A stretch of 64,000 bases of DNA. Origin: Daphnia pulex (lineage: Eukaryota > Arthropoda > Branchiopoda > Diplostraca > Daphniidae). Of this stretch, positions 1-64,000 are shown in pieces. Positions within the stretch are counted from its first letter, which is position 1; every line of letters starts with the position of its first letter. Location of the stretch: contig NC_060018.1 of the NCBI RefSeq assembly GCF_021134715.1, positions 10,743,501-10,807,500 on the forward strand, written 5' to 3'. The notes under the pieces were generated by a model that worked only from the letters and a program-made list of their open reading frames with translations, was not told the DNA's origin and searched no databases. Both the position numbers and the translations under genes were made by a program.

Positions 1-240
1 GCGTGGGGGGTTCGATCAATGTATATCGTCCTTGTTAGACGTCAATCTGTGTTATTTCCTTCGGGTTGATTGATTTATTGAATGTCTCTGATTGACATTG
101 TTGTTGTGAGCTCCTCTGCTGCGCTGCTGCGCTGCTGATGGCCATCGACAAAAAAATATCCAAACAAAATTCACTTGAAAATGTATAGAGATGACGATGC
201 GAGCGATTATTCATTTCCAACATTTCTGCGTGTCGTTCAG

Positions 241-3200
241 GTTTGGGACCGTTGAAGGAGGACGTCTCCCGGATCGGCTTCGACGACGACGACAAGCAAG
301 CCAAAGGTAAAGAAATGCCATTCTTTTCATTTTAACTTTTTTTTCTTTTTTCAATTTTTTACTTTTTGAAATTTCGCCCGGTTGGAAAAAATGTTTGGCC
401 TTTGCCCATCAACAACTCCATCTGCTGCGTTCCCCCCCATTTTTATTTTTACAAAATTTTCAATGTTGACCTTATTATTTTACGAACCGGGCCAGGCCAG
501 CAGCATTCAGACTCTTCTTTTTGATCCAACCTTGAAAAAATGTTCCCAACATTTTGATTAGTGGCGTCGCTCGAATGAATCCCCCCTCCCCCCCAACCGC
601 AACCGAAATTCGATGGAAATGGTCCAATTTTCTCTCTCAACCGAGACGCGCGGATTTCTGACTTCCACGAACTGTCCGTCCAGCTGACGGAATGTTCCGT
701 CTCCTATCACATAATTAAAAAAGACAAGACCCTCCTTCCCCCTAAACAAAATTTCGGTGAAATTCAATTTTGAGATTTTCAAATTTCCCGCCGAAATCAG
801 AAAATAAAGGAAGAAGTTTATTAGGAGCCAGTGTGACGCAACTCCTTATTTGTAGCACCACCACCTCTTCCTCCCCGGCCCATTCACCAGTCGTTGTGTG
901 TGTGTGTCTATAGTGTTGGGTTTTATTCTTTCAAAAAATAAAAGAATTGAGAGAGAGAGAGAAAGGAGATGGCAATCGACTGCTGTCGCGACGTCTAGTA
1001 CTTATCCGCCGCGACGTCGCCGCATTAATCTCTTAGCGCAGGACAGAGAGCTAGCTCCTCCCTTTTTTATTTTCGTATTTTGATTTGATTTTCTCCCGAC
1101 TTCCTCTGTGTAGACGCCCACCGTTCGTCAGGGGGGGGGGGTCGATTGAATAACGATGAAATTTAATAGCCACCCAACAACTAACTAAAGAAAAAGAAGA
1201 AAAAATAGCCGGGAGGGAATGCGGACAAGTTTGCCGACTCGCGAAATTTCGGCGCAAACACGCAAAGTAATACGTAACGATGTCATTAAGTAATTAATTG
1301 ATTAATTCATTAGAGCGCTAATGCGGAAAGAAACTGCTGCACGACTCTATAGACAGAGTCTCTTTAGAGACTCTCGGTCAATACCTGGGAACGGGCAGAG
1401 AGACGATTTGAAAATCAGACGGACGGGTGGACGGACGGACCCAAAAAAAAATAAAAAAAAAATAAAAAGTCGAAAATATTTTTGATGGGCGAGTAAAATT
1501 CCTTGAATAATTTATGAAATAATCGACATAGAGCGCTCTAGTGTGTGTGTGTGTGTGTTGTTGTCTGAGCTGGCCGTTGCCCAGGGATTGTGGGTTTATA
1601 TGTAGCCAGACAAAAGTTGTTTGGCTTGTCCAGCAATAACTCTCCCCACCGCCTCCCCCCTGTCCAGTCTAGTCCAGCACAGGTAACTGCGTGAGGGTTT
1701 TTATCATATTTCGAAAATCCCGCTCATTCAATTGTTTTTATTTTTCAAGGTTCACTGATTAATGGATGAAATTCTCCCTCCAATTAAAAAACAAACTAAA
1801 AAAATGACGTCATGAATAATTAAAAAAACATTTGAAATGTTTAGATTTCGCGGCTTTGCTGACGAAGAAGACGCCGGCCAGCAGCAGCAGCAGCAGCAGT
1901 GGGGCTAGTCAGATTGTGAAAGGCGGGCCGCCATTGGCCGACATGGCCACTGGACGTTTCACCTTCCAGAAACGGCACTTGTATTTCTCGCTGGTCCTTC
2001 CAGCGGCGACGGCGGCGGCGGCGGCGGCGGCTGCGGCTGCAGCAGCTGGCACAAGCCCGGAAGCGGATGCTTCGATCGTCGGCGGCTGGACCCGACCGCC
2101 TCGCTACCTGCAATTCCTCAGCGAGGACGGTAACATCTTGGAGGAGCAGGAGCTCACCACCAACGACTATTACAACGCCACCGGCAAGGTATATTACTAC
2201 TCCCGTCTGTCCATCATCATCATTTCTTTCTTTCTTTCTTTCTTTCTTCTTCTTTCTTCTTCTGTTGGGTTTTGATGTGGTTTGAGAAAAAATCTCAGTG
2301 TTTCTAAGAGTAGAGAGCAAATTACAGAGTCTGAGACTCGTCGACTGCTGGATCCTCCTCCGCTCCATCCATCAATAGGCCAAAATAACATCCAGTTATT
2401 GCCTGGATCTCAGCTAAACCAAATTTCAACTTTTTCAACGAAAAGTTATTAGAAGCGCAGCCAAAAAAATTAGATTTTGGTTTCCAGGAATGACGCAATA
2501 TCATCCGACAAATGAGGAGCAAATGATCACGCTTGAAAAAATTGAAAAATAAATAAAATAAAAAAAGAAGAAGGTCGGACCACACGGAAAAAAAAAAAAA
2601 AAACCGGACGGCCCTTCCGGCCTCGTGTAGCCTTGTAGATTTTTTTTTAAATTTAAAAACTTATGACGCAATTTTTCAAACGCAAATCAATTTTTTTTTG
2701 TCTTTTAATTTTTTTGGTCCGTCTGATTTGTTTTTTTTTTCCCGGGCCATTTAATATTTAGAAAAAAAAATAATTTTTGGTATTTAATGAATTTCGTTGG
2801 AAATAAATTTCGTTCAGATTTGTGGCGTGTGGCGCAAAGTGCCGCGAGTCTACAAGCAGCTCCTGCGCGAGGAGAAACTGTGGGTGGCCCTGATGGAGGA
2901 CAAGGACGGTGAGGCCATCACGGGCCGCGTGGCCCGCTACAAAGCCCTGTCCACCGAGCTGCTCAGCGCCGTCCTGACGCCGTCCGGCTCCGGCTCCTCT
3001 TCGGCCAACTGCCCGGCCTGCGGTGGCACGGCCGCCGTCTCCATGGCCAGCGCCTCCAACAGCATCCACGTCACCGTGGCCGTCTCGGGCCTCTCGTCCA
3101 GAGGCGCTGACGTCGAGACCTTCGTCGTCCGTCTGGAGACGCTGGAGACGGGCGCCCATCCGTCCCGAGTCATTGAGGAACTCGTCACCGTCCAGAAACC

Positions 3201-6200
3201 GCAAGAGGTAAGAGAAAAACACACAAAAATCTTTTTCACGCCCTTTTCCCGTCCGTCCATCCGTCCGTCCGTCCGTTGGCTGAGCTGGACAAGTTCCAAT
3301 ATCGGATGACGTCATTTTGGTTTTTTTCTCTTTGTAACCCGGCCATGACACACACAGCGAGGAAAGAACAAGGAAAACACTCTTCTCCCAGTCTTTTTTG
3401 CCCAGCTCGAACGCAAGATGGATGGACATTGTCTCATCACCAGCGCGGGCTCATAAATCTTAGCACTCAACGACTTTTTTTTTTTTTCTTTTTCTGCCGG
3501 CCCTTTTTTTCTTTTTCCTCTCGGTGGACGATTTTCACGGCGGGATTTCGAATTGCCTGGCCTGAACCAAAAAAAAATAAAAATCTCTTTTTGTATTTAT
3601 CCATTTAAAAAATCATTTTAAAATCCCCCCCAAAAAAAAGAGTTTTGAAGCAACAAGAAAAAACAGTTAGGGTCTGCGTCTCAAAGTCACAGGAGAGCGC
3701 AGTGACCAAATTGGATCACGAGCTGGCAGCCAGCCCGCCCGCCCAGTCGTCGCGCCGTTCAGTCCCGCCGCCCGGACCGTCGTCCGTCCGTCCGCTTCGA
3801 GTTCGTCGTCGTTTCAGTTTCTTTTTTTCAACTTTTATTTGATTTTTCTGCTGCTGCTGCTGCTGCCGCTGGCCGTCTTAGGTTGGTAGTAGTATATAGA
3901 ACCATTTCGGAATGATGTACGGCACAATCACCTCTCTCTTCTTCTTCTTCTTTTTGGCCATGGAGGACGGCCCTTTTTTATTTTCTTCTTCTTACCTTCT
4001 TCTTCTTCTTCTTCTTCTTCTTCTTCTGTTGCGTCTAGCCATTCGCTTCGTTTTTCCTACATCCTTTTTTGACTGTGTACAGCACAGCACACACGGCGTA
4101 TACATAAGAGACGAATAAGCGAGAGAGTCTATACGTCCCGCGGGTCTCTCATATAAAAACTCAAATCGGCTCCCGCTCCGCATGTCCTTATTTCCATCAG
4201 ATTTCTCCTTATCTGATTTTATCATTTTTTGAAATTTTTTGAAATTTTATTTTTCGATTTTGCCGGGCAGACCGAACAAAATTTTTACCAAGGTGGCACA
4301 CGCGCTTATTATTTAAAAAAGGGTAAATATCAAAGAAGAAGAAGAAAAACGTTGTGTGTGGGGCCCGTCTATTTCATATTTTCTCTTTTATTTTATTGGA
4401 AAATGAAAGAAAAGAAATAAGTAAAGAAGAAAAAAAGTTTGGATATATTTTGTCCGTGAAGAAGAAGCTGTGTGGCGCCACGGCTGATGATGGCTATCAA
4501 AACTTTTGCAACAAGGAGAGAGAGAGAGAGAGTCTAGTCTATACTATCTATGCCCGGGATGCTGCTGCTGCTGAGTCGGCTGTGTGTGCGGTTGTTATTT
4601 GATTCATTGAGCCAAAGTCGTGAAAAAAAGAAGAAAAAGAAAAAAAATTCTTTTTTGGGTTGGAAAAGGAAAGACGACGAGACTATTTCCATCTGCTATC
4701 GCTATGGCGATAACCATCACGAATCGACGAGTGATATACAACGCTGTGTGGCGGGCGGGCGGGCGGGCGGGAAGGCAATAAGCGCGGCCAAGGGGCCAGC
4801 ATCAGCAGATAGCTACAGCAATACAGCATCTTATAGGCGGGCGAAAGGCGTCCCGCCGCGTGCCGTGGCTCCCGCGTGGCGGATGCCGCTCGTTCCGCTG
4901 CCTCTCTCGCAACCTTGGCCGTTCCTCACTCTGAAAAAGAAAAGAAAAAGAAATAAGAAAAGAAAAACATTTGATTTCGTGTTGGGGTTTGGTGACCGGA
5001 CCATTTAAAAAAGAACATTTATTTTTTTTTCATTTTTCATTTTTATTTTTTGGTGGGAGGGATCCGTCGTCTATATTTGGTCCAGCTTCTTTCCCAGCAG
5101 CGCCATAGAAGAGAGTGACTTATCCGACACTTTGTTACATCAAAACGGGAGCGCGTGAAACTGCGTCGTTCACAACAACATTTAAACCCCCCCAAAAAAA
5201 TAGAACCAAAATTGAAAATTTTTGATTTCAACTGGACAACCGCACAGGGAAAAATAACCCAAAAAATAATAAAATAACCGGACCAGGCCGACATCCAAAC
5301 ATCCAAATCTTTTAGACGTCGGTTATATACGTACACGATTCCGAGACTTTGATTGTGTCATGTACAAATTTTAAAAAATCAAATAAAAATAAAGAAGGGG
5401 AATTTTTTTATATGGGGGGAGAGCCATAACTTTTTGGGTCCGCGGTCCCGACACTTCTGGTTTTTCTCTTTCGGGGGACTCTCGTCTCCTGTCAGATGTG
5501 ATGTGACGCACTTTTTTTCTCCGTGTGTGTGTGTCGTTTTTTGGTTTGACGAATCGAATCAAATTGAAAACAACAACGCCACACACACACAAATAATAAT
5601 AAAAAAAGATCAAAATAATAATAATAAAATAAAAATAAAATAAAAAAACCAAAATGGTCAGATGGGAGAAGAAGAAGAAAAAAGGCGAAAGAGAGACAGT
5701 CCGAGTCGCGACGCGCGGCTTTTTTGGCAGACGGGCGCGACACAAACACACACACACATACACACTCTGTCCGTCTCTCTCTCTCTCCTTCCTGGATGGT
5801 GAAGGATGACAAATTCAGATTGCCTTATTCGTTTATTTTATTTTATTTTTTCGGATTTTTCTCTCTTATAATATTATTATTGGCTGGGATGGGTTAGTTT
5901 CAACATTTTTTATTTGGGCGTTATTGTCTTGCTGGCCTCGTTTTTTTTGAAAAAATTTTTTGTTTTTTGTTTTTTTTTTGACTGGCCCTGGCCGCCTCCA
6001 GCTCGGTCGTCATCGCATGTCAGAATGCCGTGCAGCAGAGTTTCTTTTTTGGAAAAAAAAATTTTGTTTTCTAGACCCCCGATCAACTTGTCCTTTTGAA
6101 ATTCTTTTTTGAATGATGTTGGCTGTGCCAAAAAATTTCGCGCGCCCAATGACGTCAAACGAGGCCCCTGGCTCCTTCCACTCTACCGAGTCCGGGCTGT

Positions 6201-8851
6201 GGCCCAGTGACGCACGAATGGACACGGCCCATCGATTTCACGTGTCGTTACGAGATTTTTCAATAATCGCCAAGGTTAAATTCATTTTTTCTTCTTTTTC
6301 TTTTATTATTAAAAGGTGAACGTCGTTGAGGTCAGGACCGTTTTGGAAGCCCAGGAGATGAGGCTCCTACTGCGCGGACACATTGTGCTGAGCGTTCACG
6401 CCAAACGGGCGCCAGATGTCCGGCTGAGAGGCCCGTTCGGCCCGCGCATCGCCTGCGATTTGTTCGACTCGCTCGTCACCACCGGCGACGCCATTCCAGC
6501 CGAGTCCGGCGACCTCTCCGTCCAGCAGCAGTCGACGGCTCCTTCCTCTTCGGCCGGACTGGCCTGGATGTACATCGGCAAGACGGGCGCCATCCACTAC
6601 CGGATCAAACTGCGCGGATTCAAGTCGAAAGTCACCCGGGTCACCATCGAGTCCAGCGGGTCCAGCAAGGCCAACAAGAAGCCCAGAGTCGTCGAAGATG
6701 TGACCGACATGTTGTCCGTCGTCGACGGGAAAGAGCCGGGCGGTGTCAGCTGGATCAACGGAACGGTGGTCCGGCTGGCCGCCAAGGACCTGGAACTCCT
6801 CTACGAAGGCGAATTGTACGTCAATGTGGCGACAGAAGAGTTTCCAGTGTCGGAAATCCGCGGTAAATTGGTGCCCAGGCTGGCCGGCGAGTCGCACCTG
6901 GCCACGGAGAACGGGCCCGTCTTGCTGAATCCGGTCGGAAACGCGACGGCCACCAACCGGGCGGCTCTCGGCTGGGTCCACGTCGACAAGGAGTGCAATT
7001 TCCACTACGACGTGGCCGTCACCAGCTCGTTGGCGTCCGGCGGCGGAGGCCGGCCCAGGGACCAGCTGGCCAACAGTTTGACGGTTTTGGAGCTGGTCGA
7101 CATCCCGCGCCTCAGCATCGAGCACGGCCACAACGGCGGAGGCACTTCGCCCGGCTCCGGCGGCAACATCATGCTGATGGACGGAAGCGAGTCCAGCAGC
7201 AGCTCTGGAAATCCCAACAGCAACTACGGCGAAATCCCATTCATGCCCAACATCCGGCTGCTGGAGGAGTTCTCCGGCTACCAGGTGGAGAACAGCGTGG
7301 CCGACTTGAACAAGCTCTCGCTGGCCCGGATGGAGGCCGGAGTGGCTTACCTCAAGCTGACGGAAGCGCCCGTCATTGGCACAGGGAAGCCGGGCGCCCA
7401 GTTCCAGGGCTGGTTGACCAACGTCCACGTTCCGGGCTCCTGTTTGCCCATCGGCATGGGCTCGCCGTCCGGCGTCGACGGCCTGTCGGGCGAGCAGTCG
7501 CTGCTGGGCGTCCAGGGCTACGTGTTCGACCGGGCCCAGGACGACAACAACGAGATCCCCATGGCGACCAGCCGCTGCTTCTACGAGGGTAAACTCTACG
7601 ACGACGGAAAGGCCTGGACGGCCGAGCACGATCGCTGCATGATGTGCTCCTGCCAGCGCGGGCGGGTCGTCTGCGATCCCGTCGTCTGTCCGGCAATCAC
7701 CTGCTCCGGCCCTTCATCCGCCATCATCCACCCGCCGGGCGACTGCTGTCCGCAGTGTGAAAGTGAGTCGATTAATTCAATTGAATTGTTTTTTTAAATT
7801 ACAATTTTTAATTGATTGAATGAACTCGTTTCAGATGTGACTAAAACGGTGACGGAATCGTCGCGCCAGGGTTGCCATTTCGAAGGCGATCAGAAATTCC
7901 ATCCGGCCGGAAGCCGCTGGCATCCCTACCTGCCGCCGTTCGGGTTCAGCAAATGCGCCGTTTGCGTCTGCGACGTAAGTCGATTGACAATTTCAATTAA
8001 AAAATTTATTTAAATTCCAAAATATTCCGGATGCTAATTTTTTTTCAAATTTTGGTTAAATTTTCCAGCCGGTGACTTTGAAAGTGGAGTGCACGAAATT
8101 GACCTGCCCGGCGCTGAGCTGCCAGGAGGGCGAAGCTTACCGGCCGGACCCGATGGCCTGTTGCAAGCAGTGTCCGGCAGCGCCGGCCACGACCACCCAA
8201 TCGACGGCGGCCCTGCTGGCCAACAAGGAGCTGCTGGGCGAGGAGGCCCAAGCTCGAGGCGAAGTCGACATCCTCTCGTCCGGCGGCTGCCGATTCAAAG
8301 GCGACGTCTTCGAGAATGGCGAGGAGTGGCATCCGCGCATCCAGCCCTGGGGCGAGATGAGATGCATCAACTGCAACTGCAAGGTAACAACACTCTGAAA
8401 AATTTAATTTACTTATCCGGAAGTTATATTTTAAATTTCGGTGCAAAACTCGAAACAAAATTTCGATTCCGGAATTTTGATTAACCAAATTGGCAATTAT
8501 TTTATTAATGAAAATTATTGGGATTGAATTGAATTGAATTAGGACGGGAAAGTCAAGTGCAAGCGGAAGAAGTGCGTGAAAACGCGTTGCAACGGAGGCC
8601 GGCCGGCGACATCTCCCGCTGGAGCGGGAGCTGACGATTGCTGTCCGTCGTGTCCGGAAGATGGCCCCACCGTCTCTTCTGGATCCTCGTCGTCGGCCGC
8701 CGTTTCGTCGGGCCACAAGAGCAACAACGGCGACGCCGACGCCAAGAAGAAGAGGCAGAGAGAGGGGCGGAGTCGCGTCGGCGCCGGATCGCACAGCAGC
8801 CGGACGCAGCACAGCAGACAATCCCAGCATCAGCAACATCCGACGGCTTGA
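241..8851 (+). CDS. sog: Short gastrulation / chordin (BMP antagonist), 5'-partial
   Basis: Secreted antagonist that binds BMP/Dpp ligands outside the cell and is cut by Tolloid proteases in dorsoventral patterning (family knowledge). Visible exons: 241-306, 1845-2188, 2818-3207, 6316-7762, 7835-7974, 8069-8383, 8543-8851; every junction has GT/AG and phases match, giving about 1002 residues of an incomplete protein. Domain order: CHRD repeats (first from about residue 45, marker [12 protein letters not shown]; later [20 protein letters not shown] and [18 protein letters not shown]), then three von Willebrand C domains with CxxC and CCxxC endings (CCPQC, CCKQC, CCPSC). The signal peptide and first VWC domain are not seen and should lie upstream of base 1. 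Oddities: a serine run, an alanine run inside the first CHRD repeat, and a basic, low-complexity tail after the last VWC. The largest exon encodes about 480 residues without an intron. Confidence 0.93.
307..1844 (+). other. sog intron
   Basis: Donor GTAAAG at 307, acceptor TTTAG ending at 1844; phase 1 on both sides (AAA G | AT TTC). It contains a G run at 1131-1141, a GT microsatellite near 1540-1558, a GA run near 948-962 and a perfect TGACGTCA at 1805-1812, 33 bases before the acceptor. No coding exon was recognised in it. Confidence 0.7.
1879..1900 (+). repeat. CAG/AGC triplet run coding poly-Ser in sog
   Basis: Seven consecutive AGC codons near the start of a sog exon, in front of the first CHRD repeat. 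Coding microsatellite; likely length-variable. Confidence 0.85.
2003..2047 (+). repeat. GCG/GCT/GCA run coding poly-Ala inside the first CHRD repeat of sog
   Basis: Fifteen codons read Ala-Ala-Thr-Ala12. The run follows the strand [13 protein letters not shown], so it expands a loop of the CHRD repeat. Codons are mixed at the 3' end but pure GCG in the middle, suggesting recent slippage. Confidence 0.85.
3208..6315 (+). other. Large sog intron (3.1 kb)
   Basis: Phase-0 intron between CHRD-coding exons. It is rich in simple sequence: CTT repeat around 3992-4027, GGCG repeats around 4752-4772, GA runs near 4516-4531, CA runs near 5581 and 5745, and many A or T homopolymers. TGACGTCA occurs at 3307-3314 and 6150-6157. 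No protein-like ORF was found; enhancers of sog may lie here, but that is inference. Confidence 0.6.
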
Positions 8852-11800
8852 AAGAAAACAACAAAACCAACACCAAATAATAAATAATTGGAAAAATTAT
8901 TTCAACGGCCATCGAACAAAAAACAAAAACCACAAAACTTTTTTTTTCGAATTTTTCAAATTTTCGCGCTAAAAAAAAACATTTCAAACGCCAGGGGGAT
9001 AAATCAACTCCTTTTTTTTACCGCTACAAAAATTCCCCTCTCCTTTTCAAATTCTTTCGAACTAATTGTGACTATATTCGAAATAATATTATAGCTCACT
9101 CTTTTTAAATATATGTATATATATTTAGTATATATATATATATATGTGTGTATACTAAAGCTCCTTTTTTTCTTCTCCCCCCCGCGGCTAATTATTATTA
9201 TATCTATACGTTATTTTACATATTTTTTTCGTTTCGAATAATTCGAACGATATCGCAAAAAGTTAAAAAAACAAAACAGTCAAATCACGATTTTTTAAAT
9301 TTCTTTCTTTTGGCTGTTTGGCTCTCGCGCTTTTTTTTGATAATTTGTTTTTAAATTGCCCCTCCCTCCCCCACTTTGCTTCTTTACGATTGATGGAACG
9401 TTTGTGCCAAACCGAACAAGATGATATAACACACAACAAATTAATATCCTACACATACACACGAAAATTAAAAAAAAAAAATAATACTAAGAGGGATACT
9501 TGTAAATATCCGAAGATTTTATTGCGAGTCCTAAAGAAAGAAAGAAAAAAAGAGTCAAGAAGTTGAGAAAGAAAAAAAGAATTTCAATTTTCCTTTTTCT
9601 TTTTTCGGCACGCGCGCAGAAAACAAAAAAAGGGGAAAAACATTTCAAGACATTTTTTTGGCATCCCTCCCGTTTTAATTTTTTTAGATAATTGTAATAA
9701 TTAATTCATTAATTTTTTCAATAATAATCCACCGCCGAATTACATTTAAAAAAATAATCGTCTGTGAAGCGAAAAGGAAAAAAAGATTTTAAATTCAAAA
9801 TGGAAAACAAAGAAAAAAAAACACATAAACACACATAAACTAGAGAAAAATCCTGGTTGTGTCCAGTCTGATGAGCTTATTGTACCTATTATATAATATC
9901 CACACACTGAAAAAAAACAAAAGTCTCGCTCGTGCCACACCCCCTCCCTCCTGCTATAATTATTGTAATTTCCCCACCCGAATTTTTTTTTCGTACATTT
10001 TTATTCTTCTATCGTGTCCGCTTGGATTATCGACAAATATCCACACACCACCAACCCCCACGCCCGTCATTTGTTCATTTTTCCCGTTTAATTTTCAATT
10101 CTCTCCTCGAAAATTCAATTCGAATTTTTTTTTGTACATATATATTGAATGTCTTCTATTATTGTGCATGCCCATTTTTATTATTGGTCAAAATTTCAAA
10201 ACAACAGTCTAAAAAGCAACAACAATTATTATTTTTTTTCCTACTAAAAATCGGAATCGAGTTCAAATGAGGGATGATAACGAACAAAAGAAGAAGGAAA
10301 ACAGTCCACTATTATAGTTAATGTGTAATTCAATTGCAAAAACGGAAACCAAAAGGTGGGGGGCAATTAAACAACAGTTTAAAAAAAAATAGCACATCAA
10401 AATAATTAACAATCTTTTTTTTTTAATTAAAAAAAAAAACTTCGATCGGGCGACAGACGATGCATTCCGAGTTACAATCAAACAGCCAGGAAAAAAAAGA
10501 ATCAAGACATTTTCAAAAAAAAAAAGATCCCGCGCATTTTTTTGTTTCAAATTCATTCACTTTTAAACTTTCTAATTAAATGACTGTCTCTCCTCTTACA
10601 CATCTACCGATTATGTTGGACATATTTTTCACGAGATTTATAGACACGCAGCAAAATAAAAAATAAATCCAGTCACACACGCAATATACCACCCCCCAAC
10701 CCCCACCCCCACCTGACTGACGACTGACGTCATCTTATCTGATCAGAGGCTATATATTATTACATTTATGTTTTTCATGTTTCTTTTTTTTTCGTTTATC
10801 ACTTGCAATTTTCCACAACAAGAAGAAAAAAACAAAACAAAATAACCAGCAACCACATATAAAAGAGCGCTCGCAGCCACCGCTACATAGTGTATAATAA
10901 TAACAATGTACGTTTATTCTAAAAATGAAATTATCTCTCCGGCCTTTTTATTCTCTAAACATTATATTCGTCACGCTCTCCGCTGCTATGATTATTTCTC
11001 TCCTTTTTCGCTCCTCTCCATCTATATATATATATATGCTCTCTCTTTTGAAATTATTATTCTATATACAAACTTCTCGTTGATATATAATAATAAGATC
11101 AATGATCCTGAAATTGCTGGTCGTCTGTGTTTTCCGTCTTGTTTTTTTTTATTGAAAAATAGAGACCCGCGAAATTCGAATTTTTTCCGAGGGAAAGAAA
11201 TTTTCAACCAATTTTTAAAAAAGGATGAAATAACAGATCAAATGAAAAAGATGGCGCTGAATTTTTTATTTTTATTTTTTTGTGTATTTTTGACCTTCTG
11301 ATGACGTGATGATGAAATTTTTCTCTTTTTTGTTTTGTTGTTTCTGTTTTGTATATGACGTGTTGTGCGTGTGGACGGAACAAGGAGAATGTACAAAAGA
11401 AAAACATAACGAAAAACACACGACAAACAAATATTTGATGCTGATGGAAATTAAAAAAATAGAAAACGACATTTGTTACGACGATCACAAACCAATTTTT
11501 GTTTTTGTTTCGTTTTTTTATTCTTTTCGTTAAATGTATAATTGGCTTATATATATACATAGAAATGACGACATTTTTCTGGTCAGAGCGCAACTATTCA
11601 ATTAGAAAAATTTTGTTTCGTCGAATTATTATGAATAGATGTGGTCGATTTTGGATCGAATTTGAATATATAAAATTTTTCCCCGATGGTGTCAAACTCT
11701 TTTTCTATATAATTCTGTCCATATTTTGTAACCGAATGATGGCGACGCGAATCTTTCCGATTGGCCGTGTGTGTTTATTCCCTCTTCTTTTATTTACATA

Positions 11801-12990
11801 AACTATTATATACATCCTATCAACTATATATATTTCTCTCCCGAAATTAATACAATTCGAATTTTGATTGGCCGACAGCTGACACGTCAATAACTATTTC
11901 AACGTATATCACATGACGGTGTGAATCTCCTTTGTAATATTTACGAACGCTCCCTAAAAACCGAAATAATAATAACACATTATACGTCAATCAGCATCAA
12001 CTTTAAGCCTGCATCATAATCCCAAATCGATTGTTTGTTCTAATGAAAGTGTATTACAGTTGGTACTTCATTTGGCATCAATAATCAAATAATCATCGAA
12101 AGCTTTATTCGTTTCATTCAATGTGAAAAAGGAAATTGGCAAATTGCTGAATTGTCTTTCCACAGATGAAAGAGAACAGAGAGTATGACTTTCATTTTCA
12201 AAGGAGTAAACGAAGAAGTAAACAAGGAGCTGAAGTATATAGTGTTGATGCCGGTGAACAATAACACTGTATGTGCGTCATTCGATTTCTGGCGGATATT
12301 AATAGGACAATAACCATAATGAAGTTCGGATGATTCGTGACTTCTTTGATTCCGTGAATGAAAAGTGCACGTCCATGAGAAAGTCGCCTTGCGCCTTATT
12401 ATATTGCTAAATCGCTGTATATTAGGTAATAGACAATTAACTGTTTTTTCCGGGTTTTTTTTTGGATTTCTGCTGACGTTTGGAGTTAACAGGGCGTGCA
12501 GTCTATGCAGACGTAACGCCATTTTATCGGCTGGAAACTTTGATCGAACGCTCTTTTATCCTATTATTAGGCACCTCATTCATTGTGAAATTCGAGCGAT
12601 GACAACGAATTGGATGGCAGTTGACGATCTCCGGGTTTCTTCGGGGTGAAGACAAAAAAGTCTATACTTCCGTCTATTGAACACGGAAAAGAGAAATTGC
12701 GTTATATTGGACGGTATAATAGAACGGCAAAAGAGATCACGAATTCACGGTGGTGTTTCCTAACTATATCGCGAGTGAAATTGAATTACAGCTCTAAATT
12801 AGTACATGGATGTGCTACTACCCACTTTCTTTTTCTAAAGGCTTCCCTGTCAGTCAGTTCAATTTTATTGAAAGAATATTCCATCTTCTTTGCGCGGTTG
12901 TAATAAAGGCCTCCCCTTTTCTTTTTTAATAATGGCAGCTATGCATAACGATTCCGTTCGGCTATAGTGTTGACTGCAACAAATGGTAGA
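8852..12990 (+). other. sog 3' UTR and AT-rich intergenic DNA
   Basis: The first poly(A) signal AATAAA is at 8879-8884, 28 bases after the stop. Beyond it comes 4.1 kb of A/T homopolymers, a TA repeat near 9113-9145 and many short ORFs of poor composition. A 134-codon minus-strand ORF (12118-12522) has an ATG but no recognisable motif. TGACGTCA occurs at 10725-10732. How far the sog mRNA extends cannot be judged here. Confidence 0.5.
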
Positions 12991-12991
12991 C

Positions 12992-13030
12992 TATTTAAGA
13001 TTGGAATAGCGACGAAAATGACCATCAGTC
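12992..13030 (+). promoter_or_regulatory. TATA box and Inr of the Ala/Gln-rich protein gene
   Basis: TATTTAAG at 12993-13000 is followed about 30 bases later by TCAGTC (13025-13030), a good arthropod initiator. This gives a short 5' UTR of about 72 bases before the ATG at 13098. Confidence 0.6.
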
Positions 13031-13097
13031 GCCTTTTGGTGAGCTTATTGCACAGTGTTCGACGTCTATTAGACACCAATCGCAAATCTATTGAAAA

Positions 13098-14094
13098 ATG
13101 AGGATCGCTATTTGCTTCATGATTTTCGGTAAGGCTTTTTCACAATTTTTTCTTGAAATTTATTATCTAAGGATTTTTGAGATGGAAGTTGAACAGCATT
13201 ATAAGGATTTTGTGTATTCGACGTTTTAGGTTTCGTAGCCGTTCTTCACGCATCTGCTATTAAAGAAGCTGAATCATCTGACAAGTCTAAAATCGACGAG
13301 CCAGCTCGTGTAAGTCTTGCGCTCATTAGCACAAGGTTAATCAGATTCGATTAAATTGTGGAAATTTTGTCAATGCTAATCATCAGGAAAAACGTGGATT
13401 TGCAAGCGGTGGTGGTGGTGGATATGGAGGCGGAGGAGGATATGGCGGAGGAGCCGGAGGAGGAGCTGGAGGATATGGAGTAGGTTATGGTGGAGCTGCA
13501 GCTATCGCCCAGGAAGCCGCCAACGCCGCAAAAGCTGCCCAGAACGCCCAAGCCGGAGCTGCTTCTCAGGCCGCCCAACAAGCGCAAGCGAGTCTCGCAG
13601 CCCAGGCTGTCCAGGCTGCCCAACAAGCTCAGGCCGTAGTAGCGGCCAAACAAGCCCAGGCTGCCCAGATTTCCCAGGCCGCCCAAGCCGCTCAAGCCGC
13701 TGCATTCGCCGAATCTGCCCAGGCTGCTCAAGCTGCTCAGGCCGTTCAGGCTGCCGAAGCCACCAAAGTCCAGGCTTTGCAACAAGCCCAAGCTATTGCC
13801 GCTGCCGCCAAGGCCGCTCAGTCTCACGCCGCCCAAGCTGTCGCTTCCCTACAAGCCGCCCAGGCACAACAGGCGTCTCAGGCCCAGATGGCCTATCAAG
13901 CCCAAGCCAACGCCCAAGCTTTGGCTTACAAGCAACAGGCTTCATTGGCCGATCTCGCCGCTGCCCAGCAAGCGGCCAACAAGGCGTACTCGGCCGCTCA
14001 GGCCGCTCAAGCCACAGCTGTCGGTGGTGGTGGTAGCTACGGTGGATTCGGTGGAGGATATGGTGGCGGCCATGGAGGATGTCCTGCCTGTTAA
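13098..14094 (+). CDS. Secreted Gly/Tyr-rich and Ala/Gln-rich structural protein
   Basis: Three exons, 13098-13128, 13230-13309 and 13387-14094, join in phase to 272 residues. An N-terminal signal peptide is clear (MRIAICFMIFGFVAVLHASA), followed by a short charged segment ending in a basic EKR. Next comes a Gly/Tyr block (GGGYGGG type), then about 170 residues dominated by Ala and Gln in AAQ/QAAQ steps with no proline, predicted as a long helix, then a second Gly/Tyr block and the terminal motif CPAC. The only cysteines of the mature chain are those two. The composition resembles silk, cuticle or eggshell proteins; the precise role is unknown. The TATA/Inr promoter suggests strong, regulated transcription. 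The ATG was chosen because it opens a clean signal peptide and has AAAA before it. Confidence 0.85.
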
Positions 14095-14314
14095 TCATTG
14101 ACTGAAACTGACTAACAAGATCTATTTTACCTTATTTTAACCTTGGAAAAATTTAATTTCCAATAACCATGTTGATTTTTTCATCTAAATTCTATCCACG
14201 CGAAGATTGTAGATCAATCTACCAATGATATTTTTTCCTTCATAACAGTAGCTTGTGTGATATAAGCTTCAAATACACTACTAAAAAGTGAATAATTCTA
14301 TCTTGATTTTTAAA

Positions 14315-14320
14315 AATAAA
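14315..14320 (+). terminator. Poly(A) signal of the Ala/Gln-rich protein gene
   Basis: AATAAA about 220 bases after the stop codon; a second AATAAA lies near 14355. The gene is convergent with the FEM1-like gene, whose stop codon is at 14501. Confidence 0.55.
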
Positions 14321-14500
14321 TCCTACAATATATTAAATGAATCAAATGAAAAGACAAATAAAAGTAGTACAATAATAACTTGTGTTTAAAAGAAATGTAT
14401 TGAAATCAACTGACGGAAACAGTGCTGACCAAAACTGAAAGAAAACAGCTGAGAAATTTAATCTTGGAAATTCTTGACAATAATTCCAATCGGCGTCTTA

Positions 14501-16762
14501 TTAAATTATTGACTGAAGAAAGTGGCGTAGAGCGGGCGGAACCTGGTCCTCGTCGAATAGAATTCCACTTTTGTGCAAGACTTGAGAAGCCAAACACCTC
14601 AGAGACGGTGGCGGGACGTAGTTGATGATAAATTGAAGGTCAGGATCGGGATGGCCCTGACTGGCGAGTTGACTTTGCCATTGCTGGAAGAGCATCAAGG
14701 GTGTCCAGTTGCTTTGGTTCAATTGCTGCTGGTCAATGCGGGCCCCGTATTCCAGCAGCAGCCAAGATTGGGCAATAACGCTGTCACGATTCATGGCCAG
14801 CAAGTGGAGGGGAGTCGATCCGTACAGGTTGGCGGCGTTGGGATCGGCTCCGAGTCCAAGGATCAACCGGGTCACAGACAGAAGCAGCTGCGAATCCTCG
14901 GCCCGAGTAATAGTCGGCTCTTCCTCGTCGCCATGGTTACTCATCACTTCCACAAATTCCGCGTCGTCACGTTCGTCCGACCACATCTGAGCATCTCGGT
15001 GATGGGCACACGACGGACATCCGCTCACGTCAGTGCTGTAGTCGTAGTCGTATGGATCAATGACTTCATCCTCCGACAAATTAGAAACGTCGTCGTCACG
15101 CACATTTTGGCTCTCATCACCATCAGCAGGGCTAATATCAGGGCTGTCAATCAAGTCGCCGCCAGCGTCAGCATCACAGTCGCTACTGCTGTCCAGGTCG
15201 CTCTCATCATTGTAGTTGCTCCAGTCAAATTCGCTGTTGTCGTCTAGCCCATCATCACTGTGGCCATAGCTGCCGGTGAGTGAGCCGGACACTTGGCTCC
15301 CGGAGTCGCTGCTGCTGCTGCTGCTGTCGTCATTGTCATCCATGTCTTGAGGAATTTCAGCGACCAGCATGTGACCGAGACTCGTCAGATTGCAAATGGT
15401 GTGCAGGAGATTCTGATTGGCGTTTCCCCACCGGTGATCCTTGGCGATGAAGAGCGACAGACTGCGCTCAAACTGTTGGCGATCCTGGTGGCTCCATTGT
15501 GGCGTCATCTCGCTGGCCCAGAAAATCAGTTCGACGATGAAACCGGCCAGACTGACCAGAGTGTTGGGGTAGATGTTCTCGAGTCTGCGATTTGCCTGCA
15601 GATGGGACATGTAACTGCAAGCGAAATCGAAGGTGGCCATCAGACTGGCAAACGGGAATTCTTCCTGGCCGGCCGGCTTCTTCTGTCGTAGATGGGCGAC
15701 ACTTTTCGTCATGATGTCCAAGGCCCAGTTGACTATACGACTCGTCTTCCATCCCTTCCACTCGAGTCCTTGCTCCGATTGCTGCAGAAAGAGCCTCAAC
15801 GCGCGGATGATGGCCTCGCCGCTCTGCTCTTGCTGGCCGAAGGAATAGACGGAAGCGCATCGGCACAAGTAGGTGAGATTAAAGATGTGCGGACCATCAG
15901 GATGCACCATGTCCAGCACTCGCTGGCTGACCAAAAGTCCCTGGGTGAAGAGCTCGAAGGTGTTGCTGGAGAGCTGCTCCAGTTGTTCCAATGTGGTAAA
16001 CTCGGACGTCAAGCCGAAAGCCAGGCCAGCTTCTGATGGAAGAATAGTTTTGGGTAGATCCGGCTCGTCAGCCGCTGTCGAGTGACGAAGATGCAGGGCT
16101 GCTCTCCAGTACTTGAGGCCGTTTTGCGGGGCTGGATGCGTTTCGTAAAAGTAAAAATTGACTGCGCCCATCAGTTCCAGAATGTTGATCTTCTCTTGTC
16201 GGCCGTTGGGACTGGAGACGATGGAATCGATCATTGGGTCGGTTTGATGTGATCTCACTTCCGCGGTAAGGAGGTAGGCGGCAATGTCCAGCTCTCCGCA
16301 AACGATAGCCGCGTACAGTGCTGGGACGTCCAGGTATTCGACGCCACCGCACACGAATCGTCCGATTTGCACGATGGGAACGTCCAGTTTGTCAACCAAG
16401 AATTGAACCATTTCCAAATTTCCCAGCTGGATGGCCACCAGCAGCGGCGTCTGCCCGTGTTCGTTGTACGATGTCGACAATTCGGTGGTCACTGCCGGCC
16501 CGTGGGTTTGCAGAATGTCAGTCACATCTTGACTGGATCCTCCGGTTACAGCCTGGAAAAATGCCTCGCAGTCCTCGTAAGTGATGAGCTGGGGATCCGT
16601 TGAAGGGAGTGGATACGAGGCTGGTGGCGTATAATTTGCCGGGACACGCCTCAACACTTTTCGCCATTTCTTGATCATTTCCATCGGATAATCTTCGTCG
16701 GACCAAAATCTTCGCCAAATCTTTCGCCAAACCATTTTGACTTTCTCACGAGATTCCTCCAT
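14501..16762 (-). CDS. Divergent FEM1-like ankyrin-repeat protein
   Basis: Single-exon ORF of 753 residues from the ATG at 16762 (context AACAAGATGG); the open frame upstream has no ATG. FEM1 proteins are substrate receptors of CUL2 ubiquitin ligases (family knowledge). Resemblance: N-terminal ankyrin units (HGQTPLLVAIQLGNLEMVQFL, then an AYAAIVCGELDIAAYLL-like unit), a middle helical TPR-like part (around residues 225-330, HPDGPHIFNLTYLCRCASVY, compare FEM1 HPDTSYYIRFRGAVYAD), C-terminal ankyrins (GADPNAANLYGSTPLHLLAM) and a last segment PPPSLRCLASQVL like the FEM1 SLKCLAAR end. Between the TPR part and the last ankyrins sits an acidic Ser/Asp-rich stretch of about 150 residues, absent from typical FEM1. 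An acidic, divergent paralogue rather than canonical FEM1A/B/C is the best reading. The gene has no introns, unlike its neighbours. Confidence 0.7.
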   Translation of the reverse strand: MEESREKVKMVWRKIWRRFWSDEDYPMEMIKKWRKVLRRVPANYTPPASYPLPSTDPQLITYEDCEAFFQAVTGGSSQDVTDILQTHGPAVTTELSTSYNEHGQTPLLVAIQLGNLEMVQFLVDKLDVPIVQIGRFVCGGVEYLDVPALYAAIVCGELDIAAYLLTAEVRSHQTDPMIDSIVSSPNGRQEKINILELMGAVNFYFYETHPAPQNGLKYWRAALHLRHSTAADEPDLPKTILPSEAGLAFGLTSEFTTLEQLEQLSSNTFELFTQGLLVSQRVLDMVHPDGPHIFNLTYLCRCASVYSFGQQEQSGEAIIRALRLFLQQSEQGLEWKGWKTSRIVNWALDIMTKSVAHLRQKKPAGQEEFPFASLMATFDFACSYMSHLQANRRLENIYPNTLVSLAGFIVELIFWASEMTPQWSHQDRQQFERSLSLFIAKDHRWGNANQNLLHTICNLTSLGHMLVAEIPQDMDDNDDSSSSSSDSGSQVSGSLTGSYGHSDDGLDDNSEFDWSNYNDESDLDSSSDCDADAGGDLIDSPDISPADGDESQNVRDDDVSNLSEDEVIDPYDYDYSTDVSGCPSCAHHRDAQMWSDERDDAEFVEVMSNHGDEEEPTITRAEDSQLLLSVTRLILGLGADPNAANLYGSTPLHLLAMNRDSVIAQSWLLLEYGARIDQQQLNQSNWTPLMLFQQWQSQLASQGHPDPDLQFIINYVPPPSLRCLASQVLHKSGILFDEDQVPPALRHFLQSII

Positions 16763-16847
16763 CTTGTTTGCACAGGTTAAAGACAAGTTACGTTATATCT
16801 AGAAGAACACAGTTAAGATAAACGATGGGATCCTTCAGATTTTCGAT

Positions 16848-16857
16848 CCTTTTTATA
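16848..16857 (-). promoter_or_regulatory. TATA box of the FEM1-like gene
   Basis: On the minus strand the sequence reads TATAAAAAGG, about 85 bases upstream of the ATG. A start site near 16820-16827 would leave a 5' UTR of about 60 bases. Confidence 0.5.
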
Positions 16858-17134
16858 TCAACGGGAAGAGCCAGTTTTTGTTGGCAAGTCGACCTCCTCC
16901 TGCAATTACGATGATATCTCGAAAATGTGCCAACCGATTAACTTGAATTTTTTGGCGTTGAATACGTTTTAATTTTTCAAATATTAACCAACAGTTTTAT
17001 TTCATGCAGAGTAATACAATTTAATTTGATAATCGTTTCAATTCAACGTTATAGTTGAGTTGACTGGCGCCGATCGGTGTAGTTTGCAATGTGGCCGCTT
17101 GGTGGGTGAATTGCGCAACGGCAATTAGGGCAGT

Positions 17135-17170
17135 GTGTCGCAACACATGTTGCACAACATGTTGCGTCAC
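17135..17170. repeat. Near-perfect 36-bp palindrome
   Basis: Left arm GTGTCGCAACACATGTTG and right arm CAACATGTTGCGTCAC around a central CA; the arms pair except for one mismatch and a 2-base indel. The core CAACATGTTG (17155-17164) is a perfect palindrome. It lies just beyond the 3' end of the predicted microprotein gene on the minus strand. Confidence 0.7.
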
Positions 17171-17205
17171 ATTGTGTCACAATACATTTGGAATTTCGAC
17201 CACCA

Positions 17206-17484
17206 TCAGAATTGATCCATTTGTGTAGTTACAGGTAGGTTGTTTTCCTGTTGCTGAAGATATCAAAATAACAAGTCACAAGTAACAATAATGATTTGAC
17301 AGATCAAAATACCGAGAAATACAGCTAGACTAATAACAATTTACAAGAACTTCCTTGTTAAATAATTGCACATAGTACGATTTTACTTGCTCACCTGTTT
17401 CTTTTTTCCACAACAACATGTACAGCACCATGGACATGAGATCACAAATGCCGCCATGCATGCAAAAATAAGTTCGTGATCCAT
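17206..17484 (-). CDS. Possible Cys-rich membrane microprotein, two exons
   Basis: On the minus strand an ATG at 17484 opens 30 codons ending at CAG | GTGAGC (exon 17395-17484); the acceptor ATCTTCAG then gives 15 codons and a stop (exon 17206-17253). Both borders fit the consensus and the phase is 0. The 45-residue product starts MDHELIFACMAAFVISCPW, continues with clustered cysteines (CCTCCCG) and a KKKQ stop-transfer-like basic patch, and ends in a polar tail. This looks like a single hydrophobic segment with palmitoylatable cysteines, as in small Cys-rich membrane proteins. A competing 96-codon minus-strand ORF (17330-17620) overlaps in another frame. No family was recognised; coding status is uncertain. 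Confidence 0.35.
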
Positions 17485-17646
17485 AGTGCAAAGTTGAATA
17501 CTTGGTTGAATAGGTCACGCTGTCAAACTTGATATTATACTGACTTGTTTTCTTCACTGGAATCAGGCAAATAAGTCTAATTAGCTGCGTTATTACTATA
17601 ACTAGAAGTTTTTCACTCATTTTTTGGGGTGAGTATTAGAGTTGAG

Positions 17647-17671
17647 ACCGAAGCGGCTGTTGCGCTTCGGT
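17647..17671. repeat. Perfect 9-bp stem hairpin
   Basis: ACCGAAGCG, a 7-base loop GCTGTTG, then CGCTTCGGT. It is GC-rich in an AT-rich neighbourhood, about 160 bases upstream of the predicted microprotein ATG. Confidence 0.75.
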
Positions 17672-20600
17672 ACCACGCCGCCTAGGATGCCAACCGTGAC
17701 GCACGGAAGGCTGATTGATTCGTATAATATCCCTAACCACATACCTCATCTTTTGTCATCATAGTGAAAACCCATCAGAGACCCAATTCCGTCAACCGTC
17801 AACCGAGACCACATTTATTCAAACCGCTTCTTTTAGATTCTAACACAACTACACAAGTTAACAGAGCAATTTATTAAAGCCATAAGCATTAAACACATAC
17901 ACGTTATAAGTTGCACAAAGCAGGGGAATTCCGAATCTGGTTCTAGTTTGATTTTGCGATCCATAACATGTGTCGGCTTGTTCTAAAACATATGTCGATT
18001 TTTATCATTTCGTCTATCGATATCTTAAAGACTAATTAGAATATTACTGTCGTCTGCTACTCTGCTTTCTTTCGTTTTCGTTTACATTTTTTACAATAAA
18101 TTAGAAAATTACAAGTTCAAAAAGGCCTTAAAAGAGACGAAGTTTTGCAGATATTAAAGATAACGGAAAGATCTCTTTGTTTTGGAAACGTGGCAGCACG
18201 AAAAATAGCAGGACAAATAAAATTACAAAAATGTGGTGGTCGTTGCAGCTCTAGCTCTAGCTGGCCGTGTCTCTATAGAATCGCTTATTACACACTTCAT
18301 GCTGTAAAGCAGGTAAATAAAACCAAGAATATGAATAGAACGAGTAACCTGAGCCCCGGTCAAATCCGGGGAACTTTGGTCATTCATTAGGTCTAACATT
18401 AGTCATTTAAACTTGTTCCAAGTGTGTGAAATGTTAGTTCATGACTAGCATTTGGCATGTAAGCCCCCTGTCATCATGCATGGAAGTTTGTTTCCGCACC
18501 ATGTATCAACCTTTTTCTTTGTGCAGATTTCCAGCCTGAGCTAGACATCATAACAATATGATATGCAAGTTTTCCTTGGTTTTTGTTGTGACCTATTGTC
18601 AGCTACAATCTCAGCATCATCGCTTGGGTAATAAGTTTTGTTACTTTTTTTAACCTCTGTGACCTGCTAGATATTTGAATGATGTATGATTTTGTACAGA
18701 AGCTGTGTGTTACATGAAAACCCCCAATTCTAATGTTCATTAATAATACGGGTTTACCCACCATCTCATTTTCAACTTTTCCTTACTGTTATTGTTTCTG
18801 TGAATGTTTTTCGTGACCCAGTTTCTATTTTTTGTTTAGATAAAAAGCAGGATCCTGTTTGCATTTGGAGAAACTACCCATGTCGGGCGATTCATCTGGT
18901 TTCCCCTTTCTTTAAATGTCCTAGTGTACACCCATGCGAGTGTGGGGGTATTCACGAGGACTCCCTTTTTTCCTGTCTCATCCGCCTGGTGGATTCAACT
19001 CTTTCGAGATCAGCAGAGAACTGAGCAACTGTGAATGCCTGGCCGTATTTCCCAGGCTTTAAGGTAGGAAAAATCTTATCTCCATTCTTCCGCATTCTTC
19101 CTTTTTGACTAAACTTGGTAGCGTTGATTATCAATCGGGGTATACGGTATCGTGGTACGGAGTACCATTATTCCTGGCTATGCTGCCGTTGACTGGAACT
19201 CTTTTGCTCTTGCCTTTTTTGTTGAATCAGTAAGGGCTCATTCAATAACTCATTTGTCGAACTGTAGATCAGGCTTGTTTTGTACCTCACAACTTTGTGG
19301 GCCCCCAACTTTGTAGCAAACAATCGAATTAAAAACATATTTGAACTTGAAAGACTTTCAAGGAAAGTGCAGCTAGAGAATTGTTTGACCAAGCACCTCC
19401 TCGTTATATCCTGTTTTATTATTTCCACCACTTGAGTGACTAACGTTCTTTCTACATTGAAAGTGGAGAAGGAAAGTAAAAATTAAACCGTTGCCAATTG
19501 TCACCGTAAAAAGATAACAAAAATTGAATTCGTAATCAGACAAAAATCTCAAGAGTTATCTCAAATTATCTGTAAAACTTGTTTTGTGGGCATTTCCACG
19601 AGCCTGTTCGTTATTGTTTTCCTCGACATTTTGGCAGCAGCTTCAGCTTCGCTGATAACGGCAGCTTGGAGAATGGAGAGCAGCTACAAAACCTGCAGAA
19701 ACCAAATGTTGTAAAACAGAAAGATTTCAGTTTACGATTGAAAAAGAAAAAAATAAGATTCCAACATTACTAGCTAATAATCGTATTAAAATGAGTTTGT
19801 TTTTGCCAAATTCACCCAAGACTATGAGATAACGAAGAGTAAGTTTCATCTTGCTGAAATGAGATTGGAAGGTTCGATTTTGCTGAGTGATTGTCGAACA
19901 CTGGTAATACTATTTTTGGAATATCACTCTTCCGCAGCTCTTGGTGGTTCTTTTTCTCTTTCTATCATTGCGACGATGGCGGCTATGTAGCCTACGGCTG
20001 GTTTAGCGACAAATCGATTGCGGGACTACTCGGATGGGAACCGGAACATGTGCCGCCCGCCCTGTTTTTCCCTTTCTATATAGTCATCGGCTTGGACGCT
20101 CTTATTCGGCTCGCTGGCTCTCCCGCCGTCAGCTGACAGCCTTCTCACGCAGCGTCGTTCGCGGGAATTATATATAAAGAAAAGAAGTAAAAGAAAAAAA
20201 GGTATATATAAAAAATATAGAGACAAACAAAGATGGCCGCTCCTGCAAAATATCAAGGAAAACTATCCGTTTAATAATAAATTCAATCATTTCATCGAGG
20301 CAATTAAACGAATCAAATTCAACGCTTCGCTATAGAATAGTTGAACCGTCGAAATGAGCAAAAAGGAGTGTGGGGGGACGGACGAAATCGAGTTGAGTGG
20401 AGTTTGAAAAGGGCCGCCAGCGATAATCTGCGATTGTGTGTTGAAGAAGAGAGAGAGGGAAACCCTATAGCGTCAATCCAAATAGAGAGGGATGAACAAG
20501 AGCAAGAGGGCTGCAGCTGCTGCTATCCATTATGTACAGCACAGCATCGGGACTTAAATGCGCCGCGAGGACCCGCTTTTTATTATAATATTATAGAATG

Positions 20601-23590
20601 CGGTCACCGTTTAACTTCCATTATATTCTCCCGACACACAGCGCACACAAGAAAATTCGGAAATAAAATCAAAGTGAAAAGTTTCAAATCACTTGAAGCT
20701 GTTTGTCGAACCCCCCCAATCCTGTCAATCAAAAATCTCCCCCCACTCACTATTCTTTAAATCCCTCTGAATTACCGTATCTGAAATTCATTCCTAAACT
20801 TTTGTATCGACGAAAATTATAAGCTCATTATAATACACACACATTTCGATTTCGATAGAACAAAATGGCGGACCGAACGAACTTGTGTGCCGACCTCAAA
20901 AAATCTAAATCTCCGATAAAAATCGAATACGTCGGTCATCTTTTGTTGCCTATCGGTCGGCCGCTCCCACATTTTTGCGGCTTTCTTGTATTTTCCTCAT
21001 CGAGAAAAAACAAAACGTTGTACACTAGAGAGAGATAAGATAAAATGCCGGACAGCAGCAGCAACTAGCAGCGGCTCGGAGCTCCTTTATATTCTCCCGC
21101 TTGCGTCTTTTTATGATGTCAGCCGAACGAGAGATCACACACAAGAATTATTATTTCTCTCTCTGTATGTTATAACAATAGAAAACGTTATTGGGTTTTT
21201 TCTCTCTACTGTCGTATATAGGTGGAGCCATCTTATGTTATAGCCCAGGCTGATAGATATAGGACTCAATTCTGTGTGCCCAGGCTCGAGAGGTTTATTG
21301 CGGTTGAGTAGACTTTTTGGACTTTTTTCTCCCCCTTGGATTAATACAAAAAATCGTTCGCTGTATGTTTATAAAAAAATATAAGAATTAAGATCAGATC
21401 AACTGAATCAGCTGTGCTCTAGGCCCGGTAGAAAATGATATTTTCCACTGGGGTGGTCTTATTTCTCTCTCCCGTTCAGAAAAATGATTTGTTTGTTATT
21501 TTTGTGTGGGGGGTAACATTCATAAGGATTTCCGTATGGGGAGTGAACGTACAGTAAGCAATTAATTGTTTGTCCTGACTGGTTAAACAAGAGAGAGAAA
21601 AAAGAGGGAGAGTATAGAGACAACAAAAAAGAAAAAGTGAACTCTTGTGTGTACCTCACACCTGGAGCCAAGGGAAAACACACACACAATTATTATTGTC
21701 ACCCTCAGGACTGGCACAACTGTTGCCTATACATGACTCACATGTGTGTGTGTGTGTAACCAAGGCATAATGTTACACCGTCGGTCAAACATTCGCCCAT
21801 ATATCTACTGGGACAGCAGCACATCAGCGTGCGCTGCCAATGCGCTGAATTATTGAAAGAATTTATCCAGAGACGGGAATCGCATGTCGAGCTCATCTCC
21901 GCCAGACGGATATCGATACAACTCTGTTTTTTTAAATGGACACATAGAGGTAGGGGGGAAGATGTATTCATAAAACACACGAGATACATGTCATCTGTTC
22001 AAAAACCCCCAAACATGGACGGGCGCCGTCACGATATGCATTCTGGTTCCCCCCTAATATGGATCGAAAGAAAACTTGTATCAGTAAAATGCCATCTCGA
22101 TATATACTATTCATCACATCTCTAAGCTCTTTTTTGGATTTGAACGATTCGGGACTTAGAGTGTTAGATATATTTACAGCTGTGGGCGATGATATCTCCC
22201 GATTGCTATCTCGACACAAAAAATCGAATTTCTCGTCGGGTTAAATCGAACGTGTTTTGGTGGCGGTTCTTATTATATGTAACAGGACAGCGATATGATC
22301 GTAACAGCTTCATCGATGGTCTCTCTGCTGCAATCAACAACACTATTATATACAAGTCGCGGCCCATGGTGGTGTGTATTAGAGGAGAAGCGATTGGTTC
22401 CGCTCCATTCACGCCAGGCGGGCCGGGTGCTGCTGCTGGAACATGCACGTGTTATTCCCCCCTCTTGTACTATTCAATTCACCAAAGTATTTTTTTTTAT
22501 TCCATCGTCGATGATGGGCAAAAGGTGATGCTGATTCGATTCGTCACAGCGGTCTCTGGATCGCTCCTATTCTCTATGATATTATAGGCCGTCAAAATGT
22601 CTATCCATCAAGCAACCAGCCTTTTTCCCCCCGTTCCGTCGTGTACATCGACACGCCTATCAAATTGCGCATTTGTCTTGGCGCCATTATTCACGCCGAC
22701 TGACTTTGACTGCCTGTTGTGTCCTATCCTATATGTACTGCAGTTTGTTGCCTATTGTGTCCTATAGAAACTTTTGGCCATAGTCTATACACTCTCAAAC
22801 TGAGAGAGAGAGACGTGGTGTTGCGTTATTCATTCAATACAAAAGGGAGAGTCCGAAATCGACAGGTTATATAAGCTGATGCGCATTTCTATATTTTTTC
22901 TTCCCCCCAATGTTCGTGTCAAGATGAGATCATCGGCACTGATGACGTCGTAAATGAACTTGGAATTTTGGCTGTTTTTTTTTTTCGGTGAATCACGCCG
23001 CTCCATCTGCGGAAGAAAGAAAAACGAACGAGATGACGAGGTGGAAGCCAGAGCACACATCTCTCATTTGGATATATAGACCAATTTGCATACCAGCAAT
23101 AATGTACTACTTGACTGACCTTCGTTCGAAATTAAGCCTCGGGCGATTATTAAAACAGATTTTATGGTGGCAAAACTCAAACGTCGAATCACTTTTCTTA
23201 TATCCTCCGTAAAGTAAAGAGAAGAAAATTGAGCTCATCGATTGAAATTGAAATTCATTCGATGATGTAAGCGGGGTGAAGTTTTCCCGTCGAATATGAT
23301 TGGCTGCTGTGGGTCGTCGGGGGATGAAATAGCTCACGGTGATTGGTCGCCGTCTCGGCGCACGCTCTACTATCACACACTCACGCCCAGTGTGTGTGTG
23401 TATCTCTACACAGTAGTTAACAGGGAAATAAAGTACGGACCCGCCCAGCCTCAACCCCCGGCGTCACCACACACACTCCGTCGAAAAGGTGGGGGTGGAG
23501 AGTTACAAGCCGTACACGTTTGATGTGTCATTTGGAGAGAGAGGGAAAAAGGAGGAGTAGATATTATGTACAGCAGAGAACGACGTCCGG
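17672..23590. other. Gene-poor interval upstream of the Ptf1a-type gene
   Basis: No protein gene could be supported. Exon-like pieces were seen near 18240-18310 (acceptor GTTGCAG, donor GTAAAT) and near 18840-19024 (acceptor TTTTGTTTAG followed by a Cys-rich 60-codon reading frame), but neither joins a convincing gene; they could be a long non-coding RNA. From about 20 kb on, the sequence turns rich in simple repeats, pyrimidine runs and TATA-like words, as expected of a large regulatory region for the bHLH gene downstream. Confidence 0.4.
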
Positions 23591-23591
23591 C

Positions 23592-23627
23592 ATTTAAAGG
23601 CTTGTTTGTCCGGCACGTGCCAGTCAC
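23592..23627 (+). promoter_or_regulatory. Core promoter of the Ptf1a/Fer1-type gene
   Basis: ATTTAAAGG near 23592-23600 is a TATA-like box; CCAGTCAC at about 23620-23627 is an Inr-like word 30 bases downstream. Between and overlapping them is the perfect palindrome GGCACGTGCC (23612-23621) with an E-box CACGTG core. The resulting 5' UTR would be about 125 bases. Confidence 0.45.
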
Positions 23628-23723
23628 ACTCCAGCCATTGACACCGTCAGTCGGCCTACATAACCGTTCGACATCTAAATCCGGAATTCCTCCAGGAATT
23701 ATACAAGAACCCCAGTGAAATAG

Positions 23724-26148
<2,425 letters not shown>

Positions 26149-26149
<1 letters not shown>

Positions 26150-26154
26150 ATAAA
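26149..26154 (+). terminator. Poly(A) signal overlapping the bHLH stop codon
   Basis: AATAAA begins with the last A of the TGA stop (26147-26149). A second AATAAA lies at 26349-26354 and is a more normal 3' end for this mRNA. Confidence 0.4.
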
Positions 26155-26354
26155 TCAAGAATTTAAAAAAAAAACAGGAAAATTTATTTGATTTGTTGTT
26201 GTCTTTTTTTTATATATTCCTACCTCTTTTTCTGTGAAACAATTCGACACCTGCGCTCTGTATAGCTGTGAAATCATTTGGTTTCGATTTTTATTCCGCA
26301 ATTTTCCCCATCATTTCTAGTCACACGATCCTCCTCCTACACCCCGCCAATAAA

Positions 26355-27837
26355 CGAAGCCCAAAGTTATAAAAATATCCGCGCATGTTACATAGAAAAC
26401 ATGTAGACGCGACAATTTGCTGTGCGTGTAAATATAATATACTATATAACCATTCGAGATGATTTATCGCTTCTATCTACACTTTCACGCGTTACGGAAG
26501 AGGATTACTACACGAGTTGAACGCTGGAAAAGAGGAGGAAGGGGGAGGCATCACCATCGTCGCATGTGCAGGATCGATCCTTTCCTGACGCAAAAGCGCC
26601 AGGTGATGAGATTCCCACGGCGGGGTTCTGCTGCTGCATCAATAGTTTCTCCAGCCCCTTTCAACTCGTCGCTTTAAGCGTTTCGTATATTTTTTCCTTT
26701 TACTTTTTCTTATTCAGTTGTCAGGGAAGATGATGGCCTTTATTGATCGACGCTCGATCCTGGTGAGTTTGTAAAACTTTAATTATTATTTTCCGTTTGT
26801 TACTTGATGTCTTTTGAATTTCGAATGTTTGCGCCTATTTGAATTTGCTGGGTCGAGTCGCTGTGGACATCTACCGATGAGAAATCGAAGCTGTTGATGG
26901 GAGACGGGCGGCGATCGAATCCGATGGAAAATCAATGGATGTGATTGATCCGAATCACATTCTAATTTTAAAAATTCGGCCACCGCCAGCGGAGAGAGAC
27001 GATCGATCACGACGACCGTGTTCTTCTTCCTTCAAGAGACTTTTCATCGGTTTTTCTTATTTTTAAATAAAGGTGGGATCGAGTACGCACTCGTCGCGTT
27101 GCGCTTCCCATCTCCTCGCCAAGATCAAGACGCTCTAGCCATCGATTTTACCCTCCAACAGCAGCAGCAGCAGATATGAATTGATTTTCATTTTTTTGTT
27201 CTCCAATCGATGGCAGGGAGACACACACACGACGCGTAGTACATGACATCGCCTCATTTTGTTAATGAGCGGCGAGTTTGCCGCTCACTCTTTCCATCTT
27301 GTTTGTTGCGGCTAATAACAACAGGAAATCGTGTTTCCTCCCTCTCTACCAAAAAAAGAACAGAAGAAGTTGCGTTATTATTGCATGGGGGGCGACTTGT
27401 TTCATTACCGAATTGATGAGCGTGAGACAAGACGGCGCATGCCCACTCGACCAGAAATAAGAAAAGATTTTTTTTTGGGGGGTTCGGGAGGATGTACTAT
27501 ATGTGCATCAATCTGTTGACAGAGCCAAGTGAATTCTCCGTTGCCAGGGTAGCGCCGGGCCCCAAAAAAAGGACATCACGCGCGGCGGCCGCGCATCAAT
27601 TACCCATCGCCCGCGTGTGTGTGCTGTGGGGGCCCCCCGCCCGAACGGTCCCCCACCCGCGGTTGTTCAGCCAACAGCAGCAGCACAGCAGCACAGCAGC
27701 CACCGCACACACCTAAACACAACTTTTTGCCTCCGTTGAGCGGAAGGTAGCACTTGTGGTATTGTCTTCGTCTCATCCGTCCGGTTGCTGGTTGCGTCTT
27801 GGAGAAATTTTATTCCGCAGCAACCTCATCGCTCGTC
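26355..27837. other. Intergenic DNA between the bHLH and first SOUL gene
   Basis: No gene supported. It holds a CAG-type repeat near 27160-27175, a GC-rich patch near 27550-27660 with CAGCAGCAGCACAGCAGCAC-like sequence near 27673, and short ORFs of poor composition. The last 100 bases are probably 5' UTR of the SOUL gene; no TATA box was seen. Confidence 0.4.
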
Positions 27838-28678
27838 ATGTCCAGCCTCTTTGAGCGAATTAAAAGTGCCATTCCCAGCGACGGGCTGCAAATCGCACCT
27901 TACAAAGTCATCCGCCAAGTCCAGGTATTTTGTTTTTGCAGCAATCAAATGTCCGTCTGCTGTATTTATCTGGCGAACTGATTTGAATTTGAATGATGAC
28001 GTCAATCCGTAAGGATTACGAAGAGCGGATTTATCCGCCGCAGACGTGGGTGAGAACTTCGATGCGGAACAACTCGCGGGAGGACTGCACCTATCCGATG
28101 TTCTGGAAATTATTCAATTACATTTCGGGGCAGAACGGGCGGCAATTGAAAATCCCCATGACGGCGCCAGTGTCCGTTCTAGTCCAGCCGGACGACGACC
28201 AATGCGGCGGAGCGGCTGCCGGTGACCTCCAGATCACCTTTACCATGGCCTTTTACATTCCCCCACCGTTCGACCAAGATCCTCCCGAACCCAACGAATC
28301 GAGCGTCACCATTGAATATCGGCCGGAATTACGGATTTTCGTCAGGTTTGGTCTAAATAATTTACTTTATCGATTTGCTCCATCGATTTTATTTGTTTTT
28401 CCTTTTTTTGCTTTTTATTTGTTTGAAGGACTTATGGGGGTTTCACGAACGACCGCATAGACCAGGAGGAGCGTTGCCACCTGCTCGCCTCTCTCACGAC
28501 AGAAGACAGAGAAATGGTGCAGCAGAGCCAGCCGGGGTCCGTTCACTATTGCGCTGGATACGATCCGCCTTTGAAACTCTTTTTCCGCCGTAACGAAATC
28601 TGGCTGCCCATCATTCAGCCGGGACTGACTGGCGTCAATAATCAGTCTGACGGCATCACGACCATTTTGACCCCTTAG
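27838..28678 (+). CDS. SOUL-family heme-binding protein, single domain
   Basis: Exons 27838-27924, 28014-28345 and 28429-28678 join in phase to 222 residues. SOUL/HEBP proteins are small heme- or tetrapyrrole-binding proteins (family knowledge). Markers: APYKVIRQ, DYEERIYP, a block MFWKLFNYISGQN, the PMTAPVSV core, FTMAFYIP, and at the end TYGGFTNDR, CAGYDPPLKLFFRRNEIW. The length is usual for the family and there is no signal peptide, so it should be cytosolic. A perfect TGACGTCA sits in the first intron (27997-28004). It is the tandem paralogue of the SOUL part of the gene at 29141-36212, with both introns at the same positions. Confidence 0.92.
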
Positions 28679-28687
28679 ATCGAAAAA

Positions 28688-28693
28688 AATAAA
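28688..28693 (+). terminator. Poly(A) signal of the first SOUL gene
   Basis: AATAAA ten bases after the stop codon; another AATAAA lies near 28725. Confidence 0.6.
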
Positions 28694-28829
28694 AATACAA
28701 AATGATCATTCGTCTATTCACAAAAATAAAAAACGAACAAATAATGTTATTAAAATTGATGCACAAAATTATAAATTGACAATGTCGCCCCTATCAATCA
28801 ATTGCGATTTCGTGTGTCCCATTTGAACT

Positions 28830-28860
28830 TATATAAAACTTCAATACAGTCTGCACAGTA
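28830..28860 (+). promoter_or_regulatory. Candidate TATA/Inr for the SOUL fusion gene
   Basis: TATATAAA near 28830-28837 is followed about 25 bases later by GCACAGTA. The 5' UTR would be about 280 bases. TCAGTTGG and TCAGTTAG near 29068 and 29086 are alternative initiators closer to the ATG. Confidence 0.35.
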
Positions 28861-29140
28861 CGTATAAATTTATACACACACGAGTGGATATTATGTACAG
28901 GCTACCAATCGAATCTTTTTAAAAATGCTGATGGCCAAGTTGTATCGGATAGTAACCAGATCTCGACTTATCTTTGATCTTGTACATGCCATCACATGTC
29001 CGTGAACTTTACGACGGGCAATAGTTTGCGTGTGTCTCTCCATCGATCGAGATTCGCCATATTGGTGTCAGTTGGATGTTTGAGTTTCAGTTAGTTGGTA
29101 TTGCACATACTGTACATATCGCTCCTTCCAGCGCCGAAGG

Positions 29141-30980
29141 ATGGATCCAAACCGGAATTCTTATAAGTAAGTTCATGTTTAGAAGCTTTGTTTTGTTTTT
29201 CTGTTATATCAAAGATTTTATTACATAAGGTGCTGGGCCTTTTTGTTGTTTTTACTCGTCGTCGAGTCGGCCGTCGTTAACGGAAAAGCGGATGCATCGA
29301 ATTCCGGACTTCCGGTAGCTTTCGACACTGTGCCGCTTGGCGATTTTCACATCCGCACCTACGAGAAGGAACTTGGTTCTTTGAATCGATTCTACTTCGC
29401 CCCGTTGGCTCTGCTGGAGCACACGAGTGCCTCTAGCGGCCGTAATAACTTGACCGGCGAAAATCAGCTGGCCTTCCGCGTCGAGATGTGGACGGAAGAG
29501 CTGGTCCACGTCGTCAAAGAGCATCTGAGCAACGTGACTGGGCTGGACGTGGCCGAGAACAAAGTGAGCGTGTTGCCGTTCGAAAAAGTTTCGATGCGCT
29601 GCCGACGGTGCGGCAGCAGCGGGACGGGCCGGCCCGATAGCCATTGGCGATCCTTTTCGCACGGACCCAAACAGATGCAATTCCGGCTGGTCTGCCCCAC
29701 CTTGGAAGAGTGTCGAGATCTCGGCCAACAAATGATTACCCATCCGGAGCAGTTCTCCTCGCAGCTGACGCTCTACTTCCAATTTGATCATAAAAGTTTG
29801 ACGTCCGGGGGCTCCTTGAGACGCAAGTCCGCCTCCGTGTCCGGCGAGCACGTTTGGAACGGTCCAATTATGGCGGATTTGAATAGGAGATTTTCCAACT
29901 CTTCTTTCGCTTTGGTGACTGCCCAGGATCGCGCTAGGATCGTTTCCGAAGCTCTGGAAAATGTTCTGACGGATGTCGAGGTGTTGGAAGATTCCGACAA
30001 TCTCGGACTGGAACCCGAGGACGAAACGCGTTTGCGGAGGATTTTGGAGAATCTCATCTTTGAAAATCACATCATTCCGCTGGAGGAAGATGACGAATCT
30101 TCGTGGAATTCTCTCTACTGGGACTACGAGAACGCCGGATCGGATGTGAGGCCAGACGTCATGGCCCGGAAACTCAACAAAATTTACCAGAACGCGGATG
30201 AGAAGGAGCGCAAGTGGATGGTTCAACAAGTGATGCAGGATGAGCCTTCCGGCCTGATGGCGTCGGCGAAAAATGTCGTCAGTGATGAGACACTTCGGGC
30301 TCTGACGAACGTCTTCCAAACTTCGCCATCACGTCTTTCGAGTAGGCTGGAAGAGAGCAGAAGAACTATCCAGTGGGAGAGAAATCATTTCGCTCCCAGG
30401 CTGACGAAATTGTACCGAATCAATTTGGACAAGCTGCGCAACAGTTTCAAGCCCGTGCGGAATATTCCCATCAAATATTCGGTCGTCGACTTGAAATTGG
30501 ATCTAAACGTTCAACCGACAATGTCGCGAATTAATTTCGACAGAAAACCTCAAATTCCTAAATCCAGTAAAATATTTATTGATTTAGTAAAATTTATTAT
30601 TGGGTGCTTAATTGTGTAATGATGTCCTCTTAAATTCGATAATTTTACGACAGCAGGAAATGAGGAAATTCAAGAACAATCGCAACCAGCGCCTACAAGT
30701 GACCCAACAGGAAATGAGGCCGGCCCTGGAATATTTCAAGGTAAGTTGCGAATTTTGGCCGCTAGCTGCCGCTTTCTCCTGTTGACAAGGTTGCTATGGG
30801 GATAGTGTTATTTAAATACACCCCGACTTACATAATTTAAAACAAATCGCGATGACAACATAAAACTTTCTAGTCGTTTCCTGTCAAACGACCTGTGGTT
30901 GTAGACTTACTCTGGACGAATAATCAGTTCTTGTCATTCTTCGCTATGGCACTGTCAGGTCTGTTCCAAACAATTCGCGG
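29141..30980 (+). CDS. SOUL fusion gene, 5' part: secreted N-terminal module
   Basis: Exons 29141-29166, 29230-30566, 30657-30740 and the first 22 bases of a fourth exon (30959-30980), cut by an LTR element. All junctions are in phase, and the last runs in phase into the SOUL exon after the element. The product starts MDPNRNSYKCWAFLLFLLVV, a signal peptide or anchor, and has N-glycosylation sequons (NLT, NVT, NSS). It then carries a Cys-bearing module of about 200 residues (VSVLPFEKV, QFRLVCPTLEECRDLGQQM, FSSQLTLYFQF), like uncharacterised secreted arthropod families. Residues about 200-450 are helical and charged; a proline-rich linker (QSQPAPTSDPTGNEAGPG) leads to the SOUL domain. If the 90-base intron 30567-30656 is retained, the frame ends at 30619 with a hydrophobic tail, a possible short isoform. 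No function can be named for the N-terminal module. Confidence 0.75.
30976..30980 (+). repeat. Target-site duplication, left copy
   Basis: CGCGG directly before the 5' LTR; the same five bases follow the 3' LTR at 35156-35160. Confidence 0.93.
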
Positions 30981-31267
30981 TGTTGGGAATTTATTGCATC
31001 CCAACAGTGATCGACATTATTGCTACTGTTAATTCTGTGTAATTTGTAGGGACCTCAACAGAGGGCCCCGATTTTACCCTCTCTTCCCATTCAATCTATT
31101 GTTCCCTACCCTACTCAACCCTAAACCAACTATTGAAATACCAAAATGCTGTATTATACGGCAGTGTGAAATATAAGGACGAACTAGCAACAACAAAGGT
31201 GTCATCTCTTATCTCAATCTTGGAAGTTGAACGGTCGACACCGCCAACAAGAGTTCCATTTCCAACA
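30981..31267 (+). repeat. 5' LTR
   Basis: 287 bp, TG...CA ends, with a short inverted TGTTGGGA...TCCCAACA at its own left edge (30981-31006). It appears base-for-base equal to the 3' copy. Confidence 0.93.
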
Positions 31268-31649
31268 TGGTCCTTCGAACCGGAGTTTTCTCCAACCAGT
31301 GTTAAGTTAGTTTCGCTCTATCACACTCAAATCTTTCTCTCGTTATCTCCTTTTGCTTAATCATTGCCGCCATTTATCAAAGAAAATTGTGTTTAATTAT
31401 GGCAGGTCAGTCATTTATTAGAATCTTTTTCTCTCTCTCTGAGTTTAACTTGTTCTCAGGGGTCTAGTAAGCAAATAGATCCCTCTAAACAGTAAATTAT
31501 TTTTCTTCTCTCTCTTGAATTAAAGCTAAAATATTTCCTCAAAGTTTCTTAAAATTAAAATAGGATTCCTAAATCATTTTTGAAGGGGGATTTCTTTTTT
31601 TGTCACGTAAATTATCATCGCCTAAGTTGATTATTCTCTCTTCCCTTTC

Positions 31650-32260
31650 AACAAATTTTTTTTTTTTGGGGGGATATTGCTTTCCAATATCTAAGATTGG
31701 GCAAACTTGGGAACTTCCCTACCTCTTTAACGTGTTCACCTCGTGTGAGCCTTAGGTTAAATTCCCTCTCTATCTCTTGATACGCCTCCCGGCATTGTAA
31801 AAACGAATCTCAGCTGATTGGGTTCACTGCCCGTTCTTTAAAAATGGGATAACGCGGGAATCTCTTTCCTTTCAAGAATTTTTTTTTGGGGGGGCTTGCT
31901 TCCCTACCTCTTAGATTGGGAAAACGCGGGAACTTCTCTAACCCTTCAATGAGTTCGCCTCGTGTGAGCCCCAGGGTGAAAAGACTTAAATAAATTATCG
32001 CTCTCTTTGCTATGGCCTTAGACCATTTCCCGAAAACAAATCTCTCTCATTTTTTGAATTAATTTGCATTGTTTGTTATTCAATCATTTGGGTAAATCTC
32101 TCTCTGTCTCAGAAGGCACAACGATCTCTCTAAATACGACAGAAAAATATTCTCTTTTTTGGGGGGCTAGGCCGGTTTCCCCTTTAAACTGGAAAAAACG
32201 CGGGAAAATTCTCTACCCTTTCAACGCGTTCGCCTCGTGTGCGCCTTAGGGTGATTAAAA
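31650..32260 (+). repeat. Three diverged leader repeats of the LTR element
   Basis: Each unit has a T run, a G run, a TTGG-AAAACGCGGGAA-like phrase, then a CAA(C/T)G-GTTCGCCTCGTGTG phrase and a AGCC(T/C)(T/C)AGGG end. The last phrase recurs at about 31735, 31950 and 32222, so the period is roughly 215-275 bases. The units are clearly related but diverged, unlike the LTRs. Confidence 0.7.
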
Positions 32261-32733
32261 CTTGAATTTTTTTTCTCTCTCTCTATTTACAAAGGCCTTC
32301 CGCCATTTCGAAACAAATCTCGCGCTCTTACGCTCTTGCATTTTTTGTTTGCTTAAAGGGAAATCTTTCTCTTTTTCTGAGAAGGCACAAAGCGCCCTCT
32401 GAGCACAAAATTGGGAATTAGAAACCGCCGTCTTGCGGCAAAAACTCTTTAAATTCTCTTTCCTAAAAATTGTTATTATGCCGTTTGTGGGATTGTAAGG
32501 AGCTAGAAAATTACCCTAGCTCCAAAATCATTCAGTTTTTGCAGATATCTTCACATAAAGGAATTCAAAGAAAGTGGAAAAGACAGCAGAATTTAATTCG
32601 GCACCACGAATCTCCGAAGACCGAGCAGAACAACAAACAAAAAGGCTAATCAACTTAATCAAAACATTAATTTAAACTAATTATCTTCTTTTCGTACTCT
32701 CAGCAGCTCCTTAGGAGCCACCTCCAACTCACA

Positions 32734-34725
32734 ATGGCTCCAAATTACGCAAGAACTTTAATTAAAAAGCATATCACCCGTATCATTAACCTCGTCGAAA
32801 CGTACAAATCAACAGAAATGACGTTGGAAGCGTTTATCGAAGTCGAAAAATTAGAAAAAAAGCTAGATGGATTCTACAAAACTTATGAGATATTCTCAAA
32901 AAGGGTCCAGGCTGAAATGTACAAAGAAGGCGAAGACCAAGAAGAGATCAATGCAGACATCGACACCATGTACCAAACAATGGACGATGTTATTGTCGCC
33001 AAAATTCACATCTTAAAGAAAAAACGAAGAGAATGGTTAGACAAACTCGAAAAGGAAGCAGATGACGAAGAATGGGAGAAGGACAGAGAAAGAATGCTCC
33101 AAATTCTCCAACATCAGGCAGCAACCCAGGCAGCAAACCAGGCAGCAACCCAAGCACAACTCAATCGGGACATAATCAGTCAGGTGATCGCAGCCATCTC
33201 AACAGCCTTTTCAGTGCCCGTCGCTCCAGGAGATGTCAACTTATCACCAACAGCTTCTCAGGAGCCAGCTTCTCAAACAAATCCAGTAATAGAGTCAATT
33301 CTCAAAACCCTCTCAACATCTCAATTTGCAGCAGTATTAGTGCCAAACCCAACTCCACTAGAAGTGTCGTCGCTTACGACAACAAGCTGTAGTTTTCAAA
33401 ACACCCCTTCATACCAGTCAAAAGAAAATATCCAGACGGAAGAAAAAGAGACTGGAACGGCCAGTCTCCCTCACCCACCGAAAAAAGGAGACTCACTCTC
33501 GGATTCTCCGGATGGGCCAGACGGATATCCCGACAAAAAAAGGTTTGAAAGGAACGAAATAAAAGAAAATAATTCCTTTGTTTCAAAGTTAGAAAACTCA
33601 GCAAATCTGGAAGGAGCAGAAAAAATCCCATCATCGAACGCGAAAAGTTGCTACAGCGACCAAAACGTCAAATCAGCCCAGTCAAAAGAAGTCCCGATGG
33701 AAAAGGAGCCTGGAACAGCCAGTCTCCAACAACGACCAAAAAAAGGGCTATCAATCTCAGATATTCCGGTCAAATCCAGTGGAAACAAAGACGAAAAAAG
33801 GTTTGAAGACGAGCTGAAAGCAACTAACCTCAAATTTGCAAACTTAGATGGTGTAGATGCAGTGGAGTCCAAAAATCTCTTGAGCTCCTCTAGCAACGAA
33901 AAAACTGCTTGCACACTCATTATTCAAGAAGCTCCAGCTACTCCGGCAGAAGCTCCTCGTCCTCTCATTATTCTAGAAGCTCCAGCTACTCCGGCAGAAG
34001 CTCCTGGTACTCTCAATCTTCAAAAAGCTCCAGCCAATCCGGCAGAAGCTCCTCACTCTCTTAGTCATCAAGAAACTCCTACTTATCAAGCAGAAGTTCC
34101 TGACACATTCAATTGTCTAAAAACTAAAGATTCAATTATTAGGATTCCGCCAGCCGGCTCCAAAGAAAAGGATATTCCTACCTTTCTTTTTTTCCCCTCG
34201 GGAAGGCCAGCTGCATCGCTGGAAACACTTAACTCTTTTCCGAGTCAACTTAAACAAACCAACTTCTCTTCTTCTGGAAATTTATCATCGTCGCCAGAAA
34301 TCCAGGAAGCTTCGAAAGAAAATCCTCAAGAAGCCGCTGCATTTGTCAATTCAACAAACGTAGAAAGCAACCAAGAAATCATTCCGAAGTTCAGATCGCC
34401 GTGCAGTCAAGCAGCAATTCTTCCGGAATTGGCCAATCAACAAAACTCAATGAAACGGAAGCGCTTGGAGCCAGTAAAACCAGCTCCTAAACGCATCTCA
34501 AGGTTACCAAGTATAGAAGAACATCTCATCAACCAGTTGCTGTTCTCTTATTCGTTAACCCAGGTACCAAACAAAATCGTTTCACATCTTCTAAAAAATA
34601 TTCTTGTGTTAAAGGACATTGAAGAAGATTCCAACACACACCAATCGGTATGGGATCCTGGTGGCAAACTTCCAAAGAGTCAGCCAACTCTCAATCGGAA
34701 TCAAATGGAATGGACAATTAACTGA
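32734..34725 (+). CDS. Gag-like protein of the LTR element
   Basis: 663 codons from the ATG (context CTCACAATGG). Residues 1-140 are helical and charged, resembling the N-terminal coiled region of BEL/Pao Gag (LVETYKSTEMTLEAFIEVEK, then a long EEWEKDRERMLQIL helix). Then follow low-complexity AATQAANQAATQ, a Ser/Thr/Pro-rich middle, and four tandem copies of a unit like EAPATPAEAP at about residues 395-460. The C-terminus is basic (MKRKRLEPVKPAPKR) and may be nuclear. No CCHC zinc knuckle or protease motif was seen. The tail after residue 450 does not look like ordinary Gag. Confidence 0.75.
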   Translation: MAPNYARTLIKKHITRIINLVETYKSTEMTLEAFIEVEKLEKKLDGFYKTYEIFSKRVQAEMYKEGEDQEEINADIDTMYQTMDDVIVAKIHILKKKRREWLDKLEKEADDEEWEKDRERMLQILQHQAATQAANQAATQAQLNRDIISQVIAAISTAFSVPVAPGDVNLSPTASQEPASQTNPVIESILKTLSTSQFAAVLVPNPTPLEVSSLTTTSCSFQNTPSYQSKENIQTEEKETGTASLPHPPKKGDSLSDSPDGPDGYPDKKRFERNEIKENNSFVSKLENSANLEGAEKIPSSNAKSCYSDQNVKSAQSKEVPMEKEPGTASLQQRPKKGLSISDIPVKSSGNKDEKRFEDELKATNLKFANLDGVDAVESKNLLSSSSNEKTACTLIIQEAPATPAEAPRPLIILEAPATPAEAPGTLNLQKAPANPAEAPHSLSHQETPTYQAEVPDTFNCLKTKDSIIRIPPAGSKEKDIPTFLFFPSGRPAASLETLNSFPSQLKQTNFSSSGNLSSSPEIQEASKENPQEAAAFVNSTNVESNQEIIPKFRSPCSQAAILPELANQQNSMKRKRLEPVKPAPKRISRLPSIEEHLINQLLFSYSLTQVPNKIVSHLLKNILVLKDIEEDSNTHQSVWDPGGKLPKSQPTLNRNQMEWTIN

Positions 34726-34868
34726 ATCCGTAGCCAGTCAACGAAACAGCTCCTCGTAATCCAGGCCATCCGGCCATCCTTCTTCAACCGCATTCTCAGA
34801 TCTCTAATCCAACGGATATCAAGTCGATCAGGATGTCGAGCCAATTGAACGGGCTCTACTGGGGAGTG

Positions 34869-35155
34869 TGTTGGGAATTTATTGCATCCCAACAGTGATC
34901 GACATTATTGCTACTGTTAATTCTGTGTAATTTGTAGGGACCTCAACAGAGGGCCCCGATTTTACCCTCTCTTCCCATTCAATCTATTGTTCCCTACCCT
35001 ACTCAACCCTAAACCAACTATTGAAATACCAAAATGCTGTATTATACGGCAGTGTGAAATATAAGGACGAACTAGCAACAACAAAGGTGTCATCTCTTAT
35101 CTCAATCTTGGAAGTTGAACGGTCGACACCGCCAACAAGAGTTCCATTTCCAACA
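34869..35155 (+). repeat. 3' LTR
   Basis: 287 bp, apparently identical to the 5' copy. A TTG-initiated open frame from 35021 runs through the LTR end into the SOUL exon in the correct frame, but it has no ATG. Confidence 0.93.
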
Positions 35156-35160
35156 CGCGG
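35156..35160 (+). repeat. Target-site duplication, right copy
   Basis: CGCGG directly after the 3' LTR, matching 30976-30980. Confidence 0.93.
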
Positions 35161-36212
35161 GGCCATCACCGGCGGAGGCATAGAGACTGCTCCCTACACC
35201 GTTCTGAGAAAAGAAAAGGTATTTCCATTATCAGTTAAATATTTTAATTTATTTGTGCAATTTCATATGTGTGCGTTTACTAGGAATATGAGGAGAGGCT
35301 TTATCCAGCTCAGAAATGGGTGAAGACCCAAACAGAGAGCATCTCGAAAGATTCTGCTTCTTCTGCCATGTTCTGGAAGCTGTTCAACTACATTTCAGGC
35401 CAGAATGATAAGAAAACCAAAGTTCCCATGACTGCTCCAGTCTCTGTTTTCATTGAACCTGGATCTGGTCCCAACTGCGAAAGCACTTTCACTATGGCAT
35501 TCTATGTTCCGGCTGCTTTTCAAGATGACACACCACAACCCACAGAAAGTGATGTGACGATTGAAGAATGTCCAGAGTTCAAGGTTCTAGCAAGGTAAAC
35601 TATATCAAATTTGCCTTAGGTAATAGCTTCCTTCTGAGAGAATTCTTGTTCTGTCTTCTATTTAGAGCTTTTCAAGGCCCTTCTGATGAAACAGCTTTTG
35701 TGCAAGAGGCAGTTCTTTTCGGGGAATTGATTCAGTCAAACAAAGAAACTGGGGTTGATTTTGATACTTATTTTTCCGCGCAATATTATAATGGAGATCC
35801 CGGCTCTGTCGAGATCGAAGAAATATGGTTTAAAAAAGCGAATTCATTCCTAGTATAATTGTGTGTAATTTTTGTATACTCTCCAATTTATCAAGTGTCT
35901 ACAAAATAATCTAATGATTTTTTTTTAAATTCTAGAACTTATGGGGGCTTTTCCAACGACCGCGTCACACAACAGGAACGTCAAAACCTGTTTGATTCTC
36001 TGGCTGAAGAGGATAAACAATTAGTCAACCAAACCGGACCATATTATTACGCTGGATACGATCCCCCATTCAAACTTTTTTATCGCCGCAACGAAGTATG
36101 GATGATTCCCCAATCTGAATTGAACTTGCCTCTTGATGCAGAATCCCAACAGCACACAACTGTCGCAAAGCCCATCAGCTCTTGCGACGAGAAAAATGAA
36201 TCGGACAATTGA
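35161..36212 (+). CDS. SOUL fusion gene, 3' part: SOUL domain with two alternative last exons
   Basis: Continuation of the gene at 29141 after the LTR element. Exon pieces: 35161-35218 (ETAPYTVLRKEK), 35284-35594 (EYEERLYPAQKWVK, FWKLFNYISGQND, PMTAPVSVF, TFTMAFYVPAAF), then either 35666-35858 or 35936-36212. Both terminal exons start with A and complete the split Arg codon left by donor AG | GTAAAC. Version a ends YFSAQYYNGD, EIEEIWFKK and a stop; version b has TYGGFSNDR, YYYAGYDPPFKLFYRRNEVW like the single-domain paralogue, plus a longer acidic tail. The SOUL core is intact and well conserved, so selection on it acted until recently. In this allele the 5' part of its exon is split from it by 4.2 kb. 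Confidence 0.85.
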
Positions 36213-36365
36213 AGCAATTCCAAAAACTATTCAAAATTTAAAATTCTCTTAAAAAATTTCGTTCATTCTTTTCCGATCTTTGCAAAAATTCAATCTGGCT
36301 GGTTTTTGAGTAATGGTGTGTCCAATACTATATACGATACACAATTGTCGCTTTCATACGACAAA

Positions 36366-36374
36366 ATAAATAAA
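36366..36374 (+). terminator. Poly(A) signal of the SOUL fusion gene
   Basis: AAATAAATAAA-type sequence about 155 bases after the distal stop codon at 36212. Confidence 0.55.
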
Positions 36375-36483
36375 GGGTTTCTGAAAATTATTTTTATTAT
36401 TATTATCTTTTCGTTTAAATACATTCGAGAAATTATCGAGATGACGAGTTGCTGATTGTAATAATAAAGTAGAGGTATTTCCC

Positions 36484-36598
36484 TTCTTCCGGACGTTTTC
36501 TTCCAGTCACTTTTTTCACGTTCTTCTTCCGGTCATTTTTATTCCAGTCCCTTTATTCCATGCTCTTATTCCGGTCATTTCTTCCGGTCATTTATTTT
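36484..36598. repeat. Degenerate TTCCGGTCATTT tandem repeat
   Basis: About seven imperfect copies of a 12-20 base unit around TTCCGGTCA or TTCCAGTCC, separated by T-rich spacers. Confidence 0.75.
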
Positions 36599-36695
36599 AC
36601 TTGAAAAACTGGTCACTGCACTTCCGAACAAAATTCCCTTTCTCCCTTCCCTTCCCTGTCGCTTACTTTTTCTTATTTTTTGAAAACATTATCGT

Positions 36696-37195
36696 TTATT
36701 TCTCTTTGGCCTTGTACCTTGTAGCCTTGGCTTTCGCCGCCGCTTTGGCTTTTTCTTTCACCAGGTTTTCTCTTTCAATATATCAGTGTTTTCTTTCATT
36801 TTATCATTCAATTTTTCTTTAGTAGCATCGGTTTTTTTCTTCACCGTATCCTTGGCTTTTCCTACCCGCCTTTCGGAACCATCTTTTGCCGTTTGTTTTA
36901 CCTTGTGGGCAGCTTTTTTCAATTCTGTTTTCATTTTTTTCGCTAGTTTCTTGTCTCTTTGTTTTTAAGAAATTTGAAGCCGATCCTAAAATCCCTTTTC
37001 TGCTGCTTTTTTATTGTTGGAATCGGAGGCGTTGCATCAACGCGTGAACCTGATAGATCTATGATATCACTTGTCGCTGCCGGTCGCTGCCATGGAGACA
37101 TCTTCGTCGTTTTGATCGTCCGCTTCTGGTACGTAGACATCTTCCTGTTGATGTACCGAGTCTGTTCCTGGCGCAATATTACTGCCGTTGTGGAA
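36696..37195 (-). pseudogene. LEA-like Lys/Ala-rich protein, frameshifted
   Basis: On the minus strand, protein-like segments lie in different frames in one direction: an acidic piece (PEADDQNDEDVSMAATGSDK), a basic piece (SDIIDLSGSRVDATPPIP...), then a Lys/Ala/Thr helix (MKTELKKAAHKVKQTAKDG, DTVKKKTDATKEKLNDKMKE), then KEKAKAAAKAKATRYKAKEK and a stop at 36696. The KAKDT/ATKEKL spacing is like group 3 LEA repeats, which protect cells in desiccation or dormancy (family knowledge). At least three shifts are needed to join the pieces, so this looks like a pseudogene. Sequencing error in homopolymers is a weaker alternative, since the breaks are not all in homopolymers. Confidence 0.5.
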
Positions 37196-37611
37196 CTAAA
37201 TAAATTTTACTTTGCCCACTGCATATTCATCCTCATAGCAGCTCAAAGTAATTCTGGTTATTCATCACAAGCCGTATGCAATCCCGTGAAGAATGAAAGA
37301 ATATCATTTACGAAATTGTTTGTTTGGTTCGCACGTAACTTCATAAAACAAGATATTTTCTTTCACCAAGATGCGATGGGAATGAAAAGACGGAACAATT
37401 CTTAAGTGGACTACTTTGGTCATTAATGAACCAGGTTTTTATTTGTCCGGCCTCTCCATCGAAATTTAAGATAAAGAGAAATTAAAATGTGACAAACACC
37501 TAAAAATGTAAGCCTTGATGCAATTATCTTCAAATAACTTTAAAAAGGCCATTGGGTGTCCGCCTTCGAGATTTGGAGGCCTGTTCTCCGCCTGTCCCAA
37601 TAGTGAATACT

Positions 37612-37628
37612 GCGGGGCAACGACCCGC
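37612..37628. repeat. GC hairpin, copy 1
   Basis: GCGGG, loop GCAACGA, CCCGC. A near copy of the hairpin at 37769-37785, embedded in CTGCGGGGCAA..CCCGCGTT. Confidence 0.65.
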
Positions 37629-37768
37629 GTTTTCACACATTGCATTCATCTCAAAAATTCAATTGAACGTATGAATTCCTTATTATGAATACAAATAATC
37701 ATTTCTCATTCTTAATAATTTCTCATTCATTTTACGCATCGATACAAACTATGAGGTAAAACGGTGCT

Positions 37769-37785
37769 GCGGGGCAATGCCCCGC
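37769..37785. repeat. GC hairpin, copy 2
   Basis: GCGGGGC, loop AAT, GCCCCGC: perfect 7-bp stem, followed by GTTGATGCGTT. Two such hairpins 157 bases apart in AT-rich DNA suggest the ends of a small non-autonomous transposon, though no terminal repeats were identified. Confidence 0.7.
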
Positions 37786-38880
37786 GTTGATGCGTTCTCA
37801 TGTTGCATTCGTCGCAACCATTAAATTTATTAAATTAGTAGTTAGTAAGATCACAAATAAACAATTAAACACCCACAGTCAAATTACAGCTAATAAATTC
37901 ATAAATTCCCCTAGACTGTGTCATCAAACAATGTGTCAATCCCCAATTTACACTACGCTAGATGTCAGCACGCGAAGGACTTACTACAAAGTTGTTTAAC
38001 GTCCGAAGTTGCGAAAGCGAAGAAAAAAAATGTGACACGAACTGGGTAATAGATAGAGGAAACTAGAGTCATCATGGTTACTGCGCTCAACGTTGAATCA
38101 TGGTATAATAGGTTGAAAGGTACCTCCACTGGGCCCTTCCCGGTTGGGCCCGATTTTAGGACGTATGGTGGCGCTAGTTGATAGTGGAGTCGTAAGTCGT
38201 AACATGGGATAGATAGGAAATATCATCGTATTTTTTATTCTGTTGGAATTAAAGTAGGAAATTAAAGTTTTTCGATAATTGAATTTTTTTATTGTTAAAA
38301 ATATTTGTATCAATGTGTTAAGTACAATATTTAAAAAAAATTAATTGTTGGGTTTTTTCGTTTTTCCATGATGAAGGGAGGGTATTAGCCGCTAGATGGC
38401 TTGCCGAAAAGTCTCCTTATCTCTGCTCCACCCTTCTCTACCGTTCTTCTTCATGATGCTTGCACAGACAAGAGAGGGGGCGCACTTTGTTTTCTTCCAT
38501 AAGAGAGGCAAACTTTGTAACTGGATAGACCATGACATCTTCCAAAAGTTTAAATTTATTCCAGGCTGTATTTCAATTGTTGTCCGTCTTGTTTTGGTGA
38601 CAGCCTGCAAAAACCAATGCAATGATGGCTTCGGTTAACACACTACCACGTTCAAGGTTCCAGTTTAGTAACTCATTCAACGGGAATAAAGACATTTCCT
38701 CCAATGTTGGGGGCCTCTATCGTGCTTATCCACGATATTAACATCAACACTCGCGCCAATCAGCAAAAAAATCACTTGAAACATTCGATCGTCCACGAGA
38801 ACCTATTCACAAGATTTTTTTAGCAACATTGGATTGTTTTTTCCCCATTTTTTGTACAATGGCACATGAAGAGAAGAGAA

Positions 38881-39155
38881 TTTAAGAATACATATATTAT
38901 AAGGAAACATCCACAAATCCACTTACTCCTTGGACTCCTATTATTTGGAGGCATGTAGGGACTCAGGATCTCTTTCTTTCTTTTTGAGAAAGTAGCATTC
39001 GTCAAACTTAAACCTTTTTTCTTGCACACATTCCGTGAATTGCTTTTTTCTTTATTCTTCCAAATTCAATTTCTTTGTTTTCACTCGCGGTTTCTGAATA
39101 ACACTTGGATCATGTAACCTAGGATTAGGATTTTTGGAATGATAATTACGATTAC
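38881..39155. repeat. Direct repeat copy A (about 275 bp)
   Basis: Matches 39352-39625 with few differences, for example an AAAGTAG to AAGCAG change after CTTTTTGAG. On the minus strand both copies hold the coding-like phrase KRKKEILSPYMPPNNRSPR followed by a GTAAGT donor, and NYHSKNPNPRLHDPSVIQKPR upstream of it. Confidence 0.85.
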
Positions 39156-39328
39156 TTGGGTCACTAAAGACTCTGTTGCAGGACGAATTCTTTCCCCCAG
39201 TCTTCGTCATACAACGCTCTGGGATGCGTTATAATTCGACGCAAATCCTGAAAAGCGCCATATAGTCTCACATTTTGGACTTTTCGACTCTTAGCGAGTT
39301 CCAGCAGGCGATACTCGTACATGTCGAC
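39040..39328 (-). pseudogene. SNF2/ATRX-like helicase fragment
   Basis: On the minus strand an exon begins after the acceptor TCTCTAG (exon edge 39328) and reads VDMYEYRLLELAKSRK, then LYGAFQDLRRIITHPRAL, ending at a stop at 39164. The spacing of LYEYxL and FQxLxRIxTHPxxL is that of the ATRX/RAD54L2-type SNF2 linker between helicase lobes (family knowledge). After the stop, a shifted frame continues with SDPSNRNYHSKNPNPRLHDP to about 39040. No helicase motif itself is present. Tentative identification of a decayed fragment that was involved in the local duplication. Confidence 0.4.
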
Positions 39329-39351
39329 CTAGAGAGAACAAAAAAAAAATA

Positions 39352-39625
39352 TTTAAGAATACATATATTATAAGGAAACATCCACAAATCCACTTACTCC
39401 TTGGACTCCTATTATTTGGAGGCATGTAGGGACTCAGGATCTCTTTCTTTCTTTTTGAGAAGCAGCATTCGTCAAACTTAAACCTTTTTTCTTGCACACA
39501 TTCCGTTAATTGCTTTTTTCTTTATTCTTCCAAATTCCATTTCTTTGTTATCACTCGTGGTTTCTGAATAACACTTGGATCATGTAACCTAGGATTAGGA
39601 TTTTTGGAATGATAATTACGATTAT
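39352..39625. repeat. Direct repeat copy B (about 275 bp)
   Basis: Partner of 38881-39155; the copies are in direct orientation, 471 bases apart, with the SNF2-like fragment between them. Confidence 0.85.
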
Positions 39626-39850
39626 TTGTTGAAAACTTAAATAAAATTATGGAACAAATTATGTTTAATAGGTTATCACAGAGGGTTTTTTGAAAAAGTA
39701 GCACAGTTCGCGAAAGTCACAGCGCTCCAATGCATGAACTGTTTCTTAACAACATCACAGCAGACGAGGCATAGTTTGTGTTGTTGAGTTTCCATTTCTT
39801 CTTCGTGTTCGTCTTGTTAATTCTCGAAATTTTCAGGACTTGAATCTCGT

Positions 39851-40390
39851 TTAGCACGGATCATTTAGTGCTTCGCGGATCTGCAAGCCAAGTTTTGATC
39901 CATTGTAAGTGTAGGGATCAGCTTTATGATTGTTAATAGCAGTGGTCACCGACTCTCTTTCATTAAAGATGATTATGAACGTGCGAAAATGGAAATCGAC
40001 GACCATTCGGCAAGACAGAATGACTCCACATGGCGAAAACATTTGCTTGATCGTAGTTTCTTGACATACAATTGGAACTTTCTTGACTATCAGATGCCGA
40101 TTAATGTCAGGTTCGGCTATTTCTAGCAGTTTCCGCTTCATCTCCGAAAATTCCAATTGTAAAGTTTGAATTTCTGCGTCTTTTTCAGTTTGAATTACAG
40201 CTGCAGCGGCATCCTTCTCCAACAACTTCTTCTTAAGGCTCCTCGAAATAGAGCTGACGTAGCTGTCGTCGTCGTCGAGAGAAGTGGATAGACGGGTCTT
40301 TTTCGGGGTAGACATGTTGTCGCTCTGAGAACTCGACACTACCTCCAATTTTGTCGACTCGACTGTCAGGTTCGGCTTATTCGTCTCCTG
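39851..40390 (-). CDS. Coiled-coil protein with RRM-like domain, possibly the last exon of a gene
   Basis: The frame is open on the minus strand from the acceptor TTGATTAG at 40391 to the stop at 39851, about 179 codons; the first ATG is at 40317 (MSTPKKTR). It holds a Ser/Thr-rich start, a coiled coil of about 45 residues (LKKKLLEKDAAAAVIQTEKD, then EIQTLQLEFSEMKRKLLEIA), then about 75 residues with an RRM-like beta-alpha-beta order (HLIVKKVPIVCQETTIKQMF, CGVILSCRMV, RTFIIIFNERESVTTAINNH). The coiled coil plus RRM layout recalls ORF1 proteins of non-LTR retrotransposons, which is an alternative to a host RNA-binding protein. No reverse transcriptase follows it. Confidence 0.45.
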   Translation of the reverse strand, partial: QETNKPNLTVESTKLEVVSSSQSDNMSTPKKTRLSTSLDDDDSYVSSISRSLKKKLLEKDAAAAVIQTEKDAEIQTLQLEFSEMKRKLLEIAEPDINRHLIVKKVPIVCQETTIKQMFSPCGVILSCRMVVDFHFRTFIIIFNERESVTTAINNHKADPYTYNGSKLGLQIREALNDPC

Positions 40391-40970
40391 CTAATCAAAG
40401 TTAACACGATTATAGGCCAACCATAGACAAAACCATTTTCAGCACAGACCATCTGTCACACTAGCTATAGCCGTTTTTGTTAAAACAGCACATTAAATGG
40501 CAAAAGGAGACAAAGAACACAAATGTTTAAAGTTGAAAAGATATTGAGAGGGCAAAAAATACTTGAGTAATAAATACTTAGTTGGCAATCTAGAAAATCT
40601 AGAAAAAAACATGCCAAACAGGAAAATTAAAGTAGTTATCGTATAAAAAATAAATACAAATAAGAGACACAGATCCAACATTAAGTAATACTGCACGTGT
40701 GAAAGGACTGTAAAGGAAACCAGTAAAGAAAATATCCAATCGCGTTGTTAGTTAATATTATATACTCACAAAGACATCCACTTAAAAAACCAATGGGCTC
40801 ACAAAACTCCTGAACAGGAGTTATTTTATTGTTAAAATAGTGTTCGAGCACAGCTAAAGAAATATTAACAATTCCAACACAAAGACGTTGAAAATAATAC
40901 CAGAAAGGTTGAGAAAAAAGTTGGTTTCATGCGCGGAATAAATCTTCTGTGAACCTTGAAATTGAGTTTC
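40391..40970. other. No feature seen
   Basis: AT-rich DNA with short ORFs only, between the RRM-like ORF and the Gypsy fragment. Confidence 0.5.
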
Positions 40971-40979
40971 GTCCTCTAT

Positions 40980-42030
40980 CCGTTATCACTTTGAAGGGGC
41001 GCACCGTGTTGAAGAAGCACACATGTCAAGATGCAGCTGAAGACTCCATCGAGCTAGACGGCTGGCTAGATTTTTCTTTCGCAGAAACCAGCATAAGGCA
41101 TGATGAACAGTGACCAACTTGATCTGAATTCCCCAAATAAAGATTTTGAATTTTTGGACGGCCCAGACCAGAGCGAGGCATTCTTGTTCCGTGGTAGCGT
41201 AGTTGCGTTCACCTGGACTTAAAGGGCGACTGGCGTAGGCTAGAACTCTCTCTTTTCACTCCTGTCACTGAACGAATACTGCCCCAATTCCGAAGCCGCA
41301 CGCGTCACAATGAATTTCCATTGGTAAATTATAAATTGGATGCCCCAGAACGGGAAGAGTTATCAAGGCATTCTTGAGGGTGTCGAAGCTCTTCTGCTGT
41401 TCAGCGGTCCACTGAAAGGAAATACTTTCTTGGTAAGTTCAATTAAGGGGCCCGCGAGGACGGCAAATTTCTTTATAAAACGTTTATAATAGGAGCAAAG
41501 TTCCGTGACACTCTGAATTTCTTTAACTGAGTCGGGTATGGGAAACATGGATTTTGCATTCACTTTAGCTGGATCTGGCGAGATTCCAGCACCGCTGACT
41601 ATATCACTTTAAATTTGTAAAGACCGTTGACTGTGCTAAAAGCTGTTTTTTCCTTTATCTTTGAGTTTCATCTGCACCAGTAGCCGCTTTGCATATCCAT
41701 GATGGAGAAGTATTTCGATTCTTTCAGGAAACTGAGGGCATCCTCTATTCGGGGTAGAGGATAGGTGTCCCGGATCGTGATAGCGTTGAGCTTTCGACAG
41801 AAACGCCACATTCCGTCTGGCTTTTGAATCAAGATAACTGGGGCGGCAAACGGACTCTGTGAGGGCTCGATGACATCATCTTTCAAAATTCGGTCCACTT
41901 GCGTGTCAATTATCTCTTGCTGTTTCCAGGCGCTGTTATAAGGAGGTTGGTGTATGGGTGGATGTTGTCCTAGGTTGATTTCATGCTGTACCAGGTTGGA
42001 AGATCCCAGTTCACGATCCAAATCAATCAA
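40980..42030 (-). mobile_element. Decayed Gypsy-type retrotransposon fragment (RT/RNase H)
   Basis: On the minus strand: upstream fingers of a Gypsy RT (HQPPYNSAWKQQEIIDTQVD, PFAAPVILIQKPDGMWRFC, LNAITIRDTYPLPRIEDALS, YFSIMDMQSGYW at 41668-42030), then after a gap the RT-RNase H connection (VKEIQSVTELCSYYKRFIKK, 41363-41563), then RNase H (TTEQECLALVW, VTVHHALCWF, SRLARWSLQL) down to about 41000. The segment with the catalytic YxDD box is deleted, and several stops and shifts are present. It cannot encode an active enzyme. Confidence 0.85.
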
Positions 42031-42112
42031 AAATCATCATCATCACTGTTTTCTAGACTATCACAAACGGAGTTTATTGAAGTAAAGTTGGGTGTTTAAT
42101 GATTAAGTTGGG

Positions 42113-42713
42113 TTAATTAAGATTAATTGTTATTAATTGACAGGATCCTCTGAATGTGGTTTCTTTTTGGTTAAGGATCATATTTTTCTTTGTCAGTTCT
42201 TGTAGTACGATTGACATCGCAGATGCAATATCAGATCCACCAGGGACTTGTTCCTTGGCGGATTTCATGACGAGGAAAGCAGAGTAGAATTTTTCCACAC
42301 AACTGAAATATAAAAAAAAACAATTTTTAGCAATTAAAAGATTTGCAACACTTAACGTTTTCAGAACTTACCTCTAATTGAGAGTGATGTAGCAACTTAG
42401 TAACAGTTCTTTTACACTTTCTACAGCACACATATTGTTGCCAGCTTCCACGCCGTGGCAAACATACAAAACATCCAGATTCAAACCTTAAAAGTGATTG
42501 AGAAAATTATATTTAAAGATTAACAGGTCGGCATCACCATGTGTTTCATGCAAAACATGGTGATGCAACAGAGAAATAATGTACAAATTTTAAACAGCTC
42601 ACCTGGAACTGTGAGTAACACTTTGTACCTTGGTCCCACCTTCAAAGCTGAGAGCAGAAATTTGTACAGTTTCTCCCTCATGTTGTCGTTTGGATTCATT
42701 CTGAAGTGCTGAA
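42113..42713 (-). other. Exon-like islands of an unrecognised minus-strand gene
   Basis: Three islands with matching splice words: about 42603-42713 (NPNDNMREKLYKFLLSALKV, donor GTGAGC), about 42371-42488 (acceptor CTTTTAAG, donor GTAAGT; reads LDVLYVCHGVEAGNNMCAVE in phase) and 42113-42302 (acceptor ATATTTCAG; CVEKFYSAFLVMKSAKEQVP to a stop). A stop codon next to the middle donor breaks the phase, so either the gene is decayed or the border is wrong. No family recognised. Confidence 0.35.
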
Positions 42714-43744
42714 AAAACCAAACAACGTTAGTTTAGATTTCGTTTCAAGTCTATGATGAATTCTATAGTCTACGATGCGTCTGTGATAACCCTATGATAA
42801 ATTGCATCTCAAATATTACTAAGAACTAAATGAGCTTGCACATACGAGATTCTTATACAACAACGTAACAGAAAAATGTCTTGCTTGATCTTTTGTGAAT
42901 GAAAATACGACATAATAATAGAACAAAACATAATGTAGACAAAAAACTCCAATTAAAACACTTATAATTGAGTGGATATAGTTGTAATCACTGGGAAAAG
43001 GGCGAAATTTCTGTAAAAACTCTCCTGAGTTATCAGCTTAGTTATTTCCACCCACGCTTACAGACTTTGGAAACCTACTGTGCAAGACCACTGTCAGAGG
43101 AATCTTCAGAAATATATTTTAAGGAATTAATTCTAGTATGTTATAAAAGTTATTGGAAAGTACCCATAACAAGTGATTTTTTAAAGTTACAGATTTATTG
43201 TAAACAATAAAATGATAACTACTAATTTTGCGCTGGTACAGCTGTCACAGCTGTTGTAAAACTCAAAACTATGGCAGATGACACCACACGTTGATTAGTT
43301 TATGTATTAACAAAAACCCGAATTAAATTAGGGATGGAAGCTTAATTCAAAACGAAATTTAAATGTAAATTTGATTTGAAAACATTTTTACATCTTAACA
43401 ATCTACGGTACTTAAAATAGGAAGAGACTAAAGACAAAGCCCATCAGTAGACAATATTTTAATCCCATACGTAAAGTAAAATAAAGAAAAATAAATAGTT
43501 GACCAAGTTTGGGAGATTTTCAAATGGACAAATGATTTTTAATAAAAGAATTGCATTCTCACATCAGACTTTGAAATGAGTATAATATAATATAAATGCA
43601 GAAAGTATTATTTAAAAAAAATTATATTGCCAATTCTGACAAAGAATTCTCCAACAGATATATATTAAAAAAAAAGAATTCAAAATTGCCATTTTCCCTA
43701 TGCCATAAAAACAAATGACATGGGATCACAAATTTTTTTTAAAA

Positions 43745-43978
43745 CTATTTCAGCAGCAGTTGCGAGCTTCTTGAGATCTCGAATGAAGAAGAAGTTGTTG
43801 TGCAATTCTTCTTAGAACGTTTTTCTATGTAATTGTCGATCGCAATTGTATCAGTGATGACACCATCTTCAAGACATATCAGCCTACGTTGGGTCAGCAT
43901 ATCTAGCATAGCATAACTAAGACGTGTTAAGGCAGAGGAAATCAACCTTGAAATTAGACTTTCAAATTCCGCATTGTC
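43745..43978 (-). other. Terminal-exon-like ORF, unknown
   Basis: The minus-strand frame after the acceptor ATATACTAG encodes about 77 residues (NAEFESLISRLISSALTRLS, then CLEDGVITDTIAIDNYIEK, ending SRSSQLLLK). It may be the 3' end of the MULE-type gene upstream on this strand. No motif recognised. Confidence 0.3.
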
Positions 43979-44270
43979 TAGTATATAGGGAAAAAATGTT
44001 GAGGGTTAAATATACAAAGTTGTTACGGCCTTGTCTTTCCTGAATTCTTTGTCATGCCTAATCGACGAATAGATGACTGATACTTTTGGATTGTAACACT
44101 GATTTTGCTCATGGATTTCAACTTGAACAGTAACAGTGTCGTTTGAGCCTTTTCCAACCTAAATTATAGTTGTGTTGCTTGGGACGAAGTAGTATTTCAA
44201 AGCTTTGGTGAAGTAAGCTGGCTTAATTTGATTTGGATTTAGTTTGATTCTGCAACTTTAAAGAAATGAC

Positions 44271-45610
44271 TTAAAATGAAAGACGCAAAACACATATAGC
44301 TTGCTTCCAGTGGAAAGAACAACCAAAATGATGAACCCCTGGAAAACACTTCTTTACAGCTTTAAATATTGCTCTTTTAAAATAGGAAACAATTTCCTCG
44401 ACAGAAATAATGAGCAACAGATTTTTGATAACTTTGAAAACCTTCACGTAGTTGAGAGCTCTCCGTTTCCTCATCGAACAAAATGCCAACATGACTTGAA
44501 CAATTTCGCTGCTTTCAGCTTTCAAAAAGCCGTTAATTGAAAAAAAAACTTGCGTAAAACCTTTTGTTGCGATTTCAAATATCCCATCCATGAACCACTG
44601 CCGACAGCTGCCTAAAAGTTGACGCTGTTCATTCGTTATGAAGATATCATGGCGAAAACGTGATGACGAAGGTCCAGTAATGACAGGAACGTGTGTAAAA
44701 CGGTCTCCGTATAGTTTCGTTTAAACATTTGTTTTTACTTTGATGTAAATAATAATACATTAAAAATGAAGAGCAGTTAATAACTACCTTCAACTGCACT
44801 CAAGTTGATTTTGAAGTTGGGCTCTGTCATGTCGATCTTATGAAATCGATCTTTTTCACGGTTGATGGCCATTACAACATGATTGACAACCGAAAGTTGA
44901 CATTTCAAAGCAGTTGTCCGTTTCGAAAAAAAAAACAAGACTTGACGATCTCTCCGGCCGTTGCAAAAGGTTGTTTACGTGATGCCTCTTTTGCTTCTCT
45001 GACAAACTCTGATCTCACTTCCGTTCCAATATCTGCTGTGTTGTTATGGGATTGCTCAGCATTATTGCTAAGCACTTCCTTGAATGATACACTTATTATG
45101 TAGACTGTACAGTGGTTCAGTAAGAACTTTTTCAGGGATTTCCGGTAGCACAATTGGGTTTTTAACTGCATTAGACCGGCCAGCACTTCTATTTTCATCA
45201 CTAACGTAAGAGTTGGTTCGATCACTACCACCGTCACTTTCACTATCGGATTCTAGAAGGGATGCACTGGAGACAAATACGTCATATTCTTCTTCAAATG
45301 TTTCCTGAATGCAGATCTAACACTAGCTTCTGTCCGTGGTTCTTGCTGTGATGACTCAGTTGTAGATGAATTTCATTAAGCTCTTTATATTGTCTCTTGC
45401 GGGTGATTTGCTTTTAATAATTCTAAACAATTTGGCTAGGTCCGTGGGATCTGTTGTCTTGAAACGCTTTGCCACTTCTGGATGCCACTCACCCCTCTGT
45501 AAATAAACAGTTTTTGCAGCTTCGCTGATTCTGTGAAATTCAGACTCGGATGAACCCTTGGAAACTGAAGTATGGGGTTTATCTTGATGGGTGACGATCT
45601 TGTCATTCTG
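44271..45610 (-). pseudogene. MULE-type transposase, degenerate
   Basis: On the minus strand, from 45610 down: KRFKTTDPTDLAKLFRIIKS, later FVREAKEASRKQPFATAGEI, then an exon ending KINLSAVEG with donor GTAGTT (about 44788), then the catalytic part TGPSSSRFRHDIFITNEQR, CRQWFMDGIFEIATKGFTQV, YFKRAIFKAVKKCFPGVHHF, GCSFHWKQAI. The W-F-D-G-T/I-F start and GCxFHxxQ end match the MULE transposase domain, with the first Asp present. In-frame stops and a missing acceptor before 44690 show decay. Confidence 0.65.
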
Positions 45611-46439
45611 ATAAGAAAATGAAAGTATAAAGTAGTTAGTATGAAAAGTAAACTTTTTAGAATAGCAAATAGCTAGTAATGTACCATACGTGTACCGTAC
45701 ATATACCGTGTGCCAACTTTATCTATTAACTGTTGATCGTCATTATTCGATGCAATCATAGAATTGAGCTGTGCACGTATGAAATTAAAATTTAGTTAGT
45801 AATGTTAAGTAATTTCGTGTATTCAAGCTTATCGCAATTACCGGTTTTCAAGTAAATTTCTCTGCCTTTGATATGGGACCATTTTTTTTCAACTGCTTCA
45901 CTTGTTTGATTCATTTCTTCATCACTTAAATCGTAGCTTCCACCCGTGGAATTTTTATCTTGATATAAACAAGAAGTTTGACCCTGGCAAAAAGTTAGTG
46001 TGAAGACTAAAACACCTTCAATAAAAAATGATGTTATTTAAGACCCGATTTTTACATTTCGGTTGCGGTCACACTGACTAAAGATGACTGTAGAAGCTTC
46101 CGCGCGCTACTTGTACCACTTCATCGGTAGGAATATCCGGTGTTGAACTATCTCGAGGAATAAATGAATCTAATCCATAGACGTTGTCTAATAGAGTCGA
46201 ATTGCGCACCAGCATCTACTGAACTAGACGCACTAGGTTTCTCATATGTCTGCATGTAGAACATATAAAGTTAACTATCTTGTCTTCCTTCATTTCAAAT
46301 ACATAGGTTCATTGTAATATACCTGAAAAAAATCATAACATACATGAGAAAATTTCCATATTCTTGACCAATCTTTTTACTTATAAATCAGGTTTCCTTA
46401 ATCAGGATATTGAATGAAAAGGTAACAGAATTAATTAGG

Positions 46440-46930
46440 GCATTGTGGGTAGTTCAGTTTTTGATTTTATTTTCGCTCTCTCATAGAACTAAATGCCCAT
46501 TCACCTTGAGGTTTCTTAACTCTTGCCGATGAGTGACTCAATACTCATTCCTGAAGGTGATTAATAGTTTTTTAGTAGTTAAGGCACACGTTGAAAACCC
46601 AACAACAATGATTTATGTTTTTCAATAGGCTTCTTTCAATATCCAGCCAACCTTGTTTTTGTCTCGCTCTCTCATAACACTAGGTGACCATTCAGCTTGA
46701 GGTTTCTTAACTCTAGCCGATGAGTTACTCAAGGTAATTTATATGTTATTAATATAGTTAAGACCCATTGAAAACAAAAAAATACCTATTAATGTTTTTC
46801 AATAGACTTATCGCAATATATGAAGCCAACCCTAGTTTTTTCTAGCTCTCTCATAGGACTACCAGGACTAATTCATATGCAATTATTCAGTTTTCTTAAC
46901 TATAACTGAATATGCCTAAACATGGGAAAT
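46440..46930. repeat. Tandem repeat, three diverged units of about 185 bp
   Basis: Units begin near 46470, 46660 and 46842 with (G/A)CTCTCTCATA(G/A)(A/G)AC, followed by TTCA..TTGAGGTTTCTTAACT and GATGAGT(G/T)ACTCAA in the first two. The third unit is more diverged. Confidence 0.65.
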
Positions 46931-47040
46931 CGGTTGCTGGGTGGAAATCAAGATTAAGGGATAATGCAGCTGGCAAATTCAAATTCGGTCAATGCCAGAA
47001 ACCGTTGAAGAATTCTAGTTGGGCCAAAGAAATTGTTTGA
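46912..47040 (+). CDS. Small basic ORF, probably a transposon relic
   Basis: 42 codons from an ATG (MPKHGKSVAGWKSRLRDNAA, then GKFKFGQCQKPLKNSSWAKE). The basic composition resembles the start of a DNA-binding transposase exon. No continuation was identified with confidence. Confidence 0.2.
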   Translation: MPKHGKSVAGWKSRLRDNAAGKFKFGQCQKPLKNSSWAKEIV

Positions 47041-47284
47041 TATACAAATGCCCAGCAGTTTTCTACACCAAAAAACCTATTTGGCGGTATTGTGACGTGT
47101 AGTTATGGCTATCATTCCAACGTATCGCTCGAAAAATGCTCTATGAGAACAATGGCAAGTCAAAGGAGGGATATAACTGGGAGGCTAAGTGATTATGTAA
47201 GTTTTAAAGTTTACAAAATTTTTTCCCTTATATTCATCAAATTTCTGTGTTTAGGTTAAGCTAGTGGTTGCTTCAAATCATTGC

Positions 47285-47465
47285 CAATCACCTAAACAAT
47301 TTCTATTCCCTTCTCTAAAACCACTCACAAGCCAGTACCATCAGCTTGCAATGGGCAGATTTCAGTTCCGTTCTCTCAGCCCCTTCAGAAGATAGTAGGA
47401 GCAGTTTGTACTGAGGACATTTTTGTTCCACTCTCTCATCCCAGTCACAAGCCAACTGAAGAATT
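47285..47465. repeat. Tandem repeat, three units of about 62 bp
   Basis: Units share TT(C/T)(T/C)(A/G)TTCC(C/G)(T/A)TCTCT and CACTCACAAGCCAG-like words, near 47300, 47363 and 47425. Confidence 0.6.
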
Positions 47466-48251
47466 CACAACTATAGTCATGTCAGTGTCTGACGGTCTCT
47501 TGTCGGCTGAACTTAGTTCTAAGGATCAGTTAGAAAAGGTGACAATACAAACAACCTGACAACAAAAAAAGTTTGTATGGCTTCCAAAAAGGTGTAGAAA
47601 ATAAGAATGTAACGGTTATCAACTTTCGCTTTCTATTGATTATTATTTTTATTCGTTACAGTCTTTTACCAATTCGCTCTTTTTCCTCATTATTGTGCTT
47701 ATTTTCGTTTGTTCGAACGAATTTTTACCATTTTATTATTACTTTTCTGTTTAATACAGCACAACTCAAGGTTTATCTGTACTTTTTCATTTTTTAAATT
47801 AATTACCTTAAAGTTTCATATTCAGGTAAACACTTCATCGCAAAAACATTTGTAACTATTCGTACTGAAAATCTGATATCCAATCTGCAATAAATCGGTA
47901 GTAAACTGTGAGCTGAAATTTGTGTTGGTTTACTCAATTTATATCGTTTAAAAAATACGCAAAAAAAGTAAACAATGAAAAAATGAAGAACGCCATCCGA
48001 ATGTTTTTGACCCTCTCCTTCTCTTTCCCCTTTTCTTCCCCCTTTCCCCCTCTTGTTTTCCCCTTTCCCCCCGGAAAACCTTTGAGCGCAAAGTCTACCG
48101 CCGTGTCACCAAATTTTATAAAGTCTAGTTGGTAGACTCTAATCAATTCTTAAACGTAAAATGAGAATTTAGTGTTGCTTCTTGGATGCTTTCTGACCGA
48201 GAAGCCAGATTAGGTTATGACAAAGAATTCCCCACTCATGATTACACTAGT

Positions 48252-48286
48252 CAAGAAGCCAGTGCCAGGAACCCAGTGGCTTCTTG
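48252..48286. repeat. Inverted repeat CAAGAAGCCA / TGGCTTCTTG
   Basis: Perfect 10-bp arms around a 15-base loop. The arm word GGCTTCTTGG recurs at about 48172, 48278 and 48303, and its complement at 48210, so the 130-base area is a cluster of this motif in both orientations. Confidence 0.75.
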
Positions 48287-48599
48287 GATGATCTAACAGT
48301 GGCTTCTTGGTACCTCTCTTCTTGGGAAAGTAGCTTCTTGACCATCTACCGAACGAAAGACAATTAGATTACTTGACATTTGGAATAAAAAATGACGATG
48401 GATGTGGTATTGAATTGAGAGTAAGAGAAATATAATTAGCAATATCGTTTATGCATGATATTTGGTACATTACATAAGCTACACATTTATTTGGAAACTT
48501 GAAACAGATTTGATGGATCCCACCAAAATTACCTGTATCAAAAGCGATGCGTTATTTACTAACATTTTTCTATTAACTTGATTACTATTTAACAATTTG

Positions 48600-49160
48600 A
48601 CTCCTTACAGGGCAATGTGTAGTTAACGCTTTAAGACGGGTTTATCCAAAGGCCAAACTTCAATTTCGGATGAAAAAAAATGTGAGAATAGATGTTTTAG
48701 TTTTTTAAATTGTGGTTCACAAACTGTCAACTATAATATTTTTACCTTTGCTTTCCCTTGGTAAATTGTGCACCATCACTCTTTGTGGTGTTCATGATTT
48801 TTTGAAGCAGCCACAACCACATGACGACATGAGTATGGTCCATTGTATGGTCCATGGGAAAAAACTGATGTTCGGATTCCAGATGGAAATGGAGAAGTTA
48901 TTTTAAGTGTCTAATCACAAAATAAAAAACGTGGTGAAAACACCAAAAAGGCGAAAGCCACAGAGGTCAATCTAGAGGATGACCAAGAAGATGAAACGGA
49001 AGACACCGTTAACGACGGTGAAGAAATTGACTAGGGAAAAATACAAGAAGTATACTCAGAGATAAAAGAGCACGTAAGAATGATAACAAAACTGAATGTG
49101 GAGGTAGAAAAACTACACAAGAAACTTAAAAAAACAAAAAAACAAATGTCCTGACAGTGC
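48600..49160 (+). other. Decayed plus-strand ORF pieces
   Basis: Coding-like pieces in shifting frames: VVNALRRVYPKAKLQFRM near 48615, an acidic VNLEDDQEDETEDTVNDGEE near 48970, and a coiled coil VRMITKLNVEVEKLHKKLKK near 49072. The order suggests a decayed transposon or nuclear-protein ORF; not identified. Confidence 0.3.
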
Positions 49161-49599
49161 CAAAAATCTATCCGGTCACGCGGCTTGTGCTGAGCAGGTG
49201 AAGGCGATCGATTGGTACATGCTTGACCCCAATCAATCTTGTTTATCTGATAGATCCTGCTTACTTTCTTAACCATCTTAAATGGATTCAAGTAAATTTA
49301 CGACACTCCAGCCTTGCCCCGGCCTTTCTTGCTCAAGTCATTCACTAATAACCCCCACATTATAATATTCCACTAATAACGAACGGTATTATACTATCAA
49401 CATCATATCACCATCAAACCATCATATTTGCTATTTATTTATAAATAACAAAACATGTTTTGTTAACAGAGCCACTGATTGGGATGACTGGGAACCAGAC
49501 TTGGGATATGTTGAGCAATGTGTTCTTGATAATTTGTGCTCAACACCCAACTTTTCCGTGGGCCGCCGTTGCTCCCAAAGCTAGTACGAATTCTTTGAG

Positions 49600-49830
49600 A
49601 TCAAGGGAGTTCTCTTTTGCACTCTCCGCTGATATGTCAGCCTTTTACCATCGAATCAATGTCCCGAGTAAGCATCAATCTCTTCAGCGATTCATTTTTC
49701 GTGAATTTGGAAGTAACAAGCCGCTACAAACATATCAGATGACAACGTTGGTTTTTGGAGCAGTTCATGCGTAAAAAGCAGCCATCTGGACTCTACAACA
49801 CGCTGTCAAGGGTCCCATTTGATTCTTTAG
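49600..49830 (+). mobile_element. BEL/Pao reverse transcriptase fragment
   Basis: Reads FALSADMSAFYHRINVPSKH, then LQRFIFREFG, YQMTTLVFGAVHA, followed after a stop by a degraded continuation. This matches the Pao RT palm (SADIxxMYxxIxV, LRFLWRE, YxxxxxxFGA). The catalytic YVDD region is not found downstream. It is a decayed relative of the kind of element that could have supplied enzymes to the gag-only element at 31 kb. Confidence 0.7.
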
Positions 49831-52220
49831 TCAGTTGCTTGCAGACCGGCGATCGCTGTAGTAAAACCTCCAGTAATGGAAGCTTCAAAAGCAGCTCCGT
49901 TGACACCAGCTTAAAGCCAGGCTGAATCAAATTACAAGAGACACAGTTACAAATCATATATACTAAATAACTGCTTGAAAATAGTAGTAAGTTCGTTGCG
50001 TAAGAGATGTCCTATCTTAAAGTTGAAGATCAGCAGTCGTCAAAGAAACAGCCGGACGGTGGGTTGGGCGCAGATATAACTCGATAGTTCCAGTTGCGTC
50101 CATTCCATTCTTCGGACCAGAATGACATTTCAAGGTTACTATTTAAGTTTACAGACCTGCAACCACAACAAGGAAATAACGAGCATTTTGTTCATCTGGA
50201 ACTGCACTAATGCCCAACTGTCATAGAAGACGTCTATGAATAGGTGCCATTTTGAAAGTAATGGTGACTACCCTCATACCTCCCTTCTACCTCTAGTAGG
50301 TGACGCTACCGCATGTGGGCCCTATTGTAAAATATCCTTTCCAGTCTTAGTTGGTAATTTTAATGACAGGATTTGTCTGCTTGCTAGAGCACAGGCTATG
50401 CGGGAGTAAACAAATATTTCAAATCCGCTTTTTCTCTATCTAGCTTTAAAGTTCCAATGTACTGGTGCTGCTACTACTGTTGACAGTGAGTTTATCATTT
50501 GAAATTAATGAGATGCAATTAATGCAAGTTTTGCATTTCAGTTTTTTCCCCCTCGATGAAATTCCCCAAAGATGATTCTGACTTCAGCAGAACTGTTTCT
50601 TGCTTTAACCATGATTGGATCTTCCGAAGAATAATTATTATTTCAGGGATATCTTAAAGAAGCAAAGACATGTGAACAAAACAAGACGAACGAGACGAAA
50701 ACAAGAAAGAAATGTTTGACCACCGCTGAGTCGTGTACTAACGGCTGGCGTAAACATTAGCAATGCATGAATGCACTAAGCACTAATTAAAGATCGGAAT
50801 GGACATCCACAAAGCAGAAACGAGTGAAAAAAAACGACAAACCAGATGGACTACTATTTGGATGGAGAGACAAATTAAAAAAAAAAAAAGGCGCACACCC
50901 AGCATTCAATTAATTAAGCTCCAAAACACCCAAGTTTTTAGTTCTTTACGGCGATAGGCAGGGAATACCTTATAAATATAATTATATATATATTTATTAT
51001 ATATAAAATATAAATTATTGCTTCGTTGAGAATATTGTTTTTTTTAGAATAGTTATAGAAGAGGTTGGTATGTCGTGCCCTATTTTTTTTTTTTTAGTTT
51101 TGCTACTTATCCTATGCCACTAAGAGAAAGTTTATATTTTCCCTTTAGCATTGCAAGTTCTTTCAAAATATCAGACTTGTTGACTAGCAATACATTTTTA
51201 AAAAGTTACCGGGTGATTTATTGATTCCTCTTACCACCAGGTGGCTCCCGTTGGTCCAATTGGAGAAAGGGAAATTTGAGGAAGTGACCAATATGTGCTT
51301 CACTTTTCCCACACGGTAGAGAATATCCTTTCGGCTTCCTAAATAGAGAAGGCTATGAGTTGATCCAACTTCAGCTTTACGAATATGCTGGAGCTCTACA
51401 TAAATAAAGCAAATTTTGCAATGCTACCTATACTAGCTTAAGTATTTTGTTTATTTTCAGCGTTCACTGTTTATGCAGCGTATATGACGCCTGTGCCTCA
51501 AAATCATAACTCTAGCTAGTTTGAATATTTTAATAAAATTTCTTCTATCAAATCTGTCAGACCACTTTTGAAACTTCGCCTTTACTTCTCTGAACCTCTT
51601 TAGTATACCCCTTTACTTCTCCGAACCTCTTTTAAGACGGGGATGTCATGTCTAGTTGTCTACCCTGTGTTTAGTTTTTTTTGGTGGGGGGGGGTCGTTG
51701 AGGGTGGATGTAACGTCGGTGATATGCGATGTCCTTATTCTACTTGAATATTGATTCCATCGAAGAATAAAAATATATCTTAATCATACCAAGAAATATT
51801 TTCAGCAGAGCATCTATGGGCATCATAGTTTGGGGAAATCGATTTTGACCAATGGAGTGTAACAATGATTTGGGGTAGTTGGGAAGGATGGTCATGATAA
51901 TAAATTAAAATAAAATGGTATAATACAATTGATTTTGATAGAAAATAAATAAAAACATAAAACCCTAAAAAGAAACACGAGCGCCTTTATTTATAGTTTC
52001 CAAAGTAATCCAAACTGGCTCATTACCAAAACATAGCATTGCGACAAGTATACATTTTATTAAGCTCCAGGATCAAGAAGTAAATAATTGGTTCTCTTAT
52101 TGTACTTACCACATGTGGGTCAACCGACCGATGTGGTTTGATAAACACACAACATGTGCCGACCGTCTTCTCCCAGCGTCGTCAAACAGACACGGACATT
52201 AGATCTCAACATCAATCCGG
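49831..52220. other. No gene seen
   Basis: AT-rich DNA with a TA-rich stretch near 50975-51015, a G run near 51690 and no protein-like ORF. Probably old, unrecognisable repeats. Confidence 0.45.
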
Positions 52221-52451
52221 TCAGAAAACTATACATACCATATTTTTTGACACGCACATGTGGGTGACGTTTAGGTATTCGATCATTTGTTCTCTATCGT
52301 ATTTTACGGTAAAGTTGCAACCCAACATCGCGGCGTAATCGACAGTGTGTCCAACACTGGTTTGTTGCGGGAAAACACCATCGTCGCTGGACCCATTGTC
52401 GATTCCTGTTTCTGCGGTGTTGACGACCGTTGGCGACTGATCATCATCCAC
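52221..52451 (-). other. ORF of unknown nature
   Basis: 76 codons: an acidic Ser/Asp-rich start (MDDDQSPTVVNTAETGIDNG) then a hydrophilic domain (DYAAMLGCNFTVKYDREQMI). Upstream on the same strand another acidic piece is out of frame. No family recognised. Confidence 0.25.
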
Positions 52452-53239
52452 TAGACCTTCATTTTCGTTAGCTTCAACGTCGTCGGTGTTTTGACATTTT
52501 CGCCTTTTTAGATGACGGAGGCAGTTTCCTTACGTTGACGTAACGTTTTCGGACGTTTACGCAAACTTCTTCTTGTGGCCTTTGGGGTACCCTATTTTGT
52601 AAAACAGTCGTCGCTGCTGGCGTGTTGCTCGCTGGCTTATTTGACGTTGTCGCTTTTAGAGATGGCGGAGGCAGTTCCCTTCCTTTGGCGTTCCAATTTC
52701 TTTAACCGCTCAGTTTTTTCATCAAACTCTGCTAGGGTAAAGATGAACTGGATTAGAATGTACTTTGTATTGGGATGCCCTTAAAGCATGTTTATCACAT
52801 TCTGTTGTGATCTTGCGATTACATTACACCTATCGTAAAGTAGAAACGGGATGCTCAATGTCTGTATAACAATGTGGTTAAAGTACGTCAATCAGTCCTT
52901 CTCTATCCATTACAGTCGCGCACGATTTTCACATTCAACGTTTGCAGCGTGGTGTTAGGTAACCTGCATTTTCAGTTCAGCCCAATTTTACCCCAGTTAC
53001 GACATGCCGTTGTTTTGATATTGAATGGAGAATTTGGCGATGTTGGATAAGAATATTTTCCCTCGTTTCCGTAGACCAGCCAAGCCGAGTGTCATGACCC
53101 CCATTAGCCAAGAGTTTGCACAATTGGGGAAAAGTTATTGAGCAGCCCAAAAAAACTTCTAAATCGGTGTGTTAAAAGTAGCCACGATTGACGGGAATAT
53201 GTAACAGTGAAACTCGTTCAGTGAAACTCGTTCCTGTTT

Positions 53240-55490
53240 CTACTTACAGGCTGAAACATATATCCGTCGTCCCGTTCCGCTATCCGATTTCGCCCCCAAC
53301 GACTCCCAAAATCCGTGTCGCAAGTCGCCGACAGTCCTGCAGTCAACTACGTAAATAAAAATTGCCATGAACTGTTCTTCTAGAACATCATCTAGAATAA
53401 GTTTATGTATGAGTGTATAGGCGTCTTCCTTGGACCAACCATTGCCTTTTCCATACATGGCAAATTGTGTTACTTCTAAAATGAATGTACAATCAAGAAT
53501 TTTAATTTCTATAACAAATATACAAATTAAATTACCGTCAGTATAGATTCCCCTTTTCTTGTCTCAGCGAGAAACGTCAACTATAACATTCACTGTGAAG
53601 TTAGTGTTAATACACGTCCAAATTGATCCTACGACGTCAGCACGAACTTTTATGATACAATAAACTTCGACGTATCTTTCCTAAATTAAAATTTAAAAAA
53701 TTAACAATTTCTATTTGTTCCTAAGACATAGTTAGATTTACGTTAGAGCTGCAAATGTAGATGTAAAGTAGAATCAACACTGCAGGTGATGTGTTTTTCA
53801 TCGAGATAACGGACAGTACGATTTTCGCAAAAAGAAACAATCTATTTAATATTTGCTACCTCCAATGATTAAACTTCTGCCACTTTGGTGCCCAGGTGGA
53901 CTTTTCTAATTTTTGTAAAAATACTAAAATTAATAAATCTTATTACAATATACAACATTTACCATATTAAATTAACTTTTTCTGATCGTAGGAGTCTTTG
54001 TAAAAAATGATGCAAGAAGCCAATTGTCCATCCCGGCCACCTCTGCCGCATTCGTGATAGTATGATTCTATGGATTTTGGCATTGACATGTAAAAAACAA
54101 ACCTTACGTCTAGAACACAAAACATTATTGTCTAATTGAAATAGACATTTAAAAATGTTTAAGCGTTATTCACGATGATTTCTAATTTCCACAAATTAAG
54201 ACATCCCGTGTATTTATTAGAATTACTAATGACTGCGTAACAAATTTACAACAATGAATACCATAATTTTTTATACCTTCAATTCGTCAGTCATCCATTT
54301 TTCTTGAGTCACTTTACACTGATCCACTCTAATCCACTATGATAAAATGATACCGAAAAACCAGATGCAACAAAGAAAACGTTTTACGCAATTTTCTTTC
54401 GTGATATAATATACAAAGCCACACTGGTTTTGAAATTCTGTTGAAATCAAATCTTTCATTTGTTCAATACCAATGTCATTAGATGTTTTACTTAGCACGA
54501 CAGTTTAAGATTGCCACGAACATATGGGAATCTAGATTGAAGAAGGAAACGAAAAATCTTAATTACATTTACCAATAAAGATTTCATTAATATATTTACA
54601 AAAAAGGCTCTCTCAAGTGAAGAGATGCAAATGTGTCGCGTTGCGTTTTCCAAGTGGCAGTTCCAGTTAATGCAGTTATTGGCACATCAGGAAAAAAAGT
54701 GCGCAATAAATATAATTTCCCATAATCCTTTCTAATATAAATATTAATTAAAATCAAATTTAATTGTAATTTTTAACGAATTACGGAAAGTATAAGCCCC
54801 AGGTTGTTACGCAATGTGCGTACGATTTTTCACCCTCGTTGATGACAGATCGTAAGAGTACACCATTTTGGTAGAGGACATTTAACACATTTTTTAGCTT
54901 ATTACCAACACCTTGGTCATTTAAGACAAAACATAATTTTTCTGGAGAGCAAAACAGAAATGAGAAAACTATAAAAAGTATTGCAAAAAAGACTTTATAT
55001 ATTGCAATATTCCTTTAACCCAATAAATTAAAAATCAATTAAAAAAATCAATAATTGAAATTAACAATTATTTCAATTACTCCATGTGTCTTGAGGTAAT
55101 TAATCTTGTCAACAATCAAAGCATATTCAACGGAGATACAACTAGCGTTACTCCAGTCTGAAGCAAACCCGGGATGAAATGGCAAGCAGACTACCCACCG
55201 ACAGAAGGCATGACTGCCAAACAATCTTTACCAGCTAATACTGCATCAATTACCTCCTTCTGCTGTGGCTTCAAAATACTAAAAAATTGATAACAATTAC
55301 TAATTTATAAATATTTGGCAGAAAATTTAGATTATATGTTGAGGACAAATATGGAAAGATTACCTAAATCCGAATAACTCTATTATTGATGAAGCCATCG
55401 TACACTTTTCATCAATCGACTTTTGATCATAAAATGAGAGACAAGCTTCGATAGATAGTACATCAACTTCGTCAATCTATATTGGTGATA
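53240..55490 (-). pseudogene. RecQ-family DNA helicase pseudogene
   Basis: Minus-strand blocks in the RecQ order: IIELFGF (exon to 55364) joined in phase to ILKPQQKEVIDAVLAGKDCL and MPSVGG followed by a stop at 55191-55193 where Walker A lysine belongs; GVTLVVSPLN, then a frameshift and ALIVDKINYLKTHGV; SPEKLCFVLND and INEG..AHCVTTWG (54.8-54.95 kb; DEAH box altered); LLRTFFPDVPITALTGTAT (54.6-54.73 kb); CGFVYYITKENC (about 54.4 kb); PKSIESYYHECGRGGRDGQL (about 54.05 kb, motif VI); a CENRTVRY piece like the zinc region (53.8 kb); and GKGNGWSKEDAYTLIHKLIL (53240-53458), an RQC winged-helix motif as in BLM. Introns are kept, so it is not a processed copy. It cannot make an active helicase. Confidence 0.8.
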
Positions 55491-55559
55491 AAGAATTATC
55501 TTCTTCCATAAAGACACTTGCATTGAAAAATGTAAATAGATTTTAATAGATTTTTCTAA

Positions 55560-57389
55560 GAAAAGCAATTGCTTGATAGCAATGATATGACATATTGAGA
55601 TATTACCATCTTCTTTTCCGTCAGCAGAGATGACTCTTGTTGAATTCATAGATATCCTCTTTTCAAGAAGCTTATTCAACAGTAATGAAGAAGGCTCATA
55701 TTTTAATAATGAAGGGAACAGTGAATTATAAGCCACAAGATTTACTGCTACGATATGCCTGTCAAGTTCTATCATGTAGTGTTAAACCAGGCGTAAACTG
55801 ATGAGTAGCAATCCAACTTTTTTATCACAGTACCCTTAGACTGTAAAACCAACATTAATTAATAATATATTACATTTCAACATAAAAAATTATACAATAA
55901 ACATATAATTTTCAAAATCAAGTCAAAATATTTTAACAATTTCGATTCCAACACTAAATCAAAATTGGCTAATCAAAGTCGTCTCACAACCCGAGAAGAT
56001 ACTGGAGAAAAATCGTAGTCGTCATCCATCTTCCTTGTTATATTAAAGAACCAAAAATAATATAGCACACGTTTGCTACGCTTTTTAGTTTTGTAAAATA
56101 ATTCTAATCACACTTGAAAAATCAGTAAAAAGAAATACTTTGAAAAAGAAAACCATAAACAAAAACACGATAGACTGATTGCTATTGCAACCAAGCAGTT
56201 AACGAGAGAACCCCAGCAAAGAATAAAAATTTGAAATATTATTCTGTTATTGGCGTAAATAAAACTGGACTGCGTTTTAGGAAATCAATAAAATCATGTT
56301 CCTTTTTATAACATCCCGTTTTATCTGTCCCCTGAGAGACAAACTTCATGAAGGCGATTATCCCAATTGCGGAACCCTGAATTACTGATTTGTGAAAGAA
56401 ATTGAGGATCGCTGATCCAGTCCGATGGATCCCAATTATGGAATTCCAATCCTTCAGCTGCAAAATTGTTGTCAACAAATGCCTGTAATTATTCTTTGGT
56501 TGGTTGGTTTTAAGTGTCGGTCATGAACTGTGAGAAACTAGTTGAGACAATTTCTGGATTAAAACACAATTTTATATCCAAAATTTTTTTTGAACCTTTG
56601 TATAATTCCACGTTTTGGACAGCATGCAGCAGGGGTCCATAACAATAAATTTCGCTTAAATTAAGACGTAATTCTGGTAATAAAACAATTTCATTGTTGA
56701 ATTAGAGAAATTTTCTTGCCTGGGGCGATGGCAGTTGAAAAGTTTAAGTTGTAAAGGTCCAAGCAATTATTGCTAAAACGGTAATTAATCGAGACATTAA
56801 ATATGAATTTAAAATGTTTTGCTTAAAAAGAATGTAATTTTTTTTAGATACTTTAAGCATGGAGCTAAACATGCAATGAGCCAATGACTAAACAAAAAAA
56901 TAATACAAATTACTAACCGGAAACTGTGTTTCGTAATCAAAAGGCTATGATAGATCAAAAACTATCAGTCTTTTTTTTTTCAATGTTTTTCATTACAGGT
57001 CAGATGATTGAACATTTGAAGTTTTGAAAATACATGATGACTCCCCACATAGCAAAAAGATTTCTTTTTTCCCCTAAAGAGGTCCACTTGTCCAAAAGAC
57101 GCCTTAGTCGTTAAAAAGATATAATGAGGATATCCAAATTTCTCGCATTTTAAGATAACTTCAAAATTACAACTATAAGACATCCTGTACTTGTCCGCTC
57201 ACGGACATCTTTTAAAAGTCAATTTTTTTACTTAAAACTGATATCCAAATTTGGCGCAATTTAAGGTGACTTCAAAATGACAAACTAAGGGACGTCTTTT
57301 ACTTGACGGTTCAAGGCTTCTTTTTGAAGTATAAATGCAATCAGATATTTTTTTAAATGATAGAAACATAATTCACAAGAATAGACTTT
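55560..57389. other. Unassigned minus-strand ORFs and AT-rich DNA
   Basis: An exon-like ORF near 55610-55770 (ELDRHIVAVNLVAYNSLFPS, donor GTAATA) may be a 5' exon of the RecQ pseudogene. Another ORF at 56239-56478 (79 codons) has no recognisable motif. A diverged tandem duplication of about 110 bp lies at 57125-57310 (GATATCCAAATTT...CTTCAAAAT in each unit). Confidence 0.35.
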
Positions 57390-59226
57390 TTATTCTCTCA
57401 TCAAAGGGAATACAACGAATGAAAGGCGGGGAAAAAAGTCGGGTAATTTGATCGCTTTACACATTACATCGCTTATATCCCACGCTTGTTTGTCGGGCAG
57501 AGTTGATATTTTGAATTCGTAAATGTCACTTGAAGGAACTGGATATTCGAAGCAGTTTTTCAGCACCAAATTTTTTTTACCAATAATGAGAGTCTGATTT
57601 CTACGTGTTTTAACAATATTTTCCACTATTACGACGGACAAGTCAGAAAGGAAAATACAGTTATCTGGTTCTTCACACGAAATTTCCCACATACCCACTT
57701 TCTTTGCTCTCTTAAACTGATTTGCAATATTTTAGGCAAAACCATCAATGAGAGGATCGTTCATATAGAAATGAGTCAAAGAGATGCAGTCTTTTTCCAA
57801 ATTTATATCACTGGAAGGTACGAAATTGCAATTTTTCTCGTCTAAGCGTTTCACTAGTTGTTGTAGAGGTTAATCATTTTTTCTAAGATATTTATTCATA
57901 AAACCGTAATGATTTTCAAATCCGTAAGCACTAAAAGAGTAAAGGGGTCCGAATCTCATCACATCGTCAGCTACATGAAGCAGGGCATGAGTATTATAAC
58001 ATAAGAAATTTTCTCCATAAAGTCTTTCCGATTGACAAACAAAGCCATTTAGAAAATGTTTTGCCTGCTCGTTATCTGTTCTGCACCAGTCAGCACACCA
58101 CAGCAATTTTGCGGCTACATGGAGGCAAAGGAAGTGATCATAAAAGGCTTTCGGGAGATAAAGTTTTAGAAAAACTACCCCAACATAGTGTAAAAACAGC
58201 CGCAATTCTGTACCCTTCCAGCGACATAAGTAATTGATTGGCTGTGGTTGCCGTGCAAAATCAATCCTCGAAATGTATTTTCGAAGCGAAACCAAAAATG
58301 CATCTACAGAAACTTTAATATGGTCAGGAAGAGTAACCCCACGTATTTTTCTGTCCTTCTTTGTTCCAAAAAGAAAACTAAGTAATCTCCGCATAGTTCC
58401 GAGATCAAAGAGATGCATAGGATCAATCGGCACATCTTTCAACATGTCTAAATAAACGAGGTTTTCTACAACTGATCTCTTGTGATGATGTTCCCGACAT
58501 TCTTTGTCTCGAAAACTTTGATTAGTCCTGAGAGTTGGCCAACGTTCACACCCGAACCAGTGCATTTGCTACATAAGTGAAAGTCAGACGAGTGGCTTTT
58601 AGTGCCCGTCACCGTGGCTCTAGCTGGGGCATCGCAAATAAGAGCGGCAATTTCAACTTTTACATTTTCTCCATGAAATTCAAATCCCGAGTCAAACAAA
58701 AGTACGGCCTCAAAGTGGGTCAAGACGTCAAAAAGGTCAAGACTCAAGAGCGTGTTACTGTTTTCCGCTTTTGAATAACCATGATAAACTCCAATTTCAA
58801 AAGGACGAGAATCGGGAAATAATGGAATGAAGCCAACATAATGGGTAAGCGTCTGATGATTTGTTGCCCGCCGAACTGTGAAAGTAATCGTAACAACCCA
58901 TTTTTTATACCAAAATGCCTATAATAACCAGGTTGGACCGCAAAAAGCTGTACTATGTTTCTATCGGTCTGCACTGATGTTCTTGCACTTATGGGTAACT
59001 CTGGATGAAATCTTTTGAGAATGCGTAGCACCTTATCCCAGTGAATGTGATGCATTTGATTTTCAACTTGCCAAGCTAGTTTTTCCTTCAGTGATGCATT
59101 ACAATTGTTTGGCAAACCTTCAATGTCAGAGTAGCTCGCATCTTTACTGCACGAACTGTGCGAAGCAGCCTCTGATGTACTAGAACAGGCTCTACTCGTA
59201 TTACTTTCACTCACAGTAGAACACAT
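57390..59226 (-). pseudogene. EnSpm/CACTA-like transposase, frameshifted
   Basis: Five minus-strand pieces follow each other: 58744-59226 (LKEKLAWQVENQMHHIHWDK, FHPELPISARTSVQT), 58466-58747 (VKVEIAALICDAPARATVTG, then HLCSKC), 57870-58565 (VPIDPMHLFDLGTMRRLLSF, NTHALLHVADDVMRFGPL, FSAYGFENHYGFMNKYLR), a short piece near 57730-57860, and 57390-57698 (IIGKKNLVLKNCFEYPVPSS, ending in FPRLSFVVFPLMRE). The order ICDAPA, then DPMHLxDLG, then NxHxLLHxxDDVxxFGPLxxFSAxxFE is that of animal EnSpm-like transposases (family knowledge). Frame changes and stops separate the pieces. No terminal CACTA repeats were found. Confidence 0.7.
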
Positions 59227-60569
59227 AGGATAATCCGTCTGGATATCAACATAATATTGTTAATAAAGGTAAAACCAAATGTAACGCAAAAACAACCCTA
59301 TATACCTCGCTGTAATGTAAAATAGCCTATCACTACAATCAAGTAATTCACATTCCCTCAAAGTCGATGACACTGAATGATATGTCTGGATGTAGATAAC
59401 CGTATCGTTAATGGAATAAGCACACACGCACAAAAATCACAGCCCAAATACCTCGGTTGCATTCGGAGTTGGTGGCCTAGCACTGTAATCTAGTTCACAT
59501 TCCGTGGAAGTGTTATTGATTGGCCTTGTAACTTGTGCAGGGGGGATTTCACAAAAATATAATGAACTCTAACTATCAAATCCATTGGCATAGTTCAAAA
59601 ATGAGACTTGTTTGTTACTCTCCCTACGAAGTTTCCTGTAGCCATTAGTTATGCAAACAATGTTTTGGGCCCCTGTTTTAACAAAAATTAGTTGAGTGAA
59701 AAAATAATTTGTATTTTAAAAATTCGGTCTGAACGAGTTATCTGTAAGTATGATTTTCCCAATATGAAAACAGAATTCCGGAAACCAAAACTTAGGCCAC
59801 TTTTCAGCTTTTCTTCTTTTCGACTGCTTTTTTCTGTTTTTCGTCGCGTGATGCGTTGCAAAATGCATTTTTTTAAAAGAAGACCCGTCGAAATTTCCCG
59901 GAGGAAAGACAAATGACGTAAACATTTAAGAAGGAATAGTGATCTTTAATTACGTAAACCTAATTATTTATTATTATGGTTACATTCCACATTTAAATAA
60001 AATTTGCGTTTACAAGCAGGATTCATGGCCTTCACATGTTTTTCAATCCCATACTTTACTTTGTTAAAGTAGGGAAGTGGTAAGAAACGTTTAAGAAAAG
60101 CGTAAATTTTGATAGAATGATTTCAGTATTCAGTCGTAACTAAGTAGCATTACACGTGTTTAGTTATTTCACAAAGTTCTCAAATTGGAATTCGTTCTGC
60201 GTCAAAAAGACAACATTCCGAACTTGTTGTTTTCGAAATGATTTATTTGGTCGTGAAATTTACTGAGATTGGTCGTAACGAAGTGGTTCCAGAATGTTGG
60301 ACGTTGAACGATGGAAAATGTTACTGGGCAAAGAAAAGATCCCCAAGGAAAAGTACGTAGAGGCGAATTGCTGAAAACTACTTGGCCTCAACATTCTATA
60401 CAAAAAATTTCCGCACACACCGTAAGTTATTGTGCGATGTGATTTGCAATAGGGTTGCGAATCAGAAAGTGTAGCAAAAGGTAAATCAGGAGAAGAGAAA
60501 TTTGGAAGTCTTCATAGGAAACGACGTTCAACTCAGGCTTCACGTGAAAATAGCATATAACACAAATCA

Positions 60570-60588
60570 CCCCCCCCCCCCCCCCCCC
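60570..60588. repeat. Poly-C tract of 19 bases
   Basis: Uninterrupted C run followed by AACCCGGG, in an AT-rich context. Confidence 0.9.
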
Positions 60589-60793
60589 AACCCGGGACAG
60601 CAGAAAGTAAAGGTTTCCTTTTGAAATTCTTTCATAAAAACGCATCTATTAATTTCCATTATCCTCCCATTACATGTACGGAGAGTTAGAGACAAAGAGG
60701 AAACAATAGAAACGAAATTTCATAGTTGAAAAAGAACCTGAATCGGAAAAGCGTAGCTTGACTTCCCGTGATATATGTGTGGTATTTGTGCAG

Positions 60794-61186
60794 GAAAAAG
60801 CAAACGTTGCCTTGACTCAAAAGGAAAAATTGTTTATGGATTACTTAAAAGGTAACTTTTTTTGGCCTTGGTCTTAGACCAACAACTTTTTCTCTGTTAT
60901 TCCTATCTCATTCTGTACTATTAGGCATTGAACGTTATGTACGAACTAGAGCACAGTATGTTGTTGATGTGAAGCTAGAACAGCGAGATCAAAGGAAAAT
61001 TCTAGTAAGTCTTAAAGATTAAGAACGATCATGCATTTCTTCCTTCAACGATTCAAAGATGCTGGACCTAGTGGTAAAAAACGGCACCCTGTATTCAATA
61101 AGGATTTGACTATGCCACTTCGTAAGATGGAAGATTATAGAGTATTTGAAAAACAACTTGATATGCCTAAAATAAGGAACAATTTG
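60794..61186 (+). other. Exon-like series with DUF4806-like end
   Basis: Exon 60794-60851 (acceptor TTGTGCAG; KANVALTQKEKLFMDYLK) joins 60925-61004 (ERYVRTRAQYVVDVKLEQRD) in phase. A third island up to 61186 (AGPSGKKRHPVFNKDLTMPL, DYRVFEKQLDMPKIRNNL; donor GTAAGC) does not join in phase. The last island resembles the PL...L..E..L pattern of DUF4806, often found near transposons. Probably a decayed gene. Confidence 0.35.
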
Positions 61187-61559
61187 GTAAGCTGCCGTGT
61201 CTCTTTGAATGCCATCGATGTATTATAACAATGAGTTGCTCTTTTCGTATGCAAAATTGCTAAACTTAAGATATAAGAGGCACAGGATTTTTAATCCATG
61301 GAGGTTAAAAGTTAAAGGCGAACTGTAATAGGTGATTCACCAAAAGGTGTTGTCTACATTTATATAACATTCCAGAAGTGCAGGACGCCTTTTAATTTAT
61401 CTGTGGTATTAAAAGTATGTACCTTTCGGATTGCACTGTTTACTTTCAAAGAGTAGTAAACAAAAATAAAATGTTAAAATTTTTTGTTTATCTTTCAAAA
61501 TTTTTTTTAAAAGAAATTTCTAAACCATAGAGCATGGAGGTTGACAGTTGAATGATGCC

Positions 61560-62273
61560 CTGCACTAACGGAGCTAGAGCCAATTGGCAAAGACAATGAC
61601 AAAGACCAATTGGAAGAGCAACGAAGTGCAGTTGGCGCTAAAAACCAAGAACTGGTTGCAACCCAAGATCGTCTGACGTTGGCTTTGACTGCTTCTTCTA
61701 ATTTGAACGTATGTTGGAAACGCGCAATGACTACTCCATATGTCATGCAAAATCACATTTTTCTTGTCTTGACAGGAAAAAGAAGTACGAAGATTTGATG
61801 GAAATGCAGAAAACTGCAATGGAAAAGAAGATCTTAGTACTAAGCAAGTTTGTTGAAAGCGAAGAAACCCGGTGAGTTAATCTTAAATTACTTAAATTCC
61901 ACGAGATCCTTTTAACTCGTATTAATTAATTGTGTAATTTTAAAAACAGTTTGGATGTGGCAACTCAGAAAGAATGCTCATCAAACGTATTTTACGATGT
62001 AAGCTACAATGTTAGTCCTATCGACCATATTAGAATCGACGAAGTTAACTTAGACGGAAAATACATCCGCCTATTAAATAAGAGCGAAAAGGTAAAAATG
62101 TTTTCTTTCTATAATTTTTAATTTATCCTGAAAATTTTTCGTCAATTTGCAGGAGGATGTTTACTTGAGCGAGTGGATGTTGGTTCACGAGACCCCGAAA
62201 GACAAAACAGTCTATAAATTTCCTCGGGGAATCAAAGTGGCTCCCGTCTCAACACTCTCTGTTTGGTCGTCAG
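61560..62273 (+). pseudogene. Lamin-like gene fragment: rod end plus lamin tail domain
   Basis: Four exon islands: about 61565-61708 (coiled coil DQLEEQRSAVGAKNQELVAT), 61776-61871 (coiled coil ending ILVLSKFVESEETRL, like the intermediate-filament rod end YRKLLEGEExRL), 61950-62091 (IRIDEVNLDGKYIRLLNKSE) and 62153-62273 (LSEWMLVHE, VYKFPRGIKVAPVSTLSVWS). The last two match the lamin tail Ig fold (family knowledge). The last three islands join in phase; the first is shifted by two bases, and no start, head or first rod half was found. Lamins form the nuclear lamina. A pseudogene or captured fragment is most likely; a diverged functional gene with an unseen first exon is possible. Confidence 0.6.
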
Positions 62274-63760
62274 GTATGCAGCTGTAATTAGTCAGCATTG
62301 GTTTGGCACAAAACGTGCAAAATTGAGGCGTTGTTTTATGATCTAGCTTGGATAATACCACTTATCAATTATAGCATGTCATGAACGATTAATCAGGGAG
62401 TTGCATATACGTAGTTATAGCAAAAAATGCGATCCTCCATGTCAGTCATAAAAAAGCAACGTAAACTCGAAATTGTTGGTAATTTTTACTTTCGCAACCG
62501 AGTGCGTCTCTTGACCACAGCCGCTTCAGCTTCATTCTGATAAATTGGCGTAGACCTGCGAACGTGACGCGTTGACAGGCTGATCTAACTCATAAATCTC
62601 ATGCTGCTGCTGAGGCTATACTGAGTCGACGAATAAGATCATGAGTTTCTTTGATTTCTTGTTGAAGCTCTCGTTGGATGGGTTAGCCTTGGGGTCCTGC
62701 AGTTCAGTCATCTCTACGCTTACACAATTTTAATAACCAAGGATCTTTTTGAGTTATGTTTCATTTTTGGAAGTCGATTTTTTGCACCTTTTTGCACCGT
62801 TAGCACCTATACTGAAATTTCAAACACACTTGGGAAAGTATTAATTGCAAGCCATGACAAATATTTTATTCCATAGCAAGAACAAAGGTTGCAAATGCAA
62901 CGACACCTTTTAGATTGAGAAGTTGACTGTCATAAAGATGGTTACCCATAAACCTCTGGAGTATATTCAGCTAGTTGGTCTCATGAAGCGTGGTAATTCT
63001 TATCCTGATTTGCTTATTCGTTTTTTTTTGTTATTTCCTGTCCGATTTTTCTATAGAATTCACGGAGGGGCATCGAGCTTCATTTAAAGAATTGGCATCA
63101 GTTCCTGCCAGATTGTCTTTAGGCAACTTCACTGTCAGTGCAGGTGTAGAATTCCTTGTCGATTAACCGCCAAAATAAGTGTGAAAAAGAACCATTGTCA
63201 AGAGCTTTAAATCCTGAGGCAGGTTAAGGTGGCTCTCACGGTACAGTTAACGAACGAGCATAAAGGTGCATGCAATAAATATGCATAGTTTTGTTTCAAA
63301 AGACAATAATAATTCGTTATATTTTGGGCAACAACAAATCCCATCTGCAATTGGGCGAAGCAATTGATCGGGAGTCAGGAGACTTTTTAGACGGTGGTCA
63401 AAATTGAGGAAGTAAACTACAAGCCTGATGAGAACCCGTTCAAAATAAAGAAAGAAAAATTGGAAACCGAGAAAGTTGTGATACAGTGTGGTGTTGAAGT
63501 GGGTGACGATTTCATGGAATAGTTACAAAAGTAAAATTTGAATTCAAATTTTTCCAGAAGAACCATTTACTACCAGTTCACTAACCAAAAGAACTTCACA
63601 AACTTCAAAACTGACATTATTTTGTAGTGAACTAGATGATGTATCGATTACATAGTCCATAGACCTAAAGTACCATTTAACAATAAAAATGTTTATTTCT
63701 TGTGAAATCAGTAGCTAATGGACATTTAATTGTTTTTAAAAAATCTGGAAAAAAGGTCAC
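62274..63760. other. Possible 3' exons of the lamin-like fragment; otherwise empty
   Basis: After the acceptor TTTTTCTATAG near 63057 a frame in phase with the lamin-like donor reads ASFKELASVPARLSLGNFTV and stops near 63167. Another frame near 63390-63520 (VVKIEEVNYKPDENPFKIKK) also ends in a stop. Neither is clearly part of a lamin tail. Confidence 0.3.
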
Positions 63761-63772
63761 TGTTGTGTCCGG

Positions 63773-63794
63773 GTTGCAATCGTCAGATTGCAAC
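63773..63794. repeat. Perfect 9-bp stem hairpin near the window end
   Basis: GTTGCAATC, loop GTCA, GATTGCAAC. It lies 12 bases after TGTTGTGTCC (63761), which could be the start of an LTR or another repeat running off the window; GC content rises from here on. Confidence 0.6.
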
Positions 63795-64000
63795 TTTATT
63801 CAAGCAACACAACCAGATTTTACGATTAAGATTACACACAGGGGGGAAGAAACGGACATGAAGGGGGAACCTTAACGCGCGGAGTCGCGAACCCGAATGG
63901 CCGCCTCTAAGCGTCTCTCTCCATTCTCACCCGTCGCGACCGTCGCGACATCTATTCCCACGTATGGCAACTCTTGAATACATCACAACCCTTCCCGAGC

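What the first reader, a model, noticed from the sequence alone, without database searches (positions are those of the whole stretch)
30959..35218. Young LTR retrotransposon splits a codon of a SOUL-domain gene
The element is bounded by CGCGG duplications. Deleting it and one copy of the duplication gives an exon from 30959 to 35218 that is open throughout (…TIRGAIT…), starts at a good acceptor in the phase demanded by the previous donor, and ends at a good donor in the phase demanded by the next exon. Such a fit by chance is very unlikely. The two LTRs look identical, so the insertion is recent and may be a segregating loss-of-function or expression allele in the population.
Basis: partly seen in the sequence, partly recalled or inferred. 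Interest (0 to 1): 0.88.

Follow-up and report, generated by a model that had tools for sequence, protein, structure and literature searches.

The report
Jumping gene splits Daphnia gene exon
In a water flea genome a young mobile element has cut a gene in two inside a very short coding piece, and a protein predicted from other water flea data indicates that a different mobile element landed in that same short piece, so the gene looks broken in more than one independent way.

Summary
Confirmed and extended. In Daphnia pulex (window = C2:10743501-10807500 of a 133-Mb assembly) a 4.2-kb LTR element (287-bp LTRs, 0 differences; TSD CGCGG) sits between bases 2 and 3 of a Gly codon, in an 80-bp exon that joins a secreted-type N-terminal domain to a SOUL domain. 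Without it the gene reads 705 codons and aligns end to end with ~700-aa proteins of D. magna and D. sinensis, which carry the uninterrupted junction. As it stands the frame stops inside the 5' LTR after 507 aa; skipping the exon stops after 485. The element is gag-only BEL/Pao: at least 36 full-length gag copies in this genome; 14 of 15 LTR pairs read have perfect 5-bp TSDs. Two surprises. (1) The only other copy of the gene found here, in an inverted segmental duplicate, lacks the element but has a 5-bp deletion beside the same target, plus a stop codon and a 1-base deletion. (2) An older D. pulex protein model (P0001, DAPPUDRAFT_334226) runs from the end of another BEL family's LTR straight into base 49 of the same exon. 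If that junction is genomic, two BEL families and a deletion have hit one 80-bp exon. Segregation was not testable.

The parts
29141..29166 (+). exon 1, start ATG
   Evidence: donor ATAA|GTAAGT; MDPNRNSYK shared with database protein P0023
29230..30566 (+). exon 2, hydrophobic signal-like start and N-terminal domain (no Pfam match)
30654..30740 (+). exon 3, linker TGNEEIQ..GIFQ, ends in phase 1
   Evidence: same linker in P0023
30959..30980 (+). exon 4, left part (22 nt), ends with the target copy CGCGG 30976-30980
30976..30980 (.). target-site duplication, left copy
30981..31267 (+). 5' LTR, 287 bp
31030..31032 (+). stop codon that ends the host frame inside the 5' LTR (507 aa)
31268..31285 (+). 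primer-binding site TGGTCCTTCGAACCGGAG, complementary at 17 of 18 to a tRNA 3' end plus CCA
32734..34725 (+). single long gag-like ORF, 663 aa
34854..34868 (+). polypurine-like stretch CTCTACTGGGGAGTG before the 3' LTR
34869..35155 (+). 3' LTR, identical to the 5' LTR
35156..35160 (.). target-site duplication, right copy
35161..35218 (+). exon 4, right part (58 nt)
35187..35187 (.). exon-4 base 49: in P0001 the sequence that follows another BEL family's LTR end begins here
35284..35594 (+). exon 5, SOUL domain
35666..35858 (+). alternative last exon 6a (AFQGPSDETAF...), counterpart in D. carinata P0029
35936..36212 (+). last exon 6b (TYGGFSNDR...), SOUL C-terminus

Best explanation
A recent retrotransposition of a gag-only (non-autonomous) BEL/Pao LTR element, by 5-bp staggered integration, disrupted exon 4 of a gene that encodes a secreted-type N-terminal domain fused to a SOUL heme-binding domain. 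Shown: anatomy, target duplication, identical LTRs, empty site in the segmental duplicate, uninterrupted junction in orthologous proteins, premature stop. Inferred: pol proteins come in trans from a related gag-pol BEL family with like LTR ends, tract and PBS; the allele makes an N-terminal-only protein of about 507 aa and no SOUL domain. The same exon was probably hit independently by a second, gag-pol BEL family in other D. pulex material (protein P0001). As the only other copy found in this genome is also broken there, the fused protein is probably lost in this assembly.
For: LTRs 287/287 identical, TSD; 14 of 15 LTR pairs read have perfect 5-bp TSDs, the other lies in a tandem array; 40 LTR matches scored of 88 candidates, 34 at 100%; 36 full-length gag copies, 25 of them at the top score, among 75 matches (67 of 126 candidates scored). 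Empty site in C2:11240001-11248000 with a single CGCGG. Joined gene 705 aa against D. magna 704 and D. sinensis 699 aa, 67%. gag 37-39% to the N-terminus of ORFs of 2,051-2,098 aa, among them ORFs that also hold Peptidase_A17. The C11 gag-pol family: LTR 289 bp, one copy with 5' and 3' LTR 289/289 identical and TSD GAGTC, a second copy with TSD ATATA, GGGGAGTG tract, PBS starting TGGTCCTTCGAA (seen in one copy). P0001 junction: 21 of 22 residues with the full LTR end joined to exon base 49, best of the 80 positions.
Against: No reads, RNA or second assembly could be examined. The second insertion rests on one predicted protein; its 5' junction and TSD are unseen. Model P0023 (second copy) ends before exon 4, and searches returned no fused D. 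pulex protein, so use of the exon-3 to exon-4 splice in D. pulex itself is inferred from orthologues.
Confidence: 0.93

Rival explanations
1. The SOUL gene is separate and starts at ATG 30945 (MALSGLFQTIRG); the upstream exons belong to another gene, so the element splits a first exon rather than exon 4 of a fusion gene.
For: The tandem SOUL gene (P0005) starts MSSLFERIKSAIPSDG at the same point, and P0022 shows MSGWFQTIRGAITGGG.
Against: D. magna, D. sinensis and D. carinata proteins of 669-704 aa run through both halves with a like linker.
Confidence: 0.1
2. The second D. pulex insertion is a mirage: P0001 is a predicted splice of a BEL element to the SOUL exon, not a genomic junction.
For: P0001 is a predicted model that skips most of gag-pol (residues 1-137 and 129-194 map about 5.5 kb apart in one ORF) and part of the LTR; TCO annotation is described as aggressive (PMC5427498, passages).
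Against: P0001 runs to the TSD-defined end of the LTR and continues at exon base 49; a splice donor would have to sit by chance at the LTR end. It is not the same element: the two gags are 38% identical.
Confidence: 0.12
3. The inverted duplicate at C2:11.24 Mb is a misplaced alternative haplotype, so the empty site is an allele and the insertion is heterozygous.
For: 99.3% and 98.6% identity on the two sides of the insertion.
Against: Inverted, 465 kb away, pieces of 94.7-99.3% identity with kilobase gaps over 43 kb; no N in any locus fetched up.
Confidence: 0.1

Closest known systems
BEL/Pao LTR retrotransposons of Daphnia pulex (Rho et al. 2010, PMC2996953)
   Same: TGT/ACA LTR ends, 5-bp TSD (that paper gives 4-6 bp for most of its elements), gag homologous to BEL gag-pol ORFs
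   Different: no pol found; [quoted passage not shown]
TR-GAG, gag-only non-autonomous LTR elements of plants
   Same: LTRs, PBS, one intact gag ORF, no pol
   Different: known to me from plants (search listing only; definition recalled); here BEL/Pao in a crustacean
C11 gag-pol BEL family (2081-aa ORF, C11:5779338 and C11:6434317)
   Same: similar LTR start, LTR length 289 vs 287 bp, GGGGAGTG tract, first 12 bases of PBS
   Different: LTR body and gag diverged (38-39% aa over the N-terminus)
SOUL/HEBP heme-binding proteins, Pfam PF04832
   Same: exons 5 and 6b match PF04832 (E 5.8e-32, 6.2e-13)
   Different: fused to a 480-aa N-terminal part

Membership tests
LTR retrotransposon | two direct LTRs with TG..CA ends and a TSD | tested here: met
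LTR retrotransposon | tRNA PBS next to the 5' LTR and purine tract before the 3' LTR | tested here: met
   PBS 17 of 18 to a tRNA 3' end plus CCA; ARAGORN without introns found no gene there, with introns it labels it His(gtg); I read it as Tyr (recalled)
BEL/Pao | gag related to gag of BEL/Pao elements | tested here: met
   37-39% to ORFs among which several hold Peptidase_A17; C-terminus of one such ORF matches DUF5641
BEL/Pao | own pol (RT, RNase H, integrase) | tested here: not met
   one 663-aa ORF without a pol domain and none in 7 of the smaller + strand ORFs; the remaining short ORFs were not scanned. So a non-autonomous BEL/Pao-derived element, not an autonomous member
TR-GAG-like gag-only element | intact gag kept in divergent families without pol | tested here: inconclusive
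   dN/dS 0.66-0.72 against 4 diverged relatives, bootstrap upper bound below 1 in 3 of 4; whether those relatives lack pol was not tested
SOUL domain | PF04832 match | tested here: met
   (exons 5 and 6b; exon 6a had no match)
segregating allele | filled and empty alleles in one population | not testable with these tools
   no reads or other assemblies

The most novel reading that the evidence does not exclude
Parallel fission of one gene: in D. pulex the SOUL half has lost its constraint while the N-terminal half is kept, and exon 4 is a repeated breakpoint (two BEL families 31 bp apart, plus a 5-bp deletion next to the first target that might be the scar of a failed BEL integration). The N-terminal-only protein would be the surviving product in D. 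pulex.
Probability: 0.2. Interest if true: 0.75.

Novelty: new member of a known kind. Interest (0 to 1): 0.52.

Why it matters
It gives a clean exon disruption by a gag-only element that looks recently active, with filled copy, empty copy and orthologous proteins all in hand. If the second hit is confirmed, one short exon is a natural test of whether BEL elements have hot spots or whether selection in D. pulex tolerates or favours cutting the SOUL half from its partner.

Tried and rejected
Exon skipping as rescue: out of frame, stop at 485 aa. LTR-started chimera: the frame through the 3' LTR into the exon is open (34931-35323), but its translation has no Met before the exon's donor; not pursued. 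An autonomous partner with the same LTR: the 20 LTR pairs among the 40 scored of 88 candidates lie 3.7-3.9 kb apart, so none was seen. Exact PBS as partner marker: 50 exact sites in the genome, and the 7 read outside this family have other LTR ends, so it is not specific. Substitution pattern between the two copies (N-terminal exons 3 nonsynonymous codons and 6 synonymous changes; SOUL exons 4, 5 and 6b 6 and 2, the stop counted as nonsynonymous; Fisher p 0.15, counted) leans to relaxed SOUL constraint but is not significant; of three adjacent changes at 29284-29286 one counts as synonymous and two as one nonsynonymous codon. Papers with SOUL, heme-binding and Daphnia: none; the two gene names in print: none; independent insertions and Daphnia: one unrelated hit.

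Full report
What is there. The window lies at C2:10743501-10807500 of a 133,188,837-base assembly in 13 contigs. C2 is 13,352,584 bases long, the same length as the contig that carries two database proteins named Daphnia pulex, P0005 and P0023, so the species is D. pulex; that it is the KAP4 reference (named as GCF_021134715.1 in PMC11754708, passages) is inference. The element has 287-bp LTRs at 30981-31267 and 34869-35155 without a difference, TSD CGCGG, a PBS directly after the 5' LTR and a GGGGAGTG tract before the 3' LTR.

Gene. With the element and one CGCGG left out, exons 29141-29166, 29230-30566, 30654-30740, 30959-30980 plus 35161-35218, 35284-35594 and 35936-36212 read as 705 codons and a final stop; the introns are GT-AG. 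Exon 4 by itself is open in two of three frames, so its openness alone proves little; the fit with orthologues does. The protein aligns over nearly its whole length, at 67%, with D. sinensis P0027 (699 aa) and D. magna P0028 (704 aa), and at 64% with D. carinata P0029 (669 aa), which ends in the alternative last exon. All three hold GLF(Q/K)TIRGAITGGGI uninterrupted. The tandem SOUL gene upstream has a first exon of matching layout (MSSLFERIKSAIPSDG..., P0005).

Effect. Read as it stands, the frame runs GLFQTIRG into the 5' LTR and stops at 31030-31032 after 507 aa; skipping exon 4 stops after 485. The SOUL domain is lost either way unless transcription restarts downstream; no RNA could be examined.

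Second copy. An inverted duplicate matches the window from 28888 to 64000 in pieces of 94.7-99.3% identity (pieces over 300 bp listed) between C2:11245595 and 11202353. At exon 4 it has no element and one CGCGG, but lacks 5 bases (aligned to 30971-30975) directly left of the target; exon 5 begins with a stop codon and carries a 1-base deletion. Its N-terminal exons carry no stop or indel against the window. P0023 (LOC124205379 isoform X1, 504 aa) matches this copy by its NEADPG and ends in the intron. A genome search with the N-terminal domain gave these two copies at about 100%; the other 82 of 84 matches are at most 38% identical. A SOUL search gave 12 matches, none a further intact copy of this gene.

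A second insertion in the same exon. P0001 (DAPPUDRAFT_334226, 412 aa; the prefix is that of the TCO assembly, recalled) consists of a BEL gag start (residues 1-137, 93% to C11:6434317), the C-terminal end of the same 2081-aa ORF (129-194, 80%) and an LTR tail, then TAPYTVLRKEK and the rest of the SOUL part, 99% identical to the window over 206 residues. The LTR end of that family was fixed as follows: one copy has 5' and 3' LTRs 289/289 identical with TSD GAGTC; in a second the 5' LTR matches over the 288 bases fetched and TSD ATATA flanks both ends; a third 3' LTR ends in the same TTTTCTACA. Joining the last 30 LTR bases to each of the 80 exon positions, the full end at exon base 49 gives 21 of 22 residues of P0001 with two LTR ends, which are identical to each other, and 20 of 22 with the third; one base less on the LTR and one more on the exon is indistinguishable. 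Thus a different BEL family probably sits 31 bp from the first target. If hits fall evenly over the 2,892 bp of gene body, a second hit in this exon has a chance of about 2.8% (80/2892, my arithmetic), or about 6% if only the SOUL half tolerates hits. It came up through a search with the SOUL part, so I call it striking, not proven non-random.

The element family. Of 88 LTR candidates 40 were scored: 34 at 100% and 6 at 99%. Of 15 pairs read with flanks, 14 have perfect 5-bp TSDs, all different, and one lies in a tandem array. gag: 75 matches (67 of 126 candidates scored), 36 of them full length at 99-100% on 12 contigs; further gag-bearing relatives at 56-75%. Against four of these dN/dS is 0.66-0.72, with the bootstrap upper bound below 1 in 3 of 4. 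No pol domain was found; a weak DUF4485 match in gag (E 0.022) and three matches below their cut-offs in an out-of-frame ORF (best IL6Ra-bind, E 0.00035) were disregarded. With 4.59e-9 substitutions per site per generation for D. pulex (PMC7820357, passage) zero differences in one pair bound the age at about 1.1 million generations (95%); 17 pairs without difference bound the mean age at about 67,000, ignoring gene conversion.

PBS. It matches 17 of 18 bases of the complement of a tRNA 3' end plus CCA (L076). ARAGORN found no gene there without introns and labels it His(gtg) with introns; I read it as tRNA-Tyr with an intron (recalled). The gag-pol family shares the first 12 bases (one copy read); its place is not among the matches of the 18-base PBS at up to one mismatch.

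Context in print. Rho et al. [quoted passage not shown] The PA42 paper reports more young LTR elements in TCO and an aggressive TCO annotation (PMC5427498, passages), which fits P0001 as an artificial gene model over a real junction.

Verdict. Ordinary in kind; unusual in that two BEL families, one of them seen only through a protein model, and a deletion meet in one 80-bp exon.

Noticed in passing
window 35666-35858 and 35936-36212: Two alternative last exons of the SOUL domain; the first has counterparts in D. carinata P0029 and in P0007, so the choice is conserved.
   Followed up: partly
C2:10986001-11010000 and C2:11180001-11204000 (L051, L049, L052; L048, L047, L046): 24 kb are 100% identical in direct order with an offset of exactly 194,000 bases; recent duplication or assembly artefact.
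   Followed up: partly
window 28888-64000 against C2:11245595-11202353: Large inverted segmental duplication, 94.7-99.3% by piece, with a sharp left end between two SOUL genes.
   Followed up: partly
C11:335506-340596: Tandem array of the gag-only element sharing an LTR.
   Followed up: partly
C10:9835055-9881065: 29 copies of a tRNA 3' end, mostly about 1.42 kb apart; the one read looks like a tRNA gene with an intron.
   Followed up: partly
window 29230-30566: The N-terminal domain has no Pfam match but 84 matches in this genome, many on C10: a large unnamed Daphnia family.
   Followed up: no
L042 5229-6516 (near C2:9235258): Third partial copy of the last exon and 3' region, 90.6% identical to window 35875-37142.
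   Followed up: no
window 27838-28678: Tandem SOUL gene, P0005, with a D. magna counterpart P0003 whose number (OUZ56_009211) adjoins that of the fusion gene (OUZ56_009212).
   Followed up: no
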